A DNA stretch of 64,000 nucleotides, taken from positions 171,819 through 235,818 of the forward strand of contig NZ_KB893750.1 in assembly GCF_000374165.1 (NCBI RefSeq), in the 5' to 3' direction. This DNA comes from Parafrankia elaeagni (GTDB lineage Bacteria; Actinomycetota; Actinomycetes; Frankiales; Frankiaceae). The position numbers were made by a program, and so were the translations under genes. Below the pieces are notes generated by a model. That model was not told the DNA's origin and made no database searches. It saw only the letters and a list, made by a program, of their open reading frames with translations. Shown piece after piece: positions 1 through 64,000 of this stretch. Every line of letters begins with the position of its first letter. Positions within the stretch are counted from its first letter, which is position 1.

Positions 1-138
1 CTCGAGGACCTCACTCACTGCCTCGACCTCGGCGGGAAACGCGGCCACGACCTGATCCGCCACCGCCTCCGCCACCGACCGGGTGCGCGACTTCGGCCTG
101 GGGTTGCCAACGACACTCAGAACGCGGCGCTGCGGCAT
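1..138 (-). CDS. NAD(P)H-dependent FMN reductase, N-terminal fragment
   Basis: The gene runs off the left edge; only its first 46 codons are visible. They begin MPQRRVLSVVGNPRPKSRTR. The pattern V-V-G-N-P-x-x-x-S-R-T is the flavin phosphate-binding start of NADPH-dependent FMN reductases with the flavodoxin-like fold (SsuE/MsuE type), which supply reduced FMN to two-component monooxygenases. The start codon at 138 follows a purine-rich AAGGG on the leftward strand. It lies 34 bp downstream of the flavin reductase gene and is probably cotranscribed with it. The exact family cannot be settled from the fragment. Confidence 0.7.
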   Translation of the reverse strand, partial: MPQRRVLSVVGNPRPKSRTRSVAEAVADQVVAAFPAEVEAVSEVLE

Positions 139-172
139 GGGACGACCCTTCTGTGGTTCGCGCGACTCGGTT

Positions 173-730
173 TCAGCGACGTGCCGAGAACTGACCGTAG
201 GCGCCCCGGAAGTACAGCAGTGGTTCGCCGGCGTCCGCGGCGCCCAGGCGCTCGACCAGGCCAAGAATGATCACATGATCGCCGGCCTCGTACTCACGGT
301 GCAGGGAGCACTCCATCCATGCGAGGGCCCCGTGGAGGATGGGTGCCCCGTTTTCGCCCGGCGTCCAGCCTATCCCGCGCCACTTGTCGGTGCCGCTCAT
401 TGCGAACTGCTGGGATATCGACTCCTGAGAGTTGTCGAGCACATTCACGCAGAAGCGGCCGTTCGACCGGATCCGCGGGTAGCTCGTGGACGTCCGAGCC
501 GGTAGAAACATGATCAATGGCGGGTCCAGGGAGGCGCTGCTGAATGACTGACAGGTCATTCCGACGGGTTCGGCGCCAATGACGGCGGTGACAATCACGA
601 TCCCGGAGCAGAAGTGACCGAGAACGGTACGGAAATCCGCCGCCTCGGTAGCGGTGAAGACTCTCGGCGGTGGGATCGTCCCCGCCGGGGGCTGGCGCTG
701 CGTGATCACGCCACGCGCTGCCTGGGTCAT
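173..730 (-). CDS. flavin reductase family protein (monooxygenase reductase component)
   Basis: A 185-residue flavin reductase-like (FMN-binding split barrel) protein. Typical features are FRTVLGHFCSGIVIVTA near the N-terminus, the flavin-contacting stretch GMTCQSFSSASLDPPLIMF, then RFCVNVLDNSQE and a C-terminal GDHVIILGLVERL. Such proteins reduce FMN or FAD with NAD(P)H and pass it to a partner oxygenase. I chose the ATG at 730 because GGAGG lies 5 nt upstream and the length fits the family; the reading frame stays open to 886 but the added part looks non-coding. The neighbouring FMN reductase fits a flavin-dependent oxidation operon whose oxygenase would lie left of the window. A 15-bp palindrome lies about 165 bp upstream. 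Confidence 0.85.
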   Translation of the reverse strand: MTQAARGVITQRQPPAGTIPPPRVFTATEAADFRTVLGHFCSGIVIVTAVIGAEPVGMTCQSFSSASLDPPLIMFLPARTSTSYPRIRSNGRFCVNVLDNSQESISQQFAMSGTDKWRGIGWTPGENGAPILHGALAWMECSLHREYEAGDHVIILGLVERLGAADAGEPLLYFRGAYGQFSARR

Positions 731-893
731 CGGTGCCTCCGCGGGTTGGGCCGGGCCGGCGCCGATCGTTGGAGACCGGACGTGCGCCGGCGAACAGTGC
801 CACGAGATCCCGCGAGTTCCGTCCGTCATCCGTGCCGGCCGAGTTCTCGCGGGCCACACTCGTACGCTCACGCCCGCAGGTGTCACGGCTGTT

Positions 894-908
894 ACACCAC
901 AGTGGTGT
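894..908. promoter_or_regulatory. 15-bp perfect palindrome, candidate operator
   Basis: ACACCAC-A-GTGGTGT: two perfect 7-bp arms around one central base. It lies 164-178 bp upstream of the flavin reductase start and over 400 bp from the FkbH start. The size and symmetry suit a dimeric repressor such as GntR or TetR type. No regulator gene is adjacent. Confidence 0.4.
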
Positions 909-1246
909 GCCCGTTGCGCTGTCTGCTGCCGCCAAGGTCGCCTGGTTTGTCGGCGGCGGCGGGGGGAATCTCCCGAATTCCGCTGGCCCGGCGATGACGT
1001 CCGGCGGGTGGCGTGGGTCAGGACGTCCGCCGGTGCGGGGGGCGTGCCGGGCCAGGCCGGGCCAGGCCGGACGGGTGTAGGCGCCGGAACCGGCGCCGGC
1101 TCCGGCGCGGGGTGGTCCGGGGTCGGTCCGTAAACGGCCGTCGGACCCGGAAGCGACTGTCCGCCGATCGGTGGTTGTCCGTTGATGTGTGGTCGTCCAG
1201 TGGCTTCTCGGATGGACCGGGGAGATCCCCTGCCGTTGTCCGGAGA

Positions 1247-1260
1247 CCCTTACGTAAGGG
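1247..1260. promoter_or_regulatory. 14-bp perfect palindrome upstream of FkbH operon
   Basis: CCCTTACGTAAGGG is fully self-complementary. It lies 69 bp upstream of the FkbH start codon, with a possible -35 (TTGTCC, 1236-1241) before it and TAGAGT (1261-1266) after it. This places it between candidate promoter elements, a common operator position. The promoter elements themselves are weak guesses. Confidence 0.4.
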
Positions 1261-1328
1261 TAGAGTTGACTCGCGTCTCCGTGTAGCAGGGCGCTCTGCG
1301 ACAGGCGCCCGGGGGAGGAATTCGATCC

Positions 1329-3590
1329 ATGGCTGATTCCGAGCGCCGCAGTGGGCGGAGCATCGCGGAACTGGCGGCGGCCGCCGCCTCGGTCGAGGTC
1401 CCGACAGCTGGGCTGTGCCGTGACCTCGCCCTGGCCCACGAGCGGGCAGGTGATCACACCGCGGCCGTGCGCTGGGCGCTGGCGCTGACCGACGCGGGAG
1501 GGGACCTCGCCGGCTGGACGGCAGCCGCCGGTGTGCTGCGCCGCGCGCTCCCGGCGGCCGACCTGCGGCTGCGGCCGGTGAAGGTCGCTGTGCTCGGCAG
1601 CTACACCACCGCGCAGTTCGCCGCGCTGCTGCCGCTGGCCGCGGCCCGCGCGGGCGTCGCCGTCGAGGTGTACGAGTGCGGCTACGGCCAGTACCGCCAG
1701 GAGGTGCTCGACCCCTCCAGCGGCCTGTACGGATTCGGCCCGGACGCCGTCGTCCTCGCGGTGCACGCCGGCGACACCGCGCTGCCGGCCTTCGCCGAGG
1801 ACCCCGACCAGGCGGTCCGCGCCGAGGCGGCCCGTTGGACATCGCTGTGGGAAATCATCGTCTCCCGGCTGGGCGCCCGCGTCATCCAGCACACCTTCGT
1901 CGTACCGGAGGTCGACCCGTTCGGCCACCTGGCCCGGCGCACGCCCGCGGCGCGTTCCTCGCTCCTCGCCGCGCTCAACACCGCGCTCGGCGAGGCCGCG
2001 GCCGGCACGTCGGCCTCAGGCACGTCGACCCCGGGCGCGTCGGTGGAGGGCGGGCCGGTGGAACGCGGGTTCGCCGGTGTGTCCTTCGTCGACTGCGAGC
2101 GCCTCGCCGCGACGGTCGGCAAGCGTGACTGGTTCGACCCCCGCTACTGGCACCGCGCCAAGCAGGCGGTTGCCCTCGGTCATGTTCCCGCACTGGCCCG
2201 GCACACCGCCGCCGTGCTCGGCGCCCAGCTCGGGGTCAGCCGCAAGTGCCTCGTCCTCGATCTTGACAACACTCTGTGGGGCGGGGTGCTCGGAGAGGAA
2301 GGCCTCGCCGGCATCGCGCTGGGCGACGGCCCGGTCGGGGAGGCCTTCAGCGCGTTCCAGGAGTACATCGCCCTGCTCCGCGACCGCGGCGTGATCCTCG
2401 CCGTGTGCTCGAAGAACAACGACGCTGACGCCCGCGAGGCCTTCGAGCGGCACCCCGCCATGCGGCTGCGGCTCGGCGACATCGCGATGTTCAGCGCGTC
2501 CTGGGACGACAAGCCGACCCAGATCCGCCGCATCGCGCACACGCTCGGCATCGGGCTGGAGTCGCTGGTGTTCGTCGACGACAACCCGGCCGAGCGTGAG
2601 GTGGTCAGGCAGCTGCTGCCCGAGGTCGACGTGATCGCGCTGCCGCGGGACCCCCACGAGTACGTGCGCGCACTCGCCGACTACCCGTTCTTCGAACCAG
2701 GCGTCCTCACGTCGGAGGACACCTCCCGCACCGAGCAGTACCGGGCCCGCGCCCAGGCGGCAGAGCTGGCTGCGTCGGCGTCCTCCCTGGAGGAGTTCCA
2801 CCGCGGGCTGGAGATGACCGCGACCGTGGTGCCGCTCGACGAGCTGACGCTGCCACGGGTCGTGCAGCTCATCGGGAAGACGAACCAGTTCAACCTGACG
2901 ACCCGGCGCCGGGGTGCGGCGGAGGTCGCCGAGCTGGCGGCTGATCCCTCGTCGGTCGTCCTCTGCCTGCGGCTGGCCGACCGCTTCGCCGACCACGGAC
3001 TGGTGGCAGTGGTGATCGCCCGCCGGCAGCGGGAGACCGGAGCCGCGGCTGTCGCCGGGGCCGGGGCCGGGGCCGGTGACAGTGCCGAGGCTGATCTGAC
3101 GGTGCTGGACGTGGACACCTGGCTGATGAGCTGCCGGGTCATCGGCCGCACGCTCGAGAACGAGATCGCCGGGCTGATCGTCGAGGAGGCTCGTCGCCTC
3201 GGGTGCGCCGCGGTGCGGGGCCACTACCTGCCGACGGCGAAGAACGCCCTGGTGGCGGATCTCTATCCCCGGCTGGGCTTCGACCCGATCGGCAGCCGCG
3301 GCAGCGGCGGCAGCGGCGAGGGCGGCGAGGGTGCGGACGGCGCTCCGGGGGGTGAGCGCACCGACTGGCTGCTGCCCGTGACGCACGCGCAGCGCAGTCC
3401 CGGCCTCATCCGGATCGTCGACGGCCGCCCGGCCGGTGACAGCCGGTGCGGGCCTGGCCGACAGGAACCTGGTCCCCAGCCACCGCGGTCGCGTGAACTG
3501 CCCGAACCCCGGCCGCACACGGTCGGGACCGCGGAGTCGAGTGCCTCGGCGCCAATCATGGAACGAGCGATGGAGGAGGTGGCCGGCTGA
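1329..3590 (+). CDS. FkbH-like HAD-superfamily protein (glyceryl-ACP forming type)
   Basis: A 753-residue FkbH/HAD-IIIC protein. FkbH enzymes dephosphorylate 1,3-bisphosphoglycerate and load D-glyceryl onto an acyl carrier protein. The N-terminal part (about 80-150, KVAVLGSYTTAQF ... EVLDPSSGLYGFGPD) matches the extra domain of long FkbH proteins. The HAD core starts near residue 308 with LVLDLDNTLWGGVLG (nucleophile DxDxT), followed by AVCSKNN and LVFVDDNPAERE. The C-terminal part is GNAT-like (DRFADHGLVAVVI; GRTLENEIAGLIVEEA) and has Cys602 in WLMSCRVIGR, the conserved FkbH position. The last 100 residues are low-complexity. Start: ATG 1329 with GGGGGAGGAA upstream. The stop overlaps the ACP start (TGATG), so the two are translationally coupled. 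No polyketide synthase is nearby. Confidence 0.88.
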   Translation: MADSERRSGRSIAELAAAAASVEVPTAGLCRDLALAHERAGDHTAAVRWALALTDAGGDLAGWTAAAGVLRRALPAADLRLRPVKVAVLGSYTTAQFAALLPLAAARAGVAVEVYECGYGQYRQEVLDPSSGLYGFGPDAVVLAVHAGDTALPAFAEDPDQAVRAEAARWTSLWEIIVSRLGARVIQHTFVVPEVDPFGHLARRTPAARSSLLAALNTALGEAAAGTSASGTSTPGASVEGGPVERGFAGVSFVDCERLAATVGKRDWFDPRYWHRAKQAVALGHVPALARHTAAVLGAQLGVSRKCLVLDLDNTLWGGVLGEEGLAGIALGDGPVGEAFSAFQEYIALLRDRGVILAVCSKNNDADAREAFERHPAMRLRLGDIAMFSASWDDKPTQIRRIAHTLGIGLESLVFVDDNPAEREVVRQLLPEVDVIALPRDPHEYVRALADYPFFEPGVLTSEDTSRTEQYRARAQAAELAASASSLEEFHRGLEMTATVVPLDELTLPRVVQLIGKTNQFNLTTRRRGAAEVAELAADPSSVVLCLRLADRFADHGLVAVVIARRQRETGAAAVAGAGAGAGDSAEADLTVLDVDTWLMSCRVIGRTLENEIAGLIVEEARRLGCAAVRGHYLPTAKNALVADLYPRLGFDPIGSRGSGGSGEGGEGADGAPGGERTDWLLPVTHAQRSPGLIRIVDGRPAGDSRCGPGRQEPGPQPPRSRELPEPRPHTVGTAESSASAPIMERAMEEVAG

Positions 3591-3826
3591 TGGTGCACGA
3601 GCGCCTCACCCAGGTCTTTCGGGAGATCTTCAGCGACGACGAACTGGTCGTCTCCGACACCACCACGTCGGACCAGGTTCCCGGCTGGGACTCCCTGGCC
3701 CACATCAACCTGATCTACGCGGTGGAGAGCGAGTTCGGCGTCCAGATTCCCGACGAGCGGCTGGGCTCGTTCGCGAATGTCGGTGAGCTGCGGACCTGCA
3801 TCGAGGAACTCAGCAGTGTCGGGTGA
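3590..3826 (+). CDS. acyl carrier protein
   Basis: A 78-residue carrier protein. The phosphopantetheine site is the serine in VPGWDSLAHINLI (Ser35), at the start of helix 2, followed by a typical acidic helix 3 (DERLGSFANVGELRTCIEEL). Its start overlaps the stop of the FkbH gene by one base, so its natural partner is almost certainly that enzyme, which would load it with a glyceryl group. The next gene overlaps its 3' end by 11 bp. Confidence 0.92.
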   Translation: MVHERLTQVFREIFSDDELVVSDTTTSDQVPGWDSLAHINLIYAVESEFGVQIPDERLGSFANVGELRTCIEELSSVG

Positions 3827-4376
3827 GCGGCTTTCGCTGCGAGAGCAGCTACGCGAGGACAGGGCCGTCCACTACGGCTCCTGGCTGCACCCCGGCTACC
3901 AGGCGCTGGCCGTCCACCGGTTCGGCCGGTGGTGCCGGGAGCGCGGCGGGGTCGTCGGGCGGCTCGGCACGCTTGCCTTCAGGGCCGTGAACAACATCGT
4001 CATCCGTAACCTGCACGGCACCGAGATCTCCGTCGATGCGGCGATCGGGCGTCGGGTGCTCATCGGACACCACCAGGCGCTCATGATCCCGCGCCACTGC
4101 GTGATCGGCGACGACACGATCCTCCGCCACGGAGTGACCATCGGCTACGCGAACCCGCAGGCGCCCCCCGACGCCGTCCCGAAGATCGGCTCCCGGGTGG
4201 ACATCGCGCCGGGTGCCCACCTGATCGGGCCGATCACCATCGGCGACGACGTCCGGATCGGGCCCGGCTCGATCGTGACCGTGGACGTCCCGGCCGGGTC
4301 GACCGTTTTCGCCGCACCGGCGCGGATCATGCGTCCGGCGGCTGCTGCGGCTGCGGCTGCGGCTCCTCCCTCGTGA
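3816..4376 (+). CDS. serine acetyltransferase-like hexapeptide-repeat acyltransferase
   Basis: A 186-residue left-handed beta-helix acyltransferase related to CysE. The N-terminus (LREQLREDRAVHYGSWLHPG) has a CysE-like helical cap. The rest has hexapeptide repeats such as IGRRVLIGHHQALMIPRHCVIGDDT, with HH and H residues where serine acetyltransferases have catalytic histidines, and the loop GYANPQAPPDAVPKIGSRVD. I chose GTG 3816 because GAGGA precedes it at good spacing. Overlap with the ACP gene suggests that the acyl donor is the carrier protein rather than acetyl-CoA; this is inference. The C-terminus ends in an alanine run. The alternative is a plain serine O-acetyltransferase. Confidence 0.82.
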   Translation: MSGERLSLREQLREDRAVHYGSWLHPGYQALAVHRFGRWCRERGGVVGRLGTLAFRAVNNIVIRNLHGTEISVDAAIGRRVLIGHHQALMIPRHCVIGDDTILRHGVTIGYANPQAPPDAVPKIGSRVDIAPGAHLIGPITIGDDVRIGPGSIVTVDVPAGSTVFAAPARIMRPAAAAAAAAAPPS

Positions 4377-4614
4377 GTGACGAGGCCATCGTGACGCCGT
4401 GCCGCTCCGCCTCTGCGGACCGGGTCGGGCCTGGTCGCATCGGGGGAGTGCCGACCCTGCCGTGACCGCGAGCGCCGCTGGCGCGATGTCGGCGCCGCGG
4501 GTGAGCGCACGATTCCAGCCGCCGCGCAGGACACGACGAGGATGACCGTGGTTGCGACGCCGTTTGAGACACCTGCTGGCGGGCGGTGGCCGGGCTGTGG
4601 CGGGCCCGGCCACC

Positions 4615-4642
4615 GGTGCCTCACCGGCGGTGCCTCACCGGC
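4615..4642. repeat. 14-bp tandem repeat straddling the MMPL stop codon
   Basis: Two perfect copies of GGTGCCTCACCGGC. The second copy contains the stop codon of the leftward MMPL gene (TCA on this strand, 4635-4637); the first holds a second TCA 14 bp further downstream. Confidence 0.85.
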
Positions 4643-6998
4643 CGCCCGCCGGCCGTTGCGGATGGGCGGCCGCCGCCTGCGGGTGGGCAGTCGGCGGCTG
4701 CGCGGCCACGGTCGCGGCAGCGACCGCCGCCTGCGGTCGGGCGTCGTGCGCAGGCGGCGTCCCCTGTTCGGACAGCCCGAACCGGGCGCCGAGTCGGCGT
4801 ACCGGAGCCGGCGCCCACCAGCTCGCGTGGCCGGTGATCCGCAGCAGGGCCGGTGCGAGCAACGCCCGCAGCACGCAGGCGTCCAGCAGGACCGCGAGGG
4901 CGAGACCCGTCCCGAGCAGCTTGATGCTGGTGACTGACGAGGTGATGAACCCGGCGAACACCGTGGCCAGCAGCAGTGCGGCGAAGGTGACGATGCGACC
5001 GGTATGACGCATCCCGCTGACGATCGCCGCGGCCGGATCGCCGGTGCGGTCGTAGTCCTCGCGTACGCGGGCCAGCAGGAACACCGTGTAGTCCATCGAC
5101 ACACCGAAGGCCACGCAGAAGACAAGTACCGGCATGGCCGCCGGCACCGACCCGACCGCGGTGAAGCCCAGCAGACCGGACAGGTTGCCGTCCTGGAACA
5201 CCCACACCAGGACGCCGAACGTCGCGCCGAGCCCCAACACGTTGAGCAGCAGCGCCTGCAACGGCACAAGCACCGAGCCGAGCATTGCGACCAGCGCCAG
5301 CAGCGTGACGGTCGCGATGAAGCCACCGACGAGCGGGAGCCGGGAGAGCAGCGCGTCGGTGGTGTCGACCTGCGCGGCCGTCGGGCCGCCGACCAGCGTC
5401 AGGAAGGGCGGGCGCAGATCTCGGACGTCGTCCAGGAGCGCCTCGGCCCGGGCCGAGTTCGGGTCAACCGTCGGGACCACCGAGAGATACGCGGCGTCCC
5501 CGACGACGCGGGGTGCGGTCACTCGCGCCACGTCCGGCAGCGCCGCCAGCTCCGCGGCGAAGGCGTCCAGGCTCGCCGCGGAGCTGGCGCCGGCCCCGCC
5601 CGCCGCTGCGCCCAGACCCGTCGCGACGACGTCGAAAGCCCCGCTCTCCCGCCCGTCGAACTCCTGGCGGATGACCTCGGCCGCCTGACGGGACGCGCTG
5701 GAGGTCGGCAGGTTGCGGTCGTCATAGACGCCGAGCGTGAGCTGGCCGACCGGCAGCGCGAGCACCAGCAGGACCCCGACGACGAGCATCGCGACCACCA
5801 CCGGACGTCGCATCACCGCACCGGCGAGGGGCACCCAGAACCCGCCGGTGTCGGTGGCTGCGCGGCGCCCGCGCGGAATCATCCGATCGCCGACCAAGGC
5901 CACGGCGGCCGGGACGACCAACACGGTGAACAGGGCAGCCAGCACCGTGGCGATGACGCCGGCAACGGCCATCGTGCGCAGGAACGGCACCGGGAACATC
6001 GCCAGCGCCAGCAGTGAGACAGCCACCGTCGCCGCCGAGAACATGATCGTCCGACCGGACACCCGGACTGCCGTGGCCATCGCGGCGTCCCGGTCCGCCG
6101 CCGTGTTTCGGTCCGCCGCGGTGGCCCGGCCTGTCGCGGCGTCCCGGCCCGGTGTCTTGGCCAGCTCCTCCCGGTACCGCGCGATCAGCAGCAGCACGTA
6201 GTCGATGGACAGCCCGAGCCCGAGCCCGACGACGATGTTGGTGCTGAACGTCGTCACCTGGATGACGCCGGCCAGCAGGCCCATCAGCGCGATGCCACCG
6301 AGCACGGTCAGCATGCCGACGGCGACCGGGACGAGTGCGACCCGCACGCCGCGCAGGAACAGCACCAGCAGCACCATGATCAACGGTAGGGCGACCAGCT
6401 CGGCGCGCAGCAGGTCCGTCGCGGTCCGGTCGCCCACCTCGGCCGCGACGACGTCGGGACCGGTCACGCTGACCGTGGCCGCCGGGGTGGAACGGCGCAG
6501 CCGCTCGGCGAGGTCGCCTGCCAGGGAGGCCCGTTCGCCGTCGTCGCCGCGCAGGCTTGCCACCACGAGCGCGTGCCGGCCGTCGGCGGAGCACAGCGTC
6601 CCGCCCGCCGAGCTCGCGGAATCCCAGCAGGAGACGACCGACGCGACCGCCGGTTCGGCGGCGAGCAGGTCGCGGACCAGGGAGCCCTCCGCGACGAGCG
6701 CCGGCGCATCCACCGGCCGCATCGCCTCCGGGCCCGGCGCACCGGTGGCGGCGATCACGGCGACCAGACCCGTGGGGGTGTGGTCGAAATGATCCGTCAG
6801 CAGGTCGGCCGCCCGGGCGGACTCGCTGTCCGGCGGCGAGACACCGCCTTCGGCGAGTGCGCCGCCCGCGACGACGCGCAGTCCCGTCAGCACGGCCAGG
6901 CCCAGCAGGACGCAGAGGAGGACGCGCCCTCGGGCAGCCACGAGCCGCTCGGAGAAGTCGGAGAAGGCGGAGAAGGTGGATGAAGGTCCTGAAGGCAT
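4635..6998 (-). CDS. MMPL/RND-family transporter
   Basis: A 787-residue MMPL exporter of the inner membrane, expected to move lipids or hydrophobic compounds using the proton gradient. It has the usual duplicated layout: a first membrane helix (VLLCVLLGLAVLTGLRVV), an outer loop of about 150 residues, a block of helices including VVGLGLGLSIDYVLLLIARY, a second helix and loop, and a second block with FCVAFGVSMDYTVFLLARV. The two acidic SIDY/SMDY motifs are the family's signature. Start: ATG 6998, just before the first helix; the frame stays open to 7235. The cytoplasmic tail is Ala/Gln/Pro-rich. It diverges from a two-component system 155 bp away that may control it. Confidence 0.92.
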   Translation of the reverse strand: MPSGPSSTFSAFSDFSERLVAARGRVLLCVLLGLAVLTGLRVVAGGALAEGGVSPPDSESARAADLLTDHFDHTPTGLVAVIAATGAPGPEAMRPVDAPALVAEGSLVRDLLAAEPAVASVVSCWDSASSAGGTLCSADGRHALVVASLRGDDGERASLAGDLAERLRRSTPAATVSVTGPDVVAAEVGDRTATDLLRAELVALPLIMVLLVLFLRGVRVALVPVAVGMLTVLGGIALMGLLAGVIQVTTFSTNIVVGLGLGLSIDYVLLLIARYREELAKTPGRDAATGRATAADRNTAADRDAAMATAVRVSGRTIMFSAATVAVSLLALAMFPVPFLRTMAVAGVIATVLAALFTVLVVPAAVALVGDRMIPRGRRAATDTGGFWVPLAGAVMRRPVVVAMLVVGVLLVLALPVGQLTLGVYDDRNLPTSSASRQAAEVIRQEFDGRESGAFDVVATGLGAAAGGAGASSAASLDAFAAELAALPDVARVTAPRVVGDAAYLSVVPTVDPNSARAEALLDDVRDLRPPFLTLVGGPTAAQVDTTDALLSRLPLVGGFIATVTLLALVAMLGSVLVPLQALLLNVLGLGATFGVLVWVFQDGNLSGLLGFTAVGSVPAAMPVLVFCVAFGVSMDYTVFLLARVREDYDRTGDPAAAIVSGMRHTGRIVTFAALLLATVFAGFITSSVTSIKLLGTGLALAVLLDACVLRALLAPALLRITGHASWWAPAPVRRLGARFGLSEQGTPPAHDARPQAAVAAATVAAQPPTAHPQAAAAHPQRPAGGR

Positions 6999-7158
6999 GG
7001 CCCGAGTAGGCCACCGGCGCCGGCCGGGCACATCCGGCCCGCGGCCATCAGCCCCCGGGACGTGGGCCGGCCGGGGGCTGTACCGCGGTCCAGGTGCCCG
7101 GACCGTCCTGAGTACGAGGCGGCGCACCGGGCCGCCTCGTACGGTGAGATGCGTGGGC

Positions 7159-8583
7159 ATGAACCTCGGGCGGTCCGGTGGTACGCCGCTCGGCCGGCCC
7201 GCACGAGACAGCGCCGCCGACCCGCTGGCCGGCATGGTGCGGCTCGCGGACGGTGCCGTCTACGGCCTCACCTGCCTCGCCGCGCTCATCAGCGCGCTGC
7301 TTGTCGGTGCGGAGCCGGTGGCGCTGGTGCTGATCCTGCTCGCGGTGGCGGCGCCGGCCGCCGAGATCGGCGGCCGGCGGGTCCCGCCGGCTCTGGCCGC
7401 ACCGGTCAGCGTCGCGTCGGTGACAGGGCTGATCCTGCTGGACGCGCCGAAGTCCGCGCTGCTGGTGCTGGTGGCCGTTGCGGCCTGGGTCGCGCTGCGG
7501 TCGCCGTCGGTGCCGCTCAACGCGTCGATGGTCACGGCGGTCGTCGTCCTGTCGTACGTGGACTTCAGCCGCCAGCCAGCCGGGGAGCACGATGGCTACC
7601 TGGCCTCGGGCTCGATCGTCTGGGGTGCCGCCGCGCTGTACGCGACCGCCACCGGCGGGGTGCTGCGACGGACCGGCGTTCTCGCCGCCGAGCTGGCCAG
7701 GGCGCAGGACCAGCTGGTCGCCGCCGCGGCGACCGACGAACGCCGGCGGATCGCGCAGGACGTCCACGACCTGGTCGCGCATTCGCTGGCGGTGGCGCTG
7801 CTCAACATCACCGGGGCCCGCCGGCTGATCCGCAGCGAGCCCGCGCGCGCTGACGAGGCGCTGGCCCGGGCCGAGGACGTCGGGCGGGAGAGCCTGCAGG
7901 GGATCCGCCGGGTCGTCGGCCTGCTCGGCGGTGACAGCCGGGGCGGCGGTGGTGGCGGCAGCGGAGTGGGCGTCGGTGGCGGTGGCGGTGGCATGGGCGC
8001 TGGGCCGCTGCCGGCGGCGCACGACATCGGCGCCCTGGTCGAGGGCTACCGGCGCAGCGGGATGGAGGTCGCCTTCTCGGTCGTGGACGACCGTGGCCAG
8101 GACAGTCTCGACGGGCTCGACCAGGCCGCCGGTTCGGTCCTGTTCCGGACGGTGCGTGAGGCGTTGGCGAACGTCCTGCACCACGCCGGCGGCGCCGCGA
8201 CGGCGATCAGCATCGAGGTGGTCGCCGCCGCGGTCCACGTGGTGATCCGCAACGATGCGCCCCGGTGGGGCCTCCGGGGCCCGGCGTCCGGCAACGGTGC
8301 TGGCGCTCCCGAGCGGCGGTTCGCGGCGCGCGGCGGCCAGCTCGCCGGTGGAGAATCCGGCTCTGGGGGGTCCGGCTCTGCCGGCAGGGCCGCCGCAGGT
8401 CTGGCAGGGCCGCGTCCGCCGGGGATGGGGCTCTCCGGGATGATCGAACGGGTCCACGCGCTCGGCGGTTCGATCACGGCCGGCCCCCGGGACGACGGCT
8501 GGGAGGTGGCCGCCTCGATCCCCATGATGACCGCCGGCGGCCCGGTGGGCCCGGTGGGGTCGGCGGCGGGAGGTGCTCGGTGA
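7159..8583 (+). CDS. NarL-type sensor histidine kinase
   Basis: A sensor kinase of the HisKA_3 family, about 474 residues. The N-terminal half has about five membrane helices (for example LISALLVGAEPVALVLILL and ALLVLVAVAAWVAL). The phosphoacceptor histidine is in RRIAQDVHDLVAHSLAVALL. The ATPase domain follows (LFRTVREALANVLHHAGGA) and ends with GLSGMIERVHALGGSI. A glycine-rich insert (near GGDSRGGGGGGSGVG) and a second low-complexity insert interrupt the ATPase region. ATG 7159 or GTG 7153 could be the start. The last codons overlap the response regulator (GTGA), so the pair is coupled. The divergent MMPL gene is the most likely target. Confidence 0.9.
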   Translation: MNLGRSGGTPLGRPARDSAADPLAGMVRLADGAVYGLTCLAALISALLVGAEPVALVLILLAVAAPAAEIGGRRVPPALAAPVSVASVTGLILLDAPKSALLVLVAVAAWVALRSPSVPLNASMVTAVVVLSYVDFSRQPAGEHDGYLASGSIVWGAAALYATATGGVLRRTGVLAAELARAQDQLVAAAATDERRRIAQDVHDLVAHSLAVALLNITGARRLIRSEPARADEALARAEDVGRESLQGIRRVVGLLGGDSRGGGGGGSGVGVGGGGGGMGAGPLPAAHDIGALVEGYRRSGMEVAFSVVDDRGQDSLDGLDQAAGSVLFRTVREALANVLHHAGGAATAISIEVVAAAVHVVIRNDAPRWGLRGPASGNGAGAPERRFAARGGQLAGGESGSGGSGSAGRAAAGLAGPRPPGMGLSGMIERVHALGGSITAGPRDDGWEVAASIPMMTAGGPVGPVGSAAGGAR

Positions 8584-9293
8584 GCTACCCGGAGCCGGTG
8601 CTGCGCGTACTGCTGGTCGACGACCAGCAGCTGGTGCGCGCGGGCATCGCGCTTGTCCTGAGCGCGGAGCCCGGCATCGACATCGTCGGTGAGCGAGCGG
8701 ACGGCGACGAGGTCCTTCCCGCGGTTCGTGCGCTGTCGCCCGATGTCATCCTGCTGGATATCCGGATGGCCCGTATGGACGGCGTCGATGCCCTGCGCGC
8801 TCTCGGGCGGGCAGGGGAGCACCCGCCGGTCCTGGTGCTCACAACCTTCAGCGACGACGACGTCATGTGGGGCGCGATGGCGGCCGGGGCGGCCGGGTTC
8901 ATCCTGAAGGACCGCCCGGCCGAGGACATCGTCCGGGCCATCCGGCTCGTCGCCCAGGGCGGCTCCTGGATCGATCCGTCGGCGAGCGGGCGCCTGCTCG
9001 CCGCACTGCGTACCAAGGCCGTCGCCGATCTCGGGGTGCGGCGGAGGTTCGAGCGCCTTTCCGACCGCGAGCTGCAGGTCCTGCAGGCGATGGCGCGCGG
9101 TGCCACGAATCGTGAGATAGCGGCGGAGCTGCGGGTGGCTGAGCGCACGGTGAAGGCCCACGTCGGCAGCATCTTCGGAAAGCTGGAGGTGCGTGACCGG
9201 GCCGGCGCGATCGTACTGGCGCATGACGTCGGCTTTCGTGCCGACGGACCGGACGGATCCGGGCCGAGGGGCGTGCGGAACCTGAGCACCTGA
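8580..9293 (+). CDS. NarL/FixJ-family response regulator
   Basis: A 237-residue response regulator. The receiver domain begins VLRVLLVDDQQLVRAG; the phosphorylation site is Asp60 in VILLDIRMARMDG, and the switch lysine is in GFILKDRPAEDIV. The C-terminal LuxR-type helix-turn-helix is RLSDRELQVLQAMARG ... ATNREIAAELRVAERTVKAH. The GTG start (8580) overlaps the kinase stop in a GTGA junction, with GGGAGG upstream. It forms a cognate pair with the kinase. Confidence 0.95.
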   Translation: MSYPEPVLRVLLVDDQQLVRAGIALVLSAEPGIDIVGERADGDEVLPAVRALSPDVILLDIRMARMDGVDALRALGRAGEHPPVLVLTTFSDDDVMWGAMAAGAAGFILKDRPAEDIVRAIRLVAQGGSWIDPSASGRLLAALRTKAVADLGVRRRFERLSDRELQVLQAMARGATNREIAAELRVAERTVKAHVGSIFGKLEVRDRAGAIVLAHDVGFRADGPDGSGPRGVRNLST

Positions 9294-9524
9294 GCGTATG
9301 GTGTGCATTCGCCAACAGCCGTCGTGGTGTTTGCGTCCCATTGTCGGCCGGCGGATCAGAGCCGTTGAATCGTGCCGGAGAGCGGTCTCGAAGGGGAGAT
9401 ATCTCAATAATCAAGGTGTTGGGGCTCGGCTGGCGGAAAAGAAGCTGAGTGATCTCCGCTGCACTTCTCTGCGAGTGATCAGGTCACTTGGTTACCCTGT
9501 CCGGGCATCCGCTACCGTGCCGCC

Positions 9525-10043
9525 GTGTCTTTGAGTTCGCTATCCCAGATGTCTGTCGGTCCGCCCGCGGCTCCCGCCGCGCTGCCGACACCCCCACCTA
9601 TTCGCATGAATGGACAGTCCGTGCCCGGAGGGGCCGCACCGGATGGATCCTGGCCGGCTGATCTGCTGACCGGCTCGTCGGTATTCGCGGTACTCGCCGT
9701 GCTGCTCGCGGCGGCGCTGGTGAGCGCACTGGTGGCCGTCGCCGTCGGCGGTGCCCTGCGCCCCGCCCGTCTGACACCCGCCCACCCTGGTCCGGCCGGC
9801 GTCGGATCCACCTCGCGGGTGCCCGCCGGTGCGGTGTCCGCCGGCCTGGCGGCTGCGCGATCGAGATCAGCCGGCCGGCATGGTTACACGGCGGCCGGGG
9901 CCCACTCCTGGGCCTGGGTGACGAGGCCCGTCCAGTCGACTCCCCGGCTCCGGGCCCGGTTCGCAAGCGACATGATCCCGTTGGTCAGCCAGGCGGTGGG
10001 GCGTACTGCGGAGGTCGCCAGCGCTCGGGTGGCCAGCGTCTGA
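9525..10043 (+). CDS. possible small membrane protein (uncertain)
   Basis: An open frame of 172 codons starting with GTG. It has one good membrane helix (VFAVLAVLLAAALVSALVAVAV), preceded by a Pro/Ala-rich stretch. A promoter-like sequence (TTGGTT, then TACCGT) ends about 6-8 bp before the GTG, so a leaderless transcript is possible. Against it: the 3' third overlaps the opposite, better-supported TPR gene by 160 bp, and there is no recognisable domain. Only the part before 9880 could be convincing. Confidence 0.3.
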   Translation: MSLSSLSQMSVGPPAAPAALPTPPPIRMNGQSVPGGAAPDGSWPADLLTGSSVFAVLAVLLAAALVSALVAVAVGGALRPARLTPAHPGPAGVGSTSRVPAGAVSAGLAAARSRSAGRHGYTAAGAHSWAWVTRPVQSTPRLRARFASDMIPLVSQAVGRTAEVASARVASV

Positions 10044-10879
10044 GCCTCGTCGAGCGCGTCGGCGTGCATCGCGGCGGACGCCTGGTACAGCCGCACCGCG
10101 GCCAGCGCCCCGGGGGCACGCGACCGGTCGAATGACGTCGAGGCGGCCGTGAGCCGGCGGCGCCCCTCGGCCAGCGCGCCCGCGCCCACCAGCGCGGCGC
10201 CCCCGAAGGTCGGCAGGTAGCCCGGATGCAGGCCGTCAAGGGCGTAGCCCTGCGCGGCGGTGGGTACGTCACGGGCCAGTTTCTCGGCGTCCAGCACCAC
10301 CTCCATCACCCGATCGGCGGGCTCGCCCCGACCGGCGCGGATGTTGGCCTCGGTGGTCATCGCGAGGATCGCCGTATGCGATCGGGGCGCTGTGGAACGG
10401 GCCGCGAGCGCGAGGGAGAGCCCGTCGTCGACACTGTCGAAGGTGTAGGCGGCCAGCTCGGCCAGGACGACGCCCGCGTGGGCGGCGGTCGGCGCGTCGC
10501 CGACGTGGCGGGCCAGGACCAGCGCCGTGCGGGCCGACACGACCGCCCGCCCGGACCGGCCGCTGTCGCCCTGCGCCACGGCCGCCATGACCAGGACCCT
10601 GCTGTGGGTACGGCGCCAGTCCCGACGGAGGGCTGCGGGCTGGCGCCGGCCCGCCATCGTCTCGGTGTGGCGGGCGATGACGTCGAGCCGTTCGACGAGG
10701 TCCGAGGGGGCCATCGTCTCCCAGCGGCGCGCCATGGTCGCCAGACCGGTCTCGATCCGGTCGAGAGTGTCCCGGCCCGGGTCATCCACGGCAGTCATGA
10801 GACGTGATCCCCCGAGAGCGAGCGCGGCTGCGGTCGCACCCGCGGCAACGACCAGCCGCCTGTCCGCGGCTTCGTCCAT
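9884..10879 (-). CDS. TPR-like helical protein, regulator C-terminal-like
   Basis: A 331-residue all-helical protein resembling the C-terminal TPR-like part of actinobacterial XRE-family regulators (stretches such as RRDWRRTHSRVLVMAAVAQG and RLYQASAAMHADALDEAQTL). It begins MDEAADRRLVVAAGATAAALALG, which looks like a short hydrophobic segment rather than an HTH domain. The ATG at 10879 has AGGAG at good spacing and no coding sequence continues upstream, so the missing DNA-binding domain is not due to a wrong start. Its function is unknown. A 13-bp palindrome lies 44 bp upstream. Confidence 0.7.
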   Translation of the reverse strand: MDEAADRRLVVAAGATAAALALGGSRLMTAVDDPGRDTLDRIETGLATMARRWETMAPSDLVERLDVIARHTETMAGRRQPAALRRDWRRTHSRVLVMAAVAQGDSGRSGRAVVSARTALVLARHVGDAPTAAHAGVVLAELAAYTFDSVDDGLSLALAARSTAPRSHTAILAMTTEANIRAGRGEPADRVMEVVLDAEKLARDVPTAAQGYALDGLHPGYLPTFGGAALVGAGALAEGRRRLTAASTSFDRSRAPGALAAVRLYQASAAMHADALDEAQTLATRALATSAVRPTAWLTNGIMSLANRARSRGVDWTGLVTQAQEWAPAAV

Positions 10880-11253
10880 CCCGTACTCCTGGGCGTCGTT
10901 GTCCGGTCGCGGCGGCAGAAGCCCGGATGATCCGGACGTAATCTCATGATTAGTCTCCGGAAAGAGATGATCGCGAAGCTACTCTGACGGTAGCGAGACC
11001 GCCGCGTTCTGTCGTCATCCCGCTGTAATCTCGGGACTTTCGTCATATGGCGGGGTGTTTCTGCGCGCCAGCCGGTTCGAGTGTGCTGTTTTCCGGTTGG
11101 TGGGTGTTGGTCGTTCCCGCGCTGAGTGAAGTGTGCGATGGCGGGCTGCCGCCTGATCGTGCCCCGGGCACCCGCATGCGGGCGTCGGAGCGTCGAGGCG
11201 TGAACAGCCGGGCGGCCGGGTGCGTCGGCGGCCCACCCCGGTGATTCGCCGCC
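10880..11253. other. 374-bp intergenic region with a 13-bp palindrome
   Basis: No convincing gene is seen. CCGGAT-G-ATCCGG (10923-10935) is a perfect palindrome 44-56 bp upstream of the leftward TPR gene and could be its operator. The stretch 10940-11050 is AT-richer than its surroundings and probably holds the promoter. Confidence 0.4.
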
Positions 11254-12411
11254 TCAGACGGTGTCGAGCGCCTGGTCGAGGTCGGCGAGCAGGTCGTCGG
11301 CCGCCTCGATGCCTACCGAGAGTCGGACGAGATCGTCAGGTACCGCCAGCGGGGAGCCGACGACCGATGCGTGGGTCATCCGGGCTGGATGCTCGATCAG
11401 CGACTCGACTCCGCCCAGCGACTCGGCGAGGGTGAACAGCCGAGTGGCCGCGCACACCGCCAGCGCCGCGTCCGCGCCGGCCGCGAGCTGAAAGGAGACC
11501 ATGCCGCCGAAGTCCCGCATCTGCTTGGCGGCAGTCTCGTGGCCCGGATGGCTGGCGAGGCCCGGATAGTGGACGGAGGAGACGGCCGGGTGACCGGCGA
11601 GAAGCGCGGCGACCTCCCGGGCGTTCGCACAGTGCCGGTCCATGCGCACGGGCAACGTCTTGATTCCCCTCAGCACGAGCCAGGCGTCGAACGGCCCGGG
11701 AACCGCGCCGGCCGCGTTCTGCAGGAAACGCACCCGCTCGGCGAGCTCGGCCGACGCTGTCACCACCGCACCGCCGACCACGTCGCTGTGCCCACCGAGG
11801 TACTTCGTGGTCGAGTGGACGACGGCGTCCGCGCCGAGGGCCAGCGGTTGGCACAGGTACGGCGACGCGAAGGTGTTGTCGACGACGAGCAGGGCGCCCG
11901 CCTGGTGGGCGGCACTGGCGAGAGCCGCGATGTCCGCGATGGCCAGCAGGGGGTTGGTCGGCGTTTCGCACCAGACGAGCACCGTGGCCCCGGGCCGGAT
12001 CGCCGCGCTGGCCGCCGCCGGGTCGCTGAGGTCGGCGGCGGTGTGCTCGACGCCCCATTCGGCCAGCACCCGGGCGAACAGGCGGTAGGTGCCGCCGTAG
12101 GCGTCGGCGGGGATGACGACATGGCTTCCGGGTCGGCACACCGCACGGAGCAGCGCGTCCGACGCGGCCAGGCCGGAGGCGAAGGCGAGGCCGGCGGCGC
12201 CGCCCTCCAGCGCGGTGAGGCTCGTCTCCAGTGCCGCTCGGGTCGGGTTGCCGGAGCGGGCGTACTCGAAGCCGGCCCGGAGCCCGCCCACCCCGTCCTG
12301 CGCGAAGGTGGACGCGGGATGGATGGGCACGACCACGGCACCGGTCGCCGCGTCGGGCTCCTGCCCGGCGTGCACCGCCACGGTCTCGAAGCCCGCATTC
12401 CGATCAGCCAT
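11254..12411 (-). CDS. metB: cystathionine gamma-synthase/lyase (PLP-dependent)
   Basis: A 385-residue Cys/Met-metabolism PLP enzyme. FEYARSGNPTRAALETSLTALEGG and the PLP lysine in AVVHSTTKYLGGHSDVVGG are family signatures, as is LGGVESLIEHPARMTH near the end. MetB joins O-acylhomoserine and cysteine; the same fold also cleaves cystathionine, and sequence alone does not separate the two here. Start: ATG 12411 (MADRNAGFETVAVHAGQ) after GAAGG. It lies 83 bp downstream of the cystathionine beta-synthase gene in the same direction, which favours a role in reverse transsulfuration (methionine to cysteine). Confidence 0.9.
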   Translation of the reverse strand: MADRNAGFETVAVHAGQEPDAATGAVVVPIHPASTFAQDGVGGLRAGFEYARSGNPTRAALETSLTALEGGAAGLAFASGLAASDALLRAVCRPGSHVVIPADAYGGTYRLFARVLAEWGVEHTAADLSDPAAASAAIRPGATVLVWCETPTNPLLAIADIAALASAAHQAGALLVVDNTFASPYLCQPLALGADAVVHSTTKYLGGHSDVVGGAVVTASAELAERVRFLQNAAGAVPGPFDAWLVLRGIKTLPVRMDRHCANAREVAALLAGHPAVSSVHYPGLASHPGHETAAKQMRDFGGMVSFQLAAGADAALAVCAATRLFTLAESLGGVESLIEHPARMTHASVVGSPLAVPDDLVRLSVGIEAADDLLADLDQALDTV

Positions 12412-12494
12412 GGAGCCAACCTTCGCGTGTGAGGGAGCGGCCACGGGCCGGTGTCGGGCGGCGATCACCGGTGGCCGGCTCCAGCCGGGGAACG

Positions 12495-13886
12495 TCAGTG
12501 AACGGCGAGGAACGTCAGCAGGTCGGCCCTGGTCAGGATGCCGGCGGGGTTGCCCTCGTCGAGGACGAGCACGGCGGGGTTCTCCCCCAGCGCGGTCACG
12601 AGGACCGACAGCGGTTCGCCGGCACCGATCGTCGGCAGCGGCGCGGACATGTGGTCGCCGACCGGCGCGTCCACCGTGGTGCGGTCGGCGAAGACGGCAT
12701 CGAGCAGGTCCCGCTCGGCCACCGAGCCGGCGACCTCGGCGGCCCGCACCGGCGGTTCGTGCCGCACCACCGGCATCTGGGAGATGCTGTACTCACGCAG
12801 GTAGGAGATGGCCGCCCCGACGGTCTCGGCGGGATGCACGTGGACGAGGTTGGGCGGCCCGGCGGTCTGGCTGGTCTTGTGCGCGAGCACCGAGGCGACG
12901 GTCGGCTCGTCCGACGGCGGCTCGAGGAAGCCGTTGTCGTACATCCACTCGTCGTTGAAGATCTTGGAGAGGTAGCCGCGGCCGGAGTCGGGCAGCAGCA
13001 CCACGACGCAGCCGTCGGCCGTGCCGGCGGCGTCCAGCTCGCGGGCCACCCGCAGCGCGGCGACGACCGCCAGCCCGCAGGAGCCACCGACGAGGATGCC
13101 GGCGCGGCGAGCGATCTCCCGGGTCATCAGGAAGGAGTCGCGGTCGCTCACGGCCTCCACCCGGTCGACCACGGACTTGTCGTAGGTCGACGGCCAGATG
13201 TCCTCGCCCACTCCCTCGACGAGGTAGGGCCGGCCGCTGCCGCCGGAGTAGACCGAGCCCTCCGGGTCGGCGCCGACGACCTGGACGGCACCGTCGCTGA
13301 CATCCTTGAGGTAGCGGCCGGTTCCGCTGATCGTGCCGCCGGTACCGATGCCGGCCACGAAGTGGGTGACCAGGCCGTCGGTCGCGCGCCAGATCTCGGG
13401 GCCGGTGGTGGCCCGGTGCGCGGCCGGGTTGTCGGGGTTGGAGTACTGGTCGGGGCTCCAGGCGCCGGGCGTCTCACGCTGGACCCGCCGCGCGACCGAG
13501 TAGTACGAGCGGGGATCGTCCGGTGCGACGGCCGTCGGGCAGATGATCACTTCCGCGCCGTAGGCCCGCAGGACCGCGCGCTTCTCCTCGCTGATCTTGT
13601 CGGGCATGGTGAACACACAGCGGTAGCCGCGCCGCGCGGCCATCATGGCGAGACCGACGCCGGTGTTGCCGCTGGTCGGCTCGACAATGGTGCCGCCGGG
13701 GCCGAGCCGGCCGTCTGCCTCGGCAGCAGCGATCATCGACAGGGCGATCCGGTCCTTCACCGAACCGCCCGGGTTCAGGTACTCGAGCTTGCCGAGCACC
13801 GGCGTCCTGGTGTCGGCGATCGTCGGTGTCAGCCGCACCAGTGGCGTGTCACCGACCAGATCGGTGACATGGTCGTAGACGTTCAT
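12495..13886 (-). CDS. cbs: cystathionine beta-synthase
   Basis: A 463-residue fold-type II PLP enzyme fused to a pair of CBS domains. The PLP lysine is in NPGGSVKDRIALSMI; the phosphate-binding loop region is EPTSGNTGVGLAM; GIGTGGTISGTGRYLKD is the second cofactor loop. The C-terminal 120 residues hold two CBS motifs, which in the family sense S-adenosylmethionine or adenylates. The enzyme condenses serine (or acetylserine) and homocysteine into cystathionine. There is no N-terminal heme-binding extension as in the mammalian enzyme. It is upstream of metB in one leftward operon. Confidence 0.93.
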   Translation of the reverse strand: MNVYDHVTDLVGDTPLVRLTPTIADTRTPVLGKLEYLNPGGSVKDRIALSMIAAAEADGRLGPGGTIVEPTSGNTGVGLAMMAARRGYRCVFTMPDKISEEKRAVLRAYGAEVIICPTAVAPDDPRSYYSVARRVQRETPGAWSPDQYSNPDNPAAHRATTGPEIWRATDGLVTHFVAGIGTGGTISGTGRYLKDVSDGAVQVVGADPEGSVYSGGSGRPYLVEGVGEDIWPSTYDKSVVDRVEAVSDRDSFLMTREIARRAGILVGGSCGLAVVAALRVARELDAAGTADGCVVVLLPDSGRGYLSKIFNDEWMYDNGFLEPPSDEPTVASVLAHKTSQTAGPPNLVHVHPAETVGAAISYLREYSISQMPVVRHEPPVRAAEVAGSVAERDLLDAVFADRTTVDAPVGDHMSAPLPTIGAGEPLSVLVTALGENPAVLVLDEGNPAGILTRADLLTFLAVH

Positions 13887-14076
13887 AGCCCGCCGCCCCC
13901 TCGCCGAGGACCCTGCGCCGACTGCTGGCGCAGCCGCCGGGACAGACGCTACCGGCGGTCATCCCGCTCCGCCGTTCGGCCACGGTCCGGACACGGGGAG
14001 ACACCGAGCGAGCCTTCCGAGGCCTGGCCAGAGCAGGCCTGGCGACCATGCCTGACCAGGCCGGGGACCGGTCGGC

Positions 14077-16620
14077 TCAGGTCTGGACGGGTCCCACCCC
14101 GGCCGTCATGGCGTTCACGATCGTGGTGTTGTCCCGGATCGTGGCGTCGTCCCGGGCGACGAAGTGGGCCCGGCTCGTCACGTCCCGCTGGTTCTCCATG
14201 TAGTACTTCATGAACGCCGCGACGGCCGGTCGGCGCAACGCCTCCTTGCTGGCGTAGATGTACAGCGGCTTGCACAGCGGCATGTACATCCCGGTGCCCG
14301 CGGTGACCGCGTTCGGTTCCACGCAGCCGCGGCCGGCGTCGAGCTGGACGGCGCGCACCTCGTCCGCAGCCGCCTGGAAGTTCGAGTAGTCCATGAACCC
14401 GATGGCGCCGCGGGCGTACTCGATCTCCGCCGGCACCTCGTCCAGCTCGACCTCCTGGTACTGGCGGGTGTTGTCGGAGGCGCCGGTCATGCTGGCGAGG
14501 AAGACCTTGGCGTGGACGGTGCTCGGTGCGGGGCCGACGAGCCGTACCGGCTCGGCCGGGAAGGAGGGATCGACCTGGTTCCAGCTGGTGACGGCGGAGT
14601 CCCGCTTCCACAGCGAGCCGATCTGCGCCGTGGTGAGGCACTGCGCCCAGGTGTTCTCCCTGGACACCACGATCGGCAGCAGGTGGTGCGCGATCTCGAA
14701 TCCGACCACCTTGTCCTTGCAGGCCTGGTCGGTCAGCGCGAACGATGCCCCGGCGATGTCGGCCTGGCCGGCGCAGAGCTTGGTGAGGCCGTCGTCGGTG
14801 TCGGTCGCGTTCACCTGGACGGTGACGCCCTTCTGCGCCTCGCGGAACATCGCGTACGCGGTCCCCGTGATGGGTGCGACCTCGGCGGAGCCGGTCGCGA
14901 TCACCGTGTTGGGGCCGGCCGGCACCGTGGTCCGGCTCGCGGTGGCGTCGTCGGCGCTGATCCCGGCGGCCTGCTCGGCGGAGCGCATCGAGTCCGCCGG
15001 GAGCTGGGGGTGCTGGTCGATGGTCGACGGCGGCAGCGGTCCGGTGTCGGCGGCGGTGATGGCGGCGGGGTCGCTCCCGTCGTCCGCGAGAACGAGGCCG
15101 AGAGTCACGCTGCCGGCGACGAAGACGACGAAAGCCGCGGCGGCGGCGAGGAGCCGGCGCGTCGACCCGAACGACCCGAACGACCCGAACGGCCGGGTCC
15201 CTGGCCGTGGCCTGCTACCCGGGCTTCCCGCCGCGGGCCCACCGGCCGCGGGCCCGGCGGTGCCTGCCGGGGGCTGGTGACCGGCAGCTGTCGCGCGCTC
15301 CGTCAGCGCGGTGAGTGCGGTGACCGGCGCCACGGGCTCGCCACCCGTGCCAGCGAGGCCACCCGTGCCAGCGAGGCCACCCGCGACGGCACCGGGCGGG
15401 ACGTCGACCGGCGAGCTCACTGCCGGCGGCCGGCTCACCGGCGGAATACTGGGCGGCGGGGTGGTCACGTAGGCCGCCGGTCCGAGCACCACGGTCTGGG
15501 AGCCGGCGGGCTCGGCCGGGCTCTCCGCCGCGGCGAGCAGCGCCGCACCCAGCGCCAGGTCGGAGTCGGCCTCGGTCCCGCGGCGGCCGATGCCGCCGAG
15601 TGATGCGTCGAGCAGCCTGCCGACGAGCGGGAGGCGCGCTCCCGGGCCGCGCATGACCAGGAGCGACAGGTCCTCCGGCGTGGCCGGAACCGAGCGGATG
15701 GCCCGGGCGAGGGCGCGCACGGCATCCTCGATCATCGGCCGGACGAGGGTCTCGTACTCGTCCCGGGTGACCGTCACGCTGATCGCGTCGCCGGTACCGG
15801 AATCGGCGGCGCTCACCTCGATCCGGGCGCTCTCCTGGACGACCAGCTCCTCCCGCGCCGCCGAGCACGCGGCCAGCAGGGGGCCGGATGCCGGTGCCGA
15901 CACCGGTGATGTCGTCGATGCCAGGGGTGGTGCCGGAACCGGAGCCGGTGGCGACGCGGTTTCCGCCGCGGCGGCAAGCACGTGGGTCCGCAGCAGCTCG
16001 TCCAGCATCGAGGTGGTCACGTCGGAGAGACCGACCGGGCCGCCCGCGACCACGAACCCGGCTGGCATGGCCGCGTGCACGGCTGCCTCGAACCAGCCGG
16101 CGCCCAGGTCGAACGTGCCCACATAGCTGCCTGGGGTGGCCCTGCCAGCCCGGTTGAACAGGGCCGCGGACGCTTCGGCCGCGGTGCGCACGGTGAGCGC
16201 GACGTCGGCCTCGACCCGGGCCAGCGCGTCCGCCAGGCCTTCGCGCCGGCGCCGCGGCCAGCTGCCGGGGACGACCACCAGCACCAGGTCCGGTGCTGTG
16301 CCGCGGGCGGTGGTGACCGTCTCCACCAGCCACGACAGGTAGCGCGCCACCAGCGCCGAGGCGCTGTAGCCGACGCCGCCGACGAGAATGGGAGTGGGAT
16401 CGCCGAGCCGTTCGACGAATCGTTCCGCGATATGGCCCTGGTCGGACCGGGCGAGCCTGGCGGCGGCCGGGCCGCCGCGGGCGGTGCCGTCAGGGCTCAG
16501 GTGAAGAATCGTGGGCACCGCCGCCGATGTTCCGATCGGAACGAGGCTCGGCCATCCTGCCTCGGCGACCGCGACGGTTGTTTCGGATACTCCCAGATCG
16601 ATTCCGAGCTGATACCCCAT
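14077..16620 (-). CDS. Hsp70-like ATPase / transmembrane / PstS-like substrate-binding fusion
   Basis: An 847-residue protein in three parts. Residues 1-350 are an actin/Hsp70-type ATPase: phosphate-1 loop GYQLGIDLGVSETTVAVAE, phosphate-2 FDLGAGWFEAAVHA, connecting helix RTAAEASAALFNRAG, adenosine motif VMRGPGARLPLVGRLL. A Pro/Gly-rich linker leads to one membrane helix near residues 487-511 (LLAAAAAFVVFVAGSVTLGL). Residues 568-847 are a phosphate-binding-type periplasmic domain: ATGSAEVAPITGTAYAMFRE, LCAGQADIAGASF, TSWNQVDPSFPAEPVRLVGP. No Hsp70 peptide-binding domain is seen. The expected topology is ATPase inside, solute-binding domain outside. No Pst permease genes are adjacent. Start: ATG 16620 after GGGGGGAAAG. 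Its function is unknown; transmembrane sensing of an anion is one idea. Confidence 0.85.
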   Translation of the reverse strand: MGYQLGIDLGVSETTVAVAEAGWPSLVPIGTSAAVPTILHLSPDGTARGGPAAARLARSDQGHIAERFVERLGDPTPILVGGVGYSASALVARYLSWLVETVTTARGTAPDLVLVVVPGSWPRRRREGLADALARVEADVALTVRTAAEASAALFNRAGRATPGSYVGTFDLGAGWFEAAVHAAMPAGFVVAGGPVGLSDVTTSMLDELLRTHVLAAAAETASPPAPVPAPPLASTTSPVSAPASGPLLAACSAAREELVVQESARIEVSAADSGTGDAISVTVTRDEYETLVRPMIEDAVRALARAIRSVPATPEDLSLLVMRGPGARLPLVGRLLDASLGGIGRRGTEADSDLALGAALLAAAESPAEPAGSQTVVLGPAAYVTTPPPSIPPVSRPPAVSSPVDVPPGAVAGGLAGTGGLAGTGGEPVAPVTALTALTERATAAGHQPPAGTAGPAAGGPAAGSPGSRPRPGTRPFGSFGSFGSTRRLLAAAAAFVVFVAGSVTLGLVLADDGSDPAAITAADTGPLPPSTIDQHPQLPADSMRSAEQAAGISADDATASRTTVPAGPNTVIATGSAEVAPITGTAYAMFREAQKGVTVQVNATDTDDGLTKLCAGQADIAGASFALTDQACKDKVVGFEIAHHLLPIVVSRENTWAQCLTTAQIGSLWKRDSAVTSWNQVDPSFPAEPVRLVGPAPSTVHAKVFLASMTGASDNTRQYQEVELDEVPAEIEYARGAIGFMDYSNFQAAADEVRAVQLDAGRGCVEPNAVTAGTGMYMPLCKPLYIYASKEALRRPAVAAFMKYYMENQRDVTSRAHFVARDDATIRDNTTIVNAMTAGVGPVQT
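15340..15375. repeat. 18-bp in-frame tandem repeat
   Basis: Two perfect 18-bp copies plus a partial third inside the linker of the Hsp70-like fusion gene. They encode the Gly/Leu/Ala/Thr-rich repeat GGLAGT. Confidence 0.8.
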
Positions 16621-16671
16621 GCTTTCCCCCCTGGCGTCCCATCACAGCGCGAAGATGGTACCCAGAGGGAT

Positions 16672-16695
16672 TGTGGGTGCGATACCGCACCCACA
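16672..16695. promoter_or_regulatory. hairpin upstream of the Hsp70-like fusion gene
   Basis: TGTGGGTGCG and CGCACCCACA form a perfect 10-bp inverted repeat around ATAC. It lies about 52 bp upstream of the fusion gene's start, in the probable leader or operator region. Confidence 0.5.
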
Positions 16696-16755
16696 CGGGA
16701 TTCGTGCGGGCGGTGGGGCCGGGGCGGAACGCGGGGGCCGCACCGTGCCGGGTGT

Positions 16756-16784
16756 CGCTACCGGCGCACCGTGCGCCGGTAGCG
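16756..16784 (-). terminator. probable terminator hairpin after yccF
   Basis: Arms of 14 bp (CGCTACCGGCGCAC and its exact complement) flank a single central base, 36 bp past the stop of the leftward yccF gene. There is no T-run, which is common for actinobacterial terminators. It would separate yccF from the fusion gene. Confidence 0.6.
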
Positions 16785-16820
16785 CGCTGTCACGGCGGTG
16801 CTGGCGGGTTGCGGGTGCGG

Positions 16821-17201
16821 CTATGGCTCCTCGACCGGGACGATGTCCTTTCCGAGGGGCAGCAGCGAAACCGGAATGAGTTTGAAGTTGGCCAGGCCGA
16901 GCGGTATCCCGATGATCGTCAGGCAGAGCGCGATGCCGGTGGTCAGATGCCCGAGCGCCAGCCACCAGCCGGCGAGCAGGATCCACAGGATGTTGCCGAT
17001 CAGTGACGCGCTTCCAGCGTTCGGCTTGTCCACCACTCTGCGTCCGAACGGCCACAGGGCGTAGTTGGCCATACGCAGCGAAGCGATGCCGAACGGAATG
17101 GTGATGATGAGGATGAAGCAGATCAGCGCGGCCAGGGCGTAGCCGATCGCCAGCCACACTCCGCACAGCACCAGCCAGATCACGTTGAGTAGGATGCGCA
17201 T
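16821..17201 (-). CDS. yccF: YccF-family inner membrane protein
   Basis: A 126-residue membrane protein of the YccF family. It shows the duplicated layout: helices LLNVIWLVLCGVWLAIGYAL and LICFILIITIPFGIASLRMA, then a similar second half, NILWILLAGWWLALGH and CLTIIGIPLGLANFKLIPVS. The repeated I-P-F/L-G motifs are diagnostic. The biochemical role is unknown. The ATG at 17201 follows GGGAGG with a rather long spacer. It reads toward the fusion gene but a strong hairpin separates them. Confidence 0.92.
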   Translation of the reverse strand: MRILLNVIWLVLCGVWLAIGYALAALICFILIITIPFGIASLRMANYALWPFGRRVVDKPNAGSASLIGNILWILLAGWWLALGHLTTGIALCLTIIGIPLGLANFKLIPVSLLPLGKDIVPVEEP

Positions 17202-17842
17202 CGATGTCGCCGCCTCCCTGGGTCGTGCGCTCAGGTGTGCTCATGGAACTCCGTGGAGGCGGGGCAGGTGCCGCCCGCGCCGTTCTCCGGCACGGGAGCC
17301 GCCCTCCGCGGCCGGGTTCAGGTCGGTCCTGGGGCACGCGACCAAGACATTCACCGGCCCGGAACTCCTGCCCCGGATGGACCTCCCCGGACGGGTCGAG
17401 AGCCGTTCGGCCCGCCTTACCACGGTCACCCGCAGTGCGGGTGGGCCCGTCGGGTGGCGGTGGCCGTGTTCAGGCCCCCGAGCCGCGGCCCCTTTCCGCC
17501 TCCCTGTTGTCTTTTCCGTGGGCAGACGCGATCGCAGGCGCCCGCGCGGCGTGGTGCTCCTCACAGCTCGGGTGCGGCGCTGCCGGCCTCATGGTGCTTT
17601 CCGGGCATGGTCGCGGTGCCTGCATGCCCCGTTCTCGGGCCGCCAAACGATGGCGGGACGGCAATCGTGCCGGTGGCGCGTATGGGCTGGGGACCACCCG
17701 TGGCGCGCAGACTGGAGTACGGTTTGCGGCAGTTGATGAAATAGACCGTTTTGTCCGTTTGACAACACGACGTGAGCAAGCGGTGCCGGTGAATGAGTGG
17801 CAACGCGAAAGCGGTACTCCACGGGCGGGACTGAGGTATCCG
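17202..17842. other. 641-bp divergent intergenic region
   Basis: This lies between yccF and the GGDEF/EAL gene. No supported gene is seen. CACCCGCA-G-TGCGGGTG (17427-17443) is a perfect 17-bp palindrome and could be an operator or hairpin. The last 120 bp are AT-richer, with TTGACA at 17760-17765, and probably hold the promoter of the rightward gene. Confidence 0.4.
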
Positions 17843-19975
17843 GTGACGATCGAGACCGAGACGGCGGAGCTGGTGGACCAGTGGTTCGCCGAGATCACCG
17901 CGGTCGATCTCCTGCCGCTCACCGCCGCGGACGCCCGCGCCTGGCTGGCACGCCTGGCGGCGGAGCTCCTCCGGGCGGTGCGCGCCGAGCCGTTCCGGCC
18001 CGAGATCGGCTACGAGACCGGTGCCCGGCTCGTGCACGGGCAGGTGATCTCCGGTGAGGCGCTGGGCCGGACCGTGCGGCTGCTCGGCCGCCAGCTGGCC
18101 ACCCTGGCCCATCGGACCGACCCGGCCCGGCCGGCGTCGGCAGCCGGCCCGGTGGTTCTCGCCGGGCGGATCGCGGACCTGCTGGGCGAGCTCGTACGAG
18201 GCCACACGGAAGCCCTCCGGGAGCGGACCCGGGACGGCCACGCCGCCGTCCGCCGGGCAGATCTCGGTGCCCGCGCCCACGCCGAGCGGGCACAGCGGAT
18301 CTGGCAGCGCAGGCTGGACGCAGTCCTGAGCGGTGCCTCGCTGGGCATGCTCGTCGCCGACCGTACCGGGCGGATCGTCGAGGCGAGCGACTCCGCCCTG
18401 GACCTGCTCGGCCTGGCCGCGCACCGCCCGCCGACGGCCTGGCCGCTGCGTGAAATCGTCCACCCGGCGGACCGGGAGGTCGTCGGGCGGCTGTGGCGGG
18501 AGGCCCGCCGCGGGCGTTCTCGCGCCGAGTGCCGCATTCTGCGACCCGACGGGACGCCGATGTGGGTGGCGATGACCCTGTCGACCACCCAGGGCGGTGC
18601 CGGCGACTGGTTCGGTGTCGCCATGCTCGAGGACATCACCGAGCGCCGCCGGCTGCAGGAGGAGATCCGGCTGCACGCCCGGCGCGACGCGCTGACCGGG
18701 CTGGCGAACCGGACCGCGTTCCTCGACAGCCTGCAGGCAGCGTTCCGGACCGCCGGGCCCGCGACGCGGATCGGCCTGTGTTTCCTCGACCTCGACCGGT
18801 TCAAGATGATCAACGAGGGGTTCGGGTACGAGGCGGGCGACCAGCTGCTCATCGAGGTGGCCCGCCGGCTCGACCGGGTTGTCACCGCGTCGCCGCCCGC
18901 GGGCACCGTGGCCCGGATGGGCGGTGACGAGTTCATGATCCTGGTGCCGGACAGCGCCGGGATCGACGCGGTCACCGGCATCGCCCGACAGGCCCTGACC
19001 GCCCTGCGTGACCCCGTCCGCGTCGACGGCCGGGACCTGCCGGTCACCTGCAGCATCGGTGTGGTCGAGATGGCCGTCGCCGAGACCCGGCCCGCCGATC
19101 TCATCGCCGCCGCCGACGCCTCGCTGACCTGGGCGAAAAGCGGAGGGAAGAACCGATGGACGGCGTTCGACGCCGACCGGGGCACCCGGGAGGCGACCCG
19201 GGGCCTGCTGTCCCGCTCGATGGGCCCCGGCCTGGCCCGAGGCGAGTTCTCGCTCGTCTACCAACCGATCGTCGACCTCGGCGGCGGTGCGATGGCCGGT
19301 GCCGAAGCGCTGCTGCGCTGGGACCACCCCCGGCTCGGGCCGACCCGTCCCGGTGAGTTCATCGACCTGGCCGAGGACACCGGCTTCATCGTCCAGCTCG
19401 GGGAGTGGGTGCTCGAGCGGGCGTGCGAGACGGCGAGGGACTGGCCGGCGCACATGTTCATCAGCGTCAACCTCTCCGCCCGCCAGCTGCGTGAGCCGGG
19501 CCTGGTCGACGTGGTCGAGGGCATCCTGGCCCGCACCGGTCTGCCGCCGGAGCGGCTCCAGCTCGAGCTCACCGAGACCGTGCTCATGGACTCCGGCGGT
19601 CAGCAGCTCACCGCGCTGCACGGGCTGAGCACGCTCGGCGTGCGCATCGTCATCGACGACTTCGGCACCGGCTGGTCGAACTTCGCCTACCTGTCGACCA
19701 TGCCGGTACGCGGGCTGAAGCTCGCCGGCCTGTTCGTCGCGAAACTCGGCCAGGGCACCGAGCCGAGCCGGGACGACCACCTGGTCGAGGCGATCGTGGA
19801 GTTCGCCCGCAAACTGCGGTTGTCGGTCACCGCCGAGGGCGTGGAGACACCTGGGCAGGCCGCGGCGCTGCGCGCGTTCGGCGCCGACCTGGGCCAGGGC
19901 CACCTGTTCGGCGAACCGGCCCGGGCCGACGAGTTCACCGCGACTTTGCTGCGCCAGGCCTTCGCCGCCACCTGA
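17843..19975 (+). CDS. PAS-GGDEF-EAL cyclic-di-GMP turnover protein
   Basis: About 710 residues: an N-terminal helical region (1-150), a PAS domain (about 157-270, LGMLVADRTGRIVEASDSAL), a GGDEF domain (about 275-430, FLDLDRFKMINEGFGYEAGD and ARMGGDEFMILV) and an EAL domain (about 450-700, GAEALLRWDHP, ISVNLSARQLRE, ELTETVLM, IDDFGTGWSNFAYL, TAEGVET). The GGDEF site is intact; no RxxD inhibitory site is seen just before it. In the EAL domain the usual K-I-D motif reads LKLAGLF, keeping the lysine but not the aspartate, so phosphodiesterase activity is uncertain. Start: GTG 17843 has GAGG 6 nt upstream; GTG 17783 or 17789 are alternatives. The cue is unknown. Confidence 0.88.
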   Translation: MTIETETAELVDQWFAEITAVDLLPLTAADARAWLARLAAELLRAVRAEPFRPEIGYETGARLVHGQVISGEALGRTVRLLGRQLATLAHRTDPARPASAAGPVVLAGRIADLLGELVRGHTEALRERTRDGHAAVRRADLGARAHAERAQRIWQRRLDAVLSGASLGMLVADRTGRIVEASDSALDLLGLAAHRPPTAWPLREIVHPADREVVGRLWREARRGRSRAECRILRPDGTPMWVAMTLSTTQGGAGDWFGVAMLEDITERRRLQEEIRLHARRDALTGLANRTAFLDSLQAAFRTAGPATRIGLCFLDLDRFKMINEGFGYEAGDQLLIEVARRLDRVVTASPPAGTVARMGGDEFMILVPDSAGIDAVTGIARQALTALRDPVRVDGRDLPVTCSIGVVEMAVAETRPADLIAAADASLTWAKSGGKNRWTAFDADRGTREATRGLLSRSMGPGLARGEFSLVYQPIVDLGGGAMAGAEALLRWDHPRLGPTRPGEFIDLAEDTGFIVQLGEWVLERACETARDWPAHMFISVNLSARQLREPGLVDVVEGILARTGLPPERLQLELTETVLMDSGGQQLTALHGLSTLGVRIVIDDFGTGWSNFAYLSTMPVRGLKLAGLFVAKLGQGTEPSRDDHLVEAIVEFARKLRLSVTAEGVETPGQAAALRAFGADLGQGHLFGEPARADEFTATLLRQAFAAT

Positions 19976-20027
19976 CACCCCCGCCACCTGACACCCCTGC
20001 CGCTGACGCCCCTGCCACCCGACGCCC
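19966..20027. repeat. 16-bp tandem repeat straddling the GGDEF/EAL stop codon
   Basis: Two perfect copies of CGCCACCTGACACCCC (19966-19997) followed by two or three decayed copies. The stop codon TGA (19973-19975) is inside the first copy. Confidence 0.8.
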
Positions 20028-20115
20028 ACCCCGCTGCCTGACGCGGGCTCGCCCGCCGGCCGCGATGTCGGATTCCTGCTGGACCTGGCCGGCTCCGCGC
20101 GCGAATCCTGGACAG

Positions 20116-21744
20116 GTGCCCACCCCCGACGAGCAGCTGCGGGCGGCGGGCGCCACGGGTCCCGTGGCGCCGCTGCCGGACCCCGAGCTGTGCGCGCGCG
20201 CCGTGCGGTCCCGCGATGCCCGCTTCGACGGGTGGTTCTTCGTCGCGGTCACCTCGACTGGCATCTACTGCCGACCCAGCTGCCCGGCGAGACCGCCACG
20301 CACCGAGAACATGCGCTTCCATCCGACCGCCGCGTCGGCGCAGCGCGCTGGCTTCCGGGCCTGCAAGCGCTGCCGTCCCGATGCCAGCCCCGGGTCCCCG
20401 GCCTGGAACCACCGGGCGGACGTGGTCGCCCGGGCCGTGCGACTCATCGCGGACGGCGTCGTCGACCGCGACGGCGTCCCCGGGCTGGCCGTCCAGCTCG
20501 GGTACAGCATCCGGCAGGTCGAGCGCCAGCTGCTGGCCGAACTCGGCGCCGGCCCGCTCGCGCTCGCCCGCGCGCAACGCGCGCAGACCGCCCGGCTCCT
20601 GCTCGAAACCACGACCATGAGCATGGGCGACGTCGCGACAGCCGCCGGCTTCGGCAGCATCAGAGCCTTCAACGGGACGGTGCGCGAGGTCTTCGCGACC
20701 GCCCCGGGTGACCTGCGGTCGTCAGCCATGGCGATCTCACCCACCACGGCCGGCTCACCCACCACGGCCACCTCGGCACCCACCACGGCCACCTCGGCAC
20801 CCACCTCGGTGGTGGCGCCCACCACCACGGCGAGGTCGTCCGCTCCGGCGACGTCCTCGCTGACGGTGCGCCTGCCGTTCCGCGGTCCACTGCATCCCGA
20901 CGAACTGTTCGGGCATCTCGTCGCGACGGCCGTCCCGGGTGTGGAGGAGTGGCGCGACGGCGCCTACCGCCGCTCCCTGCGGACGCCGCACGGGTACGCG
21001 ATCGTCGCGCTGCGGCCACTGCCGGACCAGATCGCCTGTCGGCTCTCCCTCACCGACATGAGGGATCTCGGCCCGGTCATCGCCCGCTGCCGTCGGCTCC
21101 TCGACCTGGACGCCGATCCCGAGGCGGTCGACAGCCAGCTCGCCGGTGACGCCGCGCTGGCTCCGCTGATCGCCCGTGCCCCGGGTCGGCGGGTGCCGCG
21201 CACCGTCGACGCGGCCGAGTTCGCGGTGCGTGCGGTGCTCGGGCAGCAGGTGCCGGTCGCCGCGGCCCGCCGGCTTGCCGCCCGGCTGGTCCAGGCTGCC
21301 GGCCAGCCGATCCACGACCCGGACGGGGGACTCACCCATCTGTGGCCGAGGACCGTCGAGCTTGCCCGGCTCACCGCGGACGCCCAGGTGCCCGCCATGT
21401 CGGCGGCGCGGCGACGGACCCTGACCGCGCTGGTCGCGACCCTCACCGCCGGTGAGATCGAGCTCGGCGCAGGCGGTGACTGGGCGCGAAGCAGGGCAGC
21501 CCTGGCGGACCTGCCCGGAATCGGCCCGTGGACGATCGAGACCATCGCCATGCGGGCCCTCGGCGACCCGGACGCCTTTCCCGCCGAGGATCTGGGTGTC
21601 CGGCGGGGTGCGGCACGCCTTGGGCTGCCCACCGGCCGCGGCGCGCTGCTCGCCCGTGCCGAGGCCTGGCGGCCCTGGCGGGCGTACGCCGTCCAGCACC
21701 TGTGGGCACTGCAGGGCAACGCGCGAGGAGAGGAAGAGCAGTGA
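20116..21744 (+). CDS. alkA: Ada-type regulator / DNA-3-methyladenine glycosylase II fusion
   Basis: About 542 residues. The N-terminus is an Ada metal-binding domain (RFDGWFFVAVTSTGIYCRPS, then CP and FRACKRCRP: four zinc-binding cysteines, one of which accepts methyl from phosphotriesters). An AraC-type helix-turn-helix follows (GYSIRQVERQLLAELGAGPL). After a Thr/Ser/Ala-rich linker with a 21-bp tandem repeat (20757-20798) comes an AlkA glycosylase domain with the helix-hairpin-helix LPGIGPWTIETIAMRALGD and the catalytic aspartate in FPAEDLGVRRG. It removes alkylated purines and probably activates its own operon. GTG 20116 is chosen; ATG 20065 is possible. It overlaps ogt by 4 bp. Confidence 0.9.
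   Translation: MPTPDEQLRAAGATGPVAPLPDPELCARAVRSRDARFDGWFFVAVTSTGIYCRPSCPARPPRTENMRFHPTAASAQRAGFRACKRCRPDASPGSPAWNHRADVVARAVRLIADGVVDRDGVPGLAVQLGYSIRQVERQLLAELGAGPLALARAQRAQTARLLLETTTMSMGDVATAAGFGSIRAFNGTVREVFATAPGDLRSSAMAISPTTAGSPTTATSAPTTATSAPTSVVAPTTTARSSAPATSSLTVRLPFRGPLHPDELFGHLVATAVPGVEEWRDGAYRRSLRTPHGYAIVALRPLPDQIACRLSLTDMRDLGPVIARCRRLLDLDADPEAVDSQLAGDAALAPLIARAPGRRVPRTVDAAEFAVRAVLGQQVPVAAARRLAARLVQAAGQPIHDPDGGLTHLWPRTVELARLTADAQVPAMSAARRRTLTALVATLTAGEIELGAGGDWARSRAALADLPGIGPWTIETIAMRALGDPDAFPAEDLGVRRGAARLGLPTGRGALLARAEAWRPWRAYAVQHLWALQGNARGEEEQ
20757..20798. repeat. 21-bp in-frame tandem repeat in alkA linker
   Basis: Two perfect 21-bp copies and a partial third encode the Thr/Ala/Pro/Ser linker between the Ada/AraC half and the glycosylase half. 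In-frame unit length suggests linker length can vary without loss of function. Confidence 0.8.
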
Positions 21745-22238
21745 CCCGTCACACGCACACCGTCATCGACAGTCCGATCGACCCGCTCACCCTGGTGGCG
21801 AGGGATGGCGAGATCGTCGGCCTGTTCATGTCCGGCGGACGTCACCTTCCCGACCCGGCCTGGTTCGGCGACCGCGACGACGCGGCCTTCGGTGACGCGG
21901 CCCGCCAGCTCGACGAGTACTTCGGCGGGGGTCGGACGGCCTTCGACCTGCCGCTGCGGCCGGCCGGCACGGATTTCCAGCGGCGGGTCTGGGCGGCGCT
22001 GCGCGAGATCCCCTACGCGGTGACGATCTCGTATGGGGAACTGGCACGGCGGATCGGCCAGCCGAGTGCGTCGCGCGCCGTCGGGCTGGCCAACGGCCGG
22101 AACCCGATCGGGATCGTCGTCCCCTGCCACCGGGTGATCGGCGCGAACGGCAGCCTCACCGGCTACGGCGGCGGTCTGCACCGCAAGAGCCGGCTGCTGG
22201 TGCTCGAACAACGCGCAGCGGGCGTCTCGCTGCTGTGA
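21741..22238 (+). CDS. ogt: methylated-DNA--protein-cysteine methyltransferase
   Basis: A 165-residue O6-alkylguanine-DNA alkyltransferase. The acceptor cysteine is in NPIGIVVPCHRVIGANGSLT, followed by GYGGGLHRKSRLLVLE; the DNA-binding helix region is FQRRVWAALREIPYAVTISY. It transfers alkyl groups from O6-guanine to itself in a suicide reaction. The GTG start overlaps the alkA stop (GTGA) with AGGAAGAG upstream, so it is coupled to the glycosylase in one alkylation repair operon. Confidence 0.95.
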   Translation: MTRHTHTVIDSPIDPLTLVARDGEIVGLFMSGGRHLPDPAWFGDRDDAAFGDAARQLDEYFGGGRTAFDLPLRPAGTDFQRRVWAALREIPYAVTISYGELARRIGQPSASRAVGLANGRNPIGIVVPCHRVIGANGSLTGYGGGLHRKSRLLVLEQRAAGVSLL

Positions 22239-22288
22239 GCCGGGGCCACCCGCGGGCGGGTGCCCCGCGGGTGGCCCAGCGGGTGGGC

Positions 22289-23704
22289 TCAGCGCGGCCG
22301 GCCACGGCGGCGCTTCTCCCTCCCGACCAGAATGTCGAGCCCGAGGTCGTCGGACGGCACCGCCTCGGCGCCGGGCGCCCGACGCGGTGCCGCCGGGACG
22401 GGGCGGTAGCGGGTGAGCGCCGCGAGTGAGTACCCCACAGCCGGGCCTGGCACCTGCGCTGGGACTGCCGGGACTGCCGGGACTGCTGGGACCGCCGGTG
22501 CCGTGGTGTGCGCCGGCAGCCGCACCGGCGCCGGCAACGGCTCGCCGCTGCCGGCGGGGAAGCCCGATCGTCGACGCTGGGCCGCGCGGTACGCCTGGCG
22601 CCGCGCTATGGGAGCGGTGATCGGGTCGATCGGCGAGTTCGTCGACGGCTCCGAAGGGCTGGCCGAACCGCCGGTGCCGGGCTGGCGGCCGCCGGCGGCG
22701 GCTCTGGCAGCCTCCGGGGTTCCGGCAGCTTCCGCGGGCGCGGCAGCGGAAGCCCTCGGGGCGTCCGCGGTCCCGGCGGTCCCGCGGCGGCGCGACCGGT
22801 TCGGAGCCTGTTGCTCGTCCGCGGGCCCGAACCAGTCGAAGGACCTGCTCCGGCCGCGGAGAGCCGTGTTCTCCGCCTGGACGATGACCAGCAGCGCGGT
22901 CGCGAAAGCGGCCCTTGTCCGAGCCTCGTCCAACTGCCGTGACAGCTCGGCGACGTAAGCCGCGTCGACCGGGGGTTCATCGGCCTCGGGGGCCGGCTGC
23001 CCGTCCGGGTCGACCGTGACGCCGAAGGCCTCGACATGCATCAGGCGCAGCTGTTCCAGCTGCTGGGGCAGCTCCGGGTCGGCGGCGGTGAAAAGGAGCT
23101 GGAGGTAGACCTCGATGACGCGCCATTCGATCGCCTTCTCGCCACGGAACTGCCGGCTCAGATCACGTGTTCGCGAGCGTTGGACCTTTGTGGGCTCGCT
23201 CTTGCTCCACAGCTCGCGAGCCACCATTTCGTAACTGACACGGTAGGGGTTGTTCAGCTCGTTTAAGCGAGTGAGCAGGACTTTCTGCGGACCATCACCG
23301 AGATCGGCGCGCGGCCCTTTGGGGCGGGCTCCCGCGAGGGTCACCCACACACCGTCCGGGCGTGCACTGCCAGCCTGGCCGAAGGACGCGTTCGCGGCAC
23401 GGCGTGGATCCTCTCTCTGCTTCGATCGTCCGCGTGCCCTCGGGGCGCCGGACGGCGGGACGGTGGCGCCAGTGCGGTCGCCGGCGGCCCCTTCTGATTG
23501 TTGCGCATGATACGTGGCGTGTGCCCGGGATGGGTCGACGTGCCGAATCTGGCCGGCAGATTCGTTGTCGGGCGAACGATCGTGGCGGGTGAAGTGTGGT
23601 CTCTTCTGGTTCCGATCGGACTGGATAGCCGCCGCCGGGTCGATCTCGTTCGCGCGCCGTGACGAACGGCTCCTGGCCGTGTCGCGCCGTACGCGTTCTC
23701 GCAT
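22289..23704 (-). CDS. actinobacterial protein with HTH-like N-terminal domain
   Basis: Up to 471 residues. The recognisable part (QKVLLTRLNELNNPYRVSYE, then ARELW ... SRTRDLSRQFRGEKAIEWRV) resembles the degenerate XRE-like helix-turn-helix found at the start of many actinobacterial proteins of unknown role. A helical segment follows (ELSRQLDEARTRAAFATALL), then a long Ala/Pro/Arg-rich tail with a 9-bp repeat encoding VPA units (22461-22496). ATG 23704 is chosen on GGGG at good spacing, but the first 120 residues are basic and low in complexity, so a later start is possible. An 8-bp inverted repeat (23544-23564) lies in that stretch. Function unknown. Confidence 0.6.
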   Translation of the reverse strand: MRERVRRDTARSRSSRRANEIDPAAAIQSDRNQKRPHFTRHDRSPDNESAGQIRHVDPSRAHATYHAQQSEGAAGDRTGATVPPSGAPRARGRSKQREDPRRAANASFGQAGSARPDGVWVTLAGARPKGPRADLGDGPQKVLLTRLNELNNPYRVSYEMVARELWSKSEPTKVQRSRTRDLSRQFRGEKAIEWRVIEVYLQLLFTAADPELPQQLEQLRLMHVEAFGVTVDPDGQPAPEADEPPVDAAYVAELSRQLDEARTRAAFATALLVIVQAENTALRGRSRSFDWFGPADEQQAPNRSRRRGTAGTADAPRASAAAPAEAAGTPEAARAAAGGRQPGTGGSASPSEPSTNSPIDPITAPIARRQAYRAAQRRRSGFPAGSGEPLPAPVRLPAHTTAPAVPAVPAVPAVPAQVPGPAVGYSLAALTRYRPVPAAPRRAPGAEAVPSDDLGLDILVGREKRRRGRPR

Positions 23705-24312
23705 CTGCATTCCCCTTTCCCTGGGTGCGAGCGGCGAGTGGGTACCGACTGGGTACCGGGTGGGTGCCGCAGGCTCAGAAAACTGGGTGCCGGGATGCGC
23801 GGCAAGCACGCACAACCGGATCAATCGGACATCTTCGCGCCGATCCTCCCGGCTCCGGCGAGGTGGTGTCGTCGCAATTTCGTCTCAATTGCACGTTGAC
23901 GTGCCAGCTGGGACTTCAGGCTGTTCCGAGGTGCCTCAAGGGTCACCTGGGCGTCGTCGGGCGTCCGAAGCGGGGGTGAGCGGAGCCCGCTCTGTCGCAA
24001 CCGGATCCGGGCTGGTCCGAGCCCGGTGCCCGTCCCCGTCCGGGCCGCCCGGGACCAGGCGCGGACCCGTCGCGGGCGGGTTGCGGACGGGTCCCCGGGT
24101 CGGCGTCCGAACGTCCACGGCTGATTCCCGGGACGGCTTCCCGCCCGTCCTGACGGGTTCCTGGTCCGGACCGGTAGTTGATCGACATGCCGTTCCGTCG
24201 AACGGCACGATCTTGTTTCGCTGGATCAGTAATTGAATTCCGGTTTTCGGATACACCGCTCTTGAATCCGGGAGCGTACTTCTCCGGGCAGAGGTTGGCG
24301 GGCTGAGGAGTA
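23705..24312. other. 608-bp intergenic region
   Basis: Between two leftward genes. No supported gene is seen. It has a short run of GGGTACCG-like repeats near 23738-23770 and an AT-richer stretch at 23860-23920 and 24215-24270 that may hold promoters. Confidence 0.4.
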
Positions 24313-25503
24313 TCAGTCGACGAGCGCGTCGACAACGACCCGGCTTGCCTCCGCCGCGCCGAATGTCGGCGGCTGCGGCCGGCTCTCCGGGGTACCCAGG
24401 CGGACGACGACGGTTCCCGAGCCGGGATCGATCTGCACGATCTGGTTTCCGAGCCCGATAGCCCAGAACATGTCATCCGGCGCACCGGGCACCAGTCGGC
24501 CCTGTCGGGTCGCCGGATCGGCCGCCGCGGAAATGTCGGAGGCAGCCAGCGGCTGCGCCAGGACACCCTCGTGGTTAAGCCACCACAGATATCCGTAGGC
24601 AGCGTTCATTTCCGTGGACGACGGCCCGGTCGCCGCGGTGACCCAGTCGCTCGAGACGATCTGGTCGCCGGCCCAGTCGCCGTCACGCAGCATCAGGTAG
24701 CCGAACCGGGCGAGGTCCCGGCAGGTCGACTGCAGGCCCATGAAGGCGAGGGTGTTGCCGGCGGCGTCGGTCGTCATCGTGCTGTCGTTCATGCCGATCG
24801 GCGCGAAGACCCGCTCACGGGCGAAGTCGATGACTTCCTGGCCGGTGGAGCCACGCAGGACCTCTTCCAGCGTCTGCACGGCCGAGTTGTTGTAGGCCCA
24901 GACCTCTCCGGGCCTCCTGTCCTGGGGGAGCCCGATGGCGAAGGCGGTCTTGTCCTGGGCTTTGATCAGCTCGTCGTAGTCGATCCCGACGCTCCACCGC
25001 CGCCCCGAGTCATTGCTGACCAGGTCGCGAACGGTCACGGCCTCGGCCGGGGTGCCCTTCCACGGGGCGACCCAGGTGGACGCGGAGTCGTCCAGGCTCA
25101 GGTCGCCGTCGTCCTGGGCGATTCCCACCAGGGTGGACATCAGCGACTTCGTCACCGAGTAGACCGCCGCGGGTGTCTCGGCGGTGGCCCCGCGGAAGTA
25201 CCACTCGCCGGCGATCTTCCCGCCGCGGGAGACCAGGAGGCACGTCGACTTGCCCTGCTCCGCCGTGGTGGCGATCTTCTCCAGCTCGGCCGGGTCGAAG
25301 CCGACCGACCGCGGGTCCACCGTCTCCCAGGTGTCACCGGGTACGGAGGACTGGGACGGGGCCCCGGATGGTGCGGCGCCCGTCGACGATGGTGCGGCGG
25401 CAGGCTCGTCGGGCGTGGTCTCGCCGCCGGAACAGCCTGCAGCCAGGAGTAAGGCGCCTGCTGCCGAGGCAAGGCAGAGGGCGAGCCGGGATGGTCGTCG
25501 CAT
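24313..25503 (-). CDS. lipoprotein serine hydrolase (class C beta-lactamase-like fold)
   Basis: A 396-residue serine hydrolase of the beta-lactamase/penicillin-binding type. The N-terminus is a lipoprotein signal peptide (basic MRRPSR, hydrophobic core, lipobox LLAAGC) followed by a Pro/Ser/Ala linker, so it is anchored outside the membrane. The nucleophile is in AVYSVTKSLMSTLVG (SxxK) and the second motif is WAYNNSAVQTL (YxN). The substrate could be a peptide, ester or beta-lactam. ATG 25503 with GAGG upstream sits at the signal peptide. It is transcribed alone, 109 bp upstream of nothing related on this strand. Confidence 0.88.
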   Translation of the reverse strand: MRRPSRLALCLASAAGALLLAAGCSGGETTPDEPAAAPSSTGAAPSGAPSQSSVPGDTWETVDPRSVGFDPAELEKIATTAEQGKSTCLLVSRGGKIAGEWYFRGATAETPAAVYSVTKSLMSTLVGIAQDDGDLSLDDSASTWVAPWKGTPAEAVTVRDLVSNDSGRRWSVGIDYDELIKAQDKTAFAIGLPQDRRPGEVWAYNNSAVQTLEEVLRGSTGQEVIDFARERVFAPIGMNDSTMTTDAAGNTLAFMGLQSTCRDLARFGYLMLRDGDWAGDQIVSSDWVTAATGPSSTEMNAAYGYLWWLNHEGVLAQPLAASDISAAADPATRQGRLVPGAPDDMFWAIGLGNQIVQIDPGSGTVVVRLGTPESRPQPPTFGAAEASRVVVDALVD

Positions 25504-25612
25504 CGGGAACCTCGTTCGGGCCGGAGCTACGGAAACGAGGTGTGACCGTATCCGCACTCATCTGGCCCGGAAAACCAAAAGCCGCAAGACGGGCACTGGG
25601 TGCCCTGGTTGG

Positions 25613-26758
25613 TCAGGACCTGGCGAGGTGGCGGCTGATGACGAGGCGCTGGATCTGGTTGGTGCCCTCGAAGATCTGCATGACCTTGGCCTCGCGCATG
25701 TACCGCTCGACCGGGAAGTCCTTCGTGTAGCCGGCGCCGCCGAGGACCTGGACGGCATCCTCGGTCACCTTCATCGCCGCGTCCGTCGCGACGAGCTTGG
25801 CGATCGACGCGGCGCGCCCGTAGGGCAGGCCGGCGTCGCGGCGCCGGGCGGCGGCGAGGGTGGTGGCGCGCGCCGACTCGACGGCCGCGGCCATGTCGGC
25901 GAGCAGGAACCCGAGGCCCTGGTGGTCGATGATCGACTTTCCGAACGCCTGCCGTTCCCGCGCGTAGGCGACCGCGTCGTCGAGGGCCCGCTGGGCGAGC
26001 CCGACCGCGGTGGCGGCGATGCCGAGCCGCCCGGAGTCGAGCGCCGAGAGCGCGATCGACAGCCCCTGCCCGCGTTCGCCGACCAGCCGCGACGCCGGCA
26101 CCGGCGTGTCGTCAAAGCTGATCTGGGTGGTGGGGGAGGCGGTCAGCCCCATCTTCTTCTCCGGCGGGTGGAACCGGATGGCGGGGCTGTCCGCGTCGAC
26201 GAGGAAACAGGAGACGCCCCCGCGGGTGTCCTGGGACGTCCGCGCGAACACGGTGTAGAAGTCGGCGGCCCCGCCATGGGTGACCCAGGCCTTCGTGCCG
26301 TTGAGCACGTAGCCGCTGTCGGTGGGGGTCGCCGTCACCCGCATCGCCGCCGGGTCCGACCCCGCGTGCGCCTCGGAGAGGCAGTAGGCACCCAGCAGGT
26401 CGCCGGACAGCAGCCGGGGCAGCAGTTCCTCCTGCTGCGCCGGGGTGCCGAAGGTCGCCAGCGGATAGCAGGACAGCGCGTGGACGCTGACGCCGACCGC
26501 CACGGCCGACCACCGGTACGAGATCTCCTCCAGGACCTGGAGGTACACCTCGTAGGGCTGCTCACCGCCGCCGAAGCGCTCCGGGTAGGGCAGGCTCAGC
26601 AGGCCGGCCTGGCCGAGCACCGTGAACTCCTTGCGGGGGAACCGGCTCTCGGCCTCGTACTCGACCACGATGGGCGCCAGCTCGCGGTCGCAGATCGTCG
26701 CGGCGAGGTCGACCAGCTCCTTCGCCTCCGATGACGGGAGCTGGCGTTCGGCGGGCAT
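25613..26758 (-). CDS. acyl-CoA dehydrogenase
   Basis: A 381-residue FAD-dependent acyl-CoA dehydrogenase of normal length. Signatures are GAYCLSEAHAGSDPAAMRV (flavin and substrate loop), AWVTHGGAADFY, ERQAFGKSIIDHQGLGFLLA and AVQVLGGAGYTKDFPVERYM. The catalytic glutamate is in QIFEGTNQIQRLVI. It oxidises an acyl-CoA to the 2,3-enoyl-CoA; chain length cannot be read. Start: ATG 26758 with GGAGG 5 nt upstream; the frame stays open to 26833. No electron-transfer flavoprotein gene is nearby. Confidence 0.93.
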   Translation of the reverse strand: MPAERQLPSSEAKELVDLAATICDRELAPIVVEYEAESRFPRKEFTVLGQAGLLSLPYPERFGGGEQPYEVYLQVLEEISYRWSAVAVGVSVHALSCYPLATFGTPAQQEELLPRLLSGDLLGAYCLSEAHAGSDPAAMRVTATPTDSGYVLNGTKAWVTHGGAADFYTVFARTSQDTRGGVSCFLVDADSPAIRFHPPEKKMGLTASPTTQISFDDTPVPASRLVGERGQGLSIALSALDSGRLGIAATAVGLAQRALDDAVAYARERQAFGKSIIDHQGLGFLLADMAAAVESARATTLAAARRRDAGLPYGRAASIAKLVATDAAMKVTEDAVQVLGGAGYTKDFPVERYMREAKVMQIFEGTNQIQRLVISRHLARS

Positions 26759-26930
26759 CGTGACCTCCGGTGCGTCGGCGGCGACCGCCGCGGACTCCGG
26801 GCGTACCGGGGTCCGCGGCGATCCGGCGTCCATGTCGGAACGTGGGACCGCAGTAGTTTTGTACCGCGATTCGGCGGCCCGTGACGGGCCTGCCGGAACC
26901 GGAGCCAGGACGCGTGGGCCGGTCGACGGA

Positions 26931-27077
26931 TCAGCAGTCCTTGCGGTGGGTGTTGCTGGGCGGGTAGGGGCACGGCTCGCCGGGCTGGCAGCCGGCAGCG
27001 GTGGTGAGCAGGCCCAGAGTCGCGGTGGCGACGATCGTCACCGCGATGCGGCGGACCGGGCGGGTGGAACGGTTCAT
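26931..27077 (-). CDS. 48-residue Cys-containing lipoprotein-like peptide
   Basis: A very short gene with a strong ribosome binding site (AAGGGA, 7 nt before ATG 27077). The product begins MNRSTRPVRRIAVTIVATAT, continues LGLLTTAAGCQPGEPCPYPP and ends with cysteine just before TGA. The basic start, hydrophobic core and T-A-A-G-C form a lipobox-like signal, so the mature part would be only about 19 residues, with three cysteines. It lies 172 bp upstream of the acyl-CoA dehydrogenase on the same strand. No family recognised. Confidence 0.6.
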   Translation of the reverse strand: MNRSTRPVRRIAVTIVATATLGLLTTAAGCQPGEPCPYPPSNTHRKDC

Positions 27078-27481
27078 GGCAGTGTCCCTTCAGACCATCC
27101 CCGATCCGGTCTTCCCTACCGTCTCCCGGATGCGGACGCGAAGCGGGCGCGCGATGTCACACCGTGTCCTCTCGTGTCCGTGCGCCCCCTGTCGCCGTCC
27201 CGCGCGGGATTGTGATGGTCTGCCGATGTCCTCCGGTTGTTGGCGTGTATCCGAGATACTGAGATGCGGGCAGGTCGCCGGAAGCCGGACAGTCGGGCCG
27301 GGTGCTCGCGGGTTCGTCCGAAGGTGGCGGAACCGGTCTCGGTCGCGGGTCGTCCTGAAGGACGATGCGAGGGTGCGCCCCTGCAACCGGGGGCGCACGG
27401 TCCGCGATGACCTGGGGTCGCGGGCCGTGGGGGGATCAGGCGGGGCAGGACGGACTGGGGGCCGTCGAGGGAGGAAGGTCG
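27078..27481. other. 404-bp divergent intergenic region
   Basis: No supported gene. A perfect hairpin with 9-bp arms (GTGCGCCCC / GGGGCGCAC, 27373-27398) lies about 84 bp upstream of the rightward membrane protein gene and may be in its leader. Confidence 0.4.
27373..27398. promoter_or_regulatory. 9-bp stem hairpin in upstream region
   Basis: GTGCGCCCC and GGGGCGCAC with an 8-nt loop. The position suggests a leader hairpin or operator for the membrane protein gene at 27482. No known RNA family is recognised. Confidence 0.4.
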
Positions 27482-27949
27482 ATGGTCAACATGAACCCGG
27501 GTGACCGTGGTTGGCAGGGAGAGCGGTTCGCCCAGGCCCGCCGGTTCGCCGGCCAGGCGAGGCAGGACCGCACGACTGGTTGGTACATCCCGCTGGTGAT
27601 CACCGTGGTCGGGGCCGGTGCCTCGTTCGACGCGTTCGGGCGCGGGTTCGGCTTCCTGTACGGGTGGGGTCTGGCGATCGCGTTCGTCGTGCTGACGTGG
27701 TCCACGATCCGGGTGATCCCGGCGATGCTCGACGATCTCAACGTGCGGCGGGAGAGCTGGCCGCGCAAGTTCAGCACGATGCTCAACGCCCCGGTGCGCA
27801 GCCGCGGGATCTTTCTGCTCGCCGCCGCGCTACCGGTCTTCGTCGCGCTGGTGAAGACGGTGGGCTTCTACATCATCGGCGGCCTGCTGATCGTCGGTGT
27901 GGTGCTGGCCGTGGCCGTGGCGGTCTCCTGGGTGCTCGAGCGCCGCTGA
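27482..27949 (+). CDS. small membrane protein of unknown function
   Basis: A 155-residue protein with about four membrane helices: WYIPLVITVVGAGASF, FLYGWGLAIAFVVLTWSTI, GIFLLAAALPVFVALVKTVG and IIGGLLIVGVVLAVAVAVSW. It starts with a hydrophilic, basic segment (DRGWQGERFAQARRFAGQAR). The ATG at 27482 follows GGAGGAAGG. No family recognised. Its last codons lie in a 10-bp tandem repeat that also holds the stop codon. Confidence 0.7.
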   Translation: MVNMNPGDRGWQGERFAQARRFAGQARQDRTTGWYIPLVITVVGAGASFDAFGRGFGFLYGWGLAIAFVVLTWSTIRVIPAMLDDLNVRRESWPRKFSTMLNAPVRSRGIFLLAAALPVFVALVKTVGFYIIGGLLIVGVVLAVAVAVSWVLERR

Positions 27950-27976
27950 GCGCCGCTGAGCGCCGCTGAGCGCGCT
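27938..27976. repeat. 10-bp tandem repeat straddling a stop codon
   Basis: Three perfect copies of GAGCGCCGCT and a shortened fourth. The stop codon of the membrane protein (27947-27949) spans the junction of the first two copies. Confidence 0.85.
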
Positions 27977-27982
27977 GAGCCC

Positions 27983-28003
27983 CGCGGCCGCGGCGCGGCC
28001 GCG
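27983..28003. terminator. GC-only hairpin, possible terminator
   Basis: CGCGGCCGCG-G-CGCGGCCGCG: each arm is itself a palindrome and the two can pair. It lies 34 bp after the stop of the membrane protein gene. No T-run follows. Confidence 0.45.
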
Positions 28004-28258
28004 CCGGCGACCAGGGCGCGTTGACGCATTCCGGCCCCGTGTTCCCGGTGCCCGTGTCTCCTCGGAGGCCTGGGTGCGGGCACCGGGGCCGGTCTGTGTC
28101 CTGCTCCTGTCCGTGTTCTGCTCGTATCCGCCGATCCACCAGGCGCACCTGAGCGGCGGATTCAGTCGTACTCTCCGTATCGGCCTGCCGCAGTCCGGGA
28201 CGACCCGGCGACCCGATGACCGATGACCGATGACCGACGGCCCGCCGACGGAGATCAC
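28004..28258. other. leader region of the ABC exporter operon
   Basis: The rest of the 309-bp gap between the small membrane protein and the ABC genes. Three overlapping copies of gatgacc lie just before the ABC start (28215-28235). Nothing else is recognisable. Confidence 0.35.
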
Positions 28259-29995
28259 ATGCTTGTCAGACTGCTGAGGAGCCATCTCGCGCCCTATACG
28301 AGGGCGGTCTCCCTGCTGGTGGTGCTGCAGCTCACCGCCACGCTGGGCATGCTCTACCTGCCGACGCTGAACGCCGACATCATCGACAACGGGGTCGTGC
28401 CCGGCGACACGGGCTACATCGTCCGCCTCGGCGGGGTGATGCTCGCGGTCACGCTCCTGCAGGCGTCCTGCTCGGCCGGCGCGGTGTTCTTCGGCGCGCG
28501 TACCGCGATGGGGGTCGGGCGCGACCTCCGTGCCTCGGTGTTCGCGCGGGTGCAGTCCTTCTCCGCCCGGGAGATCGGCCGGTTCGGCTCGCCCTCGCTC
28601 ATCACCCGGGCGACGAACGACGTCCAGCAGGTCCAGATGATGCTGCTGATGTCGTTCACGATGATGATCTCGGCGCCGATCATGTGCCTGGGTGGCATCG
28701 CCCTGGCGGTGCACCAGGATGCGACGCTCTCCCTCCTCCTGGTCGGGATCGTCCCGATCCTGGCCGGGATGATCGTGTTGATCATCCGGCGGATGCAGCC
28801 GCTGGGCCGCGGTATGCAGGAGCGCCTCGACGAGGTCAACCGCATCCTGCGTGAGCAGATCAGTGGCCTGCGCGTGATCCGGGCCTTTGTGCGGGACGGC
28901 CACGAGAAGCGCCGGTTCGTCACGGCGAACGCCGACCTCACCGACATCTCGCTGCGGATGGGGCGCCTGATGGCGCTGCTGTTCCCGCTGGTCCTGACGG
29001 TGGTGAACATCTCCAGCATCGCCGTCATCTGGTTCGGCGCGCACCGCATCGACAGCGGTGGCATGGAGATCGGGGCGCTGACCGCCTTCCTCAGCTACCT
29101 GATGCAGATCCTGATGGCGCTGATGATGGCCACCTTCATGTTCGCGGTGATCCCACGGGCCGAGGTGTGCGCGGAGCGCATCCAGGAGGTGCTGGCCACC
29201 GAGTCGACGCTGCGTCCGCCCACCGAGCCGGTGCGGGAGCTGGCCCGGCTCGGTGAGCTGGAGCTGCGCGGTGTCGGCTTCCGCTACCCGGGCGCGGAGG
29301 AGCCGGTGCTGCGCGAGATCAGCCTGCGGGTCGCGCCGGGGCAGACCGTGGCGGTCATCGGCAGCACCGGCAGCGGCAAGTCGACCCTGCTCGGCCTCGT
29401 CCCCCGGCTGTCGGACGTCTCCGAGGGCTCGGTGCTGATCGACGGCGTGGACGTCCGCGACCTCGACCCGAAGCTGCTCGCCGAGACAGTCGCTCTCGTG
29501 CCGCAGAAGCCGTACCTGTTCACCGGGACGATCGCGTCGAACCTGCGCTACGGCAACCCGGAGGCGACCGACGACGAGCTCTGGTGGGCGCTCGACATCG
29601 CGCAGGCCCGGGAGTTCGTGGCGGCCATGCCGGACGGCCTGGACACCCCGGTCTCCCAGGGCGGCACGAATGTCTCCGGCGGCCAGCGCCAGCGCCTCGC
29701 GATCGCGCGGGCGCTGGTCCGGCGCCCGGAGATCTACCTGTTCGACGACTCCTTCTCGGCGCTGGACTACGCCACCGACGCCCGGCTGCGGGCCGCGCTG
29801 GCCCGCGACACGGCGGCGGCGACCAAGGTCATCGTCGCCCAGCGGGTGGCGACGATCCGCGACGCCGACCAGATCATCGTCCTGGACGAGGGCCGGATCG
29901 TCGGCGCCGGCACCCACCACGAGCTCCTGGCGGAGAACGCGACCTATCGCGAGATCGTCTTCTCGCAGCTCACCGAGGAGGAGGCAGCGGCATGA
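28259..29995 (+). CDS. ABC exporter half-transporter, degenerate-site subunit
   Basis: A 578-residue fused permease-ATPase. Six membrane helices occupy about 1-310 (for example AVSLLVVLQLTATLGMLYLP). The ATPase has Walker A GSTGSGKSTLLGL, signature NVSGGQRQRLAIARAL and Walker B IYLFDDSFSALD, where the catalytic glutamate is replaced by aspartate. This asymmetry is typical of heterodimeric multidrug-type exporters (TM287/288, LmrCD and mycobacterial pairs). The ATG at 28259 follows GGAG. It overlaps the next gene by 4 bp (ATGA). Substrate unknown; lipids or drugs are usual. Confidence 0.93.
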   Translation: MLVRLLRSHLAPYTRAVSLLVVLQLTATLGMLYLPTLNADIIDNGVVPGDTGYIVRLGGVMLAVTLLQASCSAGAVFFGARTAMGVGRDLRASVFARVQSFSAREIGRFGSPSLITRATNDVQQVQMMLLMSFTMMISAPIMCLGGIALAVHQDATLSLLLVGIVPILAGMIVLIIRRMQPLGRGMQERLDEVNRILREQISGLRVIRAFVRDGHEKRRFVTANADLTDISLRMGRLMALLFPLVLTVVNISSIAVIWFGAHRIDSGGMEIGALTAFLSYLMQILMALMMATFMFAVIPRAEVCAERIQEVLATESTLRPPTEPVRELARLGELELRGVGFRYPGAEEPVLREISLRVAPGQTVAVIGSTGSGKSTLLGLVPRLSDVSEGSVLIDGVDVRDLDPKLLAETVALVPQKPYLFTGTIASNLRYGNPEATDDELWWALDIAQAREFVAAMPDGLDTPVSQGGTNVSGGQRQRLAIARALVRRPEIYLFDDSFSALDYATDARLRAALARDTAAATKVIVAQRVATIRDADQIIVLDEGRIVGAGTHHELLAENATYREIVFSQLTEEEAAA

Positions 29996-31941
29996 CGCGC
30001 CCACCGGCGGGCGGCGCCCGCCCGATGCCCGGCCCCGGTCGCTTCTTCAGCGCCGGCGGGGAGAAGGCCGGCGACTTCCAGGTCTCGATCCGGCGTCTGC
30101 TCGGGCTGCTGAGCCGGCAGCGCGTGTTGCTGCTGCCCGCCATCGCGCTCGCCGTCGTCAGCATCGCCCTCACCGTCACCGGCCCGCGGCTGCTCGGGCA
30201 CGCCACCGACCTGGTGGTCGCCGGTCTGATCGGCTCGCGCCTGCCCGCGGGTACGTCCCGGGCGGAGGCGATCGCGCGGCTGCGGGCAGAGGGCCACGAC
30301 ACCCAGGCCGACCTGCTGGCCTCCGCGGATGTCACCCCCGGCACCGGGATGGACTTCGACGCGATCGGCCGGGTGCTGCTCCTCGTGCTGATCGTCTACC
30401 TGGTGGCCGGGGCGTTCGGGGTGGTGCAGGCCCGGCTGGCGAACCGGGCGCTGCAGCGCATGCTCAACGACCTGCGTGACGACGTCCAGGAGAAGATCAC
30501 CCGGCTGCCGCTGCGGTACTTCGACCGCGGCCAGCGCGGGGAGGTTCTCAGCCGGGTCACCAACGACATCGACAACCTGGGGCAGTGCCTGCAGCAGAGC
30601 CTCTCGCAGATCGTCGTCTCCGTCCTGACCATCATCGGCGTGCTGGCGATGATGGTCTGGATCTCCCCGCTGCTGGCGTTGATCGCCGTCGTGACGGTGC
30701 CGGTGTCGCTCGTCGTCACCACCCGCATCGGCCGGATCGCCCAGCCGCAGTTCGTCGGCCAGTGGAAGACGACCGGGGCCCTCAACGGCCACATCGAGGA
30801 GATGTACACCGGGCACGCGCTGGTGCGTGCCTTCGGCCGGCAGGAGGAGGCCGCCGAGACGTTCCGGGAGTACAACGAGCGCCTCTACGAGGCGAGCTGG
30901 CGGGCGCAGTCCATCTCGGGCCTCATGCAGCCGGCGATGATGTTCATCGGGAACCTGAACTACGTGCTGGTGGCCGTGGTCGGCGGTCTGCGGGTGGCCT
31001 CCGGGTCGCTGTCCATCGGTGACGTCCAGGCCTTCATCCAGTACTCGCGGCAGTTCAGCCAGCCGCTGACGCAGCTGGCCAGCATGGCGAACATGCTGCA
31101 GTCCGGGGTCGCCTCGGCGGAACGGGTCTTCGAGCTGCTGGATGCCACCGAGCAGGATCCCGACCCGCTGGTGCCCGCCCGGCCCGGGGAGGCCCGCGGC
31201 CGGGTCGCCTTCGAACACGTGGCCTTCCGCTACGAACCGGACACGCCGCTCATCGACGACCTGTCGCTGGTCGCCGAACCGGGCCACACCGTCGCGATCG
31301 TCGGGCCCACCGGCGCCGGCAAGACCACACTGATCAACCTGCTGATGCGCTTCTACGAGGTCAGCGGCGGGCGGATCACGCTGGACGGCACCGACATCGC
31401 CGAGATGTCCCGGGCCCAGCTGCGCTCCTCCATCGGCATGGTGCTCCAGGACACCTGGCTGTTCGGCGGGACGATCGCGGAGAACATCGCCTACGGCGCC
31501 CAGGGGGCCACCCGCGAGCAGATCGTCGACGCGGCCCGCGCCGCGCACGTCGACCGGTTCGTCCGCACCCTGCCCGACGGCTACGACACAGTGCTCGACG
31601 ACGAGGGCGTCGGCGTCAGCGGCGGTGAGAAGCAGCTCATCACCATTGCGCGCGCGTTCCTCGCCGAGCCGCTCATCCTCGTCCTGGACGAGGCGACGAG
31701 TTCGGTCGACACCCGGACAGAGGTGCTGATCCAGCGGGCGATGTCCGGCCTGCGGCACGGCCGGACCGCCTTCGTGATCGCGCACCGGCTGTCCACCATC
31801 CGCGACGCGGACACCATCCTCGTCATGGAGGACGGAGCCATCGTCGAGCAGGGCGACCACGTCAGCCTGCTTGCCGCGGACGGTGCCTACGCCCGCCTCT
31901 ACCGCGCCCAGTTCGCCCAGGCCGTGGCGGAAGCAGGCTGA
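29992..31941 (+). CDS. ABC exporter half-transporter, catalytic subunit
   Basis: A 649-residue partner of the preceding subunit. It has an N-terminal cytoplasmic tail, six membrane helices and an extra outer or periplasmic loop after helix 1 (about 75-125, SRAEAIARLRAEGHDTQADL). The ATPase is canonical: Walker A GPTGAGKTTLINLL, signature GVSGGEKQLITIARAF, Walker B LILVLDEATSSVD with the catalytic glutamate. The start codon lies inside the previous gene's stop (ATGA), so the subunits are made together and should form a heterodimer with one active ATP site. Confidence 0.94.
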   Translation: MTRPPAGGARPMPGPGRFFSAGGEKAGDFQVSIRRLLGLLSRQRVLLLPAIALAVVSIALTVTGPRLLGHATDLVVAGLIGSRLPAGTSRAEAIARLRAEGHDTQADLLASADVTPGTGMDFDAIGRVLLLVLIVYLVAGAFGVVQARLANRALQRMLNDLRDDVQEKITRLPLRYFDRGQRGEVLSRVTNDIDNLGQCLQQSLSQIVVSVLTIIGVLAMMVWISPLLALIAVVTVPVSLVVTTRIGRIAQPQFVGQWKTTGALNGHIEEMYTGHALVRAFGRQEEAAETFREYNERLYEASWRAQSISGLMQPAMMFIGNLNYVLVAVVGGLRVASGSLSIGDVQAFIQYSRQFSQPLTQLASMANMLQSGVASAERVFELLDATEQDPDPLVPARPGEARGRVAFEHVAFRYEPDTPLIDDLSLVAEPGHTVAIVGPTGAGKTTLINLLMRFYEVSGGRITLDGTDIAEMSRAQLRSSIGMVLQDTWLFGGTIAENIAYGAQGATREQIVDAARAAHVDRFVRTLPDGYDTVLDDEGVGVSGGEKQLITIARAFLAEPLILVLDEATSSVDTRTEVLIQRAMSGLRHGRTAFVIAHRLSTIRDADTILVMEDGAIVEQGDHVSLLAADGAYARLYRAQFAQAVAEAG

Positions 31942-31979
31942 CACCGCTCGGCTGGCCGGCCACCGCTCGGCTGGCCGGC
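31942..31979. repeat. 19-bp tandem repeat immediately after the ABC stop codon
   Basis: Two perfect 19-bp copies (CACCGCTCGGCTGGCCGGC) begin at the first base after the stop codon of the second ABC gene. Confidence 0.85.
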
Positions 31980-32060
31980 GCGGGAGATCTGGCGGACCAG
32001 GGCGGCCAGTAGGCTTGGGCATGCGAGCCGTCGGCGCTCCCGCGCGCCGGGCCGTGAAGA

Positions 32061-32080
32061 CGCCCGGGTGTCGCCGGGCG
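32061..32080. promoter_or_regulatory. leader hairpin before lysS
   Basis: CGCCCGG and CCGGGCG form a 7-bp stem with a 6-nt loop, 28 bp before the lysyl-tRNA synthetase start. It could be a terminator for the ABC operon or a leader structure. No T-box features are seen. Confidence 0.35.
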
Positions 32081-32108
32081 GGGAACCTCTCGCAAAAGGG
32101 TGTTGTGC

Positions 32109-33641
32109 ATGGCGACGGACGAGTCCACGGCGGGTCCCCGCCCCGGGTATGACACCGACTCGGTGACCACCGCCGCCGGCGCCGCGGAGGACGGGGTGGT
32201 CGTCCGCCTCGCCGGCCGCGTCGTGCTGTGGCGGCGGATGGGTGGGCTGGTCTTCGGCCACATCCAGGACCGCGCCGGGCGGGTGCAGGTCTCGCTGTCC
32301 CGCGACGAGCTGGGCGTCGAGACGTTCCAGGAGTGGGCCCGCGCCGTCAAGATCGGTGACTTCGTCGGCGTCACCGGCAGGGTCTACACCACCCGCCGCG
32401 GAGAGAAGACCGTCGGCGCCTCCGAGCTCGTCGTGCTCAACCGCACGGTGCGCGCTCTGCCCGACAAGTGGCAGGGTCTGTCCAACATCGAGGCACGGCT
32501 GCGCCGGCGCTACCTCGACCTGCTGGTGAACAACGACTCCCGGGAACGCTTCCGTACCCGCGCCCGCGCGATCTCCCGCATCCGCCGCTTCCTCGACGAC
32601 AACGACTTCCTCGAAGTCGAGACGCCGATGCTGACCGAAGCCGCGTCCGGTGCGGCCGCCCGCCCCTTCGTCACCCACCACAACGCCCTCGGTGAGGACT
32701 TCTACCTGCGCATCTCGCCGGAGACGTTCCTCAAGCGGGTCGTCGTGGGCTCGCTGGACCGCGTCTACGAGCTCGGCCGTAACTTCCGCAACGAGGGAAT
32801 GGATCCCTCGCACCTGCAGGAGTTCACGATGCTCGAGTGGTACGCGGCCTACTGGGACTACCGCGACAACATGCGGTTCGTCCGGGAGATGCTCCTGGCC
32901 GTCCTCGACGACGTGTTCGGCAGCCGCACCGTCACCTACGACGGGGTGAAGCTCGACTTCGGCGCCGAGTGGCCGGAGCTCGACTACCGCGCCGAGGTCG
33001 CCCGGCACAGCGGCATCGACCTGACAGTCGTCCGTGACCTGCCGACGCTGCGGACCCGGATCGCCGAGCTCGGGCTGGAGGTCGACGACGCCGCCTCCTA
33101 CGCGGGGCTCGTCGACCTGCTCTACAAGAAGACCGTGCGCCCGCACCTCGTCCAGCCGTGCTTCCTGGTACACCACCCGGCGGAGCTGGTGCCGCTGGCC
33201 CGGCGCAGCGACGCCGACCCCTCCCGGCTCGACATGTTCCAGGTCGTGGTGAACGGCTGGGAGCTGGTGAAGGCCTACTCCGAGCTGGTCGACCCGGTCG
33301 AGCAGCGCCGGCGGCTGGAGGAGCAGGCCGAGCTGCGGGCCGCCGGCGACGATGAGACGATGATGCTCGAGGAGGACTTCATCGAGGCGATGGAGTACGG
33401 CATGCCGCCGATGTCCGGCCTCGGTATCGGCATTGACCGGCTCATCGCGCTGCTCACCGACGCGCCGACCCTGCGCGAGGTCGTCCTGTTCCCGCTGATG
33501 CGCGACTCGCGCCGCGGGCAGCAGGCCGACGCCGCTGACGCCGCTGACGCCGCTGTCGCCGACGCTCTCGCGGGCGAAGGCGGTGTGCGCGCCACCGGCG
33601 TGCGTGACACCGGCGGCGGAGATGGATCCGGGGCGGTCTGA
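32109..33641 (+). CDS. lysS: lysine--tRNA ligase, class II
   Basis: A 510-residue class II lysyl-tRNA synthetase. It has an anticodon-binding OB fold (VVVRLAGRVVLWRRMGGLVF), then the catalytic domain: ARLRRRYLDLLVN, motif 2 YELGRNFRNEGM and motif 3 GLGIGIDRLIALLTDAPTLR. The motif 2 loop reads MDPSHLQEFTMLEWYAAYWD, where common bacterial LysRS have I-x-x-R-H-N-P-E-F-T, and the N-terminal extension is short. This may be a second, divergent LysRS rather than the main copy. The C-terminus carries a 9-bp-repeat-encoded Ala/Asp tail. ATG 32109 has AAGGG upstream. Confidence 0.9.
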   Translation: MATDESTAGPRPGYDTDSVTTAAGAAEDGVVVRLAGRVVLWRRMGGLVFGHIQDRAGRVQVSLSRDELGVETFQEWARAVKIGDFVGVTGRVYTTRRGEKTVGASELVVLNRTVRALPDKWQGLSNIEARLRRRYLDLLVNNDSRERFRTRARAISRIRRFLDDNDFLEVETPMLTEAASGAAARPFVTHHNALGEDFYLRISPETFLKRVVVGSLDRVYELGRNFRNEGMDPSHLQEFTMLEWYAAYWDYRDNMRFVREMLLAVLDDVFGSRTVTYDGVKLDFGAEWPELDYRAEVARHSGIDLTVVRDLPTLRTRIAELGLEVDDAASYAGLVDLLYKKTVRPHLVQPCFLVHHPAELVPLARRSDADPSRLDMFQVVVNGWELVKAYSELVDPVEQRRRLEEQAELRAAGDDETMMLEEDFIEAMEYGMPPMSGLGIGIDRLIALLTDAPTLREVVLFPLMRDSRRGQQADAADAADAAVADALAGEGGVRATGVRDTGGGDGSGAV

Positions 33642-33871
33642 GAACCGACTGTCGGCAGACACAGTTCGCCCGCGGGTCATTCGGCTGACATCCGGCCGAC
33701 GACCGCGCGGCGAAGGATTCAACGCCCGGCGGCGAAAGCCGTCTGGCCGCGGAGCGCGTCCGGTGATCTGACACCGCCGTCATCCGGCCGGGACGCCTAC
33801 AGGACGTGTTCGTACAATCCCAGCCGTCTCGATACACCTCCGCGAGCAGCGGTGGAAGGGTGAGGTTTCAG

Positions 33872-34702
33872 GTGGATAAGGACGTCAGGGACGTCGTCGT
33901 CGTCATCGGTGTGGGCGGCATGGGCCGGGCGATCGCCCGGCGGATCGGCAGCGGCCGCAAGCTCCTGCTGGCCGATGTCAGCGACGCCGCGCTCGATGTC
34001 GCCGACGTCCTGCGAGGAGAGGGGCAGGACGTCGCCACCCAGGTGGTCGACGTCTCCAGCCGCGAGTCGGTGGCCGCTCTCGCCGACACCGCAGCCGGCC
34101 TCGGACGGGTCGCCCAGGTCGCACACACGGCGGGGCTCTCACCCACGCAGGCCTCGACCGAGGCGATCCTGCGGGTGGACCTGCTCGGTGTCGCGCTGGT
34201 GCTCGACGAGTTCGCCCGGGTGATCGCGCCCGGCGGCGCGGGAGTCGTCATCGCCAGTATGTCGGGGTACCTGGCGGGCCTGTCCCCGGAGCAGGAGTCC
34301 ACCGCCGCCACGGCACCCACGGACGAGTTGCTGGACCTGCCGTTCCTCGCCCCCGACGCCCTCGGCTCACCGGGCGCCGCGTACGCCCTGGCGAAGCGGG
34401 CCAACATCGTGCGGGTGCAGGCCGCGGCGGCAGCCTGGGGCGAGCGCGGTGCGCGGATCAACTCGATCAGCCCGGGGGTCATCTCCACCCCGATGGGCCA
34501 GGGGGAGCTGTCCGGAGAGTCGGGGAAGCAGATGCGGGCGATGGTGGCGATGTCCGCGGCGAAGCGCCTCGGCACCCCGGACGACATCGCCGCCGCGGCG
34601 GCGTTCCTGCTCGGCCAGGATGCCAGCTACGTGAGTGGCACCGACCTTCTCGTCGACGGCGGGACCGTCGCCGCCGTCCGTCGCCTGCTGCCGACCGGCT
34701 GA
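33872..34702 (+). CDS. short-chain dehydrogenase/reductase
   Basis: A 276-residue SDR. The nucleotide-binding turn reads VVVVIGVGGMGRAIARRIG, a G-x-G-G-x-G variant of the usual TGxxxGxG. Later signatures are AHTAGLSPTQA in place of NNAG, serine in VIASMSGYLAGL, the catalytic Y-x-x-x-K in YALAKRAN, and a normal C-terminus (GTPDDIAAAAAFLLGQDASY, SGTDLLVDGG). It probably oxidises or reduces an alcohol/ketone with NAD(P). GTG 33872 has GAGG at 6 nt; GTG 33860 is possible. It appears to be a single-gene unit with TACAAT near 33812 as a possible -10. Confidence 0.88.
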   Translation: MDKDVRDVVVVIGVGGMGRAIARRIGSGRKLLLADVSDAALDVADVLRGEGQDVATQVVDVSSRESVAALADTAAGLGRVAQVAHTAGLSPTQASTEAILRVDLLGVALVLDEFARVIAPGGAGVVIASMSGYLAGLSPEQESTAATAPTDELLDLPFLAPDALGSPGAAYALAKRANIVRVQAAAAAWGERGARINSISPGVISTPMGQGELSGESGKQMRAMVAMSAAKRLGTPDDIAAAAAFLLGQDASYVSGTDLLVDGGTVAAVRRLLPTG

Positions 34703-34802
34703 GGCACCACCCTCCGGTCCCCGGCCGAACCCGCACGCCGACGGCCACCGACGTCGTGGTTGACCTGAACCGCGGTTGAGGGAGCAGCCTGAGCCGCGGT
34801 GG

Positions 34803-36701
34803 ATGTCGGACCGGGCTCGGGCTTCCACGGCCGAGGGCCCCGCGGGAGGGGATCGAGACGTGGCCCTGCGATCAGGCGAGGAACCGGACACCGACGACAG
34901 ACGACCAGCTCAGCCAGTCCCGCCAGCTCCGCCAGTCCCGCTAGTCCCGCCAGTCCCGTGGGCCTCGGCGACACCGTTGACCCCGCCGGTGACGTCCGGT
35001 GCCGGTGCGCTCCCGACCGGCCTTGTGTTCACGGTGCTGGTGCTCGGCGGGCTGCTCGTCGTCCTGGACATCACGATCATCAACGTCGCGATCCGGACGT
35101 TGGCGGAGGATCTTGACGCAACCCTCCCGGTGATCCAGTGGGTCTCGACCGCCTACACGCTGGCCCTGGCCGTCACCGTCCCGACCAGCGCCTGGCTGGT
35201 CGGGCGGTTCGGCGCCCGCCGGGTCTACACCGCAGCGCTGGCCGCCTTCGTGCTGGGCTCGGCGCTGTGCGGCCTGGCCTGGGACGTCGGGTCGCTCATT
35301 GCGTTCCGGGTCCTGCAGGGAATCGGCGGCGGGCTGGTCCAACCGGTCGCGATGATGATCGTCCTGCGGGCGACCCCGCCCGAGCGCCGCGGCCGCGCGA
35401 TGGGCCTGCTGGGCCTGCCGGTCCTGGTCGGCCCCGTGATCGGGCCGACGCTCGGGGGCTCGCTCGTCGAGTTCTCCTGGCGGTGGATCTTTCTGGTGAA
35501 CCTGCCTGTCGGCATCCTTGCCCTCCTGCTCGCGGCCCGCGCGCTGCGCCCGTTCACCGCCGAGCCCGCGCGGGGCGTCACTTCCGCGAGTGCCGTCACT
35601 TCCGCGAGTGCCGGCGGATCCGCGGATACCGGCGGATCCGCGGATACCGGCAGCCCACGCGAGCGGCTTGACCTGTTCGGGCTGGGGCTCATCGCACCTG
35701 GGCTGGCGCTGTTCGTCTACGGGCTGGCCGAGAGCGGGCGGCAGGGGACGGTGGCCTCCGCTGTGGTCCTCGTTCCCGCCCTTGCCGGCATCGCACTGGT
35801 GGCCGGGTTCGCCGTCCGCGCGGCGCGAGCGCCGGCCCCGCTGGTCCGGATCACGCTGCTGCGCCGGCGGGCCGTCGGGTCGGGCGCTCTGACGCTGGCG
35901 CTGTTCGCGGCGGCCTACTTCGGGTCGATGCTGGTACTGCCCCTCTACCTGCAGGCCGCGCGCGGGCTGAGCCCGGCGGCGACCGGCATGCTAGGCATCC
36001 CGCAGGCACTGGCGACCGGCATCTCCCTGCAGGTGGCGAGCCGGCTGGTCGACCGGGTCCCGCCGGCGCGCATCGTCGGCTTCGGCATCGCACTGGCGAC
36101 CTGCGGACTGTTCACCGTGCTGCTCCTGCTCGACGCGGACACCCCGTACTGGCACCTCGTCGTCGCCCTGTCCGTCATGGGCATCGGCGCGGGTTCGACG
36201 ATCATGCCGACCATCACGACGGCGCTGCGCTATCTGGACGACCGGGACGCACCGTCCGGGAGCACCCTGCTGACCATCACCAACCAGGTGAGTGTCTCGA
36301 TCGGCACCGCGCTGACGTCGGTGGTGCTCGCCTCGGGCCTCGCTACCCGGGGCCTCGGTTCCCTGATCGGCGGCGGTGAGGCCGCCGGGCCGCTCGAGGT
36401 GGGGCACCCCGGCCAGGCTGGTGGCGGCCCGGCGGGTGCGGGCCCGGCGGGTGCCGGCGCGGCGGACACCGCGGCACAGCTCGCCGAAGCGTTCCGGAAC
36501 ACTTTGGGCGTGCCGGTCGGTCTGATGGCGGCTGCGCTGGTCGTCGCCCTGACAGCGCTGCCCCGCGGCGGCGGGCGAGCCCACCCCCGGCCGGCCGGGG
36601 GGGCGGGCGGACGTCGAGGTCGGCCCGGCCGAACCGGCCACGGCGCCGGATCGATGACCGACCGCGGGCGCCCCCGTGGGCGTGGGCCGTGGGCTTCGTA
36701 G
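34803..36701 (+). CDS. MFS transporter, DHA2 (EmrB/QacA) type
   Basis: A 632-residue drug:H+ antiporter with 14 predicted helices. Signatures are LDITIINVAIRTLAEDL at helix 1, motif A LVGRFGARRVYTAALAAF and motif C-like GLPVLVGPVIGPTLGGSLVE with WRWIFLVNLPVGILAL. The loop after helix 6 carries two in-frame 18-bp tandem duplications (about 35575-35655; VTSASA and GGSADT units). The first 65 residues form a Pro/Val-rich cytoplasmic tail. ATG 34803 is chosen; a TTG at 34776 is in frame. It exports small molecules; substrate unknown. Confidence 0.9.
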   Translation: MSDRARASTAEGPAGGDRDVALRSGEEPDTDDRRPAQPVPPAPPVPLVPPVPWASATPLTPPVTSGAGALPTGLVFTVLVLGGLLVVLDITIINVAIRTLAEDLDATLPVIQWVSTAYTLALAVTVPTSAWLVGRFGARRVYTAALAAFVLGSALCGLAWDVGSLIAFRVLQGIGGGLVQPVAMMIVLRATPPERRGRAMGLLGLPVLVGPVIGPTLGGSLVEFSWRWIFLVNLPVGILALLLAARALRPFTAEPARGVTSASAVTSASAGGSADTGGSADTGSPRERLDLFGLGLIAPGLALFVYGLAESGRQGTVASAVVLVPALAGIALVAGFAVRAARAPAPLVRITLLRRRAVGSGALTLALFAAAYFGSMLVLPLYLQAARGLSPAATGMLGIPQALATGISLQVASRLVDRVPPARIVGFGIALATCGLFTVLLLLDADTPYWHLVVALSVMGIGAGSTIMPTITTALRYLDDRDAPSGSTLLTITNQVSVSIGTALTSVVLASGLATRGLGSLIGGGEAAGPLEVGHPGQAGGGPAGAGPAGAGAADTAAQLAEAFRNTLGVPVGLMAAALVVALTALPRGGGRAHPRPAGGAGGRRGRPGRTGHGAGSMTDRGRPRGRGPWAS

Positions 36702-36711
36702 CATCGTGGGC

Positions 36712-37080
36712 ATGCCGTCACTGGAGGGCACCACCCGGGTCGACATCTGGATCTGGTCGGTCCGTCTCGTCAAGACGCGGACGCAGGCTGGCGACGCCTG
36801 CCGCGGCGGCCATGTCCGGTTGAACGGCGAGCGGGTGAAACCGGCGCGCGGGGTGCGGCCCGGAGACGAGGTGCGCATCCGTCAGGATGGCTACGAGCGT
36901 GTCGTCGTGGTGACCAAGGTGATCACCAAGCGGGTGGGTGCCGAGCTGGCAGCTGAGTGCTACCTGGACAACAGCCCGCCGCGCCCGGAGCGCCCGCCGA
37001 TGATCGCGGTGCGCGACCGCGGTACCGGGCGTCCGACCAAGCGGGACCGCCGGGCGATCGAACGCCTGCGCGAACGCTGA
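36712..37080 (+). CDS. S4-domain RNA-binding protein (Hsp15/HslR-like)
   Basis: A 122-residue protein whose N-terminal half is an S4 domain (TRVDIWIWSVRLVKTRTQAG, then GHVRLNGERVKPARGVRPGD). The rest is basic and ends in RPTKRDRRAIERLRER. In E. coli Hsp15 this fold binds 50S subunits carrying stalled nascent chains. The start at ATG 36712 lacks a clear ribosome binding site. It begins 10 bp after the MFS gene on the same strand. Confidence 0.88.
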   Translation: MPSLEGTTRVDIWIWSVRLVKTRTQAGDACRGGHVRLNGERVKPARGVRPGDEVRIRQDGYERVVVVTKVITKRVGAELAAECYLDNSPPRPERPPMIAVRDRGTGRPTKRDRRAIERLRER

Positions 37081-37092
37081 GAGCCGCCGGTT

Positions 37093-37569
37093 CTACAGCG
37101 CGGGCGCGAGCCTGCTCGCCAGGGAACGGGACAGGCTGTCCATCACCTCCGGGGAAACCCATTCCGCCGGCGGGCGGCGCAGACAGCTGAAGACGGCCGG
37201 CCCCAGCTGGTCAGCAGGCAGGTCGCCGGCCCGGGGGATGACGTGCACATGAAGATGCGTGAATCCCGCCGCTTCCGAGAACGCCGCGACATAGGTCCGG
37301 GTACACCCGGTGACCTCGACGAGCGCCCGGCTCAGCCGCTGGCACAGGGGGCCGAGTTCGGTGGCCTCCGCATCGTCGAGCTCGGCAATCGTGGTGATGT
37401 GCCGGCGGGCGACGAGAACCAGCCAGCCGGGCATCGCGCAGCGGATCGCGTGTGCCACCCGCCAGCCGCCACTGACGTGAATCCGCTCGCGGGTGGGCAG
37501 GCCGGCCATGGCGGCATTCTGCTCACAGGAATAGCAGCCGTCCGAGTCGTTCTCGTCACGGGTGACCAT
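37093..37569 (-). CDS. HIT-family nucleotide-binding protein
   Basis: A 158-residue histidine triad protein. The active-site motif is FTHLHVHVIPRA (HxHxH). CYSCEQN near the N-terminus resembles a half metal site. HIT proteins hydrolyse nucleoside phosphoramidates or dinucleotides. ATG 37569 (MVTRDENDSDGCYSCEQ) is chosen by comparison with HIT family starts; the frame extends to 37614. It converges with the S4 gene 12 bp away. Confidence 0.88.
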   Translation of the reverse strand: MVTRDENDSDGCYSCEQNAAMAGLPTRERIHVSGGWRVAHAIRCAMPGWLVLVARRHITTIAELDDAEATELGPLCQRLSRALVEVTGCTRTYVAAFSEAAGFTHLHVHVIPRAGDLPADQLGPAVFSCLRRPPAEWVSPEVMDSLSRSLASRLAPAL

Positions 37570-38074
37570 GCGACAACGATAGAGCCGCGGGTATGGCCGC
37601 CGGGATGAATCCATGACGGAGAAGCCGGGATTTCAGCCGCTGGTGGAGGCTGAGTCGAAGGCATGCGCTGCGGACGGGGCCCCGTCGCCGCCTGCACCCC
37701 GGTGGTGGCGGGGCGCTCCCGGCTCGCAGGAGCGGCCGCGGCAGGCCCACCCGGAGATGCGGCAGGCCCACCCGGAGATTGTGCTCAGGCCCGCGGCGCG
37801 CCGTCTGTCCGTTATCACGCCGGATGGCTCCTGTCATCGGCATGTGCCCAGCTCACGGCGCTGAAGTGGGTCTTCCCGGCCCCACCTGCCGGAACCGGTC
37901 AATGGGTTTCTATCATTCCAGGTGCTGCATACGGAACATTCGGTACGCGATCAATCATCGTGGACGAATCCGCGCGCCGGCGTGGGATGGGGCTGAGCAT
38001 GAACCTGATCGAAGATGTTCGACGCCTGTTCATGAAGCGTCCATGACGAGGACCGTCAGCGCAGACGGCGGCCG
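37570..38074. other. 505-bp divergent intergenic region
   Basis: Between the HIT gene and the glycosyltransferase gene. It holds a 21-bp tandem repeat (37738-37779) and an AT-richer stretch at 37900-37960 that may be the promoter of the rightward gene. Two short frames here were considered and not called. Confidence 0.4.
37738..37779. repeat. 21-bp tandem repeat, two copies
   Basis: Two perfect head-to-tail 21-bp copies beginning GCGGCAGGCCCACCCGGAG. No supported gene covers them. Confidence 0.85.
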
Positions 38075-40294
38075 ATGACCGTCGACGGGTCCGTCGACAC
38101 GACGGTCGACGAGCCGGCCACCGGCCCCCTCGCCACGGACGGCGCGGTTACCGCCCCCGCGGGCGGGCGCACCGGCAGGCCGCGGATGCCGCCCACCCCG
38201 GCGTCGCCGTGGGTGTCGGAGGCGCTTCGGAGGTCGAGGGAGCCGCGCATCCCGCGCATCCCGCGCATCCCGCGTATTGCGGGAGCGGCGCGCTCACCGG
38301 CGTTCGTGGTCACCCTGCTTGCGCTGTGCTCGTTCGCGGTGAGCCTGGTGCTGCAGACGACACTGTTTCGGGACGGAACCGGGGACGCTGACGAGGCCGC
38401 GTACGTGCTGCAGGCGCGGATGCTGCTCCAGGGCCGGCTGACCCTGGACGCCTCCTTGGTCGAGCCGTTCTTCCGGCCCTGGCTCACCGGCGTGCACGAC
38501 GGCCGGGTGTTCACCAAGTACCTGCCTGGCTGGCCCGCGGCGCTCGCGCTTTCGCAGGCGCTGTTCGGGACCATGGCGGTCGCGCCCGCGGCGATGGCGG
38601 CGGTGTGGGTCGCCGGGACGTACCGGCTGGCCCGGGAGCTGTTCGGCGAGGTGCGTACCGCACTCACCGCGGCTGTGGGGGTCGCGCTGTCACCGCTGGT
38701 GATCATGCACACCGCGCTGCCTCTCGCGTACGCGGCGTGCGCCGCGACACTCGTGTTCGCCAGCGCCGAACTGCTGCGCGGTCTCCGCACGGGCGCGCGG
38801 TCCGCCCTGTTCCTGGGCGGGGCCGCGGCGGGGTTCGCGCTGCTGATCCGTCCGTTCGACGCTGTGCTCGTGGTCCTTCCCGTGGCGGTCCTGGCGATGG
38901 TGCGGGCCCGTCGGGAGCTGCGGATCCTGCCGCGCCGGGCGCTCTGGGCGGTGCCCGGCACGCTGCCGATGGTCGCGGTCTTCCTGGTGTACTGCTGGCA
39001 CGTCACGGGGTCGCCGCTGCGCATGCCGTTGTCCGCGTCGGATCCGCTGGACCGCTTCGGTTTCGGACCGCGTCGCATCCTGCCCTCCGAATCGAGCTTC
39101 ATGTTCACTCGGCGGTTGGCCCTCGAAGCCCTCGGCGACACCCTCGCTGCCGCCCCGAGCTGGTTCTTCGGCGGTATGGGCCTGATCGTGCTCGCCGCCG
39201 TCGGCCTGTTCGCGCCCCGGCGCCGGCCTGAGCGGATCATGCTGTTGGCCACGACCGGCGTCGTTCTGCTGGGCTACGCCTTCTGGTGGGGGTCGGCCTT
39301 CGCGATGCCGGGCCTGCGCAACGGGCTCGGCCCGCACTACCACCTGGCGGCGTTCACTCCGGTCGTCATCCTCGCCGCCGACGGTGCGCGATGGCTCTGG
39401 AGCGTCCTGGCGCGCGTGCCGTCGCGGATCGCCCGCCCGGGCCTCGCCGTCGCGGCCGGGGTTGGGCTCGTCGCGATCACCCTGCCCACGCTGCCCGCCC
39501 GGGTCGACGTCCAGCGGGGGGTCAACGCGGGCAATGCGTTCCTGGAATCGATGATTCCCGACCAGCTGGACGGGCCCGCCGTGATCGTCGTGTCGCCGCC
39601 GGTACCGAGCCGCTACGCACAGATCCCCTACCACACGCTGCGAAACTCCCCGGATCTTGGCGGGCCGGTCGTGTATGCGGCGGACATCGGCTCCCGCATC
39701 GCCGAGCTGCCCGATCGCCTGCCCGGCCGCAAGATCTACCGGCTGCGTCCGGGCGAGGTGTGGGACCCTGCCGTCCCCGGAGGCTTCCGTGGTGCGTTCG
39801 TGCCGTTGCGGCAGGTCATCGGCACCCGCATCGAGATCCAGGTAACCCTTCAGCCGCCGCCGCCGCAGCAGCCGACGACGACGCCGACGGGCGGGCCGCT
39901 GCTGTACGTCCGGCTGGGAGATCAGCAGCGTGTGCTGCGGCCGGCGGATGGCCGTCGCCACACGTTCGTGCTCACCACCGGGCCTGCCACCGGGCCGGAC
40001 GAACTCGGGACGGGCCCGGCGAACGGGGCCGACGGCGTCGCCCTGCCGGCAGACCTCATCGTCGGTTACGCGACGGGCACCGGGCCGGGAGCCGCCGTCT
40101 GGGAGGAACGGATCCCGCTGGCACGCCGGGCGGGAGGAGATCTCTCCCTGCTCGCTCCGGGTCTCGGGTGGCGGCGCCTGCCTGCGGGCCCGGGAGCCGC
40201 CGCCGGGCCCGGCGCCGACCAGGACGCGTGGCCGTGGATCTCAGCTGCGACCCAGTCGGTGCTGCGGGTCGATCTGGCACCCACCCGCCCCTGA
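38075..40294 (+). CDS. multi-pass membrane glycosyltransferase (GT39/ArnT-like)
   Basis: A 739-residue membrane protein with about 11 helices between residues 70 and 480. The first loop reads DGTGDADEAAYVLQARMLLQ followed by GRLTLDASLVEPFF; an acidic pair in the first outer loop followed by a Y/H-rich stretch is typical of polyprenyl-phosphate-sugar-dependent transferases (PMT/ArnT, GT-C fold). The C-terminal 250 residues are soluble and outside, with no recognised domain. It may glycosylate proteins or cell-wall lipids. A 9-bp tandem repeat near 38248-38275 encodes IPR units. The start codon lacks a strong ribosome binding site. Confidence 0.75.
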   Translation: MTVDGSVDTTVDEPATGPLATDGAVTAPAGGRTGRPRMPPTPASPWVSEALRRSREPRIPRIPRIPRIAGAARSPAFVVTLLALCSFAVSLVLQTTLFRDGTGDADEAAYVLQARMLLQGRLTLDASLVEPFFRPWLTGVHDGRVFTKYLPGWPAALALSQALFGTMAVAPAAMAAVWVAGTYRLARELFGEVRTALTAAVGVALSPLVIMHTALPLAYAACAATLVFASAELLRGLRTGARSALFLGGAAAGFALLIRPFDAVLVVLPVAVLAMVRARRELRILPRRALWAVPGTLPMVAVFLVYCWHVTGSPLRMPLSASDPLDRFGFGPRRILPSESSFMFTRRLALEALGDTLAAAPSWFFGGMGLIVLAAVGLFAPRRRPERIMLLATTGVVLLGYAFWWGSAFAMPGLRNGLGPHYHLAAFTPVVILAADGARWLWSVLARVPSRIARPGLAVAAGVGLVAITLPTLPARVDVQRGVNAGNAFLESMIPDQLDGPAVIVVSPPVPSRYAQIPYHTLRNSPDLGGPVVYAADIGSRIAELPDRLPGRKIYRLRPGEVWDPAVPGGFRGAFVPLRQVIGTRIEIQVTLQPPPPQQPTTTPTGGPLLYVRLGDQQRVLRPADGRRHTFVLTTGPATGPDELGTGPANGADGVALPADLIVGYATGTGPGAAVWEERIPLARRAGGDLSLLAPGLGWRRLPAGPGAAAGPGADQDAWPWISAATQSVLRVDLAPTRP

Positions 40295-40347
40295 GCGTCC
40301 CGCCCCCGATCTTCGCACCGCTCCCTGGACTCGGCGCACCGTTCTTC

Positions 40348-41082
40348 TCAGGCGTGTTCCCCGGTGGGCGCGGACCGCGGCGGGACGCCGTCGGGGCGAT
40401 AGGTCCGCACCGGTGCGGAGGTCGGGTCGGTGCCCAGGGTGTTGCCGCACCGGGTGGAGAGCCAGCGGCGGCGCCCGGGTGTCGGCCGCCAGCTCTCGAC
40501 GTCGAACGTGTCGCCGGTCGCGTACTCCTCGCTGCCGGAGCCGGGCACCAGGGCGAGGAACTCGTGGCAGCGGAGCTGGTCCTGCAGGCTCTCGGCGACT
40601 GCCTGGTCAGGTGTGCCGACACAGGTGCGGACGGCTGCCCAGATCTCGGCACTGGCGGCGTCCCGGTCGTCTGCGTGGCGTGCCTCGTCCCTGGGCCACA
40701 CGGAGATTCGGAAGTCGCCGCCCGCCCACTCCTGGACCGTGATCTCCTCGATGTACCGGCTCGCACCGCAGAACGGCGCACTCGGAGCGGCGCTGTCGGC
40801 GCTGTCGGCGCCGTCGGGGGCGGCCGGAGCGCCCTGCTGGGCCGACGGCCCGCCCTCCGGGCCGCTCCCGCCGCTGCCGGAGCCGCTCCCGGCGTCACCG
40901 CCGGTGGCATCCCCGGGGCCGGCCGGGGCAGTGGGGGTGGGCGCGACGGCCGCGAGGTCGCTGGGGGAGCCGGTGTCGCCGGCCGAGTCGCTGTCCCCGT
41001 CGTTGCCCACCGCGATCGCCGCGGCGGCCAGCAGGGCGACGCCGCCGATCAGGACCCCGCGGGACCGGCGGCGCTCAGTCAT
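40348..41082 (-). CDS. secreted protein with four cysteines
   Basis: A 244-residue protein with an N-terminal signal or anchor (MTERRRSRGVLIGGVALLAA, then AAAIAVG), a 75-residue Gly/Ser/Ala/Asp-rich linker and a C-terminal domain of about 130 residues with cysteines in PFCGAS, VRTCVG, LRCHEF and TRCGNT. The even number suggests two disulfides outside the cell. WAGGDFRISVWPRDEARHAD is the most distinctive stretch. No family is recognised with confidence. It converges with the glycosyltransferase gene. Confidence 0.7.
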   Translation of the reverse strand: MTERRRSRGVLIGGVALLAAAAIAVGNDGDSDSAGDTGSPSDLAAVAPTPTAPAGPGDATGGDAGSGSGSGGSGPEGGPSAQQGAPAAPDGADSADSAAPSAPFCGASRYIEEITVQEWAGGDFRISVWPRDEARHADDRDAASAEIWAAVRTCVGTPDQAVAESLQDQLRCHEFLALVPGSGSEEYATGDTFDVESWRPTPGRRRWLSTRCGNTLGTDPTSAPVRTYRPDGVPPRSAPTGEHA

Positions 41083-41243
41083 ACATCGAGGGTAGAGCCT
41101 TGCCGGACGGCTGCGCGGCGATCCGACGCGCTGGTGAGCCCACCTGCCCCCGGTGTCGGCAAAGTCAACACCTATCCCGTGGGCCGGGAGTCTGATAGTT
41201 CCCGTAGAGGTCGCCGTCCGCCCTGTGGGACCCGGAGGATCAC

Positions 41244-42833
41244 ATGTACCCGCCCGATTTCGTGTCGCTCACCCCTGACAAGCCCGCGGTGATCCTCACC
41301 GGTGGCCCGGGCGGTGAGGACCGCGTCCAGACCTACCGTGAGCTGGCCGAGGGGGCCGCGCGGCTGGCGCGTTTACTCGTCGACACGGGCCTGCGCCCGG
41401 GCGACTGCCTGGCGATCCTCGCCGAGAACCATCTCCGCTATTTCGAGGTGGTGTGGGCGGGCCTCAACTGTGGCCTTTACATCACGCCGATCAACTCCCA
41501 CCTGACAGCACCCGAAATCGCCCATCTCGTGAACGACAGCGGCGCCCGGGCACTGATCAGCACCCGGAAGCTGGCCGCTGTCGCCGAGGAGGTCGTGCCC
41601 GACACGCCGCACGTGCTGCTGCGGCTCCTGCTCGACGGGACGTCCGCGCACTACGCGGAGCTCGACGCGGCCGCCGCCGGCTACCCGGCCGGGCCTCGTG
41701 ACGACGAGGTCCGCGGCTCGTTCATGCTCTACAGCTCGGGCACGACCGGCCGGCCGAAGGGCATCCGGTTCCCGCTGCCGGACACCCCGGCCTCGGCCGG
41801 GGACGTCCAGCTGCTGAACGGGACGGCGCGCATGTTCGGTCTCGGCGCCGACTCGGTGTACCTGTCACCCGCTCCGCTTTACCATGCGGCTCCGCTGCGG
41901 GTGTCCGCCGTGTTGCACAGCGTCGGCGGCACGGTCGTCGTGCTGCCGCGCTTCGACGCCGAGGAGGCGCTGCGCGCGATCGAGCGCTACCGGGTGGGCG
42001 CCGCGCAGTGGGTGCCGACGATGTTCGTGCGGATGCTCAAGCTCCCACCGGAGGCCCGCGGCCGCTACGACCTGTCGAGCATGCGGGTGGCCGTCCACGC
42101 CGCGGCGCCGTGCCCGGTCGACGTCAAGCGTCGGATGATCGAGTGGTGGGGCCCGATCCTGTACGAGTACTACTCCGGTTCGGAGAACTTCGGGAGCACC
42201 GGGCTGTCCAGCGAGGAGTGGCTGGCCCACCCGGGCTCGGTCGGCCGCCCCCAGGGCGGTGTGCTGCACATCTGCGCGGACGACGGCACCGAGCTCGCCG
42301 CGGGGGAGACCGGCACCGTCTACTTCGAGAGCCGTGGCGCCGGCTTCAGCTACCACCGTGACCCGGCCCGGACGAAGGCGGTGAGCCACCCCGTCCATCC
42401 GGGCTGGCGCACCCTGGGCGACGTGGGCCATGTCGACACGGACGGCTACCTCTACCTGAGCGACCGCAAGGACTTCACGATCATCGCCGGGGGCGTGAAC
42501 ATCTACCCGCGCGAGATCGAGGACGTCCTGGTGATGCATGACGAGGTCGTGGACGTCGCCGTCTTCGGCGTCCCGCACCCGGAGCTCGGGGAGCAGGTCA
42601 AGGCCGTCGTCCAGCCGGTCGACCTGGCCGACGCGGGGGAGGCGCTGGCCGCGCGGCTGCTGGACCACTGCCGGGACCAGCTGGCGCCGTTCAAGTGGCC
42701 GCGGTCGATCGACTTCGTGCCCGAGCTGCCCCGTCTGGACAACGGCAAGCTCTACAAGAAGCCCCTGCGGGACGCCTACTGGGCCGCGGCCTCCACCGCG
42801 GAGCCGTCCACCGCGGAGCCCTCCACCGCGTAG
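41244..42833 (+). CDS. acyl-CoA synthetase (AMP-dependent ligase)
   Basis: A 529-residue ANL-family ligase. The adenylate loop is SFMLYSSGTTGRPKGIRF; others are YEYYSGSENFGSTG, TLGDVGHVDTDGYLYLSDRK, and IIAGGVNIYPREIEDVL. The lysine needed for adenylation is in PRLDNGKLYKKPLRD. It activates a carboxylic acid as acyl-AMP and transfers it to CoA; the acid is not readable. The ATG at 41244 has GGAGG 5 nt upstream. The last 14 residues (STAEPSTAEPSTA) are encoded by the 15-bp tandem repeat that also supplies the stop codon. Confidence 0.92.
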   Translation: MYPPDFVSLTPDKPAVILTGGPGGEDRVQTYRELAEGAARLARLLVDTGLRPGDCLAILAENHLRYFEVVWAGLNCGLYITPINSHLTAPEIAHLVNDSGARALISTRKLAAVAEEVVPDTPHVLLRLLLDGTSAHYAELDAAAAGYPAGPRDDEVRGSFMLYSSGTTGRPKGIRFPLPDTPASAGDVQLLNGTARMFGLGADSVYLSPAPLYHAAPLRVSAVLHSVGGTVVVLPRFDAEEALRAIERYRVGAAQWVPTMFVRMLKLPPEARGRYDLSSMRVAVHAAAPCPVDVKRRMIEWWGPILYEYYSGSENFGSTGLSSEEWLAHPGSVGRPQGGVLHICADDGTELAAGETGTVYFESRGAGFSYHRDPARTKAVSHPVHPGWRTLGDVGHVDTDGYLYLSDRKDFTIIAGGVNIYPREIEDVLVMHDEVVDVAVFGVPHPELGEQVKAVVQPVDLADAGEALAARLLDHCRDQLAPFKWPRSIDFVPELPRLDNGKLYKKPLRDAYWAAASTAEPSTAEPSTA

Positions 42834-42863
42834 CCGTCCACCGCGTAGCCGTCCACCGTGCCT
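42789..42863. repeat. 15-bp tandem repeat spanning two gene ends
   Basis: Five head-to-tail copies of CCGTCCACCGCGGAG with small changes. Copies 3 and 4 have TAG where 1 and 2 have GAG; the TAG in copy 3 (42831-42833) is the stop of the acyl-CoA synthetase. Copy 5 is partial and touches the stop of the convergent NB-ARC/TPR gene at 42863. Confidence 0.88.
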
Positions 42864-45800
42864 CACAGCGGCAGCGGGTCGATGTCGCAGTCGAGGCGCA
42901 CCCAGCTGACGGCGGACCGGGTCGCCGGGTGCGCGTCGCCGAGCACCCGGTCCAGGGCGTGGACCACCTCGGCGTGGAGGGCTTCGGCCGGCCCCGTCTC
43001 GCCGAGCGCACGCAGGTCCGTGGCCAGGTTCGCGTGGACCGCCAGCGTCGCCGGGTGCTCGGCGCCCAGGCGCTGGCGGGCGCGGGCCAGGGTCTCCTCG
43101 TCGAGCGCGCGGGCCGTCCCGGCCCGGCCCAGCGCGTGCTCGTCGCTGGCCAGGTTGACCGCACAGCGCACCCGCAGCGGATGATCCGGCCCGAGTTCGG
43201 ACGTCAGCGCCGCGAGCACCCGCGTGTTGAGCTCGTGCGCTATCTCGGTGTCGCCGCGGAGCCGGTGGATCACCGCCAGATTCGCCTCGGCTGCGCGGGT
43301 GTGCGGATGGCCGGCGCCGGCGCCGCCGTGGAGGCCGGCGCGGACGTCCGCGCACAGCCGGAGCGCTCCGTCGAGGTCGCCGGTGTGCCGCAGGTCCGTC
43401 GAATGGCACAGTGCGGAGGCGAGTGTCTCCGGGTGGTCCGGGCCGTAGCGGGCCAGCAGCCGCTGCCAGGAGATCCGCGAGGTCCGCAGCGCCGTCTCGG
43501 GCTCACCCGCCCGGCGCTGGACGACCGCCAGGTGGCGCAGTGCCCGCAGCAGGTCGGGGTGGCTCTCGTCGGCGAGCAGCGCCCGCAGCCGAGCTGCCAG
43601 CGCCTCCTGGCGGTCCCGCGCGCCGAGATAGTCGCCCAGCGCCCGCAGGTTGAGGTTCCGGCTGCTGTCGGAGTCCAGGACGGCGAGGTCGTCCGCACCG
43701 GACCGGGCCCGGGTGCCCGCGCCCGCGGCCGCCCGCGCGCGGGACCGGTGCCCACGCCGACGCCGGTGCCAGGTGTCGTCGTCGATGTCCCGGGCCTGGC
43801 GGACCTCGCCCGCCAGCCGCAGCGAGACCGCCAGGTCGTGGGCGGCGCCGAGCGCCAGCGGATCGTCCGGCCCCTGGGCGCGCACGGCGCGTGCCCAGGC
43901 GGTACGGCCCAGCTCGACCGCCCGGGTGAACTCGCCAGCCGCCCGACGGTCCGCCGCCACGGCGGCCAGCGCACGCAACGTCACCGGATGATCCGGCCCG
44001 TGGACCCGCTCGCCGATCTTCAGGACCCGCGCGTTGACCGGCGCGGACACCGCGTGATCCCCGACGGCGAGCAGCAGCCGGCCGAGCCACCCACCCACCG
44101 CGACGGTGTCCGGATGCTCCTCGCCGAGGGCGACCCGCCAGCTCTCGTGGGCCTGCCGGGCCAGCTTCAGCCCCTCCTGGTGGTCGCCCCGACCGAGCAG
44201 GGAACGGACCGTGTTGACCAGCATGCCCCGCAGCAGGGGCTCCCGGCCCTCCACCGCACCCGCGGCGATCACGTGCGGGTACAGCTCCGCGTAGGCGGAC
44301 CATGCCCACGGGGCCGCCGGCTCGCCGGGGTCGCTCGCGGCGAGCAGGCGGCGGGCGCCGGCACGCAGCTCCGCCCGCTCGTCTCCGCTCATCCGGTCGA
44401 GCACCACCAGCTGAACGAGGCGGTGTACCCGCAACGCTCCCGCCGACCCCGGCACTTCCGGCAACCCCACGCGGTGGTCGACGCGCGCCAGGGCCTGCCG
44501 GGTGATCGCGCGGATCGCCTCGCCCAGCCGCAGCGGGTCGCGCAGGACGGCGTCGAGCTCGGGAGTGATCGAGACGTTCCGTCCGGCCCCGAGCAGTCGC
44601 CGCGGGATCGGGGCCGACGCCAGACAGGCACAGAGCCGCAGCAGCCGCAGCGCCGCCGGGTCGGACGCCGCCAGCCGGTCCAGCGCGTCGTCCCAGGCCG
44701 CGCGCACCGGCAGTCGGTAGTCCAGCGGCGAGGACGTCCCGAGCGTCTCCAGCGGCCTGTCCGCGAGCAGTCGCAGGTACTCCCCGGCGGGCATGCCCGT
44801 CTCCGCCAGCCAGGCCGCGGCCTGCGCGACAGCCAACGGCAGGTCACCCAGGGCCTCGGCGACTCTGCCGACTTCGGGCAACCCGCCGGCTTCGGGGGCC
44901 GCCTCCGGGTCGGCCGTCTGGACGATGCCGGGAGTGGTGCGGGAAGCGCCGGTCCGGCCGGTCCGCCGGTGGAGCAGGTCGAGGCTCTCCTCGCGGCGGA
45001 ACACGTCGACCTCGAGCGAGTGAGCCGCTTCCGCCCATCCGGCGTTGCGAGACGTGACCAGGACACGGCCATCGCCGCCGGCGGGGAGGAACCCACGCAC
45101 CGTAAGCGGATCGTCGGCGCCGTCGAAGACCAGGAGCCAACGGCGGTGCGGCCGGCCGACACGCAGGGCCTCCAGGACGGCCGGTACGAGCCCTCCGACA
45201 GCTCTGTCGGTCTCGGTCGTTCCTGTTTCGGCTGCCTTGGCCACCCTGGTCCTGCGGACTGGCTTCGTCGTCCTGGCTGTTCCGGCGGCCTCGGCTTCCG
45301 GGCTGGTGCCCGCACCCGCCCCGGTGCCCCCACCCGTGCCGAGCCCGAGCCGCTCGGCCAGCTCCACCAGCGACTGTCGGATCCTGGTTTCGTCGCCGGC
45401 GGGTATCCACCAGACCACGTCGAAATCGGTCAGATGCCGGTACACATACTCGATCGCCAGCTGCGACGTGCCCACCCCGCCCATGCCGAGCAGTGCCACG
45501 GGCAGGTCGGACGTCTCCCCGGCCCGTAGCCGTTCGTGCAGGTCGACGAGCAGGCCGGCGCGTCCGGTGAAGTGCGGATTGCGCGGTGGCAGCGCCCCCC
45601 GGAGCGACGGCGGCGGGCCCGTAAGCGACGGCGGCGGACTCGTGCGCGGCAGCGGCAGCCGGGTCGCGGGTGCGTCGCCCACCACGACGGGCTCGACGTC
45701 CGCTGGCTCGATGTCGACGGCCCCGATGTTGACGGCCTTGACCTCCGTGGCCTTGGTGCCTCTGGCCTTGGCGTCCGTGATCTCGGTCCTGGCGTGTTCG

Positions 45801-46039
45801 GTGGCCGGCTCGGACGCGGCGGGCCCTGACTCGGCAGGTTCTGACTCGGCGGGTCCGGTGGCGGGGGGCGCCGTGGCCCGCGGCGTCTGCCGCTTCGTGC
45901 GGCGGCTTTTGGCGGCGGTGGTCGGGCCCGTGTCGTCCGCGGGGGTCCGGGCCTGGAGGGCGTCGACAGAGAGAAGATCACTACTTTCGGTCACGTGTTC
46001 AATACCAGTCGTGCCCGACGCGTTCGGTGGCGTGGACAC
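42863..46039 (-). CDS. NB-ARC / tetratricopeptide repeat protein (FxsT-like)
   Basis: A 1058-residue STAND-type protein. The first 145 residues are low-complexity (Glu/Pro/Ala repeats). The NB-ARC module starts with PRNPHFTGRAGLLVDLHERL and has the P-loop LLGMGGVGTSQLAIEYVYRH near residue 186. The usual lysine of GxxGxGK[S/T] is threonine. Walker B-like WLLVFDGADDPL follows. From about residue 600 to the end are TPR units with repeated H-P-D/D-H-P motifs (GEEHPDTVAVGGWLGRLLLA, GPDHPLRVRCAVNLASDEHA). Close relatives are FxsT of FxSxx-COOH peptide systems, but no FxsA/B/C gene is visible. Start at GTG 46039 is uncertain; GTG 45994 is possible. Confidence 0.85.
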   Translation of the reverse strand: MSTPPNASGTTGIEHVTESSDLLSVDALQARTPADDTGPTTAAKSRRTKRQTPRATAPPATGPAESEPAESGPAASEPATEHARTEITDAKARGTKATEVKAVNIGAVDIEPADVEPVVVGDAPATRLPLPRTSPPPSLTGPPPSLRGALPPRNPHFTGRAGLLVDLHERLRAGETSDLPVALLGMGGVGTSQLAIEYVYRHLTDFDVVWWIPAGDETRIRQSLVELAERLGLGTGGGTGAGAGTSPEAEAAGTARTTKPVRRTRVAKAAETGTTETDRAVGGLVPAVLEALRVGRPHRRWLLVFDGADDPLTVRGFLPAGGDGRVLVTSRNAGWAEAAHSLEVDVFRREESLDLLHRRTGRTGASRTTPGIVQTADPEAAPEAGGLPEVGRVAEALGDLPLAVAQAAAWLAETGMPAGEYLRLLADRPLETLGTSSPLDYRLPVRAAWDDALDRLAASDPAALRLLRLCACLASAPIPRRLLGAGRNVSITPELDAVLRDPLRLGEAIRAITRQALARVDHRVGLPEVPGSAGALRVHRLVQLVVLDRMSGDERAELRAGARRLLAASDPGEPAAPWAWSAYAELYPHVIAAGAVEGREPLLRGMLVNTVRSLLGRGDHQEGLKLARQAHESWRVALGEEHPDTVAVGGWLGRLLLAVGDHAVSAPVNARVLKIGERVHGPDHPVTLRALAAVAADRRAAGEFTRAVELGRTAWARAVRAQGPDDPLALGAAHDLAVSLRLAGEVRQARDIDDDTWHRRRRGHRSRARAAAGAGTRARSGADDLAVLDSDSSRNLNLRALGDYLGARDRQEALAARLRALLADESHPDLLRALRHLAVVQRRAGEPETALRTSRISWQRLLARYGPDHPETLASALCHSTDLRHTGDLDGALRLCADVRAGLHGGAGAGHPHTRAAEANLAVIHRLRGDTEIAHELNTRVLAALTSELGPDHPLRVRCAVNLASDEHALGRAGTARALDEETLARARQRLGAEHPATLAVHANLATDLRALGETGPAEALHAEVVHALDRVLGDAHPATRSAVSWVRLDCDIDPLPL

Positions 46040-46507
46040 GCCGTGAGACGTCCACGTCCCTGCCGGATCCTGGCGGCGCGGGGTCCGGGTGGGCGGTGGC
46101 GGCAGGCGGCGGTCGGCTCCGAACCGGGTCAGATCACAGGCCTGCGGCCGGCTGGCTGCACCGCGGCCGTCGTCGAAGAACGAAAACCTTCAGGCGAATT
46201 CGCGTGCAGCAGCGCCCAACGCGGCCAGCGTGGCACGAACAGGAAACGGGACACCCGACCAGCCTGGATCGCCACCAGACCGACACTGGTGAACCTTCCG
46301 TAGCCGGACGACCCTCCCACCCACGTCACGGAGGCCGCGACCCGCGATGAACGATCGAGACAAACCGAGATCCTGTGGCTGGTCAAGCACGCCTTGGCCT
46401 CGACGAACGGTGGTCCGCCTGACGGCGAACCACCCACCCCCGACTCGCTCCGCGGGAAACCGGATTCCTCTCCGGCCTGAAGACCGGCGCCTCCTCCGGA
46501 GACAGAG
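46040..46507. other. 468-bp divergent intergenic region
   Basis: Between the NB-ARC/TPR gene and the sirtuin gene. I see no supported gene, strong palindrome or repeat; it presumably holds both promoters. Confidence 0.4.
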
Positions 46508-47398
46508 ATGACGACATCCAGCGCAGTACCACCGCCCGAGCCGCCCGCCCCGGCTGGACCGGCTGGACCGCCGGGCGTCGCCGCGGCGCTCGACCAGGCA
46601 GCGGACCTGCTGCGCGACGCCGACGCGCTGCTGGTCTGCGCCGGTGCCGGCATGGGTGTGGACTCCGGCCTGCCCGACTTCCGGGGCGCCACCGGATTCT
46701 GGCGGGCGTACCCGCCCTACGCTCGTCTCGGGCTGTCGTTCACCCAGCTCGCGGACCCGGTGCACTTCGGCGCCGATCCGTCCCTCGCCTGGGGCTTCTA
46801 CGGCCACCGCCTCGGCCTCTACCGCCGGACAGTCCCGCACGCCGGCTTCGCCGTGCTGCGCCGGTGGGGCGCCCGGCTGCCCGCGGGAATGTGGGTCTTC
46901 ACATCGAACGTCGACGGCCAGTTCCAGCGCGCCGGCGTCGCCGAGGTGGCCGAGGTCCACGGCTCGATCCACCACCTGCAATGCCGGCTGCCCTGCACGC
47001 AGGACGTCTGGTCCGCCGACGCCGTCGAGGTGGACGTCGACCCGGAGACGATGCGGGCGCGGGACCCGCTGCCGCGCTGCCCGCACTGCGGGGACCTGGC
47101 CCGTCCGAACATCCTGATGTTCGGCGACTGGAACTGGGTCGGCCGTCGCAGCGAGACCGGTCTGGACGCATGCGCCTCCTGGCTTGACGACCTGACCAGC
47201 CCGCGGCGGCTGGCGGTGGTCGAGATCGGCGCGGGCACCGCGGTGCCGACCGTGCGCCGCCTGGCCGAGTCCGCCGCGGCGGCCGGCCGCCTGATCCGGA
47301 TCAACCCGGATCAGGCGGATCTCCGCGGTGGGGCGGGCGTCTCCGTGCCGCTCGGCGCGCTCACGGCTCTGACCGAGCTGGACGCCCGCCTGCCCTGA
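46508..47398 (+). CDS. Sir2-family NAD-dependent protein deacylase
   Basis: A 296-residue sirtuin. The NAD-binding motif is CAGAGMGVDSGLPDFRGATG; the N-x-D motif is VFTSNVDGQFQRAG; the catalytic histidine is in VAEVHGSIHHLQC; zinc ligands are in LQCRLPC and PRCPHCG. It removes acyl groups from lysines, making O-acyl-ADP-ribose. GAGMGVDS replaces the usual GAGIS-x-x-S. The C-terminus reads RLIRINPDQADLRGG. ATG 46508 follows GGAG. It is transcribed alone and converges with tetR. Confidence 0.9.
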   Translation: MTTSSAVPPPEPPAPAGPAGPPGVAAALDQAADLLRDADALLVCAGAGMGVDSGLPDFRGATGFWRAYPPYARLGLSFTQLADPVHFGADPSLAWGFYGHRLGLYRRTVPHAGFAVLRRWGARLPAGMWVFTSNVDGQFQRAGVAEVAEVHGSIHHLQCRLPCTQDVWSADAVEVDVDPETMRARDPLPRCPHCGDLARPNILMFGDWNWVGRRSETGLDACASWLDDLTSPRRLAVVEIGAGTAVPTVRRLAESAAAAGRLIRINPDQADLRGGAGVSVPLGALTALTELDARLP

Positions 47399-47505
47399 GC
47401 CTCCAGCAGAGGCGAGGCGTCAGCAGTCGCCCCGGGGCAGCTCCTCGACCACGCTGGTGCCGGCGCCCGCACGTGACTCCCACTGCCAGACCCTGGCCGA
47501 CTCGC

Positions 47506-48168
47506 TCACGCCGTCGGCCGGCGGGGGCCCCCGGGCCGGTGCCCGTCGCGGATGGCCTCCACCACCAGGCCCATCACCCAGCTGACGGCCTGTGTCGCCG
47601 TGTCGGGGTCGAGCTGCCAGACCCGGACGAGGCGCTCGTAGCCGGGGAGGCTCCACAGGACGTCCAGCACCGCGGCCGTGGCCCGGCGCTCGTGCTCCGT
47701 CCATCCGGTGCTGTGTGGGGCGACGGCGCCGAGGAGGGCGTCGCGCCGCTGCCGGTCCTCGGCGATCAGGACTGGTTGCCGTGGCTCCGTGTGATCCCAT
47801 CGGGAGACGGCGTACGACGACAGCGCGGCGAACGACCGCGCGGTGACGTCGCTGACCGTGTCGAGGTCGAGATCGTCGTAGTCGACTCCGGCCTCCGCCT
47901 GCAGCCGGCGCATGACAGCGGCGTGCAGGTCGCGCTCGGTGGGAAAGTGCCGATAGACGGTGCGCTCGCCGACTCCCGCCCGCTCGGCGACGGCGCGGAA
48001 GGTCAGGCCGCTCCAGTCCCAGATCGGAAACTCGTGGACCAGGGCCGAGCCGGCGGCGACGATGCGCTCACGGGTCTGGCCGGCGCGTTCGCGGCGTACC
48101 GGGCTGTCGTAGCGCCGCCGCTGCCGGGGCTGACCGCCTTCGCCGTCGGATGTTGCGGGCGTACTCAT
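47506..48168 (-). CDS. TetR-family transcriptional regulator
   Basis: A 220-residue TetR repressor. The helix-turn-helix is FRAVAERAGVGERTVYRHFP, preceded by TRERIVAAGSALVHE. The C-terminal ligand domain is unassigned. It diverges from an SDR gene, the usual arrangement for a repressor and its target. An 11-bp palindrome (48171-48181) lies immediately upstream of its start codon and could be its operator. No clear ribosome binding site is seen, so a leaderless mRNA is possible. Confidence 0.9.
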   Translation of the reverse strand: MSTPATSDGEGGQPRQRRRYDSPVRRERAGQTRERIVAAGSALVHEFPIWDWSGLTFRAVAERAGVGERTVYRHFPTERDLHAAVMRRLQAEAGVDYDDLDLDTVSDVTARSFAALSSYAVSRWDHTEPRQPVLIAEDRQRRDALLGAVAPHSTGWTEHERRATAAVLDVLWSLPGYERLVRVWQLDPDTATQAVSWVMGLVVEAIRDGHRPGGPRRPTA

Positions 48169-48170
48169 AT

Positions 48171-48181
48171 TGATGGCATCA
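48171..48181. promoter_or_regulatory. candidate TetR operator
   Basis: TGATG-G-CATCA, a perfect 11-bp palindrome with one central base, 3 bp upstream of the tetR start codon and within the tetR/SDR divergent region. Confidence 0.45.
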
Positions 48182-48196
48182 TACTGTCGCGAATCA

Positions 48197-48238
48197 ACGG
48201 ACGAAACCGGACGGACGAAACCGGACGGACGAAACCGG
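48197..48238. repeat. 14-bp tandem repeat, three copies
   Basis: Three perfect copies of ACGGACGAAACCGG between the tetR and SDR starts, in the SDR leader or promoter region. Confidence 0.85.
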
Positions 48239-48256
48239 GTGGACGGGAGCGGTCAG

Positions 48257-49057
48257 GTGGATCTCGGCTTAGCTGGCGCCACGGTCGTCGTGCAGGGCGG
48301 TACCCAGGGCATGGGCCTGGCCGCCGCGGAGTGCTTCGCCGCGGAGGGAGCCAAGGTCGGCGTGCTCGCGCGCAACCGGGCGAATCTCGACGCCGCCGTC
48401 GAACACCTGCTGGCGCTGGGGGCGGCCGATGCCGTGGCGCTCCCCGCCGACATCACCCGGCCGGACGAGGTCGCCGCCGTCTTCGACCAGGTGAGGGAGC
48501 GGTGGGGTGCTCTGAACAGCCTGGTGAACGCCACCGGGCCGAAGAGCAGCCGGATGGGTCCGTTCGAGGAGCTCACCGATGACGACTGGCTCGCGGCGAT
48601 CGATGTCGGTGTGCTGGGGATGGTGCGCTGTGTACGGGCCGCGCTGCCGCTGCTGCGTGCCGCGGAGTGGGCCCGCATCGTGAACATCTCGGCGCACTCG
48701 ACCAAGCGCCAGACCGCCTCGCTGATCGCCTACACCGCGGCCAAGTCGATGGTCACCAGCATCACCAAGAACCTCTCCCTGACGCTGGCGCCCGACGAAA
48801 TCCTGGTCAACACGGTGTCGCCGGGCAGCTTCGCCTCCGAGGGGCTCGCCACCTGGGCCCGTGGCGTCGGCATCGACCCGGGCGATCTGCACGCCGTCAT
48901 GCGTGGCATCGCCGAGCACTTCGGCCATCCCGCGCACCTGCCGCGGGCGGGCGCGCCCGCCGAGATCGGCGCCGTGATCGCCTTCGCCGCCTCGCGTCGC
49001 AACACCTATATGACCGGCGCGAACCTCAACGTCGACGGCGGTTCCGACTTCTGCTGA
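48257..49057 (+). CDS. short-chain dehydrogenase/reductase
   Basis: A 266-residue SDR: cofactor loop VVQGGTQGMGLAAAECFA, VNATGPKSSRMG in place of NNAG, catalytic serine in VNISAHSTKRQ, Y-x-x-x-K in YTAAKSMV and the end NTYMTGANLNVDGGSDFC. It belongs to the FabG-like group of oxidoreductases; substrate unknown. GTG 48257 has GGGAG 7 nt upstream; the frame is open further upstream but through the tandem repeat. It diverges from tetR and is its likely target. Confidence 0.9.
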   Translation: MDLGLAGATVVVQGGTQGMGLAAAECFAAEGAKVGVLARNRANLDAAVEHLLALGAADAVALPADITRPDEVAAVFDQVRERWGALNSLVNATGPKSSRMGPFEELTDDDWLAAIDVGVLGMVRCVRAALPLLRAAEWARIVNISAHSTKRQTASLIAYTAAKSMVTSITKNLSLTLAPDEILVNTVSPGSFASEGLATWARGVGIDPGDLHAVMRGIAEHFGHPAHLPRAGAPAEIGAVIAFAASRRNTYMTGANLNVDGGSDFC

Positions 49058-49407
49058 CCTGTGCTCCCACGCCACCCGAGGCGGTCGCGGCGGTCGCGCG
49101 GCGGCATGCGTCGCATGTCGCGGTGAGTTGTCATGAGGCACCGTGAGCCGTCACGTGTCGGACCACACATCGATGGCGCGGGCGTGGAAACACGCCTGCC
49201 GTTGGTTGGGTCCATCAGAGATGGCAGGCCGTGGCACGCGACCGTCGCCACGACCGGCCGCACGGGCCGCCGACCCGACGGGAGGATGGACGGATGCGCC
49301 GAGCGTGGACATGTCGACCTACGGCGTGATCATGGCGCCGGATGGCGGGATGGGCGCGGCAGTGCACGAACGGCGGGAACCACAGCGACGGAGAGAGGCA
49401 GCCCGGC
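49058..49407. other. 350-bp leader region of cysD
   Basis: No supported gene. It contains a 13-bp palindrome (CATGCG-T-CGCATG, 49105-49117) and, at 49192-49233, nested complementary segments (GCCTGCC/GGCAGGC and CCATC/GATGG) that could form a leader structure for the sulfate operon. Confidence 0.4.
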
Positions 49408-50310
49408 ATGGGTCGACTGACGCATCTGCAGCGGCTGGAGGCGGAGAGCATCCAGATTTTCCGGGAGGCCGTGTCGGAGTGTGAGCGGCCGGTGATGTTG
49501 TACTCGGTGGGTAAGGACAGTTCGGTGCTGCTGCATCTGGCGGTGAAGGCGTTCTACCCGTCGCGGTTGCCGTTCCCGTTGTTGCATGTCGACACGATGT
49601 GGAAGTTCCGGGCGATGTACGAGTTCCGGGACAAGGTCGCCGCGTCGCTGGGAGTGGATCTGCTGGTGCACCGCAACCCGGAGGCGGTCGCGCGGGGGAT
49701 CAACCCGTTCGATCACGGGTCGGCGACACACACCGATGTGTGGAAGACCGAGGGGTTGAAGCAGGCCCTGGACAAGTACAGCTTTGATCTGGCGTTCGGG
49801 GGCGCGCGCCGGGACGAGGAGAAGTCGCGGGCGAAGGAGCGGGTGTTCTCGGTCCGGTCGGCGGCGCACCGGTGGGACCCGAAGGCGCAGCGTCCGGAGT
49901 TGTGGCGGTTGTACAACGCCCGGACGAGCCCGGGGCAGAGCGTGCGGGTGTTCCCGCTGTCGAACTGGACCGAGCTGGATGTGTGGCAGTACATCCACCG
50001 GGAGGAGATCCCGCTGGTGCCGTTGTACTACGCGGCGTCGCGTCCGGTCGTGGAACGCGACGGCACGCTGATCATGGTGGATGACGAGCGGATGCCGTTG
50101 CGGGACGGTGAGGTGCCCGCGGCACGCAGTGTGCGGTTCCGGACGTTGGGCTGCTATCCGCTGACGGGGGCGGTGGAGAGTACCGCCGCGACCCTCCCGG
50201 AGATCATCCGGGAGATGTTGCTGACGACGAGCTCGGAACGGCAGGGCCGGGTGATCGATCATGACTCGTCGGGGTCGATGGAGAAGAAGAAGCAGGAGGG
50301 GTACTTCTGA
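49408..50310 (+). CDS. cysD: sulfate adenylyltransferase subunit 2
   Basis: A 300-residue CysD. The PP-loop is [20 protein letters not shown]; other family stretches are [35 protein letters not shown] and [20 protein letters not shown]. It forms APS from sulfate and ATP, together with the GTPase CysN. ATG 49408 follows GAGAGAGG. The stop overlaps the next start (TGATG), giving coupled translation. Its codons end mostly in G, unlike the 3' half of the following gene. Confidence 0.96.
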
Positions 50311-52247
50311 TGGCGCACGCGACCGGTGAGCTCGCCGCGGCCGACATCGAGGGGTATCTCGCGGCGCACGAGCACAAGTCGATGCTGCGGTTCATCACCT
50401 GTGGCAGTGTCGATGACGGGAAGAGCACGCTGATCGGCCGGCTGCTCTACGACGCGAAGCTGGTGTTCTCCGACCATCTCGCCGCGTTGGAGGCGGACTC
50501 GCGTCGGGTCGGGACGCAGGGTGACGGGCTGGATTTCGCGTTGCTCGTCGACGGGCTGGCCGCGGAACGGGAACAGGGCATCACGATCGATGTGGCGTAC
50601 CGGTTCTTCTCCACCGAACGACGCAAGTTCATCGTCGCGGACACCCCGGGGCATGAGCAGTACACCCGCAACATGGTCACCGGCGCGTCGACCGCGGACC
50701 TCGCCGTCATCCTGATCGACGCCCGCAAAGGCGTCCTGACCCAGACCCGGCGCCACAGCTACCTCGTGGGCCTGCTCGGGATCCGTCACGTCGTGCTGGC
50801 GGTGAACAAACTCGACCTCGTCGGCTACTCCCAGGAGGTGTTCGATCGGATCGAGGCGGACTACCGGGCGTTCGCCGCCCGGATCGGCCTGACCGACATC
50901 GTCGCGATCCCGCTGTCCGCGCTCGCCGGGGACAACATCACCACCCCGTCGTCGCACACGCCCTGGTACGGCGGGCCGACCCTGGTCGGGCATCTGGAGA
51001 CCGTGCAGGTCGACGACGACACCGCCACCGCACCGTTCCGGCTCCCGGTGCAGTGGGTGAACCGGCCGAACCTGGACTTCCGCGGGTTCTCCGGGCAGAT
51101 CGCGGGCGGTACCGTCCGGCCCGGTGACCGGCTCCGGGTCCTGCCCTCGGGGCAGGAGTCCACCGTGGGGCGGATCGTGACCGCCGACGGTGACCTCCCC
51201 GAAGCCGTCGCCGGCCAGTCGGTGACGGTGACCCTGGCCGATGAGATCGATGTCAGCCGTGGGGATGTGCTGGCCGCGGCGGGGGATCCGGCGGCGGTCG
51301 CGGACCAGTTCGAGTGCCACCTGGTCTGGATGGCCGACGAACCGATGCTCCCCGGCCGCCCCTACCTGCTCAAGATCGGCGCGCGGACGGTGAACGCGAC
51401 GGTCGCGCAACCGAAGTACAAGGTCAACGTCAACACGTTGGAACACACCGCCGCGCGGACGTTGGACCTCAACGAGATCGGGGTGTGCAACCTCAACCTC
51501 GACCGGGCGGTGCCGTTCGACCCGTACACCGCGAACCGGCACACCGGCGGGTTCATCCTCATCGACCGGTACACCCAGGCCACCGTCGCCGCGGGGCTGC
51601 TGCACTTCGCGTTGCGCCGCGCGGACAACGTGCACTGGCAGGCCGTCGAGGTCGACAAGACCGCCCGCGCCCGCCACAAGGGGCAACGCCCCGCGCTGCT
51701 GTGGTTCACCGGCCTGTCCGGCGCCGGGAAATCGACCATCGCGAACCTGGTCGAGAAGAAACTCCACGACCAGGGCTACCACACCTACCTCCTCGACGGT
51801 GACAACGTCCGCCACGGCCTGAACCGCGATCTCGGGTTCACCGACGCCGACCGGGTCGAGAACATCCGCCGCGTCGCCGAGGTCGCGAAACTCATGGTCG
51901 ACGCCGGGATCATCGTCCTGGCCTCGTTCATCTCCCCGTTCCGCGCCGAACGCCAACTCGCCCGCGACCTCCTCGACGACGGCGAGTTCCTCGAGATCCA
52001 CGTCGACGCCCCCCTGCACGTCGCCGAGACCCGCGACCGCAAAGGCCTCTACGCCAAAGCCCGCGCCGGCCAGCTCACCAACTTCACCGGCATCGACTCC
52101 CCCTACGAACCCCCCACCCACCCCGACCTCCACCTCGACGCCTCCGGCACCACCACCCCCCAGGCCAACGCCGACACCGTCATCGACCACCTCCACCACA
52201 CCGGCATCCTCACCCCACCCGAACTCACCTCACCCGAAACGCCGTGA
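50310..52247 (+). CDS. cysNC: sulfate adenylyltransferase subunit 1 / adenylylsulfate kinase fusion
   Basis: A 645-residue bifunctional enzyme. Residues 1-430 are the CysN GTPase: P-loop [20 protein letters not shown], switch [27 protein letters not shown]. Residues 450-645 are APS kinase: P-loop [20 protein letters not shown], then [20 protein letters not shown] and [13 protein letters not shown]. Together with CysD it turns sulfate into PAPS for sulfate reduction or sulfation. The start overlaps cysD. Synonymous codons change along the gene from G-ending toward C-ending. Confidence 0.96.
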
Positions 52248-52253
52248 GGCGAT

Positions 52254-52295
52254 GCTGAACGTGTACTGATCAACGCTGAACGTGTACTGATCAAC
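52254..52295. repeat. 21-bp tandem repeat after the cysNC stop
   Basis: Two perfect 21-bp copies start 6 bp after the cysNC stop codon. Each contains TGAAC and ACTGATCAA separated by 4 bp; the same two blocks are adjacent in the inverted repeat at 53267-53295. Confidence 0.85.
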
Positions 52296-52380
52296 GACAC
52301 GGCCCGGCTCGGGGGCTGATGGGGCGGTGGTGGCCGACGTGCCGGTCACCACCGCCGCTCCTGTCGAGGGACGAGCCAGG

Positions 52381-52416
52381 CGGGTGTCCCGGGTCAGTCG
52401 GGTGTCCCGGGTCAGT
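52381..52416. repeat. 18-bp tandem repeat straddling the tetR stop
   Basis: Two perfect copies of CGGGTGTCCCGGGTCAGT plus a partial third. The stop codon of the leftward tetR gene (52412-52414) is in the second copy. Confidence 0.85.
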
Positions 52417-53071
52417 CGGGTGGCGCGATACCGCGGAGGATGACGGTCACTCGGTCGCGCAGCGTTTGGCTCAACCAGGATGTGGAGCGCTCGCCCGCTC
52501 CCCAGCGGATGATGGCCTCCATCGTGACGGCGGTCAGCATCGCGGCGACATCTTCCACATCGATCTGCGCAGCCAGCTCGCCGCGTTCTCTGCCGTGCCG
52601 GAGAAGAGCTTCGAAAGCGACGCTCAGGCGGGGGCTCGGCACCGTTCCCGTGTCGGCCTGCCCGGTGAAGCCGAACGTGCCGGCCCGCACCGCGGCCGCC
52701 TTCGGCCCGCGTGCCACGCGCCGAGCCATGGAATCCATCACCTGCTCGCTCAGCGAGGTGAGGGGGACATCCCGCGCGGTCTCGGTCTCGACCTGGTCGA
52801 TCATCGCCTGGATCGTCGCCGAGCTCATCTCGAGGAGAATCGCCTCTTTGTTGGCGAAATGAAAGTAGAAGGTTCCCTTGCTGACACCGGCCGCGTTCGC
52901 GATATCGCCGACGGTGCTCGCCTCGTACGCCTCGTTGAAGTCGCCCTCACTCCACAGGTGAAGTGCGGCGCGGGTGAGTGCCTGCCGAGTCTCCCGTGAC
53001 CTTGTGTTGACAAGCGTCGCCCGCTGGCGGGGCGGGTTACGCGTTCGGCCGGGTTCCATCGTGGAAAGCAT
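52412..53071 (-). CDS. TetR-family transcriptional regulator
   Basis: A 219-residue TetR repressor. The DNA-binding domain reads TRQALTRAALHLWSEGDFNE and VGDIANAAGVSKGTFYFHFA. The C-terminal domain is all-helical, ligand unknown. ATG 53071 (or 53059) is taken as the start; both lack a clear ribosome binding site and the frame is open to 53281. It is divergent from an SDR operon, with a perfect inverted repeat (53267-53295) over the SDR promoter that is its likely operator. Its upstream region carries four 11-bp repeats. Confidence 0.9.
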   Translation of the reverse strand: MLSTMEPGRTRNPPRQRATLVNTRSRETRQALTRAALHLWSEGDFNEAYEASTVGDIANAAGVSKGTFYFHFANKEAILLEMSSATIQAMIDQVETETARDVPLTSLSEQVMDSMARRVARGPKAAAVRAGTFGFTGQADTGTVPSPRLSVAFEALLRHGRERGELAAQIDVEDVAAMLTAVTMEAIIRWGAGERSTSWLSQTLRDRVTVILRGIAPPD

Positions 53072-53166
53072 ACGCAGCGGGCGCAACCGTTTCGGGTGAG
53101 CGCTGGCCCGGTTCTTCTGCGAGCAGGGGACTGGTTCCTCGGTGGGCGCGGGATCACCCGGCCGGC

Positions 53167-53210
53167 GGTCGGGGCCCGGTCGGGGCCCGGTCGGGGCTCG
53201 GTCGGGGCGG
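53167..53210. repeat. 11-bp tandem repeat, four copies
   Basis: Units based on GGTCGGGGCCC: two perfect copies and two with one or two changes, about 95 bp upstream of tetR. The 11-bp period is close to one DNA helical turn. Confidence 0.8.
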
Positions 53211-53266
53211 TGCGGCCCCGGTCGGCCGTCCTGGTGGGGATGTCTGGGGATGTGAGCCGTGTTACT

Positions 53267-53295
53267 CTCCCATTTGAACACTGATCAAATGGGAG
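53267..53295. promoter_or_regulatory. perfect 11-bp inverted repeat, probable TetR operator
   Basis: CTCCCATTTGA-ACACTGA-TCAAATGGGAG: two perfect 11-bp arms around a 7-bp spacer. It ends 11 bp before the SDR start codon and overlaps its upstream GGGAGG. A repressor bound here would block both promoter and leader. The adjacent divergent tetR gene is the obvious source. Confidence 0.75.
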
Positions 53296-53306
53296 GCGGA
53301 GGTCGC

Positions 53307-54173
53307 ATGGCGATGCAGCGCCACGAGGAACTCGATCTGACCGGCAAGGTCGTGATCATCACGGGGGCCAGTCGGGGAGTCGGCCGGCAGGCGGCCCAGG
53401 TGTTCGCCCGCCGCGGCGCGCACCTGGTCCTGGCCGCACGGACGGTCGAGCCGGACAGGAAGCTGCCCGGCACGTTGAACGAGACGCTGACGGAGATCGA
53501 GAACCTGGGCGGCCAGGCGATCGCCGTGCAGACCGACCTCGCCAGCGAGGCGGATCTCGGGCACCTGGTCGATGCCGCCGTCGAACGGTTCGGTGGCGTC
53601 GACGTGCTCATCAACAACGCGGCCGCCACCACCGGCGACATCTGGTCCAAGCGGTTCCTGGAGCTGACCCGCGAGGACTGGCTCTACCAGTTCGACGTCA
53701 ACCTGCACGCGCCCTTCACGCTCATGCAGCTGGTGGTGCCCATCATGGAAAGCCGTGGCGGCGGGCGCATCATCAACCTCAGCACCGGCAGCGGCGAGGT
53801 CTTCCGCCAGCCCGAGGAGCTCCCCAAACTCGAGAGCGTCGGCGAGTTCAGCCTTGCCGTGCCCGGCTACTACTCCAGCAAGCGGGCGCTCGACCGGCTC
53901 GGCAACGCCCTGGCTCCCGAGCTCGCCCGCAAGGGCATCGCCGTGATCGGCATGCACCCGGGCCTGGTGGCCACCGAGCTCGTCGCCATCCGGGTGAAGG
54001 AGGCCGGCCTCGACGACAGCGTCGCCGTGCCGATGCAGGTTCCCGCGCGCATGCTGGCCTACTTCGCCTCCTGCGCCGACCCCATGGAATACACCGGGCG
54101 CCTGTTCTGGGCCGAACGTGAGCTCAGGGAACTCGGGATCGAGCTGGACGACGAGCCCGTGCTCGCGAACTGA
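53307..54173 (+). CDS. short-chain dehydrogenase/reductase
   Basis: A 288-residue SDR: cofactor loop VIITGASRGVGRQAAQVFAR, NNAAATTGD, serine in INLSTGSGEVFRQ and Y-x-x-x-K in YYSSKRALDRL. The protein is longer than the minimal SDR and ends without the usual V-D-G-G. The substrate is unknown; TetR control suggests an inducible catabolic step. ATG 53307 follows GGAGG at 4-5 nt. A strong hairpin follows its stop codon, and another SDR gene lies downstream on the same strand. Confidence 0.9.
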   Translation: MAMQRHEELDLTGKVVIITGASRGVGRQAAQVFARRGAHLVLAARTVEPDRKLPGTLNETLTEIENLGGQAIAVQTDLASEADLGHLVDAAVERFGGVDVLINNAAATTGDIWSKRFLELTREDWLYQFDVNLHAPFTLMQLVVPIMESRGGGRIINLSTGSGEVFRQPEELPKLESVGEFSLAVPGYYSSKRALDRLGNALAPELARKGIAVIGMHPGLVATELVAIRVKEAGLDDSVAVPMQVPARMLAYFASCADPMEYTGRLFWAERELRELGIELDDEPVLAN

Positions 54174-54180
54174 CCCGGAA

Positions 54181-54210
54181 CGGGTCGGCGGCTCGGTCGC
54201 CGCCGACCCG
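54181..54210 (+). terminator. 12-bp stem hairpin after SDR gene
   Basis: CGGGTCGGCGGC and its exact complement around a 6-nt loop (TCGGTC), starting 8 bp after the SDR stop. It overlaps by 3 bp the left arm of a second hairpin (54208-54259). Likely a T-less terminator. Confidence 0.65.
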
Positions 54211-54259
54211 GGCTACCCGGGGGCGGCGAGGTGGTGCTCGGCGCCCCCGGGTAGCCCGG
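54208..54259. promoter_or_regulatory. 17-bp perfect inverted repeat between two SDR genes
   Basis: CCGGGCTACCCGGGGGC and its exact complement flank an 18-nt loop, 63 bp before the next SDR start. Because it shares 3 bp with the preceding hairpin, the two full structures exclude each other in RNA. It could be a second terminator, an attenuator or an old mobile repeat. Confidence 0.6.
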
Positions 54260-54321
54260 ATCGGCACGCAAACCGCGGGCGGCCCGGTGCCGGCGCCGCC
54301 GACATCGGAGGGGAAACATAC

Positions 54322-55092
54322 ATGGATCTGGAGAAGTACGGGCCGTGGGCTCTGGTCGTCGGCGGGTCGGAGGGCATCGGGGAAAGCTATGCCCGAAAGC
54401 TCGCCGCGCACGGATTCAAACTGATCCTCACAGCACGGAAGATCGGCCCCTTACAGGCGCTGGCCGATGATCTGCGTGCTGGGGGTGCCGAGGTACGGAC
54501 CCTGTCCGTCGACCTGAGCGAGCCGGACGCGCTGGAGCGGACCAGAATCACGACCGACGACATCGAGGTCGGCCTCCTCATCTACAACGCCGGCGCCAAC
54601 AACGTGCGCGGTGACTTCGTCGAGCTGGACCCGGCGGTCTACCGGTCGGTCATCGCTGTCAACGTGCTCGGCCAGGCCGAGTTCGCCCGGCACTACGGCG
54701 CTCTCATGTGCGGGCGAAAGCGCGGAGGAATCATTCTCTCCGGCTCGGGTGCCAGCTTCATGGGAGCGCCGTCCCTCGCCGCCTACTGCGGGTCCAAGGC
54801 TTTCAGTCGTATCTTCGGTGAAGCGCTGTGGATCGAATGCGAGAAGTACGGTGTCGACGTGCTGCATTTCAGCATCGGCTTCACCGCCACGCCGGCGATG
54901 GCCCGGCTGGGATATCCCCTCGACGCCGCCCAGGCGCCCGACGAGGCCGCGCAGGAGGCCCTGGACAACATCGCGGGCGGTCCGCTGTGGATCGCGGGCG
55001 GGGAGTCGTCTCTGGAGACCGCGAGGAGACGCTCCACGGTGACGGATCGCGCCGAGGCCGTGCGGACGTTCGCCACCCCGGGACGGTTCTGA
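54322..55092 (+). CDS. short-chain dehydrogenase/reductase
   Basis: A 256-residue SDR of a different subgroup from the preceding one: MDLEKYGPWALVVGGSEGIG begins almost at the cofactor loop, then LLIYNAGANNVRGDFVEL, serine in IILSGSGASFMGAPSL and Y-x-x-x-K in YCGSKAFSRIFGEALW. Resembles ketoreductases acting on lipids or steroids; this is a guess. ATG 54322 follows GGAGGGG. It may be expressed from its own promoter because strong hairpins separate it from the upstream SDR. Confidence 0.9.
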   Translation: MDLEKYGPWALVVGGSEGIGESYARKLAAHGFKLILTARKIGPLQALADDLRAGGAEVRTLSVDLSEPDALERTRITTDDIEVGLLIYNAGANNVRGDFVELDPAVYRSVIAVNVLGQAEFARHYGALMCGRKRGGIILSGSGASFMGAPSLAAYCGSKAFSRIFGEALWIECEKYGVDVLHFSIGFTATPAMARLGYPLDAAQAPDEAAQEALDNIAGGPLWIAGGESSLETARRRSTVTDRAEAVRTFATPGRF

Positions 55093-55230
55093 CCCCGGAG
55101 TCTCCGTAGTCAGCTGGTCGACAAGGCGTGTCGCGTAGGGTCGAAGGTGGCAGACACTTCGTGCGGCCCGTGACGGGCCACGCCGGCCGAGCAGGGCTTC
55201 TGCCCGGCACGGATGTCGGGAGGGGAAGCC

Positions 55231-56460
55231 ATGTCGAACTCGTTGGACCTGGGCGGCTCACCGGCGTCGGGCGCGAGCGCCGCCCCCCCTGGCTCGCCGG
55301 CCGGTGCCCTGGAGCTCGTCCCGCCCCAGCCCGTGGCAGTCGTCGCCGACGACCGGGTGGACAGCATGGTCCCGCTCGACGAGGCGACCCGGGCACAGCT
55401 GCGGGAACGGGCCGCCGCGTTCGCGGACGACCTCGCGGCGCAGGACCCGCGCAGCCCCGCCTTCCAGGACAAGATCAACGACATCGTCCGCATGGGCGAG
55501 CGGGAGATCGTGGCGAGCGCGCGGGTGTCGAGTCGGATGCTCGACCGCCCGGCCGCCGCGCTGCGGGCGGGGCGCGGCGGTCGCGGGGGTGCGGACGCGC
55601 AGACCCGCGTCGCCGGCACCCTGCTTGAGCTGCGCCAGACCGTCACCGACCTCGACCCGGCGAAGGCGGACCTCAAGGGTGGCCGGAAGCTGCTCGGCAT
55701 GGTCCCGCTGGGCAGCCGGATCTCGCGTTACTTCCAGCGGTACCAGTCGGCGCAGAAGCAGCTCGACGCCATCATCGGCGCGCTCGACTCCGGCCAGGAC
55801 GAGCTGCGCAAGGACAATGCGGCCATCGAGCACGAGAAGGCCACGCTCTGGGCGGCGATGGGCAAGATCACCGAGTACGCGACGCTCGCGCGGGCCCTCG
55901 ACGGCGCCGTCGCGGCCCGCATCGACCGCCTCCGGGCCACCGATCCGGCAGCGGCGGACGCGCTGACGTCCGACGCGCTGTTCCCCATCCGCCAGCGCCA
56001 GCAGGACCTGCTCACCCAGCTGGCCGTGAGCGTGCAGGGCTACCTGGCCCTCGACCTGGTCCGCAAGAACAACATCGAGCTGATCAAAGGTGTCGACCGG
56101 GCCCAGTCGACGACTGTCGCGGCGCTGCGCACCGCCGTGATCGTGGCCCAGGCGCTGGCGAACCAGAAACTGGTGCTGGATCAGATCACCGCGCTGAACG
56201 CCACCACCAGCAACATGATCATGTCGACCAGTGAGCTGCTGCGCCAGCAGTCCGGCCGCATCCAGGAACAGGCGGCGTCCAGCACGGTGGACGTCGAGAC
56301 ACTGCAGAAGGCCTTCGACAACGTCTTCGCGACGATGGACGCGATCGACACCTACAAGGTGAAGGCGGTGGAGAGCATCGCGACCACGGTCACCGCGCTG
56401 GAGGCACAGGTGCTCCGCTCCAGGGCCTACCTGGAGCGGGCACAGGCCGGCGAGGGCTGA
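55231..56460 (+). CDS. telA: TelA/KlaA-family toxic anion resistance protein
   Basis: A 409-residue helical protein of the TelA family. Its conserved core includes NDIVRMGEREIVASARVSSR, KLLGMVPLGSRISRYFQRYQ, ALFPIRQRQQDLLTQLAVS, GYLALDLVRKNNIELIKGVD and ALANQKLVLDQITALNATTS. TelA proteins accompany tellurite and envelope-stress (Ter) systems; their mechanism is unknown. ATG 55231 follows GGAGGGG. It heads a three-gene operon with a TerD-like gene at the end. Confidence 0.92.
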   Translation: MSNSLDLGGSPASGASAAPPGSPAGALELVPPQPVAVVADDRVDSMVPLDEATRAQLRERAAAFADDLAAQDPRSPAFQDKINDIVRMGEREIVASARVSSRMLDRPAAALRAGRGGRGGADAQTRVAGTLLELRQTVTDLDPAKADLKGGRKLLGMVPLGSRISRYFQRYQSAQKQLDAIIGALDSGQDELRKDNAAIEHEKATLWAAMGKITEYATLARALDGAVAARIDRLRATDPAAADALTSDALFPIRQRQQDLLTQLAVSVQGYLALDLVRKNNIELIKGVDRAQSTTVAALRTAVIVAQALANQKLVLDQITALNATTSNMIMSTSELLRQQSGRIQEQAASSTVDVETLQKAFDNVFATMDAIDTYKVKAVESIATTVTALEAQVLRSRAYLERAQAGEG

Positions 56461-56507
56461 CCGGTGCCCGTCCGGCGTCGCGCGGGCCTGGTCCGGGTGG
56501 CTGCGGC

Positions 56508-57017
56508 ATGATCTTCCGGTGGCGGGGTGAGAGCGCCGAGGCCGAGCCCACGGCCGGCGAATCGGCACCGCCCGCGTCCCCCGCGTCCCCCGCAGGGCAG
56601 GCGGGGCGGCTCCGGGAGGAGCTCGCGCGGATCGTCGGCCGCGCCAACGCCGACGGCGGCAGGCTCCCGCCCGGCGCGGTGCCGACCGTGCGCGACATCG
56701 ACGACATCCTGCGGCCGCTGCTGGGCTACATCGAGACCAGAGGCGCGAGCGACGAGGAGCTGCGGTACATCGCCGCGATCGTCCAGGAGTACCTGCCACA
56801 GGCGCTGGACGATTTCCTGGCGCTTCCGCCCCGGTACGCCGACCGGCCAGGCGTCACCGGGACGACCCCCGCCGACGACCTGGTCCGCCAGCTCCAGCTG
56901 CTCGACGAGGGCGCCGGCGAGATCCAGGACTCCGTCTACAGCGGTGACGCCGCGAGACTGGCGATCCAGGCCCGGTTCCTGGACGCCAAGTTCCGCCGTT
57001 CCGACCTCGACGCATGA
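56508..57017 (+). CDS. unknown protein of the TelA-TerD operon
   Basis: A 169-residue soluble, mainly helical protein. After a Pro/Ala/Ser-rich start comes GRLREELARIVGRANADGG, DIDDILRPLLGYIETRGASD and EELRYIAAIVQEYLPQALDD, then a second helical half. No family recognised with confidence. It lies between telA (47 bp) and the TerD-like gene (4-bp ATGA overlap), so it should act with them. The conserved-looking helices suggest a partner or scaffold role, by inference. Confidence 0.75.
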   Translation: MIFRWRGESAEAEPTAGESAPPASPASPAGQAGRLREELARIVGRANADGGRLPPGAVPTVRDIDDILRPLLGYIETRGASDEELRYIAAIVQEYLPQALDDFLALPPRYADRPGVTGTTPADDLVRQLQLLDEGAGEIQDSVYSGDAARLAIQARFLDAKFRRSDLDA

Positions 57018-58690
57018 CCGTGGCCCTGCCGCGCGGCGGCAACCTGCTGCTGGCGAAGGAGGCACCCGGCATCGAGCGGGTCCGCATCACCCTCGGCTGG
57101 AGCGCCACCACGCGGACGACCGGGGCCAGGTCGGGGGCCAGGTCGGGGGCCGGGGCGGGAACCAGCCCGGTGCCCGAGGCCGACGCCGTCGTCGTGCTTG
57201 TCGACACCGAGGAAAAGGCCCCGCGGCTCCTGCTCACCGACCAGGTGCCCAACCCGACCGAACGGATCGGCGCTCCGCGCGCACCCCACCGGACGGACGG
57301 GGACACCGAACAGATCGCCGTCGCGCTCCCCGCGGTGCCGGCGGACGTCACCCGACTGCAGTTCGCCGCGGCGGTCTACGACCCCACCGGCCGTAACCAG
57401 ACCTTCCGGGCCGCCCCCCACGGCTTCATCCAGGTCTGCGACGACAGAGACGGCCGGGAGATCGTCAGCTACGCCTTCGAGGCGGAGACCGGCGCCGAGA
57501 CAGCGCTCGTCTTCGGCGAGCTGTACCGGCACCCGACAGGATGGAAGTTCCGGGCGGTCGGCGAGGGGTACGCCAACGGCCTGCCCGGCCTGGTCGGCGG
57601 TGGCGGTGGTGCCGACGGCATCGCGGTGGTCCACCCGGCCGGCGCGGCCGCCTTCCTCACCCGACTCTCCCCGGCCCGCAGCCGGCGACGGGTGGCCGAC
57701 CACCTGCGGTCCGCGACACGACCGGCACCACCCTCGCCCCCGGCACCACCCTCGCCGCCCTCGCCGCCCTCGTCCCCGGCGCAGCCGCCGGCTCCGCTCC
57801 CGCCGGCTCCGCTCCCGCCGGAGCCGGTGCCTCCGCCGAGTGCGCCCCCGTCGGCGGCGCGGCCGGCGCCGGCCGCGCCGGTCCCGCCGGCTCCCGTTGC
57901 TCCGCAGGTTCCGCCTGCCGTGCCGGTTTCGTCCGCTCCGGTTCCGTCCGTGTCTCCCGCCCCGCCGGTTCGGGTGGCGGTTTCGTCCGCTCCGTCACCG
58001 CTGGATCTCGGCCAGCCCGACGCGGGCTCCCGCCCCCGGCCGGCCACTGCTGAGGCGGGCGAACGGTCGTCCCGCTACCGGCAGCGCCACGAGCAGGTGA
58101 GCACCCTCGACGACGACCACCCGGCCACCATCTGGACCGGCGACACCCGCGGAACGGGCGCCATGACCGTGTCACTGCGCTGGACGCCGCTGCGGACCCG
58201 GACCGGTCTGCCGCGCCCGGCCAACATTCACCTCGGCTGCCTCTGGCAGGCCCTGGACGGGGCGGCCGGCGTCATCCAGCAGCACGGCGGCTCGGCGAGC
58301 GGAACGGGGCGCGCCGGTCGCCAGGTGCTGCGCCTCGTCGGCCGGGACGAGCGGGCCGAGCAGACGATCTTTGTGGATCTGGCCACGCTGCCGACCTTCA
58401 AGCGGTTCTTCGTGTTCGCCTACGGCCTGCACCGCTCGCCCGAGTGGGACCTGCTGCGACCGGTCGTCGCCGTCACCACGCGTGGCGGCGGGGAACTCGC
58501 CATCCGGCTCGGCCAGCCACCGGAGGACGCCCGGACGTGCATCGCGGTGTCATTCCACGTGGTCGGGGACGACCTCGTCATCCGCCGTGAGAACGACTTC
58601 GTCGACGGCCCCCAGGCCACCGCCGCGGCCCGCTACGGCTGGTCGCTCGAGTGGAACGAGGACGGCACCGCACCGCGCGACGCCGGGTAG
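57014..58690 (+). CDS. tandem TerD-domain protein with proline-rich linker
   Basis: A 558-residue protein. Residues 1-195 are a TerD (calcium-binding stress) domain: MTVALPRGGNLLLAKEAPGI, FAAAVYDPTGRNQTF and GELYRHPTGWKFRAVGEGYA. A linker of about 140 residues is Pro/Ala/Ser-rich. Residues 360-558 form a second TerD-like domain: MTVSLRWTPLRTRTGLPRPA, NIHLGCLWQALDGAAGVIQQ and KRFFVFAYGLHRSPEWDLL. TerD proteins act in tellurite, phage and oxidative stress responses, often at the membrane. The start overlaps the previous gene by 4 bp. TerA, also with two such domains, is the closest layout. Confidence 0.87.
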   Translation: MTVALPRGGNLLLAKEAPGIERVRITLGWSATTRTTGARSGARSGAGAGTSPVPEADAVVVLVDTEEKAPRLLLTDQVPNPTERIGAPRAPHRTDGDTEQIAVALPAVPADVTRLQFAAAVYDPTGRNQTFRAAPHGFIQVCDDRDGREIVSYAFEAETGAETALVFGELYRHPTGWKFRAVGEGYANGLPGLVGGGGGADGIAVVHPAGAAAFLTRLSPARSRRRVADHLRSATRPAPPSPPAPPSPPSPPSSPAQPPAPLPPAPLPPEPVPPPSAPPSAARPAPAAPVPPAPVAPQVPPAVPVSSAPVPSVSPAPPVRVAVSSAPSPLDLGQPDAGSRPRPATAEAGERSSRYRQRHEQVSTLDDDHPATIWTGDTRGTGAMTVSLRWTPLRTRTGLPRPANIHLGCLWQALDGAAGVIQQHGGSASGTGRAGRQVLRLVGRDERAEQTIFVDLATLPTFKRFFVFAYGLHRSPEWDLLRPVVAVTTRGGGELAIRLGQPPEDARTCIAVSFHVVGDDLVIRRENDFVDGPQATAAARYGWSLEWNEDGTAPRDAG

Positions 58691-58728
58691 CCGACCGGCC
58701 GGGGTCAGCCCGAACCAGCCCGGCCCGG

Positions 58729-59202
58729 TCAGGTGGTGCTGGCGGGCACCTGAACGGGAAACGCCATGGTCGTCAGCAGGCCGCGCACCGGCTCGGGCAC
58801 CGGGACGGGGCCGGTCGGCCCGCGGTGCACGAGGACGGCGTCACACAGGGCCAGGCAGATCTCGTCCTCGAACAGCCCGCAGACCTGCTGGATCGAACTG
58901 GTGCCGATCCGTCCGACGCCGACAGCCACCTGGTAGGACCCGGGGTAGCGGACCTCCCGCAGATAGTCGATCTCCACGCGGGCCACGACCACCGGCAGCG
59001 GCCGCCGCTCCTGCGGGAGTGCCACGTGGCTGGCGCCGAGTACCGCCCGGTTCATCGCGACCCGTGCCTCCTCGAAAAGCGCCGCGATGGCCACGTTGTT
59101 CACATGGCCCAGACTGTCCATGTCGCCGAAGCGCGGCTGCATCGTCAGGACGAAGGGGTAGTTCGCCAGCCGGGTTCTCGCCGGGTCGAGTTTCGCTCCC
59201 AT
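58729..59202 (-). CDS. acyl-CoA thioesterase (4HBT, hot-dog fold)
   Basis: A 157-residue hot-dog thioesterase. The active-site region is MQPRFGDMDSLGHVNNVAIAALFEEARV, shown here in part as RFGDMDSLGHVNNVA: the D-x-x-G-H-V-N-N pattern is the 4-hydroxybenzoyl-CoA thioesterase signature with catalytic aspartate. It hydrolyses an acyl-CoA; the substrate is not readable. It converges with the TerD-like gene and is followed upstream by an 8-bp repeat array. Confidence 0.9.
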   Translation of the reverse strand: MGAKLDPARTRLANYPFVLTMQPRFGDMDSLGHVNNVAIAALFEEARVAMNRAVLGASHVALPQERRPLPVVVARVEIDYLREVRYPGSYQVAVGVGRIGTSSIQQVCGLFEDEICLALCDAVLVHRGPTGPVPVPEPVRGLLTTMAFPVQVPASTT

Positions 59203-59791
59203 GAGGCCCTTCTACCGTGTCCGACGCACCTGGGCATCCCCGGCTGTGGCGGGAGTCTCGCTGCAGGCGGGCAGGCGGGCAGGCGGGCAGACGGGCAGGC
59301 GGGCGGGCAGGCAGGCAGGTCGTGGCCGGAGGTGCGTGCCATGCCCGCGGTGGGTTGGTCGGGATAAGGTCTCCGGCGTGTTGACGGTGACCAGCGGCGC
59401 CCGGCCGGCAGCGGTCCCCTCGGCACTTCCGGACGGCTCCGATCGCGAGGCTGCCAGCGGCACCGGCGGCCTGCATTGGCCGCGCCGGCTTCGCCGGCAT
59501 CACCGGCCGGGCCCGCGGGGCCGGCGTCGCTGGCCGCGCCGGTCGCGGCGGGCGGAGCGCCGCCGGCGGGCCCCCTCTCATGCCGCCGACGCCGGCGGCA
59601 ACGCCTTCGACGGGTGCGATGGGTGCGATGGGTGCGACGGGTGTAGCCCGCTGCTCACCCTCGCCGCCCTGTTCACGCTCCTGTCCACACTCGCGGTGGT
59701 CGGGAACCGGCTCCGCGCCGCGATCCAGCTGCCGGGCCCGCGGACGTCGGAAGATGCGCCAGGAGCATCGGTGACCCGCAGCGGACTGGCG
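59203..59791. other. 589-bp region with an 8-bp repeat array
   Basis: It contains about six copies of GCAGGCGG (59263-59319) and, near 59613-59645, four copies of a 9-bp GATGGGTGC-like unit. A rightward frame from GTG 59378 (AAGG 8 nt upstream) runs in frame into the YidD-like gene and has one membrane helix near 59655-59705, so an N-terminal extension of that gene is possible; most of it is Arg/Pro-rich and looks non-coding. Confidence 0.4.
59263..59319. repeat. 8-bp tandem repeat array
   Basis: About six GCAGGCGG units with a few changes, then GCAGGCAGGCAGG. It lies about 60 bp upstream of the leftward thioesterase gene. Confidence 0.8.
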
Positions 59792-60175
59792 ATGCGCGGC
59801 GTACTGACGGCGATCCGTGCGTATCAGCGTGCGGTCTCGCCGCGCCTGCCCGCGCGGTGCCGCCACACGCCCACCTGCAGCGCCTTCGCCGTGGCCGCGA
59901 TCTCGGGTTCGGGGCTTGCCGCGGGCGCGGCGGCCACCGCAGGGCGGCTGCGTGCCTGCCGTCCCGCCGCTGTTCGTCCACCGCACCATCGCCCGGATGC
60001 GTGCCGCTGCCAGCCCGCCCGCCGGCGCGCGGCTGACAGTGCTCACCGAGGCGGCCCGGCGGTTCGCGACGGCGACCCTCGGCGACCTGTCGGTCGAGGA
60101 GTACCAGCGGATGGTCAGCCGCGTCGGCGGGCTGCCGATCTCCACCGTCCGGGCGGCGACCGAGGCCATCGCTGA
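59792..60175 (+). CDS. yidD: YidD-like membrane insertion factor, C-terminus replaced
   Basis: The core matches YidD: IRAYQRAVSPRLPARCRHTP, TCSAFAVAAISGSGLAAGAA and GRLRACRP. The cysteines and Y-Q-R-x-x-S-P are the family's hallmarks. YidD assists insertion of membrane proteins with YidC. The usual ending G-G-x-D-x-V-P is missing: right after RLRACRP the frame runs through the remains of an aldehyde dehydrogenase gene in another reading frame, giving an unrelated tail of about 75 residues. The gene may be truncated or nonfunctional. There is no yidC, rnpA or rpmH nearby. An upstream start at GTG 59378 is possible. Confidence 0.6.
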   Translation: MRGVLTAIRAYQRAVSPRLPARCRHTPTCSAFAVAAISGSGLAAGAAATAGRLRACRPAAVRPPHHRPDACRCQPARRRAADSAHRGGPAVRDGDPRRPVGRGVPADGQPRRRAADLHRPGGDRGHR

Positions 60176-60578
60176 GTGGCTCGCCCGCGCCGGCGACTCG
60201 ATCGGGCGTGCCTGCCCGGTGGGAACGGCCATCGACTGGCGTGACCCGTCCACCCGGAGCGGGCGGTCTGGGCCCGGCGCGGCGAGGTGCTCGCCGACCA
60301 GCCGTCCCGGCTGCCGAGCCTGCCCCCAGAGGATGACGCGGCGGCTCTTCCCGTCCAGCCGCTGGGCAGCGCGCGGGCCGTCGGGGCGTACCTGGCCCGC
60401 AAGGCCGCTGACCGTGATGACCCAGGACGCCCGGATCGTCGATCACCTGCTGAACGAGCCGACCATCCGGAACCTCTACCTGGGCGATCACCCGACCGTC
60501 TGGATGGCCGCCGGTGTCCCGCACGACGGTTACCTCGCGGACTTCCTCATGGAGAACAAGGCCCTTGTCCGGGACTGA
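59952..60578 (+). pseudogene. aldehyde dehydrogenase remnant with deletions and frameshifts
   Basis: Three pieces of one aldehyde dehydrogenase-like protein lie in different frames. Piece 1 (59952-60262): PPLFVHRTIARMRAAASPPA to AIDWRDPSTRSG. Piece 2 (60263-60415, another frame): AVWARRGEVLAD, then LPSLPPEDDAAALPVQPLGS and ARAVGAYLARKAA. Piece 3 (60408-60578, first frame): LTVMTQDARIVDHLLNEPTI, YLGDHPTVWMAAGVPHDGYL and ADFLMENKALVRD. The central catalytic region, several hundred residues in a normal aldehyde dehydrogenase, is missing at the piece 2 junctions, as is the N-terminus. It overlaps the tail of the YidD-like frame. Confidence 0.75.
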
Positions 60579-60711
60579 CCGCGAACCGGTGCCGGGCGCC
60601 GGGCGCCGGACCGCGGGCTTCGGGAGCTCCGCGGTCCGACGCCCTGGGCAGGGCCCGGTGACCAGCACAAGGATGATCAGTGCCAGGCCCCGGCCCCTGC
60701 GCCGGCCGTCA

Positions 60712-60984
60712 TCACCTGCTGCAGACCCAGACGGTCCGCGGCGGAACCCAGCGCCGATGGCCGTGTGCCCAGACCCAGTGGCCATTCACGTGGCGCCAGT
60801 AGCAGTGACGCCTACCGTGGTCTCCCCCGCCGCGGTCTTTCTCGCCGGAATGCGTCCCACCGTGGTAGGTGCCGCCGGCGACATCGCCCCGTGGCGGTGC
60901 GGCCTGCGCGGGAGCCGCCCCCAGTACCGTGCCCAGTGCGGCAGCGGCGATCAGCAACGGAAACGTCTTCTTTCGGTACGCCAT
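60712..60984 (-). CDS. small secreted His/Trp-rich protein
   Basis: A 90-residue precursor with a clear signal peptide (MAYRKKTFPLLIAAAALGTV, cleavage likely after AQA). The mature part of about 60 residues is rich in His, Gly, Arg and Trp: GGTYHGGTHSGEKDRGG and CYWRHVNGHWVWAHGHRRWV, ending WVCSR. The H-W-x-W and G-H-x-x-W spacing recalls Y-x-W-x-x-G-x-W repeat proteins. The two cysteines may form one disulfide. The ATG follows GGGGGGAGC. Metal binding by the histidines is possible but unproven. Confidence 0.75.
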   Translation of the reverse strand: MAYRKKTFPLLIAAAALGTVLGAAPAQAAPPRGDVAGGTYHGGTHSGEKDRGGGDHGRRHCYWRHVNGHWVWAHGHRRWVPPRTVWVCSR

Positions 60985-61087
60985 ATCTGCTCCCCCCGGC
61001 GCACTGCGTAAACGCAGGACGCCAACTTCGTCGAGGAAGTTCCGGCCGTGGTGCAGACCTGGAATACCCGCGCCGGCCGGGATGCAA

Positions 61088-61492
61088 TCAGGTCGAGATT
61101 GTTCGAGCCTGCATCCCCTCCGCGCCCGCGTCGATTCCCCAGCTGATGATCCGGCGCGGACGAATACGAATGACCTCCGGGCTCAGGTGTCCGGCCGGTG
61201 GATCCTCGCCGGTAACGGCGGCAGCCTCTCCACGTATCTCGATACCGCGCACCCGCCACGGGTTCACGGAGAAGATATCGTCAATCACGAGGGAGACCTC
61301 CCGAGTGGCCGCCACATTCCGGAACTTGCGGGTGGTGCCCAGGTTGTACCCGTGAATGTCAATGGTGTCGGTGGCGGTGTTGTGTCGGAATGCTACCGGA
61401 CTGTTCTGGGGTGTACCGCCCGGCGTGACGGTGGCCAGTCTGCCGAGGCGCTGGCCGGCGAGGTACTCGAGTTCCGCGGCGGTGAAGACCAT
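61088..61492 (-). CDS. PPOX-class F420-dependent oxidoreductase
   Basis: A 134-residue split-barrel protein: FTAAELEYLAGQRLGRLATV, TPGGTPQNSPVAFRHNTATD, KFRNVAATREVSLVIDDIFS, and RVRGIEIRGEAAAVTGEDPP. This matches small deazaflavin (F420)-dependent oxidoreductases of the PPOX class common in actinobacteria (Rv2061c-like). The substrate is unknown. It diverges from the AHSA1-ArsR operon 132 bp away. Confidence 0.9.
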   Translation of the reverse strand: MVFTAAELEYLAGQRLGRLATVTPGGTPQNSPVAFRHNTATDTIDIHGYNLGTTRKFRNVAATREVSLVIDDIFSVNPWRVRGIEIRGEAAAVTGEDPPAGHLSPEVIRIRPRRIISWGIDAGAEGMQARTIST

Positions 61493-61593
61493 GCCTCCGG
61501 ATCCTGCGACCTCAACCTCGCTTCAGGTCAAGGAGGTGCCCCGGGCCAGCCCCGGAGTTCGGGCGGCGCGCCTCAGTCAAGCCCGGTCCTTGC

Positions 61594-61615
61594 AATATAG
61601 GTGTGTGCTTATATT
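61594..61615. promoter_or_regulatory. candidate ArsR operator / promoter
   Basis: AATATA and TATATT, perfect complements, are spaced by 10 bp with internal G...C symmetry. AT-rich 22-bp inverted repeats of this spacing are typical ArsR/SmtB sites. It ends 9 bp before the AHSA1 start codon, so it overlaps a probable -10 (TATATT) of a nearly leaderless mRNA. Confidence 0.6.
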
Positions 61616-61624
61616 CTGCCCGCT

Positions 61625-62278
61625 ATGAGCATGGATCCCGTGATCGCAGCCGGCCTGGTGACCCGTGAGGTCCGCCGGGGCACCCGTGACGGGGCGCCGA
61701 CCAGGACCGTCGTCGCGCACCGCAGCTATCCGACCAGCCAGTCCGATCTCTGGGACGCGCTGACCAGCCCCGACCGCATCCCACGCTGGTTTCTGCCGGT
61801 CAGCGGCGATCTCGAGGTCGGCGGCCGGTACCAGCTCGAGGGCAACGCGGGCGGGGTGGTCGAGCGCTGCGAGCCGCCGGACTCGTTCGCGGTGACCTGG
61901 GAGTTCGGGGAGATGGTGTCCTGGCTGCGGATCTCGCTGACGCCGGCGACCACCGGCGGCACCACCACCCTCGAGCTTGTCCACGAGGCGCCCTTCGACC
62001 CCGGCATGTGGGGGCAGTTCGGCCCGGGCGCTGTCGGTGTCGGCTGGGATCTCGGCCTGCTGGGGCTCGGCCTGTACCTCGACAGCGGCAAGCCGGTCGA
62101 CCCGGAGATCATGGCGTCGTTCCACACCTCACCCGACGGTGCCGCGTACATCCAGCGGTCGGCGGCGGGCTGGGCCGACGCCGCGGTGGGCAGCGGCGAT
62201 GATCCAGAGCCGGCGCGGGAGGCCGCAGCGCGCACGATAGCCTTTTACACGACCACCCCCGAGGACGCCGGGAGCTGA
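61625..62278 (+). CDS. SRPBCC/AHSA1 domain protein
   Basis: A 217-residue START-like protein of the Aha1 C-terminal (SRPBCC) family: TRTVVAHRSYPTSQSDLWDA, LTSPDRIPRWFLPVSGDLEV and GGRYQLEGNAGGVVERCEPP. These small hydrophobic-pocket proteins are often paired with an ArsR regulator, as here; the ligand is unknown. The ATG at 61625 lies only 10 bp after an AT-rich -10-like sequence, suggesting a short or absent leader. Its stop is followed directly by the ArsR start. Confidence 0.9.
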   Translation: MSMDPVIAAGLVTREVRRGTRDGAPTRTVVAHRSYPTSQSDLWDALTSPDRIPRWFLPVSGDLEVGGRYQLEGNAGGVVERCEPPDSFAVTWEFGEMVSWLRISLTPATTGGTTTLELVHEAPFDPGMWGQFGPGAVGVGWDLGLLGLGLYLDSGKPVDPEIMASFHTSPDGAAYIQRSAAGWADAAVGSGDDPEPAREAAARTIAFYTTTPEDAGS

Positions 62279-62731
62279 ATGAACGGCCTCTTCGAGGCCC
62301 TCGGTGAGCCGACCCGCCGGCAGATCCTCGAGCTGCTGGCCGGCGGCGAGCAGCCGGCGGGCGTTCTCGTCGAGGCGCTGCGCACCCGCGGGCCGATCTC
62401 CCAGCCCGCCGTCTCACAGCACCTGCGGGTACTGCGCACAGCGGGGCTGGTGACCGTGCGGGCCGAAGGCGCCCGCCGGTACTACGCGCTGGACGAGTCC
62501 GGCCTGCGGGCCGCCCAGGGGTGGCTGGCCGGGCTCGTCGACCCGCTGGGCGCGTTCGCCCAGCCGCTCGACGCGCTGGCGACCGAGATCGCCCGTGGTC
62601 GCCGCTCACGCCGCGAGGCCACGCTCGCGCCCACCCCGGTGGGCCAGCACCGGCCCGCCGACCCCGACCCCGCTCCCGGCCTCGGCACCGGCACCGGCAC
62701 CGAGCGTGGGCGCGAGCGGTTCGGCGCCTGA
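62279..62731 (+). CDS. ArsR-family transcriptional regulator
   Basis: A 150-residue winged-helix regulator: FEALGEPTRRQILELLAGGE, PISQPAVSQHLRVLRTAGLV (recognition helix) and VRAEGARRYYALDESGLRAA. No metal-binding cysteine pair is seen, so it is probably not a metal sensor. The last 45 residues are disordered. It starts at the base after the AHSA1 stop. The inverted repeat upstream of the operon is its probable binding site. Confidence 0.92.
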   Translation: MNGLFEALGEPTRRQILELLAGGEQPAGVLVEALRTRGPISQPAVSQHLRVLRTAGLVTVRAEGARRYYALDESGLRAAQGWLAGLVDPLGAFAQPLDALATEIARGRRSRREATLAPTPVGQHRPADPDPAPGLGTGTGTERGRERFGA

Positions 62732-62774
62732 GCCCCGTGCTGGTCGTGCTGGCCGAGCCCGCGGGACCCGCCGA

Positions 62775-63683
62775 TCAGTCGTCGTCCTCCGGGGCGAAGC
62801 CGGCCAGCGCCGTCACCGACGGGATCAGGTAGTAGGCACCGCTGACCGGCGTCGTGTACCGGGTCAGCTCGTCGCGCAGTCCGTCCTCGGTGGCGCCGGC
62901 CATCCGGCGGAGCATGAGGTCCAGCGTCCGCTGTTCGTGGCTGAAACCGACGAACATCGTGCCGTGCTCGGTGACCGTGCCGTAGGCGGTGTTCCGGCGG
63001 AAGATCTTCAGTTCCTCGCCGTCCTCCTCGACGACCGTGCGCGAGACGTGCGAGGTCGGCGGCATGGCGGCCTCGTCGAGCTCGACGCTGTCGGCCTTCG
63101 TGCGGCCGATCACCCGCTCCTGCTCCTCGACCGGCAGGATCTGGAAGGCGTCGGAGTCGTGCCGCCACCGCTGGAACAGCAGCACGCTGCTGCCCGCGCC
63201 CGGCCCGTCCGCGACCACGGCGACACCGGGCGCGACCAGCAGGGACGGGTTCTCCGTCCCGTCGATGAAGCCGGTCAGGTCACGATCGTGCTCGTACACC
63301 CAGCCGGTGACCTCGCTGGCCACCGCCGCGATACCGCCGAGCGCCGCGATGACGTTACGGCTGTTGTTGAAGACGGCGGTGCGGTCGCTGCCCGCGACCC
63401 ACGCCCAGGCGTCGCGCTGCGTCGCCGGCATCTGGAAGCCGTCGACGCCGACGATCGGCTCGGTGAAGCCACGGACGCCGGACGGGGCGTGGTCCGGTGC
63501 GACCTGCGCCCACAGCTCCGGCCGGAACCCGACGACGAGGTTCACCCCGCCGCCGGTCGACAGCGGGCCGGTCAGGCCGGCGACCGCCTTGACCAGGTCG
63601 GTGGGGGAGGCCCCGTCCTGGAGCGAGAACTCCAGGTAGCAGTGCTCCGGAGCACCCAGCCCGAAAATCCCCGGTTGCGTCAC
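62775..63683 (-). CDS. Dyp-type heme peroxidase
   Basis: A 302-residue dye-decolorising peroxidase. The distal heme motif is LTGFIDGTENPSLL (GxxDG with catalytic aspartate); SSVLLFQRWRHDSDAFQIL and GTMFVGFSHEQRTLDLMLRR follow, with the heme-ligand histidine region between. It uses H2O2 to oxidise dyes or other compounds. The GTG start at 63683 follows AGGGCAGG. No C-terminal encapsulin cargo peptide and no encapsulin gene are seen, and there is no Tat signal. Confidence 0.92.
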   Translation of the reverse strand: MTQPGIFGLGAPEHCYLEFSLQDGASPTDLVKAVAGLTGPLSTGGGVNLVVGFRPELWAQVAPDHAPSGVRGFTEPIVGVDGFQMPATQRDAWAWVAGSDRTAVFNNSRNVIAALGGIAAVASEVTGWVYEHDRDLTGFIDGTENPSLLVAPGVAVVADGPGAGSSVLLFQRWRHDSDAFQILPVEEQERVIGRTKADSVELDEAAMPPTSHVSRTVVEEDGEELKIFRRNTAYGTVTEHGTMFVGFSHEQRTLDLMLRRMAGATEDGLRDELTRYTTPVSGAYYLIPSVTALAGFAPEDDD

Positions 63684-64000
63684 CCGACCTGCCCTTCATA
63701 CCAGCGACAACGATCACCTGCCTACGCGCGCTTTCTGACGCTACCTAATGATCAGGATTCGGGGTTGCCCGCTCGGATGAGGGCGGCTCCTCCTCGGCGA
63801 GGTCAGCGACCGGCTGATCTCGCCGGGCTGGCTGGTCGTGGTCTGGTTCCCGTGGTTCGCCCCCGGCGATCTGACGCTGTGTCTTGTTTCTCGCCGCGCG
63901 GTCGAGTGCTGCGTTCGCGTGCCTAAAGGGCCACCTGTGTCCGTCCTGCCCGGAGCCTTGACGGATCGAGAGGGCGAGCGTTCCGCAACCCCTCGCCGGT
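63684..64000. other. 317-bp right-edge region
   Basis: Upstream of the leftward peroxidase gene. I see no supported gene, repeat or site other than the probable promoter near 63690-63760. Confidence 0.35.

Follow-up and report, generated by a model that had tools for sequence, protein, structure and literature searches.

In the Hsp70 protein DnaK of E. coli, Lys70 and Glu171 are catalytic residues, and DnaK numbering is also used below for Asp8, Asp194 and Thr199. In yeast, Ssz1 is part of a J-protein complex at the ribosome; it carries a peptide-binding part but neither a membrane helix nor a PstS-like domain. This member of the ribosome-associated complex binds ATP without hydrolysing it, which makes it a precedent for an Hsp70 domain working in a complex without hydrolysis (PMC7083937). 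HSP70-domain proteins lacking a peptide-binding domain are also described from actinobacterial and firmicute conflict systems, a different setting (PMC7159879).

Two further systems are closer to the gene studied here. Actinobacterial single-helix membrane Hsp70-like proteins (mostly from Pseudonocardia: L007-L010, L016, L017, L019-L021; in the genome under study, L117) have a similarly shortened nucleotide-binding domain starting with MGYQLGID, a Pro-rich linker and one helix. They retain Lys70, Glu171 and Thr199 (in L117, motifs read by eye), whereas the fused copies described below lack Lys70 and Glu171, and they have no PstS-like domain (L007, L008, L009 and L117 by Pfam, the others by eye). 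PstS of the TIGR02136 type, with 4jwo as the nearest structure, is the closest known counterpart of the fusion's outer domain. PstS is a lipoprotein with an intact pocket, marked by the signatures GSST, SGTGGG, SR and SGT, whereas in the fusion the PstS-like domain follows an inner domain and a membrane helix that anchors it, and its pocket residues are replaced.

The gene lies in a window of 64,000 nucleotides from Parafrankia elaeagni (the whole stretch of DNA that was analysed) and is a stop-free frame of 847 codons, its ATG preceded by a purine-rich stretch (Table 1). Using Pfam, HSP70 was matched at residues 248-369 and PBP_like_2 (PF12849) at 569-808, each above its cut-off. Among the NCBIfam models TIGR02136 (PstS family) scored 126.4 bits, short of the 206.6 set as its cut-off, and there were weak matches to several DnaK/HscA models. 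By sequence, the outer part came closest to the solved structure 4jwo (E 1.5e-52 with the A2 profile), and the inner part to chains of DnaK. The nucleotide-binding domain retains the full Hsp70 fold, which it shares with DnaK; the fusion differs from DnaK in its lost catalytic residues and in the absence of the peptide-binding domain, the HSP70 match ending at residue 369 and being followed by the linker and the helix. This helix is the only hydrophobic one in the protein. By the positive-inside rule the basic flank of a membrane helix lies on the cytoplasmic side, so the RR before the helix and the DDGSD behind it place the N-terminal part inside; the predicted topology has the Hsp70-like part inside and the PstS-like part outside. 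A full-length structure model reached a pLDDT of 50.2 and was set aside. No promoter or terminator pattern was found, and no tRNA was found in the window.

Table 1. Features of the fusion gene and its direct neighbours (positions in the window).
Feature	Position	Strand
Whole gene, 847 aa: pseudo-Hsp70, linker, membrane helix and PstS-like domain (window-type paralogue)	14077..16620	-
Hsp70-type nucleotide-binding domain, residues 1-363	15532..16620	-
Cytoplasmic Pro/Ala/Gly-rich linker, residues 366-488	15157..15525	-
Thr376 in short conserved motif T-x-[VIL]-[ILV]; candidate phosphorylation site	15493..15495	-
Membrane helix, residues 493-511, RR before, DDGSD after	15088..15144	-
Outer PstS-like domain, residues 570-847	14080..14913	-
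PALP enzyme with CBS domains (cystathionine beta-synthase-like), downstream neighbour; belongs to the locus but not to the system	12495..13886	-
YccF-domain protein, upstream neighbour	16821..17201	-

A scan of genome contigs yielded 26 loci related to the window gene. The copy of Parafrankia colletiae (L001) is 88% identical over residues 1-847, and the same domain order was found in L002-L006 and L025, all from Frankiaceae; L018 is truncated by a contig end. The remaining 18 loci, mostly from Pseudonocardia, have the N-terminal domain, and those readable in full mostly continue with linker and helix and lack the PstS-like domain. When 36 Frankiaceae genomes were surveyed, the outer domain was matched in 31 (E <= 1e-30), at 41 places, and in 26 of the 27 better assemblies; both domains stood in one frame at 33 of these places, in 27 genomes, seven of which coincide with L001-L006 and L025 (identical fused protein). 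Recurrence of the outer-domain match across the family and of the fused frame at 33 places shows that the fusion is no sequencing artefact. A frameshift or a pair of separate genes was considered and ruled out by the 33 co-linear fused frames. The Hsp70-like/PstS-like fusion in one gene is thus confirmed as real. An earlier note made from the DNA letters had described one gene joining an inner Hsp70-type domain, a single membrane helix and an outer PstS-type domain, with the peptide-binding domain missing, and this description was borne out throughout.

The fusion family is nearly universal in the Frankiaceae, which are known for members that fix nitrogen in symbiosis with plants. The earlier note had proposed a database search for the same domain order; outside the Frankiaceae, no fusion was found in 358 genomes of the class in which the three longest frames were checked, at most six candidates being scored per genome, so that a far-diverged fusion could escape. 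The outer domain was matched at E <= 1e-45 in 41 of the 358, with no more than 239.0 bits compared with at least 338.8 for complete fused copies. Refetched from stop to stop, the frames of G380, G253 and G204 were stand-alone PstS-like frames of 420, 323 and 394 codons, and the longer lengths first reported for them (1043, 647 and 717) were not reproduced; the other 38 matching genomes were judged by their reported frames, which at no more than 476 aa are too short for both domains. Since the class-wide matches are clearly weaker and the longest frames are stand-alone PstS-like proteins, the fusion is, within the genomes searched, a trait of the Frankiaceae. An order-level search merely repeated the Frankiaceae result. 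In a phylogenetic tree the fused copies formed one side of a single branch (SH-aLRT 96, by a quick method that gave long-branch warnings). The tree held 33 fused rows and left out eight of the 41 places, namely two stand-alone copies, one remnant, four in which the nucleotide-binding domain is incomplete, and L092, a second copy with its N-terminal part in another frame. No description of this architecture was found in the literature searched, most subscription papers lying outside the search; the earlier note knew of no function for the combination.

In the inner domain of the window copy, DnaK Lys70, Glu171 and Thr199 are replaced by V69, R145 and W176. Lys70 and Glu171 are missing in all 33 fused copies (29 aligned, 4 by eye) and retained in 9/9 unfused relatives, nine of the 18 unfused loci having been aligned for the catalytic residues. 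Thr199 is retained in 2 of the 29 aligned fused copies, Asp8 in 29/29 and Asp194 in 28/29. Nearly all fused copies have an acidic residue four positions past the lost Glu171, which could serve as its stand-in; in the 29-copy alignment the Glu171 column is shifted by some two positions, so the motif strings were read there, and the alignment with the unfused relatives gave a cleaner column. An active chaperone ATPase is unlikely on these residues, and the ATPase activity implied by the earlier note is not supported. The losses would instead predict a non-hydrolysing domain, in which the fusion would resemble Ssz1. We consider it very improbable that the protein is a membrane-tied chaperone still cycling ATP with altered residues: the full Hsp70 fold and the Asp8 and Asp194 of most copies fit this reading, but the peptide-binding domain, Lys70 and Glu171 are gone, and second copies with whole frames lack even Asp8 and Asp194. 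These are the Frankia second copies L091, L093 and L102, which read GISPG and YQLGSHW and whose Hsp70-type domains probably bind no nucleotide. A separate locus of the P. elaeagni genome (L118, G000:C81:112500-117500) holds at 1516-3984 on the minus strand an 823-codon frame with an Hsp70-type domain (110.9 bits) and WD40 repeats, a second uncommon kind of Hsp70 fusion.

The outer domain was compared with seven plasmid PstS proteins as yardsticks, all adjoined by annotated pstC and pstA (7/7) and all but one by pstB (6/7). In the fused outer domains the Thr of GSST is replaced by Glu (E580 in the window copy), the Arg of SRP by Phe or Tyr (F627) and SGT by [ST]-V-[HQP] (T701-V702-H703), and the SGTGGG signature is absent. 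These pocket positions are replaced in 33/33 fused outer domains aligned and intact in 9/9 stand-alone references (7/7 plasmid PstS and 2/2 Frankiaceae homologues). The 33 outer domains are a set partly different from the 33 tree rows: the search pattern missed four second copies (L091, L092, L093 and L102), the contig-cut L107-L109 were included, and L104, L105, L106 and L110 were omitted from the invariance count. At those pocket positions that they cover, L104 and L110 show the same residues; L104 stops short of some. E580, H645, V702, D744, C783, K784 and R823 are invariant across the fused set, as are Cys 616, 634, 661, 766 and 783 in 33/33 outer domains. The former residues, new with respect to PstS, argue against simple decay of the outer domain.

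The rebuilt pocket is probably a non-phosphate one, and a phosphate sensor is unlikely. The earlier note had suggested an anion sensor coupling outside ligand binding to a chaperone-like ATPase inside, or a scaffold. For a phosphate or other anion sensor with an active ATPase speak the domain order and the match to the PstS family, and so do the retained Asp8 and Asp194 and the acidic residue near the lost Glu171. Set against these are the loss of Lys70 and Glu171 in every fused copy, the replaced pocket with Glu for the GSST Thr, and a separate true PstS encoded elsewhere in the genome, above the TIGR00975 cut-off. We regard this reading as highly improbable. A sensor or scaffold is still the best class of explanation, as that note proposed, while phosphate or other anion binding with an active ATPase is not supported.

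The genome holds two fusion paralogues, a primary copy (G000:C89) and the window copy, and the window copy is the diverged second one. Pairwise dN/dS between like copies was 0.09-0.36 in the nucleotide-binding domain and 0.13-0.28 in the outer domain, and up to 0.56 in linker and helix; like copies are under purifying selection. Window-type copies were found in four of the seven genomes of the genus and have an intact frame in three; in the fourth (L104, 6341-7651, G018) there is a remnant, a 437-aa frame in which both the inner and the outer part are shortened. For the window copy alone we also considered that it is a decaying duplicate without a function of its own. This would agree with its patchy presence and the remnant, with the loss of Asp8 in the sister copy L099, with dN/dS of 0.74 (inner) and 0.60 (outer) against the primary copy, and with values in the outer spacer of 1.10 against L001 and 0.78 against the G019 copy, both computed from few residues and changes. 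The intact frames in three genomes and the dN/dS of 0.36 (inner) and 0.18 (outer) against the P. colletiae copy and of 0.24 in both domains against the G019 copy speak against decay, which we consider quite unlikely.

L001/L089 show the same surroundings as the window copy and L099 shows part of them, and the YccF gene adjoins the window-type copy in the three loci holding it whole (window, L089 and L099). A PLP enzyme of Cys/Met metabolism is also found downstream, together with the PALP-CBS enzyme. By Pfam, these three nearest same-strand neighbours, one upstream and two downstream, are no Pst genes, in agreement with the earlier note and in contrast to the PstS yardsticks, which stand beside pst genes. 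Further frames in the window resemble, by eye, a PAS-GGDEF-EAL cyclic-di-GMP protein (17204-19975) and an Ada/AlkA fusion and a methylated-DNA methyltransferase (both within 20065-22238).

For the other loci the neighbouring genes were clustered, and some of them were identified by Pfam. The neighbourhood count covered the window and L074-L103 (31 of 38 stretches), omitting the remnant L104, the stand-alone L105 and L106, the contig-cut L107-L109 and the broken-frame L110. In 25 of the 31 loci a kinase/WD40 gene was found near the fusion. The proteins of this cluster combine a Ser/Thr kinase domain with a membrane helix and WD40 repeats, or show just the WD40 part in the stretch covered (Pfam was run on seven members). 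The kinase gene was not found in the stretch examined at the window copy, L089, L099, L088, L095 and L102. Its orientation varies, being on the same strand in the Pseudofrankia asymbiotica group (L003) and convergent in others. The closest spacing is 50 bases on the same strand, the L003 kinase frame ending at 4507 and the fusion starting at 4558; in L091 and L093 a second copy stands 124 bases upstream of the kinase/WD40 gene on the same strand. The usual kinase loop motif is HRDLK. The kinase domain could be aligned in 17 of the 26 cluster members (the rest are short, several cut by contig ends), and all 17 keep AIK, HRD and DFG, with the loop reading HRDLT. The idea that this neighbour is a pseudokinase was set aside, as AIK, HRD and DFG are present although the loop reads HRDLT. 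A pair of methylmalonyl-CoA mutase (by eye) and MeaB (Pfam, one member) genes was found in 19 and 20 of the 31 loci, and since it is nearly as constant, adjacency of the kinase is modest evidence and maybe plain synteny. The earlier note had mentioned neither this frequent kinase/WD40 neighbour nor the paralogue pair nor the near-universality in the Frankiaceae.

A possible target for such a kinase is the T-x-[VIL]-[ILV] motif directly behind the nucleotide-binding domain, whose Thr376 is invariant in the 8 rows of alignment A1. By a pattern chosen after viewing the sequences, the motif was found within the first 40 linker residues in 25 of the 28 fused copies scored, compared with 0/8 unfused relatives at the same place. 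Two more copies show it by eye, a few residues later or with a different next residue; L090 is without it, and among the fused copies L098 was not scorable. TxxI/L/V occurs 61 times in the linkers against 35.5 after shuffling, an excess of about what this one motif contributes. Thr sites of M. tuberculosis that lose phosphate on PknA depletion tend to have a hydrophobic residue (Leu, Val) at +3, a basic one at +4 and acidic residues before the Thr (PMC7164672). The string EEPYDVTAVIRPP in several copies appears to resemble this preference, which we treat as a lead.

The best-supported class of explanation is a membrane receptor or scaffold whose Hsp70 module does not hydrolyse ATP. Within it we tentatively prefer, at somewhat less than even confidence, a single-pass membrane pseudo-Hsp70 receptor or scaffold with a PstS-derived outer domain and a likely kinase partner in most genomes. 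The outer domain with its rebuilt pocket would sense or bind a ligand or an envelope component, and the inner domain, its hydrolytic residues lost, would be a pseudo-ATPase acting as a conformational relay or docking module, which may hold nucleotide in the primary copies and none in the most diverged second copies. In most genomes the likely partner would be the membrane Ser/Thr kinase encoded nearby, which has an outer WD40 propeller and may phosphorylate the conserved linker Thr motif. The kinase partnership is our preferred mechanism; it is unproved and by itself does not explain the window copy, which, as a diverged paralogue away from a kinase gene, may use partners encoded elsewhere or have a side role.

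MSMEG_0692/Rv0312 is presumably a relative of the fusion family. The interactome table of FhaA, which reads phospho-Thr, lists the Mycobacterium smegmatis membrane protein MSMEG_0692 as one-helix, ATP-binding and Pro/Thr-rich (PMC11898655). It lends some weight to an envelope scaffold, in which the outer domain would hold on to part of the wall or membrane and the inner one would bring cytoplasmic partners together, with no ligand sensing. The loss of catalytic and ligand residues under continued selection on both domains would suit such a scaffold, but the kinship of MSMEG_0692 is presumed, and the invariant polar residues E580, D744, H645, K784 and R823 are candidates for a kept pocket; we judge pure scaffolding unlikely. 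A more far-reaching version of the preferred receptor reading is doubtful: the protein would represent a new type of transmembrane receptor, with a pseudo-Hsp70 instead of a cytoplasmic kinase or cyclase, a PstS domain refashioned to bind a ligand other than phosphate, perhaps a cationic one (Glu580, Asp744 and Phe/Tyr627), and a role as co-receptor of the neighbouring Ser/Thr kinase.

Every fused copy examined has lost both active sites, yet selection keeps both domains, which makes the fusion a clear and testable case. If the preferred reading is true, bacteria would have put the Hsp70 fold to use without catalysis, as a module for signalling or scaffolding across the membrane, and a phosphate-binding domain would have been re-tooled for another ligand in the Frankiaceae.
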